Shown one piece after another: positions 1 to 64,000 of a stretch of 64,000 nt of DNA; position 1 is the first letter of the stretch; each line of letters opens with the position of its first letter. The notes under the pieces were generated by a model, which had not been told where the DNA came from, did no database searches, and worked only from the letters and a program-made list of their open reading frames with translations. Origin of the DNA: Beroe forskalii. Taxonomy: Eukaryota > Ctenophora > Nuda > Beroida > Beroidae. The position numbers were made by a program, and so were the translations under genes. The stretch lies in contig WFMF01000084.1 of assembly GCA_011033025.1 (NCBI GenBank), positions 124,001 through 188,000 of the forward strand. Reading direction: 5' to 3'.

Positions 1-56
1 CAGTGTCATGGTGTCAGTGTCATGGTGTCAGTGTCATGGTGTTAGTGATTTGGTGA
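1..56. repeat. 14-bp minisatellite (TGACACC family), left edge
   Basis: The first bases are a direct repeat of cagtgtcatggtgt, about three copies and then a degraded copy. On the minus strand the core reads TGACACCATGACAC. It lies just downstream of the last visible exon of the minus-strand Ig-like gene, so it is probably intronic. The same TGACACC core recurs at 13.7-14.6, 29.0-29.2, 48.6-48.8 and 50.2-51.1 kb. Confidence 0.8.
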
Positions 57-193
57 AAGGCAAGGTTTTATCTATAAGTAGGCATGAAATAACTTCAAAT
101 TTTAGGATTACATTTATTATTCATGTACATTTCCGTCCTGCAAATCAACCCTCTCTCTCCTTCCAACCCTCTCCTGTCCTGATCCTCACTTAC

Positions 194-1168
194 AGACTAC
201 ATCGAGATACACAGTCCGGGACACGATGGTGTGGGTTGTTCCGTCCACCAGAGTGACTGCTGCTAGGCACTGGTAAAAGTGGTTATCTGCTCCTGACATG
301 TCCTTATTATCAGTGGTGGCAGATCCTGTCTTAGCCTTCCACTGTACTGATGTCATGGTGCACTCGCTGCTATCGGTTGTCGAACTGCACACCTGAAAAC
401 ACCAGTAATTGTCAAACCTGGTTAAAAAAGAGGAAAGAGATACGATTTAAACGAAATAAATTAACATATTTATTAACCATGAAAAATGACAAGATATAGA
501 CATAAGATATAGACATAAAATGAAAAAAGCCCCAAGGCCCTAATTACAACAAGCCTCTGATTAATGATGATAACAGTCTCCGCGACCAAAATAAAAGTAG
601 CTGATTTTAATAATGAATCTGATTTAATAAACTGAAATCGGGAATATTTTCGGAATTCTACTCCGTCATCAATCTCAAATTTGATTGTATAAAGTTGTGT
701 TGTAAAGTTTAAAACAAGCCCCTAGATAGTAACAGGTAGCTCACCTGAGCTGCGCTTTGGTATGTACTGAGGGTGTTCGTCTGCAGGGCACCCGCTCTGT
801 AGAACTTGTATACAACACTTTGTACTGAGGGGTGGTCAGCATCTTCTAACTGACACCTGGTAAGAGAAGGAGATGACAACACTTGACAACACTTCACAAC
901 AGCTGACAACACGTTAAAACTTGAACACACCACTTTAAACTGAAAGGTGGTCCGCATCTTCTACCAGGCATCTGGTAAGAGAAGGAGATGACAACACTTT
1001 CCAACAGCAGTTGAAATCTGACAAAACATAATAATAATAAACGTGTAAATGGAAACAATTGCTCACATAAATTTAACATCGGCATCCTTCTTCGCCACAC
1101 ATCGGTAGTTGTTGTCCATTAGTTTAACAGTTCCATCCTGTTCCTCACATGTCAGGTAGAGGTTGATG
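194..1168 (-). CDS. Ig-like ectodomain gene, interior exons only (partial)
   Basis: Three minus-strand exons are visible: about 1067-1168, 745-856 and 194-392. They match three consecutive exons of the plus-strand gene at 24.7-31.8 kb. The first ends in phase 2 (AT), joining G to make ATG, then a Cys-Gln start; the paralogue has a Cys-Glu start there. The second holds an E-D-A-D-H-P motif against T-D-K-D-H-P in the paralogue and ends in phase 0. The third has SVQW, YQC and LDV like its paralogue and ends in phase 1 at gtaagtga. The upstream edge of the first exon is uncertain (acceptor cccag at 1169-1171 or ttttag near 1219), and its phase there does not match the paralogue. The gene continues off the left edge. 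It probably encodes a secreted or surface-anchored Ig-like protein; signal peptide and anchor are not visible. Confidence 0.75.
941..1000 (-). pseudogene. decayed duplicate of the 745-856 exon start
   Basis: Positions 941-1000 repeat positions 826-885, covering the acceptor region and the first part of the exon. On the minus strand, after an intact CAG, the copy reads C-L-V-E-D-A-D-H-L-S-V and then meets TAA, where the functional exon reads C-Q-L-E-D-A-D-H-P-S-V and continues. The copy keeps the frame for eleven codons and has no donor, so it is best read as a pseudoexon left by a tandem duplication of about 115 bp spacing. Confidence 0.7.
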
Positions 1169-1239
1169 CTGGGACAACAACAGACCTCCTCAGAGGTTGA
1201 GATCCTCAGGATCAAGGCCCTAAAACGGGGTGTCAGTGG

Positions 1240-1358
1240 CAGTTCGAACTGCAGTTTTGGTTGCGCGGCGTAAGTCTGCGCGGCGTTAAGACTTATAATC
1301 AACATTTCTTTACGCCGCGCAAACTTACGCCGTGCACACAAAACTGCAGTTCGAACTG
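1240..1358. mobile_element. 119-bp palindromic MITE-like element
   Basis: The ends are perfect 20-bp inverted repeats (cagttcgaactgcagttttg), each itself containing the palindrome cagttcgaactg. Inside, gcgcggcgtaag on the left pairs with cttacgccgtgc on the right, and gcgcggcgt pairs with acgccgcgc. There is no coding capacity. I see no clear target-site duplication. The GCGCGGCGT core is shared with the elements at 14.06-14.18 kb and 49.6-49.75 kb. Confidence 0.7.
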
Positions 1359-4329
1359 TTACCGTATGGTTATCAATGATCCATAGTAGCGGTGTCGTAC
1401 AATCACAGTGCACTATGCTTGATAAGAACTTCATTAAAAGCAAAGAGACTAGTGTATTAGTGTAATGGAGAAAGCACATGGGTATCAAATCTTTAAATCT
1501 GAAATTCAATCTAAGCAAAACCTCCTCATTATTTGAACTTACCAGCAAAGGAGAAATATCGTCTGAAATACGGATCCAGAAGACATGGAAGTGACGAGTG
1601 GCAAGGATATGATCCTTCTTTATCGTTCACACTTTCTACTTCTCAACTTATTTACCTACTCAAATTTGATTGTATATTGTACAAGTCTTGTGGGTAGTAT
1701 TTCTTGTGTATTGTACTGTTCGTATGTTGTAGGAAGCACACCATATTGAACGAGCACGATATCACAAGAAATTACGAAGTGAAACTCTGTAGTTAGAACA
1801 GGGCATGGGAATTGGGACTACGAGCCCCCTAGCGTTTGAAAGGCCCCCTCTAGAAAAATCTTAGAGGGGCCATAGCCCTACTTTAGATTTTCTCAAAAAT
1901 TTGGACATCAAATGGAAGTTAAAGTTGAGATTAAGTTCAGTTAGTCAGGAAATTTCTTGAATTTCACCTTTTAGAGTCAAATCAATCATTAAAACATGGT
2001 TTTCGTTGTATATTTATGCAAAATAGAAAAAATTAGGGCTATGAAAAATGAAAATTTGCTTATGTGAAAACCTTGGCCCCCCTTAGTTTTCAACCCCCTA
2101 CAAAAAATCTAGGGGGAGAGGCCTTTGACCCCACTAACTCGGAAAAGTGTGTAATGGCATGGAGCAGCAATTCCAAGCCATTAACCCTGCTTCTTAGTCA
2201 TGAAAAGCTGAAGAATATTTTGCAATTCCAACTATCAATCGGACTGGAAGAAAAAAACCGCATATCAGAATCTTAAGTCTTGTCGTCGTGAGAAAATCGA
2301 AAGAAAACATAAGAAAATCATTAGAAACCATGGGAAATCTAATGGTAGCAGTTAACCATCACTACTGACACACGGTGCAAGATCGCTACATAACTACTCA
2401 GTTACCCATTTCAAGCGAACATACTTCCTGTAAAGGTGATTCTAATTCCTAAGTGTTGTGAGAAAATGGTGTTAGGAGTGAAGGGTGTATACTGCATTGT
2501 TGCATATGCTCAATGCTCATATTCAAGAATATACCCGATGCAATGCACATATTTTGAGATCCACTAACAGCTGTACACAACAGCTCCCACTGGATATTTA
2601 TCGCGATTTGGAGGTTGAACTTCAAGATGTGGTTTGTATCTCAAGATCTGGTTTGTAAAATAAGAAAATAAAAATTTAAAAAAAACAAAAACAAAAAACT
2701 CGGAGTTGTGAAAAACGCTGATATAACTGGTATTAGAGTAGTAACCACTAACCAGAAACATGCGGCGAGAAAATATGTAACATGAGAAAGGAAGACGAAC
2801 TAACCAAGTGTGGGATTCAGTACGAAAAGAAGTGAAATTTTATACCTGCCGTCGCCGAGCAGCACATTGAAAGATAAAGCCAATTTACACATCAAGACAA
2901 CCGAAAATTGGAACCGTAAAACTAAATTGGCATATTGTTTCAATTCTTTGGGTGGTTTTATCGTTTGATAAAACCATCGCTTATCATCACAACAAACGAT
3001 AAACCAACCAGAAAAATTGAACGATAAAAGCTGAATTTTACAGGAAAACTGTTATACCTGTATACCTGGACAACACATATTGAGATATTGAGAGAGCAGC
3101 ACAGCATTTTACTGTGACTGAAATCATTGTGACCTACTGAATCTAGTACTTGTGATTGTTATGTAATGAGTGTAAGTATTGTGTCCTAGAGTACCTTGCA
3201 GTTGTCGAAAATTAAAAGTTGTACGGATGGTTGGATGAGTACAACTTAACGCGATATGACAACTTGAAGTGCATTATAATCAGACTGCAAATCATAATCT
3301 TACTGAATCTCAACAAATGAGACCTGTAAAGCAAAGCACATAATCATAAGCAGTGTAGGCTATCCTCTTGCGGCCCCCGGGCCCAACCTCTCTTATATAT
3401 ATAAGCAGTGTAGGTACAAATTACCAACGAAAGGATACAAGCGTAACAGCATATATACACATAGTATAAAATAGCTTCATTATGAATTTAAAAGAAGCGC
3501 TCAGTGTATGCGATTATAACTGAGGCATTGAACAGTGATATGTACAACTATACATGCCATACATGATAGGTACATTGTACAATACGCAATATACATACAT
3601 GCGGTTACTCATTTTTAAGTTCGAGAGACTAATTTAGTTGAGAATTGCACAATGTACACGATATTATATTATACCTGCAAAATAGAAAGAAAAACTTTCA
3701 AAACAAACAGAAAATATCATTCCGCTATACCTATCCACAGTAGCCCTGGCAACAGGGACCTCCCAGCGGGAGGTCCCGTCTTAGGGACTCTGTTTGGATC
3801 TCTTGTAGATCCATCCCCCGTTTAGTACCGTCAACAACGGTACATACAAAGCGAAAATTGGGAAAATTGTAATATGAGCATAAAACAAACTGCATATTTT
3901 CCTTACAATTACTATACAAAAACGAATGTGTAGTATGTTAGCGTGTGTTGCCATGGCAACCCGGCACAATATGCTGCATATGAAGTTAAATCATTCAATT
4001 GAAGGAATGGCTTCGCAACTTATAATAACGGAAAACGAAAGCAAAAGTAGGGCAGCCAACTATAGCATAATCACGCAGGACAAATGACAAAATGCACGGC
4101 AATGGGAAAAAAGCCACCAAGTACAAGACATGGTGGCAGTTAAATTGATAGCTTGATGTTATATTTGGACCAATTCCAAACATAGGTTCCAAACATATGT
4201 TCGACTCTGAGCATATAAAATGTTACACTTGAAAGTGCACAGAGTACAAGAAATTTGATGAGTTTTCAATATGTAGTAAGCGTTGATACTCCAACAGTTG
4301 ATTTGACTATGTATGGAATAATTGCCCAG
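1359..4329. other. no gene seen; small hairpins
   Basis: No exon with good splice sites or a recognisable protein was found. Two hairpins rich in C/G runs occur: ggccccctcta pairs with tagaggggcc at about 1842-1871, and cccccta pairs with taggggg at about 2094-2117. At 3350-3415 a 14-bp direct repeat (ataagcagtgtagg) flanks about 40 bp including a cggcccccgggcccaa block. At 3747-3770 gggacctcc-cagc-gggaggtccc forms a short hairpin. Confidence 0.5.
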
Positions 4330-4862
4330 GTTAAGTGGCAAGTGCCATACATGAATGTAGAACAGTGTGTACATCTAGAGTGTATAGTGGCAAGTGCTAT
4401 ACATGAATGTAGAATGGTGTGTACAACTAGAGTGTATAGTGGCTAGTGCTAAACATGAATGGAGAGTGGTGTGTACATCTAATGTATAGTGCAATATACA
4501 TGAATGTAGAACAGTGTGTACATCTAGAGTGTATAGTGGCAAGTGCTATACATGAATGTAGAATGAACACCATGTGCAACTAGAGTGTATAGTGGCTTAC
4601 CAGTGCTAAACATGAATGGAGGTGGTGTGTACATCCAATACCAGTGCTATACAATATACAGCTGAATGTAACCCATGCACATTTCGTGCATAGTGGCAAG
4701 AACTATACATTAGGGTGTAGAATAATTAAGTGTAGGTACATCAAGTGTATAGTGGCAAATGCTATACAAGGTTGTAGAATTGAGCGTATACTGTATAGTT
4801 TATACCTAGTCTATAGTGGCAAGTGCTATACAAAATACATGAATGTAGAATTGAGTGTATAA
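4330..4862. repeat. degenerate ~55-bp tandem repeat
   Basis: About nine diverged copies share the words tagtggcaagtgctatacatgaa, tgtagaacagtgtgta and catctagagtgta in that order. Copy length varies by small indels. Single words from the array (tgtatagtgcaactc) recur at 5345-5435. Short open frames across the array follow the repeat and are not evidence of a gene. Confidence 0.75.
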
Positions 4863-7800
4863 CCCGTGTTTTGACTAAACAGATGATAAAAAGAACACCA
4901 GGTGCAACATCATCCTGGGTTTACCACAGGAATCAGTAAATATGGGACAAGTTCAGGACAAAACCATGAAACTCAGGTGACAGCTGTCAGGTAACCATAC
5001 ACCACCACAGTAGAAAGCTGTGTACCATCACAATATATAAGGGCTTAGTAACCTGTATTGTGTGAAAATCAAATCTACATTGAAATGCATTATCGGAAAA
5101 TAACGAACTGAATCCTTATAAGAGCTAGCATCTATCCCAGCCAAGAAAAGAATAAGTGAAGAAATTACACAGATTGAAGTTTATCAAATGGAGGCGCAAT
5201 CAGAGGGATGCATTTGAGCATTTGGAGCAATATTTATGAGAAAAAGTTGACGGTAAGCGTCAAGAATCAGTAGAACACACAGAATACATGACACAACTAC
5301 AAACTAAATCGGGCATAGTAAGGCTTGAGCACTGACAATATGACATAATCGTGTACAATGAAATGTATAGTGCAACTCAAGGCTAGAGCATAATATGAAA
5401 ATCGTGTACTATGTAATGTATAGTGCAACTCGATGATGTAGAAAGGACTGAGCATCAGCAGGGAGGTAAAGTATTACGCAGCAAAGTATACACAATTAAA
5501 TGCTTCACAATGACGAAATGTAACTTAGTGCAGGCACATATGCATTGTACACTTACTACTGAAGTCTAGGAAATCAGTACGATGTACACTGTACATTTTA
5601 CATGGTTAACGGAGCACAAAATCTCGTACAAATGCAGTCCCTAAGATACACATTCATAACTATACACATTCAGTATACAACTATACACATTCCGCCTGTA
5701 TACACGGTTAAGTTATACACTCAACTAATGTTATAACAACAACGCATTACATTCAGCAGAGAAACGAAATGTAGCTCATCAATGTACACAACTACACAGT
5801 ACATGGTACACTGCGGTGTTCAAGTAGCGTGACACACAACGCGCCGTGTTCTCGACCAATGAGAGCGCAGGATTTTACCGCGCTCAGTGTTCTCGACCAA
5901 TCAGAGCGCTGGATTTTACCGCGCTCAGCGCTCGGTCCAGGTTCCTGCTCGAATAGGAGACAGAAGTGATCCGTCTAAATGTCGTGTACAATGTATTGCA
6001 ATACATATTGTACCTTGTTTGGAAATATCCTGGTGCAGACTGTAGCAGACTGCAGCTATTCGTAATTCGTACATGCCTATCATACATACCACTTTTTCAT
6101 ATTCTTTGGAATGTGTTTGGAGTGTTATTTTTTCAATAGTTTTTAAAACTGTCAATCATCCTCATTCTATAATTAGGATGGATGTATCTGGGGAGGGAAA
6201 ACACACTTGTTGAGTAATGAAGCTGATCGAAAATCCTGCTTTAATGGTCATTTCTGATTAGTGATTCGATTACCAAAATTTTGACACTTGTCTATCCTCT
6301 TTCGCTTTTCAGTTCATCTTGACTAATTCCGTTGTCATGATCTTGGTGTTTCTTTTAAGTTTGATTTATTATTAGATTGAAATATGTATCATTTCATAAT
6401 CTCATACTGCGGCGAATTACTAAATTATCAATTGTCTAGTTTCCATCCCGAATTAGCGAGACTTTCCGGCTTTTATGATATTCCTCCATAATTAATGAAG
6501 CATTAGTCGTTTTAATGTGAGAACTACCAATTTAGCAACAGGTAGTGATAGCCAATTAATGATCCGTTTAAGACAGATTTGCCTGTGTTCTGGTTTCACT
6601 TCCACGTAACTTCCTATAAAAACTTGCAAGCTAAAACTTGAGTGTAAGGATCCTTCTAGACTGTTGGGAGGTTAAAATGACGCCATTACTACCGTTTTAA
6701 GGGGATAATCGATGACCTCACGTCGCTTATTTTTGTCGATTTTGACGTAAAGATTTATCAATCGATCTCTGTAAATCTGTCAATTACATGTTGCCAAGCT
6801 ACATCTTCTGACAAATAACTATTAACACAGCTAGTATGTGTTCTCATTAAAATACACTTACAACCAATCAGCACCTGTACCGCGACAGATCAAAGCCAAT
6901 TAAATCCATTTAACCGATCACGTGACCCTTGCTGCACCCAGTTAATAGATTTACACGTGAGACAAACATGAAAAGTATACGGACTGCGCACTAAATATGG
7001 GCCCTGCCACGCCATCAACACACCATTTTAAAGCCTGATAATGACGTTACTCTCAACCGCCTCCTCTTCCAAGGTTACATATAGCCGTGGATGAATAAGG
7101 CAACTCGTAGTGGTTAATATAGTATAGCAAGATCGCTGACGTTTTAGTTGAGATTGCCGAGTTCACTAGTAGGTTAATATATGTTAATTCTAAATTATTT
7201 ATTTGTAATAGTGTCTAGACTGCGGTTGTACTTAGCTACTTTCAGACGTTTAATGCTACGATATAATCCTTATACTGATCAAAATCAATTTCAGTTGTGA
7301 ATTATGGATCTTATGGTTTATTGGTTTCTTTTAATGCTCATTGAGTATTGCGTAAGGTTGTAATTTACCAGCCGTCGACTCCTCTTCTCGAAGTTTTGAC
7401 CTTCCAGGGAAACATCGGTAATATGATTCCTGATTTAGTGATTTAATGTGACGTAAGTTCTAGAAATCAGGTTTTTACGAACTTTACGACGAAACAAGTC
7501 ATAATATACAAAGCAATGTTATGAAAACAAAAGGAGGAGAGAACGCCAAATACTATGCGTAGGCTCAAGAAATCTACACAATTGTACATTATCCTCCCCC
7601 ACAGTGCGATGATCATGCGTTGTTCAATGTCATTATCACACCACTTCGTGATGTAATGATGACGTAATAGTCACATGATCACAAGTACCAATTAGGACTC
7701 ATATAATGAATCATACACACAATGAAGTAACGGTTCCCCGCATAGAATTACCCCGGTAAACATTCAAATTGTAACCAGTGAAACAATTAAGAAATACACA

Positions 7801-8100
7801 GAACTATAATGGAAACCAAAAAAACAAATCCTAATTGAAATCCTAATTGTGACTTACTGGTTATAATTTGAACAAATCCTAATTGTAAAACTTCCCCGAT
7901 CCTAAAACATTCTAACAAGTTGAACAGTACATATAAGGTGGACATACTTTGGTAAACTCTACCTTTGAACCAACGCTCAACTGCGTAACGTAAGACTGTG
8001 AGAAAGTCACTTGGAATTACAAATTACATATTAATACGTTCTCACTCTGAGAGGTGTGCAAATGCCCTTCCCAAGTCCCCAATTATACACGCTAAGCATA
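4863..8100. other. no gene seen
   Basis: AT-rich sequence without supportable exons. It holds the 41-bp tandem duplication described at 5846-5928 and scattered TGACGTCA-like words (for example near 7040 and 7660) that resemble the dispersed element at 8101-8164. Confidence 0.45.
5846..5928. repeat. 41-bp tandem duplication
   Basis: Two adjacent copies of a unit beginning gtgttctcgaccaat and ending accgcgctca. They differ at only a few positions, so the duplication is fairly recent. Confidence 0.8.
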
Positions 8101-8164
8101 AATAGGCGGTCGTTATGACGTCATTGACATTTCGCGCGCTGCCAAATTGTTGAAACCGCCTATT
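8101..8164. mobile_element. 64-bp MITE-like element, AATAGGCGGT termini
   Basis: It is bounded by the inverted repeat aataggcggt ... accgcctatt and carries tgacgtcattgacat just inside the left end. Related copies or fragments lie at 11733-11801, 49323-49391 (both with tgacgtcat and a terminal aaccgcct), 9340-9362 and in the loop of the big palindrome near 37108-37152. It has no coding capacity. Confidence 0.6.
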
Positions 8165-11100
8165 TTTTAGACAGGCATTATCAGCACTGGAAGTGAGATG
8201 ACGTTATTTTTCATAGACTGATACAGCTATAAAGTATATTTAAGTCAAACTAATTCATCCAAGCAAAAGGAAATTAATGATGGATTTTCATTTCTAATAC
8301 AATAACCATCAGCCCCACGTGAAAATGAAGATGGTGCGGTAGCCTTCCGTTGCAGAGAGTTCTGCTGATGATGGATGCAGTAATCTTATGTTTAATTTCA
8401 TTCTCACCATATTTTAGTAAAATATTAAGACCTACATAGCGCGTTAATTGGTCAAAAAATCAATTTTTGATCTCAATAGTAGGGTTTTAATCCTAAGGAC
8501 GGTTAAAAGCGTAAAAAGTCGGTTATAACTGTTGAAAATGGAATCTTTTCCTGATCGTAGGCCTCAAAATTCTAAATTTTAATTGGTAACGCATTTAATT
8601 TGAATTTTGAATACTTACAAAAATTTCGAACAGATACCAAAAAAGATGCTTATTCCAAAAGAAAGGCTGAAGTCATGGCTAAACTTGTAAAGAGGTTTAT
8701 TTGTTCAGTTGTTCACACTCATTTGTAGTTCTGTAATTTTCGAGGCAGTTGGGGCAATATTTCTACTTATAAATGTGAGTTTGAGAGTATTTATGTTATG
8801 TAGATCTCGAAATATGCCATGACATACCTACAAACAACCTCAGGCGTAGGTCCTTGCCAACCCAGTTTACATAACTCCTGCCATGTTAATAATAACCGCT
8901 ATAGCTGAGCTCTATAACTACCCAGTATATATTATGTTCTCCAAGAGCTCACTTCAAAATGAGAGTGAAATCGTTTAAATAGGATCCTTATATTGGTTTA
9001 TATAATAGGACGTTTAGTGTGTACATATATATACAGTCGCCGCGAGTGTTTTAAATGCGAAGTAAAAATGCAATTATATAGTTTTCGAGCAATTATAACT
9101 GTCATTTTATATAGTTCAGTTAAGTACAAAATGACTTCTTTTCCGAAGGATTTATTCGACTTTTTAAAAGTTCGTTAGGATTCCTCGCATAACTTGAGAG
9201 CGATTTTCGTGTTTTCTGCAGATTCATATATTTCCTTCCATGAGAAAGACTGTTGGGATGCGCGCGCGCGCAAACACTAGTAACTGAAAGTGATGCCCTT
9301 ATCACGATCTAAAGTGGGAGTGTTCTTGACCGTGTCATAAACGGTTAACCGCCTATTTTTCCAGCTCCGCGAGCATCTCAAAGGAGACTTTTCAGTGAAA
9401 CGAGTGGTATTTATCCCACTCGCTGGTATATAATGTACCAATGAGCTATATAGAATTTCTAAGAAGACTGGTGTTTAACTACACATGTAAGAAATCGTTT
9501 TTATCACCCCGCGCCAACCCCATGTCTAATGCCAACGCCAGGTTTAATGAACACATTATATATTTAGTATATATATAGTTACTCCAAATGCAGCTCTCTT
9601 GACAACATACGGTAAGTTAGTGACAGGTGAACGAGCGTTGAGTGTGTTGATATGATTCATCGTATGATTACTATTGTGTAAGTTTATTGTTTGGCGACTC
9701 GTTAGTTTTTGTGTTTTGATGTGAATGTGATTCAACGTATAATTACGATTGTTTATAATTGGCGATTCTTAGGTTTTTGAACAGAGAAATACACGATTAG
9801 ACTAAAGCCTTTTAGTCTAATTTTTCAATGATTCGTACTAAAATTCCTCTACGCATGATTAATAAACGCATCTAAGTAAGGATGCGTTTAACGCATCCTT
9901 ACTTAAATATTTATTGGGCAGTTTTAGGGTCAGTAATTTTATATAAGTGCGGTTACAATGAGTACCCATTATATTGTCTCCTAACATTGAAACATTCAAA
10001 GTTCATGGAAGAGAACAAAAGGGGCGTAGCTCGTATAATAGGTTAATAGGTTGTATGCATCCCAATATTCTTCTCCACAACGCTAACCTTACACAATAAA
10101 TTCTAATTCGTCTGAATAGATGGTATTGTACTCCATGAAGATGGTTTAATGACGTACGGTCTGTCTAAACCCTGTCTAAATGTTTTAAGTGCCATCACAC
10201 GCCTTTGAAGTCTGAACCGTACGAATATTATAAAGTTAATTTGTGAACTCCATCTTAAGTTAAAAATATCATCACAATTAATTATTATATCACGCGCACC
10301 GTTTCACCAACTTCCCATGCGACACTTGAAGTACATGAATATGATAATAATATTTCCTTGTGTTTGACTATATATTCGTCCAGAAAGTACCTTAATACCT
10401 CCCACTTGGGGTACTACACGCTATGATATATCCCGCCTAATCATTCCCCCAGTCTAATATTAGGGCTCTGAGGTTTGTATAGTTGATTATGTGGGCACAC
10501 CAGCTGTAGCTATTTAAGTATTCACGCTCAAGCGTGTGATTAGGAGCTATTTGTCATACCCTTCTCTTGTGGAGCCTGGTTATTTGGCAGATGAAGTCAT
10601 TCGAACAGTATTTTGAGTGACATTTTGATAGCTTTTTTCAATGTTTAATGTGACACAGTCATTAAATGAAAGCGGTATTTTTCTTTTTTTGCACGCTGAG
10701 AGTTTTATTTTCCTTCTTTCCTGGCGCGTTTGTGTTGATCTATTCTGGAGAAGTCGACTTGAAGTACTAAATAGATAAATAAACCGTTTTACCTCGGCCT
10801 TATTAAAGTTAGTTAGGTGTATGAAGTCTGGGTTTGTGTTGAGAAGCAAACTGCACAACTTGCGTAAACCAACATTTGACACAATTGTTGGTTTCGACTT
10901 TCGAGTGCCGATCGACTTTGATTTTGTCGCGGTGCTACTCGACATAATAGAACAATCGTTTAGGGAACTCATGATGGGTTTATGGTGATTATAGGTTTAG
11001 GTCCTAAACTTTAGGATAATTATATAGGTTCAGGGTACGCTTGAGTTGCAACACTACAACAGCTTTAACTACATCGCCGTATAGTACCTACTTATATTCA

Positions 11101-13729
11101 TTACGCACACAGTACTGCATGTATAGATACCTCCTCTGACCTACGATTGTTAGTACAATGTGACGATTGTGAGTTTATAGTGCTATACTAGATGTGCATT
11201 TCGTATACCCACTACCTAGTAGCTACCATGTTTGTGTGTACGGCATAGTTCCTTTACCTTATGTTCTGGATATTTTGGGTTGCATATTTATGATACAAGT
11301 GCATGAGGCATTATATAAGACGAGGCAAAGCCGAGTCATATATTGGTAATCCACCACGAAGAAAAATATACACCGAAATTATGGTAGGTTCTTCAAACGG
11401 TGGACCAAAACCTAGTGCCATGCATTTTATATGGATCTAAAAGTAAGTGAGCCATACATATATAAAACCTACATATTGTCTAGGACTTGCTGGCCAATTC
11501 CATGGTGATCCTTGTCATTATACCTCCTGTGATGTGCCATGAGCATTATCTTCAGAGGAGCAACGGGTTCAGCGATATATATTATGAGTAAACTTATGAT
11601 TCGTATAAAGACATTCGGCGGCTTTGAAATGGGCATGCCACCGCAGCATGAGCTCAATGATCTGGCGCAGCTTAATCAGTGTACCATAATATACTTCTGA
11701 GCTTTATAGTCCGAATACAAGGAATTGACAGGTGGAAGTGACGTCATTGACATGGTTTGAAGTGCTGAGTTTCTGGCGTTAAACCGCCTAATTTTCGGGC
11801 GCGGTTCCTCCTTTTCAAAGAATCTCATGTTGTGCGGGAGAAAAAGTCGAGTCAGGGTGGACGAAGTGGCTCGGTGCTGGCTTTAGATCAATTGTTGTTA
11901 AAATTAAGCTCATAACTTTCTGCTCTTCCCCCGTGTAAGTTTGTAACTTTGCTGTCCAAACATATAGATATAGAAGGAGCTATGTAAATATTTCAATGTA
12001 GGTTGATTTACATAATGGAATTGCACTTGGTACGCGACAGCGTGTTCTGTACCTTAATATTCTTAACTCTAATGACCGCATCAGCTGTGTTGTTTCAGTT
12101 GTCTAACTCTCCCGGGATAACAAGGCTTTGACACCTGCCAAAGATATACCCGTTCACAGTCCCTTTGAACGTACTGTCCACGCATGAATCTATGAATAGA
12201 ATTATAAAACTCACGCAAGATCTTTCTCTTCGAACGTTGCGCACTAACAGAAGCCGTGGCAATGGTCCAACAGAGGCTTCTTCGCCATACGTCCCACCCA
12301 AACAAATCCGCAGTTAAATTATTCTAAATCAGGTTCACCTACACTCCTATCCGTTCTAAATCTCGATATCGGATATAACGTCATCGTGTTGATTTTATAT
12401 GTTATCACACTTATCATTTTTGAACCTGTTGACGGTTTTATGGACCTTAAAGTACGTTGAAATGCGTGTCCTTATGCGATGATCATTTTTGCCGCATTTA
12501 ATTTAATTTCAGTTGTTTGATCGGATGATTGAATTGAATATATGTGCAATTTCAACTATGGGATTAAAAGGACATTTCACTTCGATTTATTTAAGATGTC
12601 TAATTATAAAATACCTTTTCACAAGTTCCTAAATGATGATAAGAAAACTGATACCCAATCTATGAATTGCGGTCAAAAAAGTAAGTAAAATAGTGAACGG
12701 ACAAAGGAAGAAATATTCGCAAAATCTTAAGTGCTCTTTGCACCCATTACATTTAAACTAATTTGTAGCTAAGCATACTGCTTACAATGCGTAAAGTGGG
12801 TTCAAAATTAAACAATTCAATCCTAATCGAAGCATGACTATCACTACACGGCCAAAATAAAACACATTTGATCATGGATATTCTGACACGCACAACAATT
12901 GTAAATAGCACCATTTTCACTTCGCAGAGCTAAGAAGAGAATAAAGAAAATCATTCATTCATTATATTTTCATACTACTATAATAAAATTAGAAATAATA
13001 ACAAATGATAAAAAAAACCTAACAAATCTGCCAGATATTCTTTTTATAACTTGCACATTTGTTATTAACACGTTCGTTTAAAATAGTCAAACGGTTGAAA
13101 TCAGTATTTGATAAGCATGACGTTCGAAGCAGCGGAAAAATAAACACGTCAAAATTATTGGTAAGCACTGTTTTTACAAATAAATATGATTTAAACCTCA
13201 CGAGGGCAAAAACGTTATTCAAACGTTATTCATGAAGCGTTACGAGTCATATCTTGCGGTGGTAAAAATTCGGTGTTCAACAAATTGCGTTGCAGGAAAA
13301 AGTAAAAGTAATGTTTACAACATATCAACTGTACAACTCTACTTCAAGAAGCTCAGATATATTAGATAGACTAGAGATAATGATTAACGTGCTATGAGTA
13401 CATAATATTATAATGCGACACTTGCATCACAAATGACTACACGCTGCTTTCAAAACACTGCCATCATTAAACACTTTTTTCTTTTCTGTTAGAAATTCTG
13501 TAAGAAATTCAGATCACATTACAAAGTTACAATAAGCAAAAAAGATATTACCCGCACAGGAAAAGATGAGGAAGAAAGTTAGGTCACAGATTGTCCATCT
13601 GCTCAAATGATCATGATGGTTTATTAAAGATAGACCAACATCAATGTAATTTGACAGGAAGTGCTCAAAACGTTTCCGGGCTTCACCATTGATGTTAAAT
13701 AAAAGGCCCTGTGCTTCTTTTTGATTTGA
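8165..13729. other. no gene seen; dispersed element fragments
   Basis: No convincing exon was found. A fragment of the GGCGGT/TGACGTCAT family lies at about 11733-11801. A hairpin at 11318-11337 (gacgaggc-aaagccgagtc) belongs to the CTCGGCTTCGCCTCG type seen at 60.9-61.3 kb. A 130-codon minus-strand frame at 10580-10972 has no recognisable domain or signal peptide and is of a length expected by chance here. Confidence 0.45.
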
Positions 13730-14560
13730 CACCGATTAATTCTGACACAGGGTTTCAGGTTCGCTCTACACGTTCTTTTATGAATGATGTGATGTAATCT
13801 CTTCTTGATTTAACAAGTTAACACCTAAATCAGGCATCAGGTTGCCCTGGTGCCGTCTTTTCTTCTGACACCACTTTTCCTCTGAAATTCATCTGGTTCG
13901 ATCTTAAATTATTGAACACTTATAACAGTTCATTTTGACACCAGCCTTCTGAAACTCTGGCGCCAATTTTAACTCTGATAACAACTTTTTACCCCAATAC
14001 AACTTTAATCGGAGACCAAATTACAGTGGTGTGTCGACTCTTTCATGCACGGTAGAGTACGCCGCGCATGGGTACTTTTTGAAGCCCGTAACAGCGCGCA
14101 AAATAGATTGGTATGCTTTCTATGCACGTTGGTGCGCAGTGACACGCCACAAAAAGTACCACTACCAGTGCGCGGCGTAATGCGCCGCGCTTGAAAAGGT
14201 TGAGACACCTTTTTAATAATTTGTTCTGACACCAGCTTACTCTGAAACCATTACAGTTTGACACCAGTTTTCTCTGACATCAGTTCCCTCTGACACAAGT
14301 ACAGTTTGACACCAGTTTACTCTGACATCAGTTCCCTGATACCATTACAGTTTGACACCAGTTTACTCTGACATCAGTTCCCTCTGACACAAGTACAGTT
14401 TGACACCAGTTTACCCTGACATCAGTTCCCTCTGACACAAGTACAGTTTGACACCAGTTTACTCTGACATCAGTTCCCTCTGACACAAGTACAGTTTGAC
14501 ACCAGTTTACTCTGACATCAGTTCCCTCTGACACAAGTACAGTTTGACACCAGTTTATAT
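13730..14560. repeat. TGACACC minisatellite with a 48-bp core array
   Basis: From 13730 to about 14000 and again from 14228, TGACACC or TCTGACA words recur at irregular spacing. From about 14280 to 14555 the array settles into a 48-bp unit (cagttccctc, tgacacaagt, acagtttgac, accagtttac, tctgacat in order), nearly six copies with few differences. Because 48 is a multiple of three, a minus-strand frame stays open with a 16-residue repeat containing NWCQTVLVSEGTDV; this looks like a by-product of the unit length. The array is interrupted by the palindromic element at 14059-14179. Confidence 0.85.
14059..14179. mobile_element. palindromic MITE-like element, GCGCGGCGT core
   Basis: Left sequence tacgccgcgcatgggtactt pairs with aagtacca...tgcgcggcgta on the right, leaving an internal segment with further gcgcgc blocks. 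It sits inside the TGACACC minisatellite, so it inserted after that repeat had formed or the repeat grew around it. No coding capacity. Confidence 0.6.
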
Positions 14561-17500
14561 CATTAAGTGCTTGTCTCAGACTATAATGTTCCTCATACAA
14601 CATTCTAATTGTCATGGCCACTGTCAGCTGTTTACCAAGCCTCAGTCGTAACCCATTTATAACCTGCATGTGAAGAAATGGTCATGTTCACGTCACCAAC
14701 CTACTACTTTACACTATGATAGTGACGTCATCTGAACAGCCTATCCAATTTCGTATATCATAAAGAGTTAAAGTACTCTCCTTGCTAAAGCACATAGTGG
14801 TGCAGTAATAGCACGACATTGTAATAAATGTAGTTATACTTTACTTTCATTATTAAGTTATTATTACTATACCCGTTCGGGCATAATTAATGAATAAATT
14901 TATATTTAATTGCTATCATTACTACATGAATTTATTTCTCGAACAAACTTTTACAATAATCATATTCTTCGAATCCTTAAATTTAACTACCTTGAACTGA
15001 GTAGCTTTATGAATTGAGTCATCTATGGCCGCACTACTACTTTTGATGCCATTTGTAGAAATGGAGAATTGTAAAAGTACTGTTCTTCTGCTGATCATGA
15101 CTGCAATAAATATTTGAGGTTTTTTATGGACAATCTGAATTACTATCAGTTCTGCATAATGCACACCCCAGCAGGAGCCACAGTCAGTTCAAAATCTAAC
15201 AATGAGGAAGCCTCTCCACCGCTCACAATAGGGAACCGTTGTCATAAAATAATACCTTCTCACTGTAAGAGCTGTGTATGTAACGCCTGAGCTATGCGAT
15301 GGCGTTGCCCGGCCCTCGAAGTGAGATGGTATTGAAGTAGTTAGGCACGTTTTATATTAAAACTAGATGCTAGAGGTTGCTGTGAAATTTGGTTGATATA
15401 ATGGCATTATCAGATATTATAACGCTTGGAGAGTATATTACAACTAGCAGAGTCAGGTACACATTATAGTGGATAAGTAATAACACGTGAATGTTGTAAT
15501 GAAGCAGTCGACTCCTTGGGGGATTGATGGTAACTAATGTAAAATATATATATTGATAGAACTGTACTCTGAAATAACCCCCAAGAAGTAGTACTTTCGA
15601 CGCATTTTGACGGTAACAAAGCGTGCATTTGACAGGCTAAAGTGACGTTATCGTCAAGGTTTGAAGTAGTAAAATTCATGACGTATAGACTGGATTGCTT
15701 TATATATTCTTAGCACACGCGTACGCCGTACGCTCATCCATGCGTGAATTTGCCATGGCATTATATAAGCTCTGTATGTTTTTGTGTCAACTTTTGTTGA
15801 ATGATCTGACATGCGGGACAATTATACCTGTTTTGGTGCATCCCTTTATTTATTTTCCATAAAACGTTTTATTAAATCTACGATAGAAATTGTAATTTGT
15901 GTCGACTCTTGATCTTATGTTCTTAGGTGTCTGAGTATATTGTGATTTTACGTTTTATTGTGTGGTAAGAGCTAAAATCTGGCGCATGTAAGTGTTGGAA
16001 AGTGTCAAAAAATCGCGTTTTTCTTTTACTCAGCTCACAGGTATAGCATTGGTAGTTCCGTTCATGTTTTTAAAGGTGTTTTAAAGTTTTTGTAAAATTT
16101 AGGGTTTGCTTTCTTGGACATTCGTCGTTCAGTATACGTAGGTTTAGTTTGTCTATTTCATTTTAGGGTTTGTAATTTCAAAATTCATCAAGAAATCGTC
16201 GAGAAAGTCGCATCATCGGAATGCCCATGATTTGAATTAAATTTCACCTTAATTTAAGCCAAAGAATTCTACCACGCATTCAAAAATAACCATAATCTTT
16301 TCCACAGAACGTAATAAGTATGCTTCCAAGATCCGTAGTGTCTGTACTCTGCTAGAAATAGAGTTATTTCTGTACTTCTGTCTACGCCGGGCATTGTAAA
16401 CCGGCTATTGAGCGTGATGTCACTATTAGAGTTTAAAGTGATAAACTAATGACGTCACACCTGTACTTCTTAACTGTATGCCTAGCAGTGTATGTCTCAG
16501 TTGCGTGACGCTAATGAGCTCGGAGAATCCCATCATTATGTATGATTATACGATTACATGGCCTTTAATTATAGAGACAGATCCATCTTTGATCAGTCAT
16601 CAGTCCTATGATTTGTAAGCGGAACAATGTCCTACTATAGCAGTACTTGGAGTCTATTTCCACTCAAATTTCAACCTGGATTCCGGGGTGATGAAGGTCC
16701 AGAGAACCACAGTCTATCATTATAGTAGGAAATCTAGCGAAATCAAATACCTGATAAATCTTATATTATCATGGTCTTAGTGATTTTTTAAAATAACCTT
16801 TCAGTTCATTTTAGAGGTTTTTATATGTTTCGATTATGAGACAAAAATCCATGAAACGGCCTAAAGTTTGGCACATGCTATGAATTCTAGTTCAGAAAAT
16901 TGGTGGCTGCAGATCTGGTTACAACAGCTTCTGGTTCTAGTTGCACTTAGCTGCCTTTTTGGTATTTAGCGCATCAACTATCCCAAGTCATTTTCCGTAT
17001 TCGGTATATTTCTATGCTTTTATCTGGAACAGACCGTACATGAACAGTAGACGAATGATGCGCGGGATAAATTGACACCATTATGAGTTCCATAAAACGA
17101 TAGCACCACTTCCTTCTACAATACATGAAACCAACATGGGCAACAATTGCCTTCGTACACTAGACCCTCTAAGTCAACCATTGTCTAAAATGCTGACTGC
17201 AGAGCTCCTAAGCAACATAGGTTTGTCAGCAAGTTATGTCTAAGCAACAAAAATCTATAAGCAACTCGACATCTCACATTTTACAAAGTTCTCAAGAGTC
17301 AAGACTACGTAAAATATGTGACCATTGGATTTCGATGTTAATACATGCAAATTTTGTGTAATTATACAAAATATTTCTATTGAGACTTGAGGCAATCATA
17401 ATTTTAAGGACCATCGGGCAGTTTTTTTGTCAGAAAAAGTTCACCAAAATTGGAGATCCAGATCTTAATTCTAAGGCCTGGTGACGTTTACTTCGTTACA

Positions 17501-20500
17501 ATAATTGCACTGATCTTTTCAAATCCTCAACAAGAGGATATCTTGCGATAGACTTCCTCCGGGAACACCGGTCAAGGCACATCCTTTGCTTTCAATCTGG
17601 AATCTCTAGAATTCCCGACTCTTCTTAAGAAACGTAATTCTCATTTAGATTCAATCAAACGAATCTATGGCATTCATTAAGGGTTTCTGTTAACCTGTGG
17701 AGTCCTCTTAAAGTCAATTCATACCAGTATCGCAACTCATTATAAAAAGGTTGTTAAATATGATGTCCTTGATGACTTCAAAACGGATAGATTCTTCGGA
17801 ACACAGACAATCAGTGATCTACGCAAGCATTATTATACGAATGCAACTCACGAATAATGCACTGGGGAGAGAAACGTCATCAACATACCTCAAGTGGGAA
17901 ATTGATGATCAAAAACCGCCCGATTTTGCGCGCAACATGAAGTCAATCATTCTGACAGGTATTTAAGGACGCTGTCAGATCTTTTGACTTTATATGCATT
18001 TCGTACCGTTGTGAATTGCTGAATGATGGACTGTCGAGTCTTGAAATGTAATGTGTCAAGATAATTAGAATGCAGGTGTAAATTGAATTGTCATTCCATT
18101 AAAACCTGCGAGCTTTTAGAATTGTGTTACATGTTTCATTTTTGCGATTCGTTCTGTTTCATGCAGAAAACGTGTTCAAGTGAGGTCTTGTAATTGGTTC
18201 TTTCCGTGTCCATGGACGTTTTATTCATTTCATATTTTAAAAACCTGCTCCTTTCATTATCCTGCAGTTATAATATAAGCCTCGGCACGGAATGTAAAAT
18301 GATGAAATCCGAACAAAAACTTTCAGCAGTTCCAATAAACGCGTGCTGCGAGAGTCTCCTTTTATTTTACAAATTTTCACATGTCTATTTTTGCTCTTTT
18401 GTCTTTAAACTGCAAAACGTTCCGTAGCTTCGCGATGCCACAAAATTGTCGACGGCGCAGCAAGAGTAAACAGTTCTTATAGCATCAATATTGCGTACAT
18501 TAAACCAAGATAATAACCTCACTTTTAGTCGTCTACCGACTGTCCACAACATATATCATACAACAAATATACACAAAGTAACATATACCTTTTGTCCAAG
18601 CATAAAGAGGGCGGAGAGGAGTAAAAAGTCCCAACATCTGTATATATTTGCATATATACCCAGCTGGTCATTACCCAGTTATTACGGTACCCCCGCCCCT
18701 CAACCCGTTTTACTTTCAGAGACCCACACACGCGCCACACGCTCTCAAAGACAAACTATAACTGTATATGTAGACAGCGTGATGTCATCAACTCAACACG
18801 TAAATCAGTGATAATGACGTCACTCAGCACTGCTTGGTGTTCCAGAGCGGCGCTTATAATTGGAGCATCTGAATATATGGTTGGTGGAACCCCTAACTGA
18901 TCTCCCTGTTACTATATATATGTTAGCTACTTGTAAGACATATATATTCCCTGCTTTGCATAAGAGGCTTATTGTATGCAGTACATATATATCGTGATAA
19001 TATATTGTGTCGTCCTAACTGCTGTAAGACTTGCTAACTGACGTGCTAACTTAGAGCATAGATAAGTAGATATATGTGAATAGAAAACCTTGGCTGTTAA
19101 ATCGTCGTTATATAACACCATGATAATATTGTCACTTTCAAGTTTCAACAGCTTGTATCATATTATGTTCTAGGCCTAGAATTAAATGACTTTTTCTTAT
19201 AGGAACTTTATTTTCAGACTGCGTACTTTCGGACTGACTTGCGAACTGTTTTCTCAGGAGTAGAGTACGCATGGTTTTAACAACATGTACCCTAGGTCTA
19301 AGGTCACGTATTATGCTGTAAGTGTTGGACGCGATACGTAGCCGAGTGACAGTGATGTAATAATCATGGTTTTAAATGGGAAACTGATGACGCTATACTG
19401 TCTGATTCTCTTGTATTCTGTGATGTGTTTCGTACCATGAATCCCATGGAACAACATAAGTATTTCTCCTATCATAATATGTCGGGGGATTGGGCTGTGT
19501 TAGGAAGTTTTCATTCGACATATTTATGTCTACCCTATATATTACATTGTATCATGCCAAACTAGCCGGAAAATGATATAACCAGTGCCAGTCGACGACA
19601 GTATAAACACGATGTTCTAGTTTCTGGCTACTTTGGTAATAATCCTTAACGAGATTGGCATTCTCATGGGCTTGTTGCGTATATATATTGTCCGACGACC
19701 GTCGAATACATATATATTTCTTGACATTTGCCTGCCGTGAATTTTAATCTATGCAAGATTCTTAATAATGTAACTTTCCAAGAAGATCTAGTTAATTTTC
19801 ATTTCGTTATGAATAATGGTGCAAGAGTGATTGGCTGTCATCATGATGCCATCATGATGGTTTAAAGAGATGACTTGATGATGTTGAGGGGCCTACTTTT
19901 CGTGCTAAACCAACATATGCCCTGGCATTACATACCAGTATACAGGTCACATGATTATAATAAATAGGTTGCACAGTCAATCAAATGATTCTCCTCAAAA
20001 TTTCAGATGTTGCAACGATTTTCAAAGGGTCGGCCTTTGTGTGGCTTTGATGTTCTTAGAACCCACCCCTTGAACTGAGTCTGAAGATTTTGAAAAGGAA
20101 CTGTCTCTTGTACGAGATTGTAACAGTTACTCTGTCTGTCGTGTTTCTTACTGGGTCTTTTAAAAAGAATTTAAATATCTTATTATGTATCTTTATCTCT
20201 CCTTATAATGATAGGACTTCTTAATTGCGGATATGAACCTACTAGGGACTTTAATACGGTACCTACAGTTTTGTGAAGACCTCTTTCAATCAATTATAGT
20301 TGGTGCTACTCATCAATAGACATTAGACATCAATATCAACCACCAATCGGTCAAGTTTTTCTTGTAATGTCCTTATCAAGGTACCTCTCCGTTTGTAATT
20401 TCCTAAGAATTTAAATGATGTATTCCTTCAGTTTTGCATAGACCTTATATTTCCAATAGTGGGGCTAAGGGAAATTCGTGGAAATGCAATATTTGTTTTG

Positions 20501-23500
20501 TGGATTTGCTTTTGGTTTCACCGTTTTTTATAAGTCTCGCCTAAAGCGTCAGCACCTTTCTTAACCAAATTTAAGATTAATTATTGTCATAAAGTCATAA
20601 CCTTGGAATCACGAGGAGGCAATGTGATATTAAGGCATCAACTCGATAAACAGGTCACCACAAAATAGGGAGACCAAAAGAGAGGAAGGCCAAACAATCA
20701 GGAAAAACCTGGGCCTGAGCTGGTGACAAAATGTGGCAACTTTAATTTTTATCCAAATATCACCAGCCACATTCGCTAGAATATGGTGACACGGAAGACA
20801 GATTATGCGAAGTCGGATTTTGCGAAAGTGAGAAGTCGGATTATCCAACGTCGGATTATCCGAATAAGTGCGAAGTCGGATTATCCAACGTCGGATTATG
20901 CGAGCAGATAACAGACAAGGGGAGAAAATCCCAGATCTAAAATCAAGAAAACGGATAGGACAGCATCATTTTGAGGACCATCAAATCATACTCAACGGCT
21001 AGTTATAAATCATAACACATAACAGAATGCTTCAGTTCGAAGAGAAATTGTCGAAGCGAGGAACAAGACGAAACTTGAGACGCAGAAAATATGTAACGAA
21101 GAAACGCCAGGCATACTATCAGCAGTATCATATTTCATGATAAATGGCCTGGTGCAGTGGTAAAACCATGGTCAATGGTTCAATAAAATCAAAATTGATG
21201 GTCGATTATAGAAAATAATGGTACGTTTTTGGAAGTGGAACATTTTTAGGTTAAACAGAGTTTTCCGGATGACAACAATAATCAATTATCTTCGAAAGCT
21301 TTTTATATTAAACTTTCTCGTATCGTCCAACGTTTTTAAGCCTTCCTAATAAGAGGTGTTCATCCCAAAAGAATCTAAAAATATGAAAACACCTTCAGCC
21401 TTTCAAATAATACTTCTGAAAGAACAATACTTCACAAATGCAGAATTGGGTGGTACCTACATTTTAAAAGTGAAAAAGATGGTTGTGGCATACATGACTA
21501 GATGAGGCAAATGTCATAGTTGGGCCATATTTTGGGCCATACAATAGAACCAAAGTATGAACTGTCATCCCAGATGGAGGGAAGACTGAAGAGAGAGCGA
21601 AGACATACCATATACATGCCTCTTGTTGTAATACCAACGTATGATGAGCTGTCACAATTCAATGTAGAAAAACACAACTAACAATGCATCAGATACTTCT
21701 TGGAAGTATTTTACTTGACAGTCAGTGTATCAAGTGTTCCGAGTTTGGAAACTTACGCCGCAGTTGCAAAGTTAGCACTTAGTTCTTCTTACAACATGTT
21801 TGTATCTGCTGAATTCGAGTTGTGGTGAGCTTCTGCTTTCAGGTACGAACTAAGTTTCCGTTTTGAGTGGCGCTTTTTTTGTCAGAATACAGGCAAGAAA
21901 TATTTTTTTCGGACCAAGTACTTGTCAACGCATAAAGTTTTAGATAATTTTCAAATTTTCACTGACTTTCATTCCTCATAGCAAAGAGGCTCCATTTTAC
22001 GTTCTCAAAATGCTAACAAAATAACCTAAATTCAATCCGGAATGTATATCATGGTTAAAATCACGACGATTTTCGACTTTATGAGCCCATAAAAACTCGT
22101 TTTTCTCCTTAAAATTTAATTCTTCCCAAGGTTTAATTAAACACACCAATTATGCAATTAAACTATTAAAGAGGTGCGTAATTACCAAATCACCATAATA
22201 TTGTGCTGTGCTCTCAAAAAGTGATTACACGTCATCAATTGCATCCAAAAAGCAATGATAATGACGTCATCAGGACCAGGAACAGCTCTGAAGCCCTGAT
22301 TATGCAGTACAAAGAACACACTGCAATACCTTGAGAGTACCATGAGCTGCTTGTAGCAAGGTATCTAGAGGATATATAAGAGGAATATAGAGGAGTGAGG
22401 ACCATATATTTACTTATTAAGAAGCTTACAAGCAAATATTGTATATTATCTCAGGATCTTTAATTCCCTGTACATCAGGTACTATAATGAGGTATTTAGG
22501 TGTACATAGGTACTATCTTTCATGGCTTTATATCTGTAGGTATATATCAATTATATCTGATATAGATCCTAGGGCCGTGATATAGATCCTAATTATGAAC
22601 AGGAACTCTAACTTGGCACCTGTGCGCAAAATAGAGCATATCTCCTATAATCTATATTTTTAGACTTCATTTTAGTTGAATAGTGAACGGCAGTGAATGG
22701 GAGCTCTTTGTACTTTTGTAGTTTGTCTGGGTAAGAAATGAAGTACTAAAGTAGTCAGTACACTGATCTGTCTGCATTTTGCCGTTTTTTACGTTTGACG
22801 TTGAACTTGACAGTATTCCTGAATTGGAGCTGTTTACCTTGTTATTATTTGCCTATTTCTATGCCTATTATAGTTCACGATCGTGACATTCATTTGAATT
22901 TGATCCGTAATTTCTCCATAACGATGGCAAATGTCCCGGAGGGATGCTTATTTAAGTTCTTTAGCTCTACCGAACTTGTCATGAAGCCCAAAGTAGATAC
23001 CTAGTTCATGGCTGGCTATATACTTGATTCTAATATTTGAGGCTGATATATTCAATATATATATAAATATATGCAGTGGAATTACAGCTCCTCCACGTAA
23101 TGTCCTGCACTTAAATAGTGATTGTTAGCCAGGATGCCTATCGAGTTGTACTATACATTGGAAATTGAAAGGGGAGTTTTTGCCCGACGTTCGTGTCTCC
23201 TTGAAGCTTTTAAAACTCGGAATCTATATTCTTTTCATTGGATAACGTGTCTTCCAAAGGCGAATCACGATCAATAAATATTTTAAATCTGTGACTGTTG
23301 ATTAACCTCCCTTTCCTTGAAAAGTTGAATTGGAGGGCAATCCAAGTATAGAAATAAATTTAAGATTTTTCAGATTTGCAGGGCACATTTTCCAGAGTGG
23401 TGGCATTATGCGTAATTTCCTCATCTCTCGACTAGTGACATTTTGATCTTTAATTCTTTCTTTCTTCTTTTCTTTTGTTGCTTTAATATTGCTGAAAATA

Positions 23501-24679
23501 TAATATGCCCCTATTTTACACACTCTTTTATTCTTGCTTCATCACGATTTTCACGGTCTTTTCTTTGAATTTTGAAAACGTCAGCTAGGAATATTAAATC
23601 ATGAGTAAAGCGTAATTACTCTCGGTAGAAAATATCGTACACATTTTTAAAATGTTTCCCACTCCTGATGATTCGTCCGCAATTAAATCCTGAGCATTAT
23701 TATATGCTCCTCTCGATACGTTCTAAGGGGTGCAGGTACAGGAATAGACTAAGTCGTATTTTCTCTTTTTCCGTTGGTGGGTGTAGTTTCGTGTGTAGTC
23801 CAATACTCTATTGCCCCTTGAACAGCTCACTCAATAAGTCAATATATTCCTTAAAAGCAAAATTCACAGCCAAACAAAAAACGTCAAAACAAAAACTACA
23901 ATCCTCGCTCTATAATGAAAACTACAGGACACTCTGCAAAAACAAGGGCTCACTGTCCTTCTATTGAAAACTAGGACATACATTCATTATTCTGCACAAA
24001 AACAAGGACATACTGCACACGAAAAACAAAAACAGAGTCCGCATAAAGTTAACGGCTTAATCTACAGTTCCAACCTCTCTGCATGAAATGCGAAGCAGTC
24101 CTGTTACGTCATGCTGGCAGGCCGGACAATGGACATTGGACAGCCGGCCCACGCAAAACAAGCACACGCAAAAGGGACATATTATCCCAAACAAAACAAG
24201 CTGTCAATCAGTCAAAAATATTATGTTTATCCTGTGTTACTTGAGAACTTGGGACTGGTTCATTCTCAAAAACTAAATTATGACACATTGTAATTTATTC
24301 TATTTAGTAACGCAGTGTTTAGTCTTTAAGTTTTATTTTTAACATATTTGTATTTTTATTTGCAGGTGAATCTGATTAAACAACATACCTATTCATTCAC
24401 TCACGTTCGTACATGGTGCCGACAAGTTAGAAATTTCAGAACGATTCTCGTTTTCTCGTTGTTGTGACAGCTGCCTAAAGACCCTCACTGAAACACCCTC
24501 ATTAAATAGATATTATCCTCGCAAGGATAATTGATACTATCCTTGCCCCGTATCTTATAGTTTTACCAAGCTCATTACAGTATTGTAAGAGCTGTTGCCT
24601 GGTTCGATTTCTAACTTAGCAGAAATTTAAATATTTTCTACATTACTTTTCTCTGCTCAAGAACGTTTATATTTTACAG
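14561..24679. other. 10 kb with no supportable gene
   Basis: AT-rich sequence. I found no chain of exons with matching phases. TGACGTCA-bearing palindromic snippets occur near 15640, 16420-16460, 18810, 19345-19395 and 22262, probably relics of the 8101-8164 family. The missing first exon (signal peptide) of the Ig-like gene that starts to be visible at 24680 should lie somewhere in the right part, but no candidate with a start codon, a hydrophobic run and a phase-1 donor could be chosen. An open stretch after a good acceptor at about 24366 ends in a stop and is unassigned. Confidence 0.4.
20807..20902. repeat. agtcggattatccaacgt repeat cluster
   Basis: Five variants of (aa)gtcggatta(t/a) within about 95 bp; the pair agtcggattatccaacgtcg occurs twice, 49 bases apart. 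Confidence 0.75.
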
Positions 24680-27600
24680 CAGGAAATGGCACATATCATG
24701 TGAATATCCAAGGAGATCCCCACAACTTCAATCGAGATTTATTAGTTCCACATGCATGTCAGACAGGAGCAACCCAGGTCCCTGGTTGCCATAGTAACCT
24801 TAATAGGGTCCTTAGTAACGACGATATCAGCCGAGATATGTTGCTGTCCTGATTTATGTGGGTAACACTCATTCTATCAGATTTTCTAACCTTTTGAGTT
24901 GCATCATGAAATGAATCACTGAAATGAAAAATTTATCAATCAACCAAAAATGTTGCCAAATTTTTGACTGAGAATGTGACTCAATGCTATCCCCGCAGCT
25001 GCCAGTTTGAAATGCCAAGATAAAATCCTTCCTAACAAACCCTCAATCAAGTCATCAGTACTCAAGGCTAACGGCTACGTGTGCGATGCCCTTGAAGGAT
25101 CAGATGTGACCTTACAGTATGTGCGATTTTAGAATTATCGATTTAAGCAACAATTTAGTAAGTACTGACATAAGTGCGATGCAAATGGACTGTCTACATG
25201 ATGTAATCAAATGATTTAGCAGCAGGGCCAAGGCACATTCCAGGTGTCTTTAAAATTTAACACAGTGTCAAGATTACCTACAAAAGCAGCATTTATTAAA
25301 ATCACACCTCCTCAGGTGCGAAGTTACAGATAAAGATCATCCTGCTATCAAAAGTATTCGGTATTTATTCCACAAAGCTTACATGCTCAACTACAAGTTT
25401 ACCTTCGCCGACGACTCTGAAACAGTCCGAGTACGTATGCTAAGTGTGTCAATCTGCATTTGCCATCACCTTAACCAATCTTTATTTATTCGCTTCAATC
25501 TACCCTCAAAATTATGGAGGACAGTTTTCAGATAAATGCTGTGTACCGGCTATGATTTGAAACAGATTGGTATTTCTATTTCGCTTAAAACCTTGTTATT
25601 GCCACAACGATTACATTGTCTATGTTACAGTTAACGTCCTGTGAAGAGACATCACCAACGTGTACCATTGAGTCTGTGCAGTGGTCAGGCGAGGTTTTCA
25701 GTCCGACCAAGTTCCAGAACTACCATAACTTCGCCTACCAGTGTATGGCAGAGGTTACCTTGCAGGACGAATCTAAGGTCAACGTGTCATCAAATTCCAT
25801 GTGGCTCGATGTTTATAGTGAGTTGCAAGTTTTAGAAAATTTTATTTAAATAAATACCTCAATAAGCCTTCAAGACAATGTTAAACTTTGAATACTGTTT
25901 TCCAGAAATCCCTGGACGTCTAAAATCATCTATGGCATTGATTTTTATAATCCGCCCTGAAATAACGTCCCCTCAGAGAACCTCCCCAGTTTGCCCTCCA
26001 AATCTGCAGAGACTGTCACTGATCTGCCCGCGGTAGACACAGGCAACTACTACACGAGACTGGCATGTAACACTGAGGACTCACCCTTCCCACAGACGAA
26101 CCCCAGATCCAGGGCCAAGTGGTGAGCTGTAGGATGAAACCCGTTTCTGCAATTCTACTAATTCTGTATGAATAGTTATGCTCTTAGTTCCAAATCACAA
26201 TTCCGTGAGATGGTTCAACGTATGTCACCGATTACCAATTCATTCCCACCCAAGTGGTCTTATAAAAAAACGAAGCAACACCCATGGACCACCCTCGATG
26301 TCTTGATCTTCCCTCGTTTTGCCCTTGTTGAACCTAAAATCGCAACCAATGCCCTCGGCTCCTTCACGGAAGGCACCCTGGTGATAATGCTGTTTGACCC
26401 GATTCAAGATGCCGGCTTCTACAAGTGCTCCGTGGTTTACTCCACGGATACAGTGGGCGAAAGCACGGAGTTTGACCAGATTATATACCAGGTCGTGGCT
26501 AGCGGTGAGTATTTCCTTGTGTTTGGATTCGACACGGCATGATATGGTTATAGTCACCATTTCTCCGATCAACGGGAGATGGAAATGATAGAATATCTCT
26601 TGACTTTTCCGTTATTCAAACACGCAAAGCAATACGTTTTTCAATCATATCCCAGGGAAGCAATACGATGGTGAGCTGGAGAACAAGATGCTGGCAACAG
26701 TAACCAGTTCGTGGTTCACCACAATTGACGAGGGTCAGTCGGTCGACTTCAGCTGCTACGCTAGGGACCATGATGCAAGTGTCGCCGGGACTTTCAAATG
26801 GGTCTACGAGAAGAACTCTCAGTTAGGTAGGAATGTTAGGAATCCGGGGAAATCATGATATCAACAAAGACAATAGTTCAATGACACCAAGGAATCTGGG
26901 CAATGATGCGAATAACGATGCCGGTTTTGCACGCCCAAATAAGATCAATTTCATCATTTGATAGCAGATCAAAAATCATCTGCTGAAACTTTTGATATAT
27001 TTCAGTGCCCGTAAAACCCAAAACAGACCCACTTTTCTTTGGAGCACGTATTCTCAACGATGGTAAAACCCTCCGATTGCCCTCTAAGTACAAGTACTAT
27101 GGTATGAAGTTCAAGTGTGAAGTAACCCGAGATGGCACGACGATACAGAGCCAAGTATTCCAACAACCAGTCGTAGTTCCAAAGGTTAATTTCTAATTTT
27201 GAACCTTCGAGCCAAGAATTCCAACAGCCCGTCATAGTTCCAAACGCAAATTTCTAATTTACAACCCTCGAAAGTACATCACTTTCAAGCCTCCGAATGC
27301 ATGGCATTCCGTAGAATGTTGCCAGAAACTCAAAATATGCTGACAAACTCTCGGACGCCTTTTAAATGCTTCGAGAAGTGTTGCAATAGACGTGACAAGA
27401 AGTACCAAGTTCGTTGAAAAATAAGTACTTCTCAAGAATAAAGTCCGTTGAATTCCAACATGGAAATATCGCGCATATTCACCCACGAGAACCGTTGGAA
27501 AATCAAAATTCTGGACTCTAAACGATACGAAGAGTCTCCTCTTCGTGTAATAAATAAACACAATTAAATTCCAAAGGTGATGTACATTCCATTGGAGACA

Positions 27601-30600
27601 AAGAAGTGTCAAAACCCCGACTCAAACATTGACTTGAAGCCGAGCGCCAAATACATGATGTCTGACAAGGTTGACCAAACCAAGAATGTCTATGTCCAGG
27701 TATGGAAATATTCTCATATATAATGACTTTTCTGGGCTCTGGTATCAAAAAGTTATATAAAATCATAACATTGGAGTCGCCACATCGAGAAATGAGTATC
27801 ATTCTGAAATTTCGAAGTCGCGCGCTTACTCAGTAACACGTGTACTCAAGTACAAAGAATTTTAATGGCCTCAACTATGGCAAATCTGCGGAAATTATGA
27901 ATGAATGAAAAGTGAAAGCCTTGTTTGTTTACGCACAAATATTTATTTGTTTGATACCTTAGGAGGTTTATCTATAAAGGTTTTAATTTGGGGATTTTTC
28001 AGAAAAATCGCCACTTTTTCACCCACCATGAAATTTCAAAATGACGTCATTATCATATGTTAACAAGAGTAATGACTTTAAAAATCCCCATATATTCACC
28101 TTACCAAAATTTCAAACACCGAAATTTTGTTCCACGTAAATACACCTCCTAAGGTAATTAACAAAACAAAAAACCCTCCCAGAAACTACCAGGAGCAACA
28201 TACCAGTGGAGAATCAACTCCATCCGGATATCACCTCTGGTTAACTCACGGAGTAATGGGGGCATAACCTCTGAAACTAGACTACAGATTACTCCTGCCA
28301 TGTTCGATCAGAACTACGCCAAAGTCTTCACCAACCAAAAGTTAGTGAAGCTAACTCGCTGTAGCCTGGAATATTGAAACTGTAGAAAAATGAAAAATCA
28401 TGCGGAAAGTTTAAAATTCAATGTGTTCCAGAAAATGTACAAAAACGGCCGAATTCTGTGATTTTCATGTGTTTTCGTTCCCCAGGTGTCGGTACTTCTC
28501 CTTCATGCAGACAGTGGGCAGTGATCGGGGCTACCAGGTGTCAGAGGTACTGAAGGTCATCCGACCCCCGGGCGAAACGTGTGCTGACCTCGATAGAAGG
28601 ACTTGTAATGGTAGGTGAAGGGACAGTTGACATTGAATCCTTTACAAAGTGACTAAAATTGGAATTACCGTGAAAAGTAATCCCGATTCAGTCCCATAAT
28701 GATTTAAAAGAGTGTCAGATTTGATCAAAAACACGGCAAAATTTTTCTTTTCATTCTTAAAATCTTCGTTTTCCATCACCTTTACCACTCACATATAATC
28801 TGATACCAGGCATGGAGATAGATACGCGTTGCGAGGAGATCACGACGGAGGACGGTAACGTGACCCAGGAAGCCAGTATAACGGTCACCCTACGTCGGGG
28901 CTCACCCCAGTGCCTTACCCTGGCCGTGACACAGGACCAAGAAACCAAGTTCACCACCAAGTTCGAGACTGTAGCTCCTTCATGTACGTGTATATATTGC
29001 TGAAATACGGATGAAATATCTAGATTGTTGACACCAATCGATTTTGATAAACTGTTCCTTGACACCAGTGTACATTTAGATTGACACCAAATCACGTTGA
29101 CATCACCTTCCTTTGACACCACACCGTCCTGACACCATTTTGCATTTAGCTTGACTCGTTGACATCACTTTTCTTAGACACCACGTTGAACCACTCTACA
29201 TTTATGTTGACACCACATTTCCAGGTTCAGCTCGTGAAATACAAGTTAAGATAACAAAAGATGACTTGAAGCAAGAATCTATACAGGGAGTGTACACCTT
29301 TTCCTTGGCTCCGGAGGGAAAGAAAGGGTGCACCAAGACCATAGAACTCGGTAAGGAATGAATGCTCATATGGAATCATGATTACACCCAATTCGAATAA
29401 ATGAACTTCTAAATGAAACTCAAGCGTCCTAAAATTTGCTGTTTCGTCATGATGTCATCATGGCAAAAAAGCACGATTGTTGATGTACGGTCATGACGAT
29501 GAATAATGAAATTAACAAATCTCTGTTTACATGAAAATTGTAAAACATATCAACATCACAGTAATCAATGAATCATTCGAAATGGGACGGGCAACTAAAT
29601 AGTCGGAAAACTGCAATCTCACAACCCCATCCGCCCCCGTTGGGCAACTCAATAGTCACAACACTGCCAACAATATCAAAACCTCACCTGCCCCCGTAGA
29701 CGCGGCTAGGCAGTGCGCCCCGACAGTGGCCCCCGAGCCCGTGACGGCGTGTCCGGTTCAGTACACGGTGGGCGGCAGCCCGTGGGTGGTGAACGCGAGC
29801 TCGGCGTGCGTTGTGTCCGCCACCCAACTCACTCCGATCGATATACAGAAGAGCGAGGGGTCGTGTAGTGAGGTAGTGGTGGTCAACAGGAATACTGACT
29901 CCAAGAGGACTGTCCAGCTTTGTGAGTGAAGTAATCAACTCAGCATGGGGTGGTCACATGAATGCATGATTAGGAGATAAGATAATGATAAGATAAGGAT
30001 AACGAGATAAGATAATGATAAGATAAGGAAAACGAGATAAGAATTTGAATGAAAATTTTCTGGTTGAATGGCTTTTAGGGAATATCGGATCAATATCAAA
30101 ATAACTTCATAGTATAGAAATCTCTATTTTCTAATTGGGAAAATGTTCATATTTTTTAAGAAAATCACCTTACTACCTCGGTCTAACTGTAGATCCCACT
30201 TTAAGGTAACTTAGATAGTGAGTTGACTGGCTTGGAAGATGATGCAGATTACGAGCTGCAATGGGCCATGTCTAATACAGGAGACAAGTGCACTGCCCAG
30301 ATGAGTAAGTTAGGGAATACTCAGTTGACAGCTTGTGCAGCATATACTTAGCATCTATCTGTATTCTGAATTCTCAGCATCTAGCTGTATTCTCAGCATC
30401 CATCTGTATGCTTAGCATCTATCTTTATTCTCAGCATCTATATCTTCATTCTCAGCATCTAGCTGTATTCTCAGGCCTCAGCATATATCTGTATTCTCAG
30501 CATATATCTGTATTCTCAGCTACACTCAGCTTCTTCATTCTAACAGTTACTCTCAGCTTCTACATTCTAACAGCATACTCAGCTTGTACTCAGCTTCTAA

Positions 30601-31771
30601 GAGCATGATATTCAGCAAGCATGGGCATAGATCCGTATCCCACTTTGGTCTGAAGCTGGGCTTATGCAGGTCTTACGCCGGTCTTGAACCCACCAAACCA
30701 GCGCAAAATCTGCATTGGCATAGGACCGGTGCCGGACACGAATTTGCCGAAGTGGAATACGGAAGTGGGATACGGACCTACGGGCTATGCCGCAAGCACA
30801 TGAAACTCAGCTGCTTCTGTCGTGCCCAAATGATAGGCGGTACACAGTAGGGCGTCAATTTCGTGTTTAGGAATAGCAAAAAACAAAAAACTGCCTATTT
30901 TTCGTACGAAGCATGATGTAAAACGTTGAGAAAACTGTATGATTCCAGCACAATTCATCAAAAACCACGATCTGCTTAAATGCTATGCATTCAAGAATTT
31001 CCTGAAATCCATTGAACTTTTTTCAATAATTGATCAGATAAAATTGCTATCGGGTTGCTCTTGATTTAAAGCGCTGCAAGGCAACATGCTACTCTTAAAA
31101 CGCATGGTAAAACGCATGTGATCTATCGATGTTTCTGAAGGCAGCTGCACGGATTTCTTCTTTTCTTTTTGTAATCTGCTCTTTGACTAGCTTGAAGCAT
31201 CTTGAAGAATGAAGCACCTTTTCGATTGATAATAAATCACGTAGTTTATGTCTTTTTTACTTCATTTTTAATGATTTTAAGCAATTTCCTTACTGCAGCA
31301 TCTAAAAGCATCTGCATGATTGCTATGAGACTATGATCTGCCGAATATAATAGATTGCTATCGATTTCTTGCTGAATTTGTGGAAGCAGTTTCGTGAAAG
31401 CGAAGTTAAGCTATCATTCATAATCATAAACTCTTGAACTGAACTGTGAAAGCAGCTACGCAAAAGCATAGCTACCCTGAAGCTCTTCTGAAACTGCGAA
31501 AGCAGCTACCAAGTACCAGTAAAGTAAAGCTATAATGTAAACTCATTGTGAATGCAGCACCGTTATGAGAGCAGCTGAAGTGCTACCTGTAACTAAAGTG
31601 AAGCTATCATGTAATCTCTACTGAAAATGTGAAAGCAGCTACGTTAAAGTAAAGCTATCAATATCATCATGTCTTATCTACCCAGAGGTAAAGTGTAACG
31701 GATGTCATGGAAGAACCATCACAAGAACTATCGCCCTGATAACCATCCTGCTACTGGTGCTACAACACTGA
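24680..31771 (+). CDS. multi-exon Ig-like ectodomain protein, probable GPI-anchored
   Basis: About 16 exons join in frame to roughly 820 residues: 24680-24793 (end uncertain, or 24814), 24999-25116, 25316-25430, 25631-25817, 25977-26121, 26188-26504 (acceptor could be 26175), 26656-26826, 27006-27184, 27577-27699, 28183-28340, 28486-28610, 28810-28983, 29225-29350, 29700-29921, 30206-30304 and 31686-31771. Ig hallmarks are visible: EGSDVTLQCEV, DTGNYY...C, DAGFYKCSV and EGQSVDFSC followed by FKW and KFKCEV, which suggests four Ig-like domains. Several Cys-containing modules of no recognised family follow. The last exon reads KCNGCHGRT and then a hydrophobic run (IALITILLLVL) ending in QH and TGA, as in a GPI-attachment signal; a short membrane anchor is the alternative. 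The first exon with signal peptide was not found. AATAAA lies at 32197. It is a divergent paralogue of the left-edge gene. Confidence 0.8.
27151..27268 (+). repeat. tandem duplication of an exon end and its donor
   Basis: Positions 27151-27208, the last 34 bases of exon 27006-27184 plus intron start, are repeated at about 27211-27268. The functional copy has ccaaag|gttaat; the second has ccaaacgcaaat, so its donor is destroyed. The following exon also begins right after aattccaaag, so the same word sits at three successive junction-like places. Confidence 0.75.
27956..28155. mobile_element. 200-bp intronic MITE-like element
   Basis: Termini form the inverted repeat accttaggaggt ... acctcctaaggt. 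The interior is AT-rich with ggggatttt near the left and aaaatcccc near the right, and a central tgacgtcattatcat. It fills much of the intron between exons ending 27699 and starting 28183 of the Ig-like gene. No coding capacity. Confidence 0.6.
29020..29222 (+). repeat. TGACACC minisatellite in an Ig-gene intron
   Basis: Nine or so TGACACC/TGACATC words, spaced about 20-30 bp, fill the intron between exons ending 28983 and starting 29225. The sense strand carries TGACACC, as in the paralogue and in the long array of the DAPP1-like gene. The last copies run directly into the acceptor atttccag. Confidence 0.8.
29973..30042. repeat. GATAAG tandem repeat
   Basis: Two copies of a ~34-bp unit made of gataagataatgataagataagga, within the intron after the exon ending 29921. 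Confidence 0.8.
30345..30600. repeat. cagcatctatctgtattct repeat
   Basis: About a dozen degenerate copies of an 18-20-bp unit in the last long intron of the Ig-like gene. Open frames across it have a low-complexity Ser/Ile/Tyr/Leu repeat and are not coding evidence. Confidence 0.75.
31430..31660. repeat. degenerate ~60-bp repeat before the last exon
   Basis: Words gtgaaagcagctac, gtaaagctat and catgtaatctcta recur in order four times with many differences, ending about 25 bases before the final exon of the Ig-like gene. Confidence 0.6.
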
Positions 31772-33147
31772 CAACCGGGAGACTCAACAAACATGGATCA
31801 AATAGGAGTGTTTCATTCTCAACCTACCGTACTAGCGATATGATTACGACTTCATCTCATCTTTCAGTGACTGACTTTGATGACGACTGTACGGATCACG
31901 ATGACGGATATTTAACTCGAATATTTGCCCGAATATCCCAGAATTTTCACTCCAATTTTTACTGGATGTTCTTTCCCGGATATTCGAGCAAAAATCGACC
32001 AGAAATTCGCATATTATATGGAACAATACAAGGGTGTTATGGCCGGTAATGAACTATGTCAGAGGTGTTTATTATAAATGGAGAGGGCGGAAAATCTGAA
32101 CAAGAAATGTAACTGGAAGAAGTTTAGGTTAACAATTTTTAAATTTATATCTGCTTTCTCGGATCGGAGGAGATAATGATGATAATCTGATGTGTTAATA
32201 AATTTTTGAACTTAGACGACCTTTATTATTCATGTTGATAAATTTCATAACATACCAATCCAAGATTATGTATTAGAATGTCTTTAGAGTTCAAAATTCA
32301 CTCACAATGTGTTTTACTTGCAACTATGGTATTATTTGATCATATATTTATCCCGTTATTAAACTTAAAATAACGAGGTATGAAATGTGTTATTATTTGA
32401 ATTTCAATTCTTTTATTCCTTGATATGCTATGTAAATTTTATTTTAATTAATTGTAAAGTGATTTTAATAATAACATTATGCTTGATTTTCTATTATATC
32501 TCCTGTGTAATTTTGCTTATGATGAATTTTCACGTAATTGCACTTTACTATAAAAACTTGTTTTTCTGAACCTAAAAATCGCAAAAATGTCATAACGTTT
32601 TTATAGTGACCGTATAAAATCAGCTGAGCCTCGTATGATAGCAGGATGAGATTGTTTTTTCAGGTAACTGTGGTTAATTGATGCTGTAAATTACTACTAT
32701 CAGTATCGCCTGACCAATGAAGGAAAGTAAAAATGAAATCTCTCATCAACTCACAACGGACCAATGCACTTGCAGGTCCTAAGATGCTGTAAAATGTTAT
32801 CACAAGCAAAACTCAAAAGCAAAAGCTAGGACGATTGTTAAAGTTCTAGAACCTTTATGTGCTGCAATAAACGTGACTTATCACACATTTAATGATAAAA
32901 TTAGCAAGGAATATTCGCAGTGTCATATTTCTATAGTTTATACTTTCCTAGCCTTGTAAATACATCTGTGAACAGCAGTTCTCAATTTGCTGTATTATCT
33001 AATGTTTCTCTTTCAAGTTTTTCAAGTTTCTCTTGGACCCATTTCATAGTACCGAAATCTATTAATGATATTACCTCATCCATCAACTGTAACTTTCTTA
33101 CTTTAAACTCCCAACGTTACAAACCACACATTTCCAGCAATTAGGCC
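31772..33147 (+). other. 3' region of Ig-like gene and spacer before the TenA-like gene
   Basis: The stop at 31769-31771 is followed by about 430 bases to an AATAAA at 32197-32202, a candidate poly(A) signal. The rest is AT-rich with no exon. Just before the TenA-like start, tttccagcaattag precedes gccATG, so a 5'-UTR intron or a trans-splice acceptor may end at 33144. Confidence 0.5.
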
Positions 33148-33864
33148 ATGAGATCTGCACTCCCGCTCATCTTCCTGATAACCCTACTCTGTCCCTCCAC
33201 TCACTGCAACCCACGAAAAGGGCAGTCTTTGGCAGACTACCTGTGGGAACAGACCACTGAGCTCCAGGAACAAGCCCTGAACTCCAACTTCATCCAGGGA
33301 GTGAAGCAAGGCTGCCTGGATCCCACCCAGTTCGGAGCCTTCATGGTCCAGGACAGCGTCTACTGCTACGAAGCGACGGTAACGTGGCAGACAGCTGCTG
33401 ACAGATCACTCAACGCCACGGTGAGGGAATTCCTGAAGTCTACAGCAGACTCCTGGAAAGGGTACTGGGAGTGGTTGTACGAGGCGTGGCATATCAAGAA
33501 CACCGAGGGTATCCACCTGGGCGAGGCTGCAGCTAAGTACATCTCGCATTCTAGAGCTATTGCAGAGAATGCTGCTGATGCTCCGGAGTACACAATCCTA
33601 GCCTTCACGCCGTGTGCTAAGCTGTGGCCCTGGCTGGGACAGCAGATTGGGTCGGGGGAGAAGGATTTCGGGGTCTACACCTCCTGGGTGGAAGAGAATC
33701 TGGACTGCTTTTCTGAGGGTTACAAGGTGTACCAGGACTACGTGCAGTGGGCGTATGATGCTGGTAAGGTGACGGCTGAGAGGGCTCTAGAGATCTTTAC
33801 TGCCAGTATGAGGAGTGAGGTCGCGTTCTTTAACTCGGTGGAGAAATGCAGCGGGGGTCAGTGA
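33148..33864 (+). CDS. secreted TenA/THI-4 family protein (thiaminase II-like)
   Basis: A 238-residue intronless reading frame. Residues 1-20 are a signal peptide (basic start, PLIFLITLL, then a small-residue/Cys end), so the product enters the secretory pathway. The rest matches the TENA/THI-4 heme-oxygenase-like helical fold: SLADYLWEQT near the start, FMVQDSVY (Asp69, Tyr72), FTPC...W (Cys156), a Tyr/Trp-rich last third, and a C-terminal Met-Arg-Ser-Glu (Glu224). By position these match the Asp44, Tyr47, Cys135 and Glu205 used by bacterial TenA to hydrolyse aminopyrimidine or thiamine, so activity is plausible. Residues 89-91 (NAT) form an N-glycosylation sequon. Bacterial TenA is cytosolic and feeds thiamine salvage; a secreted animal form could act on thiamine breakdown products in gut or fluid, but that is inference. 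Neighbouring Ig-like genes are intron-rich, so a single exon suggests retroposition or transfer from microbes. A possible poly(A) signal lies at 34353. Confidence 0.88.
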   Translation: MRSALPLIFLITLLCPSTHCNPRKGQSLADYLWEQTTELQEQALNSNFIQGVKQGCLDPTQFGAFMVQDSVYCYEATVTWQTAADRSLNATVREFLKSTADSWKGYWEWLYEAWHIKNTEGIHLGEAAAKYISHSRAIAENAADAPEYTILAFTPCAKLWPWLGQQIGSGEKDFGVYTSWVEENLDCFSEGYKVYQDYVQWAYDAGKVTAERALEIFTASMRSEVAFFNSVEKCSGGQ

Positions 33865-34775
33865 ACCGGGTTCGGTTTTTCTTGAAAAACGAAGGATTGA
33901 AAGGAAGGGTAAAGATTGGTTTGTTGTTAATGATTGAGACTTTATTTTGCATCAATCAGTGTTTTATTTTCTTTCTTCTCATTATTTTCGAATAATGAGG
34001 CAAATTAAAGTGAAAACTTTCCTTAATATGGTTGAACTCACACAACCCTTCTACTACTAAATGGGGGAATGGGCCAACGAGGGCCCAGGCAGCGCCCAGG
34101 AGAGGGAGCTTCAGGCCGAGGCAAACGCTCCCATGCTCTTGGGCCCCTGGATGGGACGAGAGTCCCGTTCCTCCCTGGTTGCCACTCTGCCAGAGCAGGA
34201 TGGCGTTGCCTACACAACCCTGCAATCAAATTTTTTCAATTAAATCAGAAATCTTCATGGTGCCAAAAATCAAAATACACTGAAAGTTGGAGCTGTCAAT
34301 TTTCAGATTAACTTTTGTTAATTTCCTTGACCTGCTAGACAGATCTGGTGATAATAAAGTTTGTATGGGATATTACAGCGAATGTTTGAAGGAGTGATAC
34401 TTGCTGGTATAGTAAATTATCTAACCGTTATCCCGATTCTTACAGAGCCACAGTGCAGTGTAGATATCCGTGAGACAGCTATTGAAGCTGAAAAAGGACC
34501 AAACAACTTAACGGGGCCAATCATCATCGGTATTGGTACGGCTTTTAATCGTTAAAGCTGTACTGCTGATAATTTTCATTTCAAAACAAAGATTTTTTGA
34601 TGCTCAGCTCAATTATTCGTTTGCCTGTTTATTTTGACATTGCAATGCTGTCCCACTTGCGGCTGCACAGAATAAGTTTTAAATTTTTAAAACTTAGCTT
34701 TCTCTTTCGTCTCTTCAGGCCCAATGTGATTTAAAATTAAGTAGGTTGCTTCTAATTTTCTGGGAAGACACCCCA
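33865..34775. other. 3' flank of TenA-like gene; no further gene
   Basis: AT-rich apart from the GC-rich island described separately. AATAAA at 34353-34358 is a possible poly(A) signal for the TenA-like gene. Confidence 0.45.
34055..34225. other. GC-rich island of unknown nature
   Basis: About 170 bases are strikingly GC-rich against AT-rich flanks. They contain gggcccaggcagcgccc, ctcttgggcccctgg and gacgagagtcccgttcc, able to form local hairpins, and stay open in several frames on both strands. It could be an inserted element, a structured RNA or a foreign fragment; no tRNA, rRNA or known SINE promoter boxes are recognised. Confidence 0.4.
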
Positions 34776-35105
34776 TATTTTATTCCACAACACCCATTTC
34801 ACCCACTCCACTCGGCCACTCCAACCACCTGGCCTCTACCCTCACCAATCATTCCCACCCAGTCCTCTCCTCACCACCCACCCTCTCTTCTCACCTCCTC
34901 TCCACCCACCCTCTCTTCTCACCTCCTTACCATCCTCACCACTCATCTCCTCATAACCAATCCTCCACCCTCACCACTCATCCTCACATCCCATTTCCTC
35001 CCCACCCACCCTCATCTCCTCTCTACTCACCCACTCTCAAAACCATTATAATCTCTCCTCGCCACCCACCATCACCTCTCACCAACTCTTGCCACTCGTC
35101 CCCAC
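34776..35105. repeat. G-poor CCACCC/CTCTCC/TCA tract
   Basis: About 330 bases made almost only of C, T and A on the plus strand, with repeated cacccaccctc, ctcctcacc and ccactc words. It ends exactly where the foldback element begins. Such strand-asymmetric tracts can form triplex or unusual structures. Confidence 0.8.
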
Positions 35106-35648
35106 TAATGGCATTTTTTAAGCAATTTTTATCGTAATCAAAGTAAAATCAACCTAAAATAAAAATAAAATGAAAATAAAACCAAAATGAAATGGAAATA
35201 GAATGAAAATGAAATAAAAATGAAATGAAAATTTTAAAAAATCAAAATGAAAATCAAAATAAAATACAAATCAAAGTAAAACCAAAATTAAATCAAAATA
35301 AAATCAAAATAAAACCAAAGTAAAATAGAAATAAAACCATTTTAAAATGAAAATAAAATGAAAACGAAATGAAAACGAAATGAAAATGAAAGTAAAATCA
35401 AAATAAAAGTAAAATCAAAATAAAACCAGAATAAAACCAAAGTAAAACCAAAGTAAAACCAAAGTAAAATAAAACCATTTTAAAATGAAAATAAAATGAA
35501 AATAAAATGAAAACGAAATGAAAATGAAAGTAAAATCAAAATAAAACAAAATAAAAGTAAAACCAAAATTAAATCAAAATAAAATCAAAATAAAATCAAA
35601 ATAAAACTAAAGTAAAATAAAAAATAAAACCATTTAAAAATTTTTAGA

Positions 35649-35680
<32 letters not shown>

Positions 35681-35695
35681 AAAAGTAAATTTAAG

Positions 35696-35726
<31 letters not shown>

Positions 35727-36590
35727 AAAAAATTTCGAAAAAATTTTGAAAAAAATCGCTCATGGCCGAGGTGGCTAATCTAGAATCTACAGCGCGCGCT
35801 GTATGAAAATTCGTGCGCAACAAAAGTTATGTTAAAGGAGTCTGCGCTCACTGACCCATATCTCAAGATCCACAAATAGTAGAGACATGATCGAGGTCAT
35901 GTTTTGTTCATCTAAGACAGGAGTAGGTAATTGGCTATAAGAGAAGTTCTGATGACGTCATTATGATGTCATTATGACGTCATCAACTTAGCGAAATTTT
36001 CTTGCTTGTTTAGCGAAAATAGGTCATCTTTGTGCGCATTTTTGACCAAGAAGGAATGGAGATAGCTCAGAAATGTTGAAAAATCGTTAGTTGGAAATTT
36101 AAAGAGCTTTCAGAAAATCATACGGATCATTGGGCTATCTCGATTTTTCATCGAGATATACGCGATTTTCTAAGGCACGGTGAAAAATCGATTTTGAAGT
36201 TTTAGAAGAAAACTTAAACGAGTGACATGTCAAAACTTACGACTTATCATGAGCTGAGACCGGCCAAAGTATGTTGGGCTAAGGCGAAATTGTATAGTAG
36301 GCTATGTGGGAAATCGATTTGAGCCAATTTTGGTGCTGTGATGACGTCATCAAAATCGCGTAAAAACACTAAAACAACGTATTTTGCGATAGATTGTTAT
36401 TTTGCGCTACTTTGAACATCTCTTACTCAGAGAGTTTTCATTGTATTATGTTTTACTTCAATACATTGCTTGTAGACCTCGAGATTTAGCTATAAAACGA
36501 GTTCCGTGGTGAACGGCCGAAAAATGTTGCCATGGGAAGCCTCCAAAGATTGACCGCTAAATTATTGAGATTACATCTATGACGAAAATT
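35106..36590. repeat. left terminal inverted repeat of the foldback element
   Basis: It pairs with 41721-43148. The outer ~540 bases are a tandem array of aaaataaaatg / aaaacgaaatg / aaaaccaaagt words; two poly(A) runs follow (about 35650-35679 and 35694-35723); then comes the complex inner segment up to the word ctaaattattgagatta near 36576. Confidence 0.85.
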
Positions 36591-38570
36591 TGCACTGTAG
36601 CCAGCTATTCTGTGATACGATGGTGAACTAATGTCTAATAATGGTTTTCATATTTCTCGCAGTGATTTGGGAGGGAAATATAAGATGAAATTATGAATCA
36701 AACTAAAATTTTAATTTTTATTCTTCTCGACACAATCAATTCATATGCAATACCGTACATCACTACATAAATCTTAGTCATATATTAAGTATCCGACTCA
36801 TGAGAGAAGTATGGGTCTGTTTTAATCCTGTCAAAAAAGTGTCAAATCGTTATTTGAAGCACGTGAATTCTCGTGGACGTTTTGTAGAAATTACGGGATT
36901 TAAAGAAACTGGTATTTACACGTGATTTTCGACTTGATTACATTGAAACAACTTCAAATACGATAAATTTATGTGAAATTGAAGCCAGTTGCTGTTTTCA
37001 GCACGTGAGTTCACGTCAATGAGTTGTAGAAATTAAGAAATACGTCAATTTTGTAAACGGTCCCATGGGAAAATTTAGACGCTTATTTCATTGACTTACC
37101 ATTTTCAACCATAGTAATAACGTCGTTCTCAACCGCCTATTATAACTATGGTGCAAACAGAGTTTCACCAAATGTAAATTCGCTTATTTCAACCCATTTC
37201 CTTTCATCGTTTTCTATCTCTTTTTCAAGTTTCGTTCCGGGGATATGTATATAGGACCTCCATAACCGACATTTTAGGACGGTTTTCGTGGTAACCCCCT
37301 GCTTAAATGCTTAATTAGGTGTGGCCAGTCCATTTTGTCACATCGATTTTTCTGTTCGGACGAACATTACTAAGCCTCGTGCAGTCCGAAACAACGTTAT
37401 TCTTACTTGAAATTATAAAAATTGACATAATTCTTTATTTCTACAACTCATTGACGTGAACTCACGTGCTGAAAAACAGCAACTGGCTTCAATTTCACAT
37501 ACCTTTATCGTATTTGAACTTGTTTCAATGTAATCAAGTCGAAATTCACGTGTAAATACCAGTTTCTTTAAATACCGTAATTTCTACAAAATGTCCACGA
37601 GAATTCACGTCCTTCATAATTTCATCTTATATTTCCCTCCCAAATCACTGCGAGAAATATGAAAACCATTATTAGACATTAGTTCACCATCGTATCACAG
37701 AATAGCTGGCTACAGTACAAATTTTCATCATAGATGTAATCTCAATAATTTAGCGGTCAATCTTTGGAGGCTTCCCATGGCAACATTTTTCGGCCGTTCA
37801 CCACGGAACTCGTTTTATAGCTAAATCTCGAGGTCTACAAGCAATGTATTGAAGTAAAACATAATACAATGAAAACTCTCTGAGTAAGAGATGTTCAAAG
37901 TAGCGCAAAATAACAATCTATCGCAAAATACGTTGTTTTAGTGTTTTTACGCGATTTTGATGACGTCATCACAGCACCAAAATTGGCTCAAATCGATTTC
38001 CCACATAGCCTACTATACAATTTCGCCTTAGCCCAACATACTTTGGCCGGTCTCAGCTCATGATAAGTCGTAAGTTTTGACATGTCACTCGTTTAAGTTT
38101 TCTTCTAAAACTTCAAAATCGATTTTTCACCGTGCCTTAGAAAATCGCGTATATCTCGATGAAAAATCGAGATAGCCCAATGATCCGTATGATTTTCTGA
38201 AAGCTCTTTAAATTTCCAACTAACGATTTTTCAACATTTCTGAGCTATCTCCATTCCTTCTTGGTCAAAAATGCGCACAAAGATGACCTATTTTCGCTAA
38301 ACAAGCAAGAAAATTTCGCTAAGTTGATGACGTCATAATGACATCATAATGACGTCATCAGAACTTCTCTTATAGCCAATTACCTACTCCTGTCTTAGAT
38401 GAACAAAACATGACCTCGATCATGTCTCTACTATTTGTGGATCTTGAGATATGGGTCAGTGAGCGCAGACTCCTTTAACATAACTTTTGTTGCGCACGAA
38501 TTTTCATACAGCGCGCGCTGTAGATTCTAGATTAGCCACCTCGGCCATGAGCGATTTTTTTTTCAAAATT
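35740..38570. repeat. nested 2.8-kb palindrome with ~360-bp loop
   Basis: The left half (35740 to about 37060) is an inverted copy of the right half (about 37418-38570). Long stretches match base for base, for example the tgacgtcat cluster and the gcgcgcgctg block. The left half carries about 160 extra bases (roughly 36699-36857). The loop contains an aaccatagt ... actatggt inverted pair with aaccgcctat, a fragment of the small MITE family. Palindromes of this size often cause deletion or assembly error. Confidence 0.85.
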
Positions 38571-39689
38571 GTTTTAAAACTATCCAGTTAGCGTCTTAGC
38601 GCCCTTTACATCTAAATGTATTTCTCCAGTCAGCAGAAATTTCACCAATTGCATCCTTTCCCCTTCCCTTTTCTTGCGTCTTTGCGCCCATTGTGTTGAA
38701 TTTTAGGAGAGTTATCCAATGCGGAAAGGAGGTACCACTTACCTGGAGAGTCGCCACACTCTCTAGAGCTGGCAGACAGTCTCTGATTACGATGAAGCTG
38801 GAACAAGAGAAAGGGTTCCTGGTCAAAGAGGAAGCTGTTAACATACCAATGCTAGAAAAACCAACATAATAAGGCATTTATTAAGTGATAGTGATGATCA
38901 TGCTGAGAGTAAGGACGGTCACATTTAATAATGAGGAGGTTTTTCACGACAGTGCACTAATTATAAAAAAGCCATAAGTCCAAGACATAATCTAAATAAA
39001 CCTCCACTACTTCTATCTATTTCAAGATGAGCCGTGGACTTATGAGAAAACTAGGGTATTATGAGAATTCTAGAAGAAATAGGTAATTGAAGTATCTATA
39101 AAGTAGGAAGAACGGCATGCAAAAGCTCAGATCAGTAGCAGATGACCAAAGCTGTGTTTGTGTTTTTGATTTGTGTGTGTGTTTGTTTGTTTTGTTTTTT
39201 TTTGTTTTTTTTGTTGTTGTTTCCACTGTATTTCCTTAGTTTCTTTTTGGTATACTCGTTGAAACTGGTAGTCTTAGCAATCAGTGCGATTTCTCTTCTT
39301 CGAGGCTTCAATTGTCAACTGAGGTCAATGCTTCTGTGATGTCTAAGAGAATCAATCTGGTCCTTCGTTGTTTTTTGTTTTATTCCAAGACCGACCGTAG
39401 CATATTTTCTCAAGCTACTGAGGGTGCCCATTCGTCATTCGTGTTCAGGCACATCCATGGGGAGACTACCAGTATAGTTTTCTGTCGTGTTGTTATTATA
39501 ATTCTTAAGTGTTTTCCGAATAATCTTCTGAATTAATTGGAAAATACTACCAATTTGACTTCGCGAGTCGATTGAAAAAGATAAGAAGGTAAAGCTTGCC
39601 GATGTTTAGAATATCACGCCAATGCAACCCCTGTATATCATTATCATGAAGATGCTGAAAAAAACGCTATAAATGCCCAATATAGTTAA
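38571..39689. other. unique spacer inside the foldback element
   Basis: Unlike its surroundings this is non-repetitive. Apart from the possible exon at 38743-38797 it has no recognisable gene. At 39170-39260 a T/G-rich run gives an artificial Phe/Leu/Val-rich reading frame. Confidence 0.45.
38743..38797 (-). CDS. possible lone exon inside the foldback element
   Basis: On the minus strand tttctcttgttccag precedes a 55-base segment that ends in ctccag|gtaagtgg, a near-ideal acceptor and donor pair. One frame reads FIVIRDCLPALESVATLQ. No partner exon was found and the protein is not recognised. It could be a captured host exon, an exon of a gene spanning the element, or chance. Confidence 0.35.
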
Positions 39690-40612
39690 TCAAAAAATAC
39701 TGCGCCATTGCGCCCATCATGAGGATGCCCTATAAATGCCCAATGAAGTACTGCGCCATTGCGCCCATCATGAGGATGCCCTATAAATGCCCAATGAAAT
39801 ACTGCGCCATTGCGCCCATCATGAGGATGCCCTATAAATGCCCAATGAAATACTGCGCCATTGCGCTCATCATGAGGATGCCCTATATATATAAATGCCC
39901 AATGAAATACTGCGCCATTGCGCCCATCATGAGGATGCCCTATAAATGCCCAATGAAATACTGCGCCATTGCACCCATCATGAGGATGCCCTATATATAT
40001 AAATTCCCAATGAAATACTGCGCCCTTGCGCCCATCATGAGGATGCCCTATAAATGCCCAATGAAATGCTGCGCCATTGCGCTCATCATGAGGATGCCCT
40101 ATAAATGCCCAATGAAATACTGCGCCATTGCGCCCATCATGAGGATGCCCTATAAATGCCTAATATAGTTAATCAATGAAATACTGCGCCATTGCGCCCA
40201 TCATGAGGATGCCCTATAAATGCCCAATGAAATGCTGCGCCATTGCGCCCATCATGAGGATGCCCTATAAATGCCCAATGAAATACTGCGCCATTGCGCT
40301 CATCATGAGGATGCCCTATATATATAAATGCCCAATGAAATACTGCGCCATTGCGCCCATCATGAGGATGCCCTATAAATGCCCAATGAAATACTGCGCC
40401 ATTGCGCTCATCATGAGGATGCCCTATAAATGCCCAATGAAATGCTGCGCCATTGCGCCCATCATGAGGATGCCCTATAAATGCCCAATGAAATACTGCG
40501 CCATTGCGCTCATCATGAGGATGCCCTATATATATAAATGCCCAATGAAATACTGCGCCATTGCGCCCATCATGAGGATGCCCTATAAATGCCCAATGAA
40601 ATACTGCGCCAT
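39690..40612. repeat. 51-bp satellite, open on both strands
   Basis: About 18 copies of a 51-bp unit reading atgaggatgccctataaatg, cccaatgaaatactgcgcca, ttgcgcccatc. Four or so copies have 6 extra bases (tatata), making 57; both lengths are multiples of three, so a plus frame (repeat MRMPYKCPMKYCAIAPI) and a minus frame stay open. A taatatagttaatcaa insert occurs at about 39680 and again near 40160, showing a higher-order unit of about 480 bp. Copy variants (cgctcatc, aaatgct) alternate. Two long plus-strand frames are separated by the insert. A signal peptide or flanking exon is lacking, so I read it as a satellite. Confidence 0.85.
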
Positions 40613-40829
40613 TCATAGCTGCCAAAATGCCCTGTTTTTGACAGGGCGCCCTGTCCTGCCCTGTTTTTGCCCTGTTTTTGGGCCCTTGCCCTGGGAAGCC
40701 CTTCTTTTGCCCCGCTTTTCGACCAATTTGCCCTGTTTTTTTCTTTGTAAAATATACCCAGCAATTAGATTACCATTTTTGGGTCGCCTCCAAAAAAAAA
40801 GGTCGCCACTTTTATAATTTATATGGGTC

Positions 40830-41640
40830 TGCCTCAGAACTTTGAAATATACCTATTCGTCTATTTATCATCTATTAAGCACTGTCTCGGATGGAATTTG
40901 AAAATATACCTTTTTAGTGTTAAGCACTGGCTCGGATGGAATTTGGAAATATACCTATTAAGCAATAAGAACTGTCTCGGATGGAATTTGGAAATAAACC
41001 TTTTCAAGTATTAAGCACTGTTTCCGACGGAATTTTAAAATATACCTATTAAATTATGAAGCACTGTTTCGAATAGAATTTGAAAATATACCTTTTTTAG
41101 TATTAAGCACTGTCTCGAATGGAATTTGAAATATACCTTTTTAGTATTAAATTATCAAGCACTGTCTCGGATGGAATTTGGAAATATACCTATTAAGCAA
41201 TAAGCACTGTCTTGGATATAATTTGAAATATACCTTTTCAAGTATTAAGCACTGTCTCCAACGGAATTTGAAAATATAACTTTTAAGCATTAAGCACTGT
41301 CTCGGATGGAATTTTGAAATATACCTATTAAATTATTAAGCACTGTCTCCGACGGAATTTGAAAATATACCTTTTTAAGCATTAAGCACTGTCTCGGATG
41401 GATTTTTGAAATATACCTATTAAATTATCAAGCACTGTTCTGGGTTGAATTTGGAAATATACCTATTGAGCACTGTCTCGGATGGATTTTGGAAATATAC
41501 CTATTAAGCACTGTCTCGGATAAATTTTGGAAATATACATAATAAAGTAAAAATAAACCTTTGCCGAACAAATTCTCATGAAATATACCTGAAATATAGC
41601 TGAAATATACTTAAAAATGGGAAAATATACCCATTAAGCA
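40830..41640. repeat. ~55-60-bp satellite (aagcactgtctcgg)
   Basis: About fourteen variable copies of attaagcactgtctcggatg followed by gaatttgaaaatatacct and a variable AT spacer. It is followed by a poly(A) run of more than 40 bases (about 41672-41718) that abuts the right arm of the foldback element. Confidence 0.8.
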
Positions 41641-41670
41641 CTACCTCGGATGGCCTTTTCAGGGTGGCGT

Positions 41671-41720
<50 letters not shown>

Positions 41721-41722
<2 letters not shown>

Positions 41723-43148
41723 GGTAATCTCAATAATTTAGCGGTCAATCTTTGGAGGCTTCCCATGGCAACATTTTTCGGCCGTTCACCACGGAACTCG
41801 TTTTATAGCTAAATCTCGAGGTCTACAAGCAATGTATTGAAGTAAAACATAATACAATGAAAACTCTCTGAGTAAGAGATGTTCAAAGTAGCGCAAAATA
41901 ACAATCTATCGCAAAATACGTTGTTTTAGTGTTTTTGATGACGTCATCACAGCACCAAAATTGGCTCAAATCGATTTCCCACATAGCCTACTATACAATT
42001 TCGCCTTAGCCCAATATACTTTGGCCGGTCTCAGCTCATGATAAGTCGTAAGTTTTGACATGTCACTCGTTTAAGTTTTCTTCTAAAACTTCAAAATCGA
42101 TTTTTCACCGTGCCTTAGAAAATCGCGTATATCTCGATGAAAAATCGAGATAGCCCAATGACCCGTATGATTTTCTGAAAGCTCTTTAAATTTCCAACTA
42201 ACGATTTTTCAACATTTCTGAGCTATCTCCATTCCTTCTTGGTCAAAAATGCGCACAAAGATGACCTATTTTCGCTAAACAAGCAAGAAAATTTCGCTAA
42301 GTTGATGACGTCATAATGACATCATAATGACGTCATCAGAACTTCTCTTATAGCCAATTACCTACTCCTGTCTTGGATGAACAAAACATGACCTCGATCA
42401 TGTCTCTACTATTTGTGGATCTTGAGATATGGGTCAGTGAGCGCAGACTCCTTTAACATAACTTTTGTTGCGCACGAATTTTCATACAGCGCGCGCTGTA
42501 GATTCTAGATTAGCCACCTCGGCCATGAGCGATTTTTTTTCAAAATTTTTTTTTCGAAATTTTTTCATTTTTTTTTTTTTTTTTTTTCTTAAATTTACTT
42601 TGTTTTTTTTTTTATTTAAATTTTTAACTCTAAAAATTTTTAAATGGTTTTATTTTTTATTTTACTTTAGTTTTATTTTGATTTTATTTGATTTTGATTT
42701 AATTTTGGTTTTACTTTTATTTTGTTTTATTTTGATTTTACTTTCATTTTCATTTCGTTTTCATTTTATTTTCATTTTATTTTCATTTTAAAATGGTTTT
42801 ATTTTACTTTGGTTTTACTTTGGTTTTCTTCTGGTTTTATTTTGATTTTACTTTTATTTTGATTTTACTTTCATTTTCATTTCGTTTTCATTTCGTTTTC
42901 ATTTTATTTTCATGTTAAAATGGTTATATTTCTATTTTACTTTGGTTTTATTTTGATTTTATTTTGATTTAATTTTGGTTTTTGATTTGTATTTTATTTT
43001 GATTTTCATTTTGATTTTTTTAAATTTTCATTTCATTTTTATTTCATTTTCATTCTATTTTCATTTCATTTTGGTTTTATTTTTATTTTATTTTTATTTT
43101 AGGTTGATTTTACTTTGATTACGATAAAAATTGCTTAAAAATGCCATT
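41721..43148. repeat. right terminal inverted repeat of the foldback element
   Basis: Inverted copy of 35106-36590 and, in its inner ~810 bases, a direct near-identical copy of about 37735-38560. One visible difference is the loss of acgcgatt before tgatgacgtcatcacagc. Its outer part is the T-rich complement of the left A-rich array. Long open frames in it are low-complexity Phe/Leu runs. Confidence 0.85.
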
Positions 43149-43776
43149 AGCCACCTCGGCCACCTTCAGCCTCATTTTCCGGTTGATCCTGTAGAAATTT
43201 TATCTGTATCAGTCAAATAATGTCTATTTTATACGGGCTACATTCTTGACTTCAGTCTAAGACATCGTTAATTCATTAAGTCATTATATTAGTGCTATTC
43301 GTGCTGGTTTCAAGAAGAATTTCCAAAATGATGTACTTAGAAGTTCGAGTTTTTCAGAGGACTCAGATAATAATTGAAAATCCTGGTTTTCGATTTTTAA
43401 TTAATTGAGTTTATATACTCAGAGGAAGGTTTTTAATCCATACCCGAAACTTCAAATGCCCAAGAATATGTGATTAAACAATATTTCAGATTCAGAATGT
43501 ACATTTCAGAATAATTTCTTTGAAATAAAACTGAGAATTGATTCTATTTGAAGTAAAAATAGCGATGGCGATGTCATGAAACAAAAAATGGGACCTACAT
43601 CAAAATTGACTGTTAATTGTAATTTATATGTGAAAGTTGATTGGTAATATAGAAACCCAAATTAATTAATTGAAGAGAAAAAGTTCATCTAAAATTTTTC
43701 ATTGAATTGTCCCATGACTCCCCTATGATAAGCCAGCACTATAGTTTGTCCAGACTCCAGTATAATATTTTCCCGA
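43149..43776. other. spacer and 3' flank of the lectin gene
   Basis: AT-rich sequence without exons; it contains the 3' untranslated region of the minus-strand lectin gene. No clear AATAAA on the minus strand was seen close to the stop. Confidence 0.45.
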
Positions 43777-46356
43777 CTAAGCTTCATTTACCACCACCTC
43801 ACAAATGCTAAGCCAGCCCAACTTCGACACCGTGACCACATCCGTAGCCTCCGATCCTCCGCAATCGATCTCGTAGACCAGCGCTCCAGTGTAGGTAATC
43901 TGTCCACATTCATGTTCTCCCGCCCTGACCACAGCTCCGTCTATGTTATTCTGGGCGAAATAATCCAATCGGGGGTAGACGTACACCTTGCCGACCCGAG
44001 TGCTGCTGTCCAGCTCCAACTTCAGCCAGTTATCCCCTTGGTTCGGTCCAGCGAAGTAACATGTCCCGTGGAAGAAGTTAGCGTTGGCGTCTTTGTCCGT
44101 TGCAAGGTCAGGTCCTGCGCCGTACAGCTGGGAGGATGCAGAGACTGTCGCTGATGTAGCTAAGTTCTTCTTTTCAGAGGTTATGGGGTCCAAATAGTCT
44201 TCTTCAGCTGGCACAAAGTCATGATCCACCATAACGTTAACCTCGCAAAGTGTGAGATATTCGTTCAGATTCACAACCTTGACATACCTACCCTTAACTC
44301 CGCCGAGCGGAAACTCGAAGGGGTCGACCTCATTGACAAATTCAAAGCCACCAACGGTTCTGTCGTCCAACAGGAGTGTTGCCATATCGATACGGGCAGC
44401 ACTGTTTAAATTATCATTCCGACCACGTGCTGTGATATGCTGGATATAGTACTCCTGCCCTAAGTCAACTTCCCACCAATTAATGACCTCTTTTTTAGTG
44501 TGGGTGCATGAATAAAACCAGTTATCCACAGCCCGGGGCGCCATCGACACCGAGTTGAAATCGGAGCTTTGTGTGGCAGGACGGAGGTAGGCAACGTCCT
44601 CCACCGCCGGAGTCACAATGAGCATTTCCTCGGCAAAGAGTTCAGAGTTAGCTACCCAGACCTGAACTTCAGCCAGGGATAGGCAATCGTCAAGCAGCTC
44701 AACTCTCACAGACTGGCCATAGACAGCGTCACCAGATACATCCACCTCTATCGGATCTGCTGCTTTGGTGGGCGCCGGAATATCCTGAGCTACAATCTCC
44801 CGCTTTCCAACGATTACCCGGGCTCCTTCGATTCTTTGGTGACAGCAATCTGTTCTGCCAAATAGGGTTATGTGATGTATCTTGTAGACCCTGCCTAAGT
44901 CGACTTTCCACCATTGGAGACCGCTGCACTGTGTGTGAGTTACAGATTTACTACTCATCTTCCCATATGTATCACCGTCGTTGCCTCGACGAGCATCGTA
45001 GTCATTGAGGGTGGAACTTTGAGTTGCTGTTGCTTTCTCGTGCACAACCTTGTTGTTCAATGCAACATTTGTGAAATCGCCAACTGTTTCTCCTGGCCAA
45101 ACAATGGTCTCTGGCACTTCATCAATTTCTGATTTCTTGACCATGACTTGCACCTCACATATGGAAACATACTGGTTAGTCTGCGAGATGGTAATAACCC
45201 TTCCAGCCATCAGCTTTTCATCGCACTTCACTACTTCAGGACCTTTTGTCTTCATGTCAGAAAGTCTGGCACACAAGTTCCCATCAATCCATAACATGGC
45301 ACCAGCCATGTATGCAGAACCACCGCTTGAACTTTGTCCCCAAATTTTGATATGATCGATCTTGTAATCTCGACCAAGGTCCACCTTCCAGTTGTCAGAA
45401 TTTCTGTCGTTAGTATGAGAACAAGACCCGGACGCACCTGCCCATGATTGAACTGTCCATCCGTCCACAGCCTTTGATGCACCAGCGTCCGATCGTGTTG
45501 AAGATTGGGTGGCGGACTTTTTATAGGCTACGTTGTAAAACTCGTCCAGTTCCTGTCCATTGCTCTGGGACAAATCGCTGGTAGGGACCTCAGCGTCCAG
45601 CAAGTCCTTCCTCACCATGACCTCAACCTCACACACAACCAGCTTACTGAGCCACTTCTCAATGCGAACCACTTTGCCGGTCCTCTTGGAGGCATCGCCT
45701 TTACAGTTGAAGGTGTGTCCCTGCTTCCGGTCCTCCTTCATTCCGTCTATCACTTCACAGATCTGTTCCCCGATCATCAGATAGGCTCCATTCAGGACTC
45801 CTTCGTCGTTATCCCACTCATCAGACACCCCGTAAATCACGATGTGGTCGATGTTGTAGACCTTATCCAGAGTGATTTGCCAGTAGTTCCTGTTCCTATC
45901 GTTGGTGTAGGCGCACCCTCTCAGAGCGTACAGGGTGTTGGTATTCCTGTCAATCCCACGTGCAGCTTCTCCACCACTCCTCACGCCAGACTGTGCCACC
46001 TTCACTTCCTCCAACTGCGCTACATTCACAAATTCCGACTCCGCACTTGCCTCACTTTTCTCTCGGAAGCACTCCATCTTACCACTCACCAGGTTCTTGT
46101 TGGTTTTGGGATCACCGTGTTTATCGGTTTTGAGCCAGCACCTGCCCCCTCCGTTGGAGTGGGCTGTGAAGGCTGCACATTGGGGGTGCCGACTGCACGC
46201 CTCCAGACATTCCTCCCGAGTCTTGGGGTCCATGATGAAGTTAACGATGTCTCCGCCTCTCAGGTCTGTTTTCTCAAGGTAGCACTCGTCAGCGTCTGCT
46301 GATACTACAGCTGGGTGCAGCCACAGAGCTGAGGTAACGAGGAGCAACCAAACCAT
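43777..46356 (-). CDS. secreted PAN/Apple plus five F-type-lectin-like domains
   Basis: An intronless 859-residue frame. Residues 1-20 form a signal peptide (WLLLVTSALWL, ending VVSA). Residues 25-97 are a PAN/Apple-like module with Cys at 25, 50, 54, 60, 73 and 96. Five galactose-binding-fold F-type lectin (FTP, F5/8-like) domains follow at about 109-249, 273-408, 427-570, 585-712 and 729-859, each with W-x-(V/I/L)-x-L and a final (C/A)EV-x-V. The fucose motif H-x26-R-x-D-x4-(R/K) is exact only in domain 3: His474, Arg501, Asp503, Cys504-Cys505 and Arg508. Domain 4 keeps His619, Arg646 and Asp648 but lacks the last basic residue; domains 1 and 2 lack the arginine. F-type lectins bind L-fucosylated glycans in innate defence or egg-sperm recognition, so an extracellular glycan-binding role is likely, with domain 3 the probable fucose site. 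The absence of introns over 2.6 kb is unusual next to intron-rich neighbours. Confidence 0.92.
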   Translation of the reverse strand: MVWLLLVTSALWLHPAVVSADADECYLEKTDLRGGDIVNFIMDPKTREECLEACSRHPQCAAFTAHSNGGGRCWLKTDKHGDPKTNKNLVSGKMECFREKSEASAESEFVNVAQLEEVKVAQSGVRSGGEAARGIDRNTNTLYALRGCAYTNDRNRNYWQITLDKVYNIDHIVIYGVSDEWDNDEGVLNGAYLMIGEQICEVIDGMKEDRKQGHTFNCKGDASKRTGKVVRIEKWLSKLVVCEVEVMVRKDLLDAEVPTSDLSQSNGQELDEFYNVAYKKSATQSSTRSDAGASKAVDGWTVQSWAGASGSCSHTNDRNSDNWKVDLGRDYKIDHIKIWGQSSSGGSAYMAGAMLWIDGNLCARLSDMKTKGPEVVKCDEKLMAGRVITISQTNQYVSICEVQVMVKKSEIDEVPETIVWPGETVGDFTNVALNNKVVHEKATATQSSTLNDYDARRGNDGDTYGKMSSKSVTHTQCSGLQWWKVDLGRVYKIHHITLFGRTDCCHQRIEGARVIVGKREIVAQDIPAPTKAADPIEVDVSGDAVYGQSVRVELLDDCLSLAEVQVWVANSELFAEEMLIVTPAVEDVAYLRPATQSSDFNSVSMAPRAVDNWFYSCTHTKKEVINWWEVDLGQEYYIQHITARGRNDNLNSAARIDMATLLLDDRTVGGFEFVNEVDPFEFPLGGVKGRYVKVVNLNEYLTLCEVNVMVDHDFVPAEEDYLDPITSEKKNLATSATVSASSQLYGAGPDLATDKDANANFFHGTCYFAGPNQGDNWLKLELDSSTRVGKVYVYPRLDYFAQNNIDGAVVRAGEHECGQITYTGALVYEIDCGGSEATDVVTVSKLGWLSICEVVVNEA

Positions 46357-48777
46357 TTATTACTTTCCTGCGAGGTATGGACCGGTTTAGAAGGAACATT
46401 CCATGATAAATGGTAAGGTTATCATCCATTAATGAGACTTATGAATACCCTAAAATAAACTCAACACGCCTAGATGGTCGACGAAAACTTGTTGGCAAAT
46501 CTCACAGTGCTGATTATAGTTGTTGAAAATTAACTAAGCTATAGGAAGTATGTTTCTTTATTGATTAAAATATCGGATATTTCAGGTCAGGAACAATATA
46601 TCATTATCAGTTCACATTATAGATATCCTAAGTATATCCTCAGTATAGATATCTTCATTTCGGTATTAAGAAAATGGAGCTCCAGTTCCTTAGGCCAAAT
46701 TGAAATTACGGTCGGTTGAGCAACTATTTCAATTGAAGTTAAATTGTGAAGTAACAATTACGGAAATTATAACATTCGAAGCAAGTCTACGACGTCAAAC
46801 AGCTTAATAAAGACCAATTAAGGCACACTCAATTACATTTATTCATGAAATGGAGGGCGGGTTGAATACGAGGCAGTGTTTCCTAGCAACGTGTCGCCTG
46901 ACAATTGTCCCGTGAATAAAGACAATTATTGATAAGTTTTTGATAGAAAATTGTGACACGTTCCAAAGAAAGAGGCATCCAAAAGAGCTGTCGGCCTAAA
47001 TGTTTAACCTCTTTAACTATTGTCACTCAAAGATACGACACGAAACAGTACACTAACCAACAAGAAAGCAATTATTGAGGCTGATAAACCAGCTTTTTGT
47101 TAGACGTTTCTGTTACCAAGGCATAAGTGTGAGCTGGAGCAATTGTTTACACCCTGTGCTTGTTACTAAGATCTTTTATAATTTATCCTACACACACAGG
47201 GCTAATAATGTTATAGTGCCCTTTTGTAGATTGGCGCTGTCCTTCAGAGAGAATAAGCAGCAGTAGACATTATTGTTTATAAGTTCACTGAACAGTTATG
47301 GAAATTGAAAAAAATGTGCGATAGAACATGAGATAGTGACGAAGAATGATGAAGCAACAATTTGATGGGCTGGGAGTAAGACAGAATAGAGTTAGAATTC
47401 AAATGGTCAAATTAATACACTTATATTTTATTTGTATAGACGACCCTACATGAAAGTTACTAAGAAAAGTGTGTAAGAAAAGTAAGAAGGACCCAACGAG
47501 TAAGACATGTGCTACATCATGACGTATTCGGGCACACTCAAAGAATCACGAAATAGTGTTTCATAAGTTCATAGAAGTGTGACGGGGGTCAGGCTGACGT
47601 GAATGAGTTTGGCTCAAGGAGTATTGAGTGCGAAAATGTTCAGGCGAATTCAAACTTCATGAGCCTGCAAAGTGGAAATTTCATGGTATAATGTTTCTAA
47701 TTTCACCTTTCTAATCCCAGAACTTTTTATCCAGCACTGACGTCGAGGAAAACATATTGATTAAAAAATGAATAATTGTGGAATAAATACATTTTATTTG
47801 ATAATTCCATCCATGGGCAACGAAGAAAGCTTTAAAAACCATTTTATCATTAAAAAAGGGTTTTAAACATTTAAGTATTTTTCATGCAATCAAATATAAC
47901 AAATAGTTGTGATTATTTTGCAAAAAGTGTTATTTATCAGCTCGATCGTTGTTTTTGATTAGCACAAGCATTTTGATTTAGGACAGACAAGTTTCAAACT
48001 GGAATTACTGAAAATAGAGGCATTGGGCATATTGCAGCGATTTGCGCGCATTATTCGGTATATTTGGGCCTTCGGTCCACTTGCAATATGCATATTGCAT
48101 AACTGTTCATTCAACCCATGGCCACACACACGTTGTTAACGTCCAATAATTCCATCATTTGACGAAGATTGTACCAACAAGAGCAAAATAGAAACATGCG
48201 AACTGAGAGCTGAGTCTGGGAGCCGAATTATGGTGATTCTGGGTAGCTGACTTATGGGGCAGAACTTCAATCCACCCGGGGCACACCGGACAATGTCACG
48301 TGTACAGGGGTTTGGGGGATTCTACTTTATCCCGATACGGGTTGTAATAATCCTGGGAGATCGATTCGTGAATAATCGTTTGTGTAACCATCCCAGCATT
48401 ATGAAATAAATCACAAAAAAGATAATCCTTGTTTCCCTTCGCTTTGTACAAAAACCCCTCAGTTCCAATCTTTTCAATGAAACTTCATCAATCACAAACA
48501 CAGCGTTCAATAACAATGCCATGAAAACTTTAATGCTTTAAGAATGTAATGCTTGTCCAATGCCCACAGCTTTTTGGGAGCTTTATAACCGTCAATGATA
48601 TAACAACGTGACATAACCATCGAAAACGGACATGACGTGACATGAAAGTGGACATGACACCATGGCAAGACAACATGGCTTGACAACGTGGCATGACAAC
48701 GTGACATGACACCATTACATGACATGACGTGGCATGACACCATGGCATGACAACGTGGCATGACAACGGACACGTAC
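46357..48777. other. 5' flank of lectin gene and 3' part of the DAPP1-like gene
   Basis: The right part should hold the last coding exon and 3' untranslated region of the DAPP1-like gene, since the exon at 48778-48865 ends in a donor (gtacgtgt). I could not choose that exon. The left part would hold the lectin promoter; no clear TATA box or start site is recognised. Confidence 0.4.
48640..48770. repeat. catgacaacgtggcatgacacc repeat
   Basis: Eight or more copies of (g/c)catgaca(a/c)c(g/c) words in a 130-base stretch directly downstream of the exon at 48778-48865 of the DAPP1-like gene. TGACACC copies lie on the plus strand, antisense to the gene, with palindromic ccatggcatgacaccatgg. Confidence 0.75.
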
Positions 48778-51700
48778 CAGTTTCCAGCGGACCATCTCCA
48801 TCCATGACTCCCTTTCCTCAGGGGACGCAGCCTGGATGTAGTACACTCTCTTGGGAACGCTCAACCTGCACAAATACCTTTATGTTTTGTGTTACATGAA
48901 CATTGAACAAGAGAGGTAAGTGTCCGGAAGGACAACATGAATAAATATGGGAAATATTTTCAAAATATTTTCTTTTGGCACAGCATTTTTGTTTGATTTT
49001 TATTGAGGGGAGGGGTAAAAATTTAAACTGTCGGGGGTTCAGATAACGTAAACCATTTAATGGCTATATTTCAATTTTCAAATAATTGTTGTGTGCACAT
49101 GGGAGTGAGGAGTAAGAATAACTTACGTAAAACCGTTGGCGAACGTATCATCTGCATTGCAATCCAGCGCCTTGGACAGGTCGACGATACCCTTTGGAGT
49201 GGTGGAATCTTTGTTTGAGTAGTACCGCATCCAGTTCTTCTGAATGACGAACCACCGGCTCTTCCAGCTCTGGGCGAGGCAAAAGTCACGTGACGTGGGT
49301 GGAGAATGAGTATACACTGAGTGATTGGGCGGTTGAAAGTGACGTCATTATCATGGATTAAGCTGGTAAATGTATGATGTGGAACCGCCTTCTTTACTCG
49401 GTGTACACTGCGCTGTGAAAATCAGCAGATCAGCAGATAATCAGGGAAATGTGATGTGTTATCATCTTATCAGTTATCATGTTGATAGCAGCGTAGGAAA
49501 CTAATCGGCGACGTACAAAAGTATGTAAAGTACACTAAAAAATGCGAATTAACAACACTGCATACAACACTGCATACTATATCGAAGTATACGTGCAGTA
49601 CCAGGCTTGCGGTGATGTGTCGAACTCCTACTTGCGCAGCTTCTCCATGCGCGGCGTCATCGTGTGCGGTTCACTGCCTGTCATTAACAGATAGTGAGCC
49701 GCGCACGATCACGCCGCGCATGGAAAAACCGCGCACATAGGAGTTTGACACGCCCCTGTTAAACTACGCAACTTTTCCTGCAGGTACGTTACCCACGTAC
49801 CGGTCATCTTATCCGGAATTACCTTGACTCTGTCCCCACGCTTTGTGAGATACCCCGTTTTCTGACGGATTTCAAAGTTGGGATCGGATATCTCGTTAGC
49901 TGCCGAGTGTATGTCCGCAGGCCGAGCTCCTGACTCGATGTGATTTGATATCTCACCGTAATAGGCTGAAATTATGAGACTGGTTAGTGGTTATAGATCA
50001 CTCAATCTATTCAATCAATAATTTATGAAATTACTATTCGTTAAATCAATTTAATTCACGAAAATATTCCACGGTGCGTAGCCTACTGAGGATTCTCAAA
50101 ACGACACAACACCTAATTTTACAAAAAAAAACCCTATTTCACCAAATCACCAACCTTTGTCATCATCAAATGTTTCTCTGGGGTAGGGGTATCTCAGCTC
50201 AACTTGAATCACTTCTCCCCCGGTCCCCTCTCTACCGTCCCTAAAACATGCTGATGTCAGTACGTAAAAGTGGTGTCATTAGGTTGAAAGTGGGCAGTGG
50301 TGTCAGCGCATAAAGTCGTTAAAGTGGTGGCAATACGTAAAAGCGATGTCAGTCCGTTAAAGTGGTGCCGGTACGTTAAAGCGGTGTCAGTACGTTAAAG
50401 CGGTGTCAGTACGTTAAAACGGTGTCAGTACATTAAAGCGGTGTCAGTACGTTAAAGCGGTGTCGGTACGTAAAAGCGGTGTCAGTACGTTGAAGCGGTG
50501 TCAGTACGTTGAAGCGGTGTCAGTACGTTAAAGCGTTGTCAAATGTCAGTACGTTAAAGCGGTGTCAGTACGTAAAAGCGGTGTCAGTACGTTAAAGCGA
50601 TGTCAGTACATTGAAGCGGTGTCAGTACGTTAAAGTGGTGTTAGTACGTTGAAAGTGGGCAGTGGTGTCAGCGCATAAAGTCGTTAAAGTGGTGACAATA
50701 CGTAAAAGCGATGTCAGTCCGTTAAAGTGGTGCCGGTACGTTAAAGCGGTGTCAGTACGTTAAAGCGGTGTCAGTACGTTAAAACGGTGTCAGTACATTA
50801 AAGCGGTGTCAGTACGTTAAAGCGGTGTCGGTACGTAAAAGCGGTGTCAGTACGTTGAAGCGGTGTCAGTACGTTAAAGCGTTGTCAAATGTCAGTACGT
50901 TAAAGCGGTGTCAGTACGTAAAAGCGGTGTCAGTACGTTAAAGCGATGTCAGTACATTGAAGCGGTGTCAGTACGTTAAAGCGGTGTCAGTACGTTAAAG
51001 TGGTGTCAGTACATTAAAGCGGTGTCAGTACGTTAAAGTGGTGTCAGTACTTTAAAGCGGTGTCAGTACTTTAAAGCGGTGTCAGTATGTTAAAGCATTG
51101 TTCTGAAAAACCCTCTCTACCGTGCCAAGAGCTGGGATATTCTCGAAGTGTTCGAGGAGTTTGCCGAGGTTACTGAACTTGTGTCTCCCGAACAAGTAAC
51201 CGTCACCCTTCCACAGAACAGGGAAATGTTTCACGTCGTTCGGATACCTGAAGGACCCATCGTAAACCATAACCGAAAGGATGTCGTTCAGAATGAGAAT
51301 TTCATGACTCGGTGCTGTGAATTAAATATGCGGGAATTTCGCATTTATCTATCCATATCAAAAAGATCCACCAACATAAATTACGAGTTTAGATTCTGCT
51401 ATACATGGAAAGGGGATAAGCTTACTTCACAGAGACAGTGAGATCGTCAGGCCCTCCTTTACTGTAATTCCTGAGGAGGTAGCTACCAACTTTGTTAGTG
51501 CCTATCAGGATGTGTTCTGCAGCGTTACGGTTCATGTTGGGGTGGTACCATCTGAAATACAGAACAATGAGTTGCTATTGACAACAGGTGTGTCAATGCC
51601 AACAGTTGGAATGAGATTGATTGGAGCAACACTGTATACCAATCACATAAAACAATGAATCAATTAACAGAATTACGATGCAAATTACAATTATTTTAAC

Positions 51701-52796
51701 GTAAAACATGAAATCAGAGCACTAAAATCAGGGTTTGATGATTGATGGGGTAAAATGGGTTTATAAAACCAATAAATCCTTATGCCTTACAATATCAAAT
51801 TCTTAGTTGTAAAATTCACAAAGAGTCTCTATTTTGACCCAAAACTTTGGCTACCAGTACCAATTCGTATATTTTTTGAAGTTCGTGTTTTCCCGATTAC
51901 CCGATAACTCATTTTACCCCATCGCACCCTTTACTTATCCAATCGCTAATTGTTGAAACTAGAATATAGAATCATTACATGATTTTAAGGAGTTCGAGGT
52001 CTAGAGCAGGGTAACACTGACTTCCCCCGGAACTGCTCTCGGAACTGGTTGACATGCTGCTGGATCCACCACCAGGGGACTGGGGTGAGTACCATTTGCT
52101 ACCACCCAACCGCGCCATGGTAACTTGATATTGTGAAGCTTCCTTGTGTTTGAAGTATTTGACTGCCTTCCTTTTTGTCCTTTCCGATTCAAACTGATTT
52201 GGATTCTGAACTCCATAATTGGTGGCGCTTCATTCTGGAAAATGACATATAGCTGCTCTCAAAATCAGTACGATTAGTATAACGAAATCATGACATGATT
52301 ATTTTGAATCCGTATGAAAATCAATGATAATTATCACAATTAAATTTCATTGGTAATAACAAATTTAATTTTATGTACATAATCAAACGAGTACACCATA
52401 TTATTATGCCCCCTACCCCCTATTATGTCAAACGCGCACACCATATATACTTTCAGACACAAAATCACTTAAATCAATTTTTCTGATCAACCACCTTGAT
52501 CTGACACCGAATATATTGGAGCTATCCGATCACAAATTTAACACAAAACCCTTCATTGCACACCTGATATTAACCAGTTCCTGAATGAGTGCCGGGTACT
52601 GTTGCACGGAACACAGACTACTCAGTGAGGAGGATAGGGAGGAGGGGGTACTCGACATCCTCCTGATCCCTAAAATACTCCCACTATTCCCACTACTCCC
52701 ATCTCCTTCCTCCTGCCAGTCACTCGCACTGCTGACAGAGGACATGCTCGACACGGACATTGTCCGCTCGACGATGTGCTTGAAAAGACTGGACAT
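48778..52796 (-). CDS. DAPP1-like: SH2-PH adaptor, DAPP1 (Bam32) family
   Basis: Exons in order: 52564-52796 (start 1a), 51426-51551, 51121-51247, 50155-50227, 49823-49965, 49127-49269 and 48778-48865, about 311 residues, with at least one further C-terminal exon not found. Residues 1-77 are Ser-rich. SH2 starts at WYH (79-81), has GSYLLRNYS with the phosphotyrosine-binding Arg105, then VKHFPV and LLEHFENIP. A linker with RYPYPRE matches the HPYPRK of vertebrate DAPP1 and has a Tyr-Tyr pair (188-189) near where DAPP1 is tyrosine-phosphorylated. PH spans about 223-311: GYLTKRGDRVKSWKSRWFV carries the basic K-x(n)-K-x-R-hydrophobic PI(3,4,5)P3-binding pattern, and ESWMEMVRWKL is the C-terminal helix. 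All junction phases agree. Family members are recruited to the membrane by PI3K products and Src-family kinases. Introns hold MITEs and minisatellites. The family assignment is firm; strict orthology is inferred. Confidence 0.9.
49323..49391. mobile_element. GGCGGT/TGACGTCAT MITE copy
   Basis: Reads gggcggttgaaagtgacgtc at the left and ggaaccgcctt at the right, the same layout as 8101-8164. It lies in the intron between PH exons of the DAPP1-like gene, about 55 bases upstream (in gene direction) of the exon at 49127-49269. Confidence 0.55.
49617..49751. mobile_element. 135-bp palindromic MITE-like element
   Basis: Left gtgtcgaactcctac pairs with cataggagtttgacac on the right; further in, ccatgcgcggcgt pairs with acgccgcgcatgg and cgtgtgcggttcact with agtgagccgcgcacg. 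It lies in the same DAPP1-like intron as 49323-49391 and shares the GCGCGGCGT core with 1240-1358 and 14059-14179. Confidence 0.75.
50245..51105. repeat. 19-bp minisatellite filling a DAPP1-like intron
   Basis: About 44 copies of ggtgtcagtacgttaaagc (minus strand, sense to the gene: gctttaacgtactgacacc). A longer block starting gttgaaagtgggcagtgg at 50283 recurs at 50648, so a unit of about 365 bp was itself duplicated. It occupies almost the whole intron between exons 51121-51247 and 50155-50227. Confidence 0.9.
51979..52118 (-). CDS. DAPP1-like: alternative first exon 1b of the DAPP1-like gene
   Basis: An ATG at 52116-52118 opens 46 codons (start MARLGGSKWYSPQ, then a Gly/Ser-rich run) ending CYPALDLELLKI plus AT, with a donor gtaatgat. 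Exon 1a (52564-52796) likewise is Ser-rich and ends QYPALIQELVNI plus AG at gtgtgcaa. Both leave two bases and both would splice to the same SH2 exon at 51551. The shared YPAL-x-x-EL-x-(N/K)-I ending suggests the two arose by exon duplication and are used alternatively, giving proteins of about 311 (1a) or 280 (1b) residues before the missing tail. Exon 1b could not follow 1a in one transcript without another acceptor. Confidence 0.65.
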
Positions 52797-55401
52797 TATA
52801 TGCGCCTGTGTGGAGAGTAGTCAGACTGAATTTACTACAGAACTTTTGTGGAAAATGTGCAGAGGGAGAGTTGGATTCTCACGTTTTGCATACACTGGAT
52901 GGCTGAATGAATAATTAAACTGAAAATCGTCCTACTCATTAACATACGAATAGCTTAAAAACTATCAACATTAACAACTGAAAACATAAACTTGCAATTG
53001 CAGATGAATTTCCAAGAAGGGAACGTGAACAGGCGAACACTGAACAGTATCTGAAAGTATGGAGAAATTGAACCTTGAAAGTATAATTTCGGTGTGGAAG
53101 GTGAAGCATAGCAATAAAGATCGTGAAAATGCAAAACTTTTGTAATCTGACCCCGTACAGAATTCAGAAAGTGCTGAATGTTGGTAGGAAGCAGTGAAAT
53201 TCAAACCATTTTGCAATACATCGAACTGCATTTTTACAATCTGTTACCTGAGCCGTGAAGGTATCATGTATGTACCTACACTTTACCTTCCTAAAACTAA
53301 ACTTTGTGCACAAAACTTGAAATTATAGCGTCCTCATCCTTCAGTAACAACGTATCAGGTAAGCGTAAGCCAATGACGTAGCCAGAGGGTATGCAGACTA
53401 TGCATTGCATACCCTGAAAAAGTCCCTTGCATAGTCTGTAATTCCGAGAAAAAGTCTAATCTTAGCTAATTAGGCTTAATTTTACTGCCAGATGCATACC
53501 CTAGAAACATTTTGCATACTCTGTCCTCAAACCTTAGCCACGTTACTGGCGTAAGCAAATACACCAACCAAATACATCTACAAAATTGAGTCTACAAAAT
53601 TTTGTACATGAACATTTTATACAATGTGCACGAATATCAGAATGTACACAGAAACGAGAGCCCACTCAAACCGCAAATAGACTACGATAATGATATTATC
53701 TGCATGCCTATAATGCTCATGATAAATTACTCAACATGTAGAGAAGTGTTCTATTTCAACTTCCTTCATACCGTCAACTACCATCATTGATCGTGCCGGT
53801 CTTACTTGTATACAGTAATGCCATACAGGCTGACGTAAAAACTGCTCCATTGATGTATCATGTAACCGGAACTCGGAAGGCACACATTGGTACTTTTGGA
53901 ATGGTAAAGCAAAATGCGCAAGTTTTCAGTTTCCCATTTTAGTCATCTCCCGTTAATATACCTAAAACCTGCTAGGTAGTGTATATCGATTAAAACATAG
54001 TACCATGTCTCTACATTTTCTTAACAGAGTTTTTCCTAATTTCTACAAAACGTCAATGTGAACTCACGTGCACTTCACAAATGGAAAACGGCCAGAAACT
54101 GGACTTAAATCTACTATAAAAATAATATCTTCAACGTTATAGAGTTTAGACATGTCAGAGTTACGAAAAGATAAATTCATACAAACAACAAAACCATCAA
54201 CTCATGAAAACGATTATATATGGTACAAGGAAATTTAATTAAAACATTTTACATGGAACTTTTTGTTATCAACTTTTGCAACATAATTTATAAATTGAAA
54301 AATGTGCTGCGTAAAAATTCTCAACTCTCTTGAGCTCCTTAAACTCAAAATGCCAAACTTTTTTCAAAGTCTACAAATTTCGCCCTGAACATAGAACAAG
54401 TTTCACAAACTTTTTGTGCTTTTTAAGGGCTCGAAAATGCACGGATGACCTTTAATTAAGCAATCCAAAAGTGCTTTGCTTTGGCACAAAATGTCATCTA
54501 ACAGCACAAAATATTTGAAAACTATAGCGTCAAAAATCAAATTTTCACCAAGAACTCTCAATTCTGCATGTTCATCGAATTTAATTCAAATACAAATACA
54601 TTTCTCTATGGATATTAAGTGATATTTTCATGAAAATAGATTTCCAGAGGAAATATTGAATATGATGTAAGTCCTCAAAGCATTTAAAATAAAGACCTGA
54701 AAACAATAGGGTGCCGTATATTTTCGTTGTCTTCGAAATTCGATTTCGCCTGTAAAAACTGCAAAATTTAAAAATTTGTCAATAAAAAGCTCAAAACTTT
54801 TGATTGGATTGACCAAATTCTAGTTCCAATAATTCAAAAAAAAACCATTAGAATCCAGAAACTTAGATATTATGATAAGATATATTTTGTTTCACAGGGA
54901 TCACTTGAAATAGAAATGTATTGAACTGAAAAGACTAAAAAAGCAAAACGGCAAAAATATACGGCGTCCTTCTTTATGTCCGCCCATTCTATACCAAAGA
55001 TAGATTTAATTTTAAGATTTTTTGTAGAGGTCAGATCAAAAATTCGAGAGATAAACTTTAAATTCAAGCAGCCTATGAAAACGCTGATTGGTATAACAAT
55101 TCATAAATATAATCTGTACTAAATTTACTGAAAAGGATGTTAAACGATGAAAAGCAGAAAAACCATTCCAATGTCGAATATCAAAAAGTTTATCAAAACT
55201 GCTACAAGTACATTCAAATCTTACAATTTTCGCGAGAAATACGTTACCTATCCTCACTCAATGAAATATTAACATGCTTTACTATACATCTACAAATTTT
55301 CCATTCAGCCACGTCTATGATAATGTATTGGTCCATAAATGAAGTTCCTCTTTTTTCTCCTTAAACTATTCTGAACGACTGTCCTTTCCCCCGCTAACAC
55401 C
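52797..55401. other. intergenic; no gene seen
   Basis: AT-rich spacer between the DAPP1-like start and the stop of the upstream minus-strand gene. In the minus direction a cacacag acceptor-like site lies about 10 bases before the exon 1a ATG, so an upstream 5'-UTR exon is possible. A fragment at about 54035-54075 (atttctacaaaacgtca ... gaactcacgtgca) resembles the interior of the big palindrome. Confidence 0.45.
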
Positions 55402-58400
55402 TTACGCAGCGCTGTCTTCCGACACAGCATTTCTCCGAGGTACTTTAGCTCTTGGGGACCGGTGGGGCGATCTCCCGTACACCTGTTTCAGTCTGAGACT
55501 AACGCGCCGCGCGATTTCACTTCTCCTCCGTGGCTTAGCCTCCACGACCATCTCCCCAACTCCATCCTCCTGCACCTCCTTCTCAGCCTTATCAGCGAGA
55601 CCAGACGCGTCTTCGCTCGGAGCAAGGCCGCTATCCAGCGTTGTTTCCTTATCATCACCGTCTTCTGACAGCTTATCCGGACAAATCTTCTTGCTGGGCG
55701 ACTGATGCTCCCCCTCGGAGGAGGGTCTCTTGACCCCGTTACCCGGAGACTTGTCAAATGTTACATTCTGCGAAGGGGAGTGCCCTGCTGCAGTGAGATC
55801 CACAGCAAGAGGGGAAGGCACCGCTACTCGTAACCCCTTGATTCCCTTCCTACACGGGGATATGAACTTGGTAGGCGAGGGGGACATCCTCTTGAAGCGG
55901 CCACTCACCCGCACCCCTCTCCGGGAGGGGGACCGGACGAACGAGCTCCGTCCTCGGCTCTGGTTCATGATCAGCTCGCTGTGCGAAACTGGAACTTCCG
56001 ACCGGCGTGATCGGGAACTGGTCCCAGCAGGTCGCTGGAGATCCTCAAACAGTCCCCTCCGTGAGTTCTCCGCCATGCGGTCTTGTAGCATCAGACTTGT
56101 CTCATGGAGAGATTTGATAAGATCATGAGTTGCCTGCGGGTAAGTGCAGTAAAGTTCTGAGAATTCGACCATTTTCACATGAACAACAGGCAGATACGAT
56201 TGCCCACTCAGTAATACTTTAACATTTTCATGATTCGAACTAGTTACTAGGTATATCTCACGATTTCTACAACAGTAGAACTTCAATAGTATTTGATACT
56301 TCAGCCAAACTTGATTAATGGGATATTGGATTGAATTCAGTTGCAAGACAGCAATTAATCAAGGACATTCATTAATTTTATTTTTCTGGTAAATTTACAT
56401 CCATAAAGCAACGCCCTGTAATTGGGTTACTTTCCACAACTATCGTCATGGGACAGCCGTAAGCGTAGACTACTTCTCGAAACTTCGTCCATTTTCATGG
56501 AAATTGCTTCGAATTAGTTCGATACCTCTCTTACTTTTCGCTTGTAAAGGGAATGAAAAGAATCCACCGCAAAACACTGACTAGTCACTAGTCACGAACT
56601 AGTCACTTGTTACAAACTAGTCAACTAGTCACAAGTCACTAACTAGTCACAAGTCACTAACAATTCACCAAGCACAAGTCAGTCACAAACCTGCTGCTCC
56701 CCACACGTGCTCTCGTTGAAGCCCAAGTTCCTTCCCGACCTCCTCCTGCTACTCCCCCCATGGTGGTGGTACCCCGCCCCTGGGTGATACCCCGCCCCCG
56801 CGGGCTCCACGTAGCCCAGGATGCTGTTGTTCAGGTCCCGCAGGGTCCGGGAGAGGGGCGGGCTGAGCGGCGCTGCCGGGATCGTGGTGCGGGAGGATTT
56901 CCGTCGGGACAGGTTCTCTGAGAGGGTGGCAAGATATGAGCCCTCCAATGATGTGAGCGCTGGACGGAGTGTGAAGTGACGTTTGGTGAGCTTCATATAA
57001 CCATGCTAGTGTGCGGGGAATGGATTATGGAATATTCAGCTAGCGACAGTTGATCTTGATATATCCACCTCCAGGTAAGGTTCTGGTTAGGGCCAGGACA
57101 GAGATAAAGCGCCGGGCAGCCAATCTTGTAAGGCGAAAATGAAATATCCAACGGTGTATTATATACCTACGTCCATGTTTAGTATTAATAACAATCTTCT
57201 CGTATCTTAATTAAAGCATATTACGCTTATAACGCATATTCCTCAAGCCGCCGCAAACCTAATTTCTTTATCACAAAAGCTATGCTGAGACTTGAGGGGT
57301 CTTGAAATATTTTTCATACTTTCGCAAAAAACACGTTTTAAGAAACCTTTACACGGCATTACCCTCCAGACCAGCCCTGAAGGTTCCTTACGAACCGTAT
57401 GAAGGTCGAAGGAAAAACAGGTTTGGATATCCTTCTTTGCAAAAAACATTCGTTTAAACGTGGTTTGGGTCACATGATAGATCTAAGTATCGATCAGCAT
57501 TGTGCGTCACGATCTGACCACTAGGACAAGTGCTGCGGGTAGTTTTGTGGTCATGTGATAGAGTGATAAGATTATCGCATTATAGTTCAGGAATTTCGTA
57601 AAATAATACAGTAGTAGCGCCGATATCATAATAAGGTCCTCATTTTTCATAGTTTACTCGGGAGTTTGCATCTACTCACACGCTCCTCTTTAAAGCACAT
57701 CAAACTCTACTTGATGAAACCGCTAACTGTGGGTGCCTCATCAATTGAATGAAATTTTACTGTGCTAAAATGATAAGGTACCCACTCTTAACGACGTCCT
57801 CAATGAGGGGGGGGGGAGTCTGGCCAATGCGGACATAGGGGGGGGGGTGTTTGACCAAATGCGGACGTCCGCAGTTTATGGAAATTTTGGTCAATTTGAC
57901 AGTTATGAATGTATGATTTCCTATTGATCGATTTTGTACCTCTAATGACGACTGAATCTATGCAGAGGAAGACATTAATGAGAATGACGCAATTATCGTG
58001 GTTTGATAAAATGTGATTAACCGTTCATTGTTGCGCGGACAGAACACCACTCGGCCAAAAAGCCACCCGGACATAACACAATCATAGAGCACAATTGTAA
58101 AACGAGATTATGAACCTCATATTTCATGCAAATAAACGGGATTCGGTCAAAATTCCAGTGTCTATTGCTTGGTAATCGCTGCAATTTGAGCGGAAAACAT
58201 ACTCAAATTTTGGCGGTAAAGTTTTGCTCCAGGTAGGGCCAAAGCACTCTGCATTGCCAATGCTGGATGCACGACCGGTATGTGATTTAATGAGTCAAGC
58301 GCAGCAAGGAATGGAGCGCGCGCAAGGCGCGCGTTCGAAAGCTGTGAGAGGCAAAGTCGTTGTTGTTTAAAAATGTCTGCGCGGCCGACGTTAACGTACA

Positions 58401-61400
58401 AAACTTCATAAAACTGTGACCGATTGTGGCACGAAAAACGAAGCCGTATTTACTAATGCTCATTTCACAGACGTTCAATTCTATTAAGACTGATGACAAC
58501 GTAAGGCCAATTGAGAGCTGTATCATGATCATAGTAACAATATGATATTAGGGAAGCAGAAACTTTATCTCGTAATAATTCACTTTATCGCAGAGATAAG
58601 GGTTAGAATTAGGGCTTCAAGGCAGGAATAAAGTACCGCGGAGTAAAATTTCGTGAGGTGAAAAGTCATACGTGCCTCGGATTCATTCTCCTCATGCAAT
58701 AAGAGCAACAACAGCACAGTACCACTATGCACTGTATACCAAATAACATCCACACCCAAGAGCTAAGAAGTTGAAATTCCAGGGAAGCTGTCATACGGAG
58801 ATTTGATTTGCTCAAAACAGCTGGTGGACATACGGACTGTTCAATGCAGTGGATATCTGATATAATATACAAAGTAATTGCATTGATCATATGTGAGAAC
58901 AAAAGTTCATCAATGATATTAGGCACTCCGCAAATTCTACATAATAAAATTGTTCTTTTTGTTACTGTAGTCTCATCTACCATAAAACCATACTATCACA
59001 ATTCTTCCGCAATTCTTCTGCAACGTGACTCGTTTTGTACCTATGTGTGCTCATAGGTTGAAAACAAACATCGCAAAGTAGGTGCAATGGGTAAGTAGAA
59101 AGGGCTCGGCAAAAGATAATTCAGGGCTTCGAAGATGCACAACATAGTCCCCATTGATTGTAATTTTCAAGAGAGATGGGGGAAAGCTAGCTCCTGGAGA
59201 ATAAACTGTCCGAAAAGGAGCTATGGCACAATGCTCAGTTTTTTCTACCTATCCTTTGGACCTACTTTCTGACGCGTTGCTTTCGACCACGGCCCTTGAG
59301 AATAAATGCATGTAACCCGTGTCAATGTGCGTAATAAATCTTAATCGAGAGCGAATCAGAGCATATTACCATATATTTGACGATTTAACGATATGATAAT
59401 GGACGGTAGATAAAGCGACTAGGCCCCTCACGTATCATCTGAAGGTTAAAGGTCACGAATATCAGTTAATATGTTTTTATGATGTTAAATCGCAAATATC
59501 ACAGAATGGAGGTGAGATTGACCACTTAACAGTTGCTTACACATAAAACACATATTTCTCATGTAGTCAACAGGAGTGGTCACACTCCAATATTGCCATT
59601 CGTCATTAATATTGGTATGAGTAGGTTTCAATGGAATACTCTTAGGTTTGTCCAACATAACGTTTCTGTTGCCACACCATATGTCCGGATTTGATTTGAT
59701 TATATTATGGGCATTACAATACGGTGATATCAGCCCTATATCTATAAACACCAGACGTGAAGCACTATTTTCAAATAGTGCAACGAAATTATCTCGCGGG
59801 TTTTCTCTTTCTTTTTGTCTGCCACACGTCATTTTGTTACAATAAGTACATAAAATCAACAGGAGACGTAAATATGGAAGCGATTTTGCGTGGTATGTCA
59901 CGCGATAAGTCGTAACGCGTGGCATGTCACGCGATAAGTCGTAACGCGTGGCATGTCACACGATAAGTCGTAACGCGTGGCATGTTACGCGGTAAGTCGT
60001 GACGTGACACGTTTGTCCTTCCCGCGATGAGTCTCAAACCGGCCACAGAACGATGTCTCGACAGTAAGCTCTTAAAAGCTTTTATTGCAGAATGTTCCTC
60101 AAAAATATCTCAAAATATGTATAAAGTAGGTTCAACATATCGATAAAACGAATATTCAAGAAAGTGAGAACTTGTAAACAGCCACTAAAACAGTATCATA
60201 ACTCCATACGTCTTTACTCTTTGGTTTGTAAAATGCGGCGATTAACAATTATACATCGCTAACAAATTAAAACGTTTTAGATTGTTCTCTGATACATTCA
60301 TCATACCAGTGCAAAAGTTAATCTCTTGAAGAAGGTTTGGGATGTTGTAATTATGATTGATATTTGTTCATCCAAAATTTGATGTGTTTGCCTCAAAAAA
60401 TTGTCCGAGTGGTCGACAATTTTTTTCTAAACACCGCTTCTGTAGCTGAAAGCACTTTTGGTGGAATTACTCATCAGCCATACCTGTGATATGGCTAAAA
60501 CTATAAGGATTCACTTGAGTATCTCTTTTTTGACCACCCCGTTTAAGTCCAATATAATGTTCGGAACTTGACATATCATATCGTAAGGTATTTTCGAAAG
60601 CTCAATATCTTACCCATAAATTTATCCTAGATCTCTAGATACGATTCGTCACGGTTATGCTAGATCTCTAGATACGATTCGTCACGGAAGATTAATTCTT
60701 TACTAACCAAGACTAAAATACCCAACTAGATATATAGCAACTATAGAATACATATCAGAGTGATTTATTCTCTCAATACAGTTTTCTTTTATCTGAGTGA
60801 GGAGTCAAGTGAGTTTCAGCTAATTTAACCGTTATGAATAACGAATATAATACCACTAGAGTGCAGATAACCACAGTGCAATATCAGGGCGTATTGCACT
60901 CTCGTGATTTTATACGCTAATATAACTCCCCAGAAGTGATATTATTGCACTAATATGCACTCGGCTAACGCCTCGTGCACATTAATCAAGTGTACTAATC
61001 AACACTCGGCTTCGCCTCGTGTGATTAGTACACTTATTGGCACTCGGCTTCTCCTCGCGCAATAAGTTCAATAATACCACTATGCGTCGTTATGAATAAC
61101 GAATATCACTGTCCTGCTAAACGCAGGAATTCTATTTAAAATGACGACGGTGATTTTATTTATTACGCTGATCTTACGGCTCATAGCGGTATCGTTGAAG
61201 TGATTGCATGAGGAAATGCGGTGTGTTGGTTTAAATATAAATCACCCGAGGGGAAGCCGAGTGTAATTTAGAGCAATAGTCTCACTTTCATGGCGTTATA
61301 TTGTGCCACCACTTGGAATACTCAACTAACCATGACACAGCAGTACCTGCTTTGAACGGGATTGGTTTACTCTCAATACAACTCATACCTGTAGAACGGA

Positions 61401-61457
61401 TGCGTTCGGCTCTTTGTTTCTGTTGCAGGAGTCTCATTGACCGGTCAGCCAGGTTTT
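55402..61457 (-). CDS. Ser/Pro-rich basic protein, probably nuclear (C-terminal part)
   Basis: Three exons join in phase: 61389-61457 (22 codons, helical and charged, MRLLQQKQRAERIRS), 56691-56917 (75 codons, SRRKSS...PLSPPLSRTLRDLNNSI, then a Gly/His/Tyr stretch) and 56133-55402 (243 codons and stop). The first exon needs two bases from an upstream exon, so the N-terminus lies further right, perhaps beyond the window. The last exon starts with a helical segment (HDLIKSLHETSLMLQDRM), is rich in Ser-Pro/Arg, has several CDK-like sites (SPTK, SPSKK, SPHRSPRAK) and a basic cluster KRPSSEGEHQSPSKK typical of a nuclear import signal, and ends SEIARRVSLRLKQVYGRSP...SEDSAA. I do not recognise the family; a cell-cycle-regulated nuclear or spindle protein would fit the composition. 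The long intron (about 4.5 kb) holds several repeats. Confidence 0.65.
56576..56690. repeat. ctagtcacaagtcacta repeat
   Basis: About nine copies of (a)actagtcac / aagtcac words run up to the donor of exon 56691-56917 in the minus-strand gene. Confidence 0.75.
56918..59484. other. intronic sequence, no exon seen
   Basis: Within the long intron of the minus-strand nuclear-protein gene. It contains two close G runs (about 57808-57818 and 57838-57848), each followed by tgaccaaatgcggac or tggccaatgcggac, i.e. a ~32-bp tandem pair, and a gcgcgcgcaaggcgcgcgttcg block near 58316. Confidence 0.45.
59485..59925 (-). CDS. unassigned 146-codon open frame
   Basis: A minus-strand frame with a moderately hydrophobic stretch (LRLLLILCTYC) near residues 19-29, then mixed composition with six or so Cys (NPDIWCGNRNV, YMRNMCFMCKQLL). 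Its first codons overlap the 29-bp repeat at 59888-60003, which argues against that start. It lies inside an intron of a gene on the same strand. No family is recognised; its length is near what chance gives here. Confidence 0.2.
   Translation of the reverse strand: MPRVTTYRVTYHAKSLPYLRLLLILCTYCNKMTCGRQKERENPRDNFVALFENSASRLVFIDIGLISPYCNAHNIIKSNPDIWCGNRNVMLDKPKSIPLKPTHTNINDEWQYWSVTTPVDYMRNMCFMCKQLLSGQSHLHSVIFAI
59888..60003. repeat. 29-bp tandem repeat, four copies
   Basis: Unit gcgtggcatgtcacgcgataagtcgtaac, with few differences, followed by a degenerate gtgacgtgacacg. It contains tgtcacgcg, partly self-complementary. Confidence 0.85.
60627..60687. repeat. 33-bp tandem duplication
   Basis: ctagatctctagatacgatt followed by cgtcacgg occurs twice in tandem, separated by ttatg. 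The two copies look identical, so it is recent. Confidence 0.85.
60890..61260. repeat. cluster of CTCGGCTTCGCCTCG hairpins
   Basis: Successive short palindromes share a core cactcggct...gcctcgtg: tgcactcggctaacgcctcg followed by tgca; aagtgtactaatcaacactcgg with its complement cctcgtgtgattagtacact; ttggcactcggcttctcctc then gcgcaataa; and at about 61242 cacccgaggggaagccgagtgt. The left part has cagtgcaatat ... tattgcactc pairs. A single such hairpin also lies at 11318-11337. Confidence 0.7.
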
Positions 61458-64000
61458 CTGAAGAGAATTCATAGATTATCAGTGATAATATTCCAACGAT
61501 CGATTTATCAGAAGAGGATCGGATGATGATTTTACGATGTTATTAAAAAGTTATGTAGTTGATGGCTATGAGTCGATATGTTTTGCTGGTTTGCTACAAA
61601 TTTGATTGAGTTTTTTAACTTTTTAAATCATCTAATCTTCGCCGAGGCATGTTCAAACAACTCCTTTCTCGAGATAGTGCTGATGTTGAGATGTTCCGAC
61701 TATACTCTGCGCCCGAATAATAGGCGTTCATTTTTTCAACAATTCTGCAACACGCTCAGTGTAAAGGATTAAATGACGTCATTCGACCACCTTTTCATTC
61801 TGAACGTATATTAGTGAGAAAAATTCATCGATAAATCATGAAACGCTCGGTTTGGTATTAACGACACTTATAAAGTCAGAATTAATATGAGGGAGGGGGG
61901 CAATGCCCACCTTTTTTGATTTTTTGCTGTCCAATGCACAAATTGCACATTAGTTTTTCTTTAAATTTCTTCAGATAAGAACCTCAGGATTTTCAGGGTG
62001 TTAGGAAATGGGCAGAGAATTGGATGGTATATTAGTTGTCAACTAAATCTGAGAGATAGATTTTTACTAGAGACTTCTGGAAAAGGCGAGTCTAAGAAAA
62101 TCCTCTCTAATTTAGACCGCTTAGACAATCAATTCAAAAAGTGAGTTTTACAATGATTGACTCGTCAAGGACTAGGTACGATTCAATATTACGTGATGAA
62201 ATTACATAAAAACTTCTTTTTCAGACATTTTTTTTCTGTAACATCTAACGATATAATTTCCTTGTAGGAATATGATGAAGATAAATAATAGATACTGAAA
62301 AGGTAGACTTTTCGCATTTATACCTGTTACAGAGATGCACTAGAAGGTTTCTCATAGACTGCAAGGTACATCATGGTGCTTAAAGGTAGAGGATGGAGTT
62401 CAAAACATGTTTACCATTAGGTTTATTGCGCGTTTACTATTTGGTTTAATACAAGTTTACTATGTTTACTATAAGGTTTACTATAAGGTTTATTAGGACC
62501 TAATAACCTAATATTATTAGGTTCATGTTACAATGTTTACTACATGTGTTTATTTCACGTTCACTATGTTTACGAATTAGTTCTACAATTAGGTATATGT
62601 TGACAATGCTTACTACAGGTATTACTAATTAGGTTTACAATAAGGTTTATTAGGTTTACAATTAGGTTTATCAGGTACCTGGTACATGTTTACAATGCTT
62701 ACGACAGGTGCTTATTTCCCTCTACTATGTTAACAAGAGTGTTATCTATTTCTATCAATATTCCTCAGCACGATGTGTTGTAATACAATGATCAGCCATG
62801 TTGGTTTATCATTTAGTTGATTCAGAATAAAACATATAGTGAAGTACCAACTTTTAACTTTTTAAATATGAAACGCATGTATCATAGTTAATGGTTATTT
62901 AGTTTACTATGAGAAGGGAGGCTCTCTTGTCTATTTGTATCAACTTCACGGTCAGCTGACGCTCGAAAGTGTCCAAATTTAAACTTTCTCGTGCCATTCA
63001 ACGTATGAAACCGAGTCATCTATCAGATCTAAAAGTCTTCTAGATTTTTTCAAAAAGTCGTTTAGATGTTCTAGAAGACAGTTAAAAATATAAATTCTAG
63101 GCGCATGCTTTGTCGAGTAGGATGCACGTTATTATTTCATTATATGAAATCAACTTAATAAAGATTGAGTGAAAATAAAAACCCGTCGTCTTGACAAAAA
63201 ATTTAATAAGGTTATTAATGTGAACTTCGTGTGTATCACCTTGATTAAGTTATCTCTTAACTTCATGCAATAGGGTAGTTCAATTTCTCAAATCTCAATT
63301 CTCGGTTGGTAGCCTCAATCCTCCAATGTCAAAAGAAACTAGGTATAGTGACATTTATTAGGGAAAACTTTTTCCCACAACGAAAATTGGAATTTTTACC
63401 TCAAACTCATTTTATCCATTACTTTTTAAATGGGGTTTAACTCCCGGAATGGGATTTCCCATAAATTGGTGTCAAACAATTTGTCAAAATACGACATATA
63501 ACATAATGCGCCAGGTGGGTTCCAACAGAATTCTTTTTTGAAGTACTGAATATTTATCCAATGAATTGCTTTGTGTATTGATTAAATAGTAGTTCAACCA
63601 TCGATTGCTTTTTAACGTCGGTACCAACTGGCGATAGTTCCATTTGAATTTAAAGTATCACTGCATTCGTTTTAAACCTGAGTCGGGATAGATTTTTAAA
63701 ACGGCTGCTATGAGAGCGACACAACCTTATTAAATCCGAAGCAGGGCGTTGGTTTTAAAAGCAGTAATATAGTTTTTCTTCTGAAAAGGCCCAAGAAACG
63801 AATGGACATATTTCGAATACAGTATATTGCAATTGCAATTTCTCGACCTGTCTATTCAATGTTTTGCATTAATTATAATACAACTGCAACAAAATTTGGA
63901 AAGCGAAATTTGTCAAATATTGAAAATTATGGACTCCGTAAAACTTTCATCCAGACAACTCGCATCCTGAGAGACTCGTCACGGACTGATGAGCCGCTCC
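61458..64000. other. upstream intron or flank of the nuclear-protein gene
   Basis: Upstream exons of the minus-strand gene should lie here or beyond the window. At the extreme right edge the minus strand is open and encodes a Ser/Arg-containing stretch (SGSSVRDESLRMR), but no clean phase-1 donor was found, so it is not called as an exon. The rest is AT-rich and includes the repeat at 62395-62740. Confidence 0.4.
62395..62740. repeat. degenerate TTTACTATAAGGTTTA repeat
   Basis: Many short copies of gtttac(t/a)at and (t)aggtttat words at 10-20-base spacing, with larger repeats such as atgtttacaatgcttacgac / atgttgacaatgcttactac. Confidence 0.7.

Follow-up and report, generated by a model that had tools for sequence, protein, structure and literature searches.

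TenA proteins of the classical type serve in pyrimidine salvage (PMC10277260), and their catalytic residues are described for the Bacillus enzyme, in which Cys135 is the nucleophile and the C135A exchange abolishes activity, and in which Y47F, Y112F and E205A impair the enzyme; in Pyrococcus TenA, Trp156 is a residue of the pocket (PMC5623701). A BtTenA-like subclass has been reported from cnidarians, molluscs, echinoderms, lancelets, fish and some bacteria (Stentz et al. 2023, PMC10277260). For BtTenA itself, the BT3146 protein, thiaminase activity was measured in cell-free extract, Cys164 and Glu229 are given as the counterparts of Bacillus Cys135 and Glu205, and the protein is described as being packaged into extracellular vesicles; the member from a brown anemone carries Ser at the Cys position (PMC10277260). 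Among vertebrates, thiaminase I activity was shown, after production in E. coli, for a TenA-like protein of zebrafish that is made as a precursor with a signal sequence; its counterparts from carp and alewife were insoluble, so that their activity could not be assayed, and homologues in many animals were reported in 2023 (PMC9839694). Secreted animal TenA-like proteins are thus a known kind, and the novelty that the original prediction for the present locus had seen in such a protein is superseded by these two publications of 2023 (PMC9839694, PMC10277260). That prediction had itself allowed that ordinary intron-bearing, secreted animal homologues would remove the novelty, and such homologues are by and large already in print (PMC9839694, PMC10277260).

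Against this background we analyzed a 64,000-nucleotide stretch of the Beroe forskalii genome (the window), in which an uninterrupted open reading frame of 238 aa at positions 33148-33864 of the plus strand encodes a TenA-like protein of the BtTenA-like subclass in a single exon, probably with a secreted product. The reading frame is real: an in-frame TAG (33142-33144) stands one codon (GCC) 5' of the ATG, and the stop-free length at the locus is 239 codons, against a maximum of 171 and a mean of 95 for the longest stop-free stretch, over six frames, in each of 500 mononucleotide shuffles of the surrounding 1.1 kb. Its GC3 of 0.69 is the highest among five Beroe frames compared (0.29 to 0.65 for the other four), and the two paralogues described below have values of 0.54 and 0.57. 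A possible acceptor AG at 33136-33137, 5' of the ATG, means that an intron in the 5'-UTR may exist, and the single exon therefore holds for the coding part. The gene lies within a 558 kb contig, and 182 bp 3' of its stop, likely still in the 3' region of the gene, begins a GC-rich, SINE-like dispersed repeat of about 165 bp (34047..34218, no strand assigned), which has at least 39 further copies on other contigs at 79-88% identity (40 of 207 candidates scored). This repeat is not part of the TenA function; it anchors the locus in the host genome, and together with the length of the contig it supports residence of the gene there, in agreement with the original description of a single coding exon in an animal genome.

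The same description had placed the gene beside intron-rich genes, which does not fit its clearest neighbor: the minus-strand gene at 43777-46356 is itself one uninterrupted frame, of 859 aa. Judged by eye, this neighbor begins with a signal-like peptide; it further carries a PAN domain and matches the F5/8 type C (discoidin) domain in four stretches, and its product may be a secreted lectin-like protein. Also within the window, positions 39695-40613 hold a tandem array of about 17 copies of a 51-bp unit, with further periods of 159 and 210 bp and with long open frames on both strands.

Elsewhere in the assembly, the mitochondrial contig (L007, C1134) has 17.5% GC, reads TGA as Trp and carries AGR at seven Arg positions of COX1. 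COX1 occupies positions 1-1524 (PF00115 match) and ND5, named by eye, positions 5971-7455, followed by two long unassigned frames at 7546-8652 and 8929-9870; the former opens with about 50 residues that also occur in the frame at 4311-4694, an internal duplication of part of the sequence. ARAGORN found no tRNA on this contig. The published Beroe forskalii mtDNA is described similarly: its GC averages 17.3%, conserved tRNAs are absent, and ND5 is followed by URF1 and URF2, the coding signal lying near 6,500 (ND5), 7,800 and 9,300 bp; URF2 is given as 669 bp, compared with a stop-to-stop frame of 942 bp here (PMC6991124). Of the 11 glutamate receptor matches in the genome, two have the Mnemiopsis protein ML032222a as their best PDB match, by a narrow margin: 195 against 192 bits in one case, and in the other 112 bits against 102 for the top chain other than ML032222a and 4zdm, the latter being a Pleurobrachia protein.

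Returning to the TenA-like protein, hydropathy predicts a signal peptide at about residues 1-20 (33148..33207, plus strand) with its hydrophobic core at residues 7-15. This core is the only one, at the N-terminus, with a 9-residue Kyte-Doolittle maximum of 3.2 at residue 7, and windows starting past residue 22 reach at most 1.6. Hydropathy and layout suggest a cleavage site near residue 20, which would leave a mature protein (residues 21-238) with a calculated mass of 24.7 kDa, and the hydropathy profile predicts that the protein is probably secreted. Residues 33-231 (33244..33840, plus strand) match the TENA/THI-4/PQQC domain PF03070 with 23.6 bits, narrowly above the cut-off of 22, such that the domain and the signal-like start of the original prediction are borne out. 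The paralogues score 20.3 (L002) and 14.3 (L003) with this model, both under the cut-off, and the only other model reported by the Pfam scan of the window protein was DUF2612, under its own cut-off. Among the NCBIfam models, the thiaminase II equivalog TIGR04306 (salvage_TenA) was matched with 29.3 bits, where the cut-off is 130; the top-ranking model, for a two-domain HMP kinase that includes a TenA part, reached 52.5 of 512. Among proteins of solved structure, the best match was BT3146 of Bacteroides thetaiotaomicron (2a2m; E 1.9e-27).

The active site was compared in an alignment of 37 rows, namely the three Beroe proteins, four bacterial BtTenA-like proteins and 30 ordinary TenA proteins, with BT3146 entered as a 200-residue stretch. 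Five positions are invariant in all 37 rows: Asp69 (plus-strand codon 33352..33354), Tyr131 (33538..33540), Pro155, Trp180 (33685..33687) and Glu224 (33817..33819). Tyr72 (33361..33363) is Tyr or Phe throughout, and position 156 (Cys156, 33613..33615) is Cys in 35 rows, the exceptions being the two Beroe paralogues with Ser. Cys156 aligns with the catalytic nucleophile (BtTenA Cys164, Bacillus Cys135) and Glu224 with the catalytic Glu (BtTenA Glu229, Bacillus Glu205); the two align with the Cys and Glu of all 30 ordinary TenA rows and of BT3146, where their partners are chain residues 176 and 241. These are 65 residues apart, the same spacing as between the published Cys164 and Glu229. Tyr131 presumably corresponds to Bacillus Tyr112, and Trp180 to the pocket residue Trp156 of Pyrococcus TenA. 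Cys73 (33364..33366) is shared by five of the seven BtTenA-like rows, and Leu takes its place in both Beroe paralogues and in all 30 ordinary rows. By alignment, therefore, the active site of the window protein matches that of TenA, and Asp69, Tyr72, Cys156 and Glu224 stand at the catalytic places that had been proposed for them, as found with the comparison to TenA that had been suggested as a check.

A phylogeny had been suggested as well. In our ML tree, whose ordinary TenA rows come from sampled genomes (the matches G386 and G291, for which no loci were at hand, being left out), the three Beroe and four bacterial BtTenA-like proteins form a clade with 100/100 support, on a stem branch of length 2.17 and apart from the 30 ordinary TenA proteins. 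The animal part of the comparison, in the tree as in the alignment, consists of the three Beroe forskalii proteins, which group together with 97/95. Since the tree program flagged long branches, the branching order within the subclass is less certain. Four marker residues, a pattern derived in this analysis and not from print (Y106, Y148, W160 and N184), occur in 7/7 BtTenA-like rows and 0/30 ordinary ones. Collectively, these sequence comparisons make the assignment of the window protein to the BtTenA-like subclass of TenA_C clear.

The four bacterial BtTenA-like relatives are 24-30% identical to the window protein, and such relatives were rare in our bacterial sampling, which is lopsided, with Bacteroidota outside it: TenA matches at E<=0.001 were present in 32 of the 398 Pseudomonadota genomes sampled, and in two of the 32 the match was BtTenA-like (E 8e-110 and 3e-59; the next match had 8e-19), one of these two being G001, the source of the query itself. 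Across 369 genomes of the class to which the second belongs, only that genome matched at E<=1e-25. Searching genome contigs with the four-row alignment recovered two near-identical alphaproteobacterial loci, and the search with the window protein alone recovered no relative. The viral contigs searched held none, and plasmids and phages gave one weak match each (E 7e-3 and 6e-3).

The Beroe forskalii genome itself (216 Mb, 1134 contigs) was searched exon by exon, so that a gene split into short exons could escape, and yielded three TenA matches only, all in uninterrupted frames and on three contigs. In addition to the window gene these are L002 (on C183; frame 1477-2280, 267 aa) and L003 (on C833; frame 1465-2193, 242 aa), with 45 and 46% identity to the window protein, and each of the three genes has one coding exon. 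The window copy has one N-glycosylation sequon and each paralogue three. The C-terminus of L002 forms a hydrophobic tail that, judged from its sequence, resembles a GPI signal; L003 is without this tail, having lost it. The two are 87% identical over 878 columns spanning the gene, with collinear matches in the flanks, some of them repeats, and the collinearity fits a DNA-level duplication better than retroposition.

Between L002 and L003, pN (0.102) exceeds pS (0.058; one-sided binomial p 0.07), and over L002 codons 181-234 the values are 0.213 and 0.073 (p 0.049); because the latter is one of five overlapping stretches and uncorrected, we read these figures as an absence of detectable purifying selection and not as positive selection. 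Aligned codons 121-180 are identical at the DNA level (60 codons) and the ends differ mostly at amino-acid-changing sites, which suggests gene conversion or diversification, and L003, whose 59 kb contig ends close by, may conceivably be a very divergent haplotype. The window copy differs from the two paralogues by pS of 0.75 and 0.74 and pN of 0.37 and 0.38, indicating long-term conservation of the TenA family in this genome. The absence of the Cys from two paralogues means, moreover, that the role of the family in Beroe need not be catalytic throughout. It is conceivable, if rather doubtful, that the family has split into a soluble secreted protein cleaving thiamine and a Cys-less pair, one member probably GPI-anchored, that would bind thiamine or its pyrimidine uncut and thereby capture or sense the vitamin.

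For the window gene, we regard it as probable that the product is a secreted, catalytically competent BtTenA-like TenA that cleaves thiamine extracellularly in Beroe forskalii, and extracellular cleavage of thiamine or of a thiamine relative appears to be the likeliest reading of the sequence. Removal of the signal peptide would release a protein of about 24.7 kDa whose site of action would lie outside the cell, in the gut lumen, mucus or secretory granules. There, the aminopyrimidine of thiamine would be held in the TenA pocket by Asp69, Tyr72, Tyr131, Trp180 and Glu224, and Cys156 would attack the bridging methylene, releasing the thiazole. The pyrimidine would then pass to water, as in thiaminase II, or to an organic nucleophile, as in the zebrafish thiaminase I. 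We infer secretion, activity, the reaction steps, the site of action and any defensive or digestive purpose from sequence features and from the described relatives.

Two other functions deserve consideration. As a salvage enzyme, the protein would hydrolyse amino-pyrimidine breakdown products from which the host rebuilds thiamine, in the manner of bacterial, plant and yeast TenA, with which it has its family and active-site residues in common; however, the TMP-TENI (ThiE) family gave no candidate in the 216 Mb genome, in an exon-by-exon search that could miss a strongly split gene and that was positive in 12 of 14 control genomes, and PF08543 stayed under its cut-off (23.6 of 27 bits). Pieces of thiamine pyrophosphokinase were recovered, the best of them with 38.2 bits (cut-off 30.7), and the combination argues against pyrimidine salvage by the host and for extracellular thiamine cleavage. 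A secreted enzyme would, furthermore, feed microbes and not the host cell, and we judge salvage highly improbable. A derived, non-enzymatic role on the TenA fold, such as vitamin binding or signalling, would accommodate the Ser at the catalytic Cys and the Leu at Cys73 in both paralogues, as well as the GPI-like tail of one of them, but the window copy keeps D69, Y72, Y131, C156, W180 and E224, which makes such a role improbable for it.

The origin of the gene can be weighed similarly. A separate microbial transfer into Beroe or the ctenophore lineage, in which a BtTenA-like gene without introns came in from bacteria independently of other animals, acquired a signal peptide and then underwent duplication, is a possibility that we hold tentatively and consider less probable than not. 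It would account for three uninterrupted copies where the zebrafish genes have three exons (PMC9839694), and it finds some support in the sparseness of BtTenA-like genes in bacteria (the two Pseudomonadota genomes in 398 noted above, one the source of the query) and in other transfers reported for Mnemiopsis, though eight of those nine genes have introns (PMC6005172). Against it stand the 24-30% identity to bacterial relatives and the stem branch of 2.17, which together indicate that any transfer was not recent, and the cnidarian, lancelet, mollusc, echinoderm and fish members already in print (PMC10277260). Neither are uninterrupted genes unusual in this genome, given the 859-aa neighbor and three of the 11 ionotropic glutamate receptor matches (L013, L014 and L020), whose open frames measure 961, 971 and 979 aa, and so a single exon alone does not show transfer. 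The single coding exon could also mark a retrocopy of an intron-bearing animal TenA gene, as the original prediction had raised. The genome search returned no intron-bearing parent, all three matches being uninterrupted (with the reservation on short exons given above), the collinear matches beyond L002 and L003, some of them repeats, suit duplication at the DNA level, and no A-run scored by TRF adjoins the gene, the nearest (35652-35732) being about 1.8 kb past the stop and runs of fewer than about 25 A falling below scoring. With no positive evidence for it, we consider retroposition quite improbable. Bacterial contamination of the assembly, which an intronless gene with bacterial relatives might bring to mind, has next to no probability: the gene sits inside a 558 kb contig beside a repeat with at least 39 further copies, its paralogues are on two other contigs, and its bacterial relatives are no closer than 24-30%. 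On the grounds given above, we rejected contamination, a retrocopy and host vitamin salvage.

The secreted thiaminase proposed here bears on questions beyond the locus. Through thiaminase in prey animals, fish and wildlife become deficient in vitamin B1, and what the enzyme does for its producer, fish included, is described as unknown (PMC9839694). A candidate in Beroe forskalii raises the question of whether thiaminase also enters marine food webs by way of comb jellies. The literature searched gave no ctenophore thiaminase among the papers listed; the available text of PMC9839694 and PMC10277260 does not mention ctenophores when it names animals with such proteins, and the main text of PMC6005172, on transferred Mnemiopsis genes, is without thiaminase or TenA. 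A ctenophore TenA-like member is therefore probably unreported before, and with it a secreted animal thiaminase could conceivably, though this is rather doubtful, date to the first animals.

Compared with the described systems, the Beroe protein resembles the zebrafish type, as far as the published description allows the comparison, in that both are TenA-like, are encoded by an animal, begin with a signal sequence (a predicted one in Beroe) and have the active-site Cys (PMC9839694), and its calculated 24.7 kDa falls within the 24-26 kDa given for the fish proteins (PMC9839694). The N-terminal signal on a TenA domain is present, by prediction, and the three-exon gene is absent, although exon number is not a functional criterion for membership of this type. 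In the fish, the genes consist of three exons and are direct neighbors (PMC9839694), whereas Beroe has three single-exon copies on three contigs; thiaminase activity has been demonstrated for the fish enzyme (PMC9839694), whereas that of the Beroe protein is predicted from sequence. With BtTenA (BT3146, PDB 2a2m/2a2o) it shares 30% identity, the same Cys and Glu, the four marker residues and a clade supported at 100/100; the bacterial BtTenA-like proteins L005, L006 and L025, unlike the Beroe protein, are without a signal peptide by eye. The likeness to the Bacillus subtilis type (TIGR04306) extends to the family and to the Asp, Tyr, Cys, Glu and Trp positions, but the Beroe protein stays far below the equivalog cut-off of that model (29.3 of 130 bits), falls outside the group of 30 ordinary TenA proteins, and has Trp for Tyr at 160 and Asn for Tyr at 184. 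L002 and L003, in turn, resemble the brown-anemone member in their Ser at the Cys position (PMC10277260). Taken together, what appears to be new is a ctenophore member of the subclass, the presence of three single-coding-exon copies in one genome and, apparently, the replacement of the catalytic Cys by Ser in two of the copies, of which one has a GPI-like tail.
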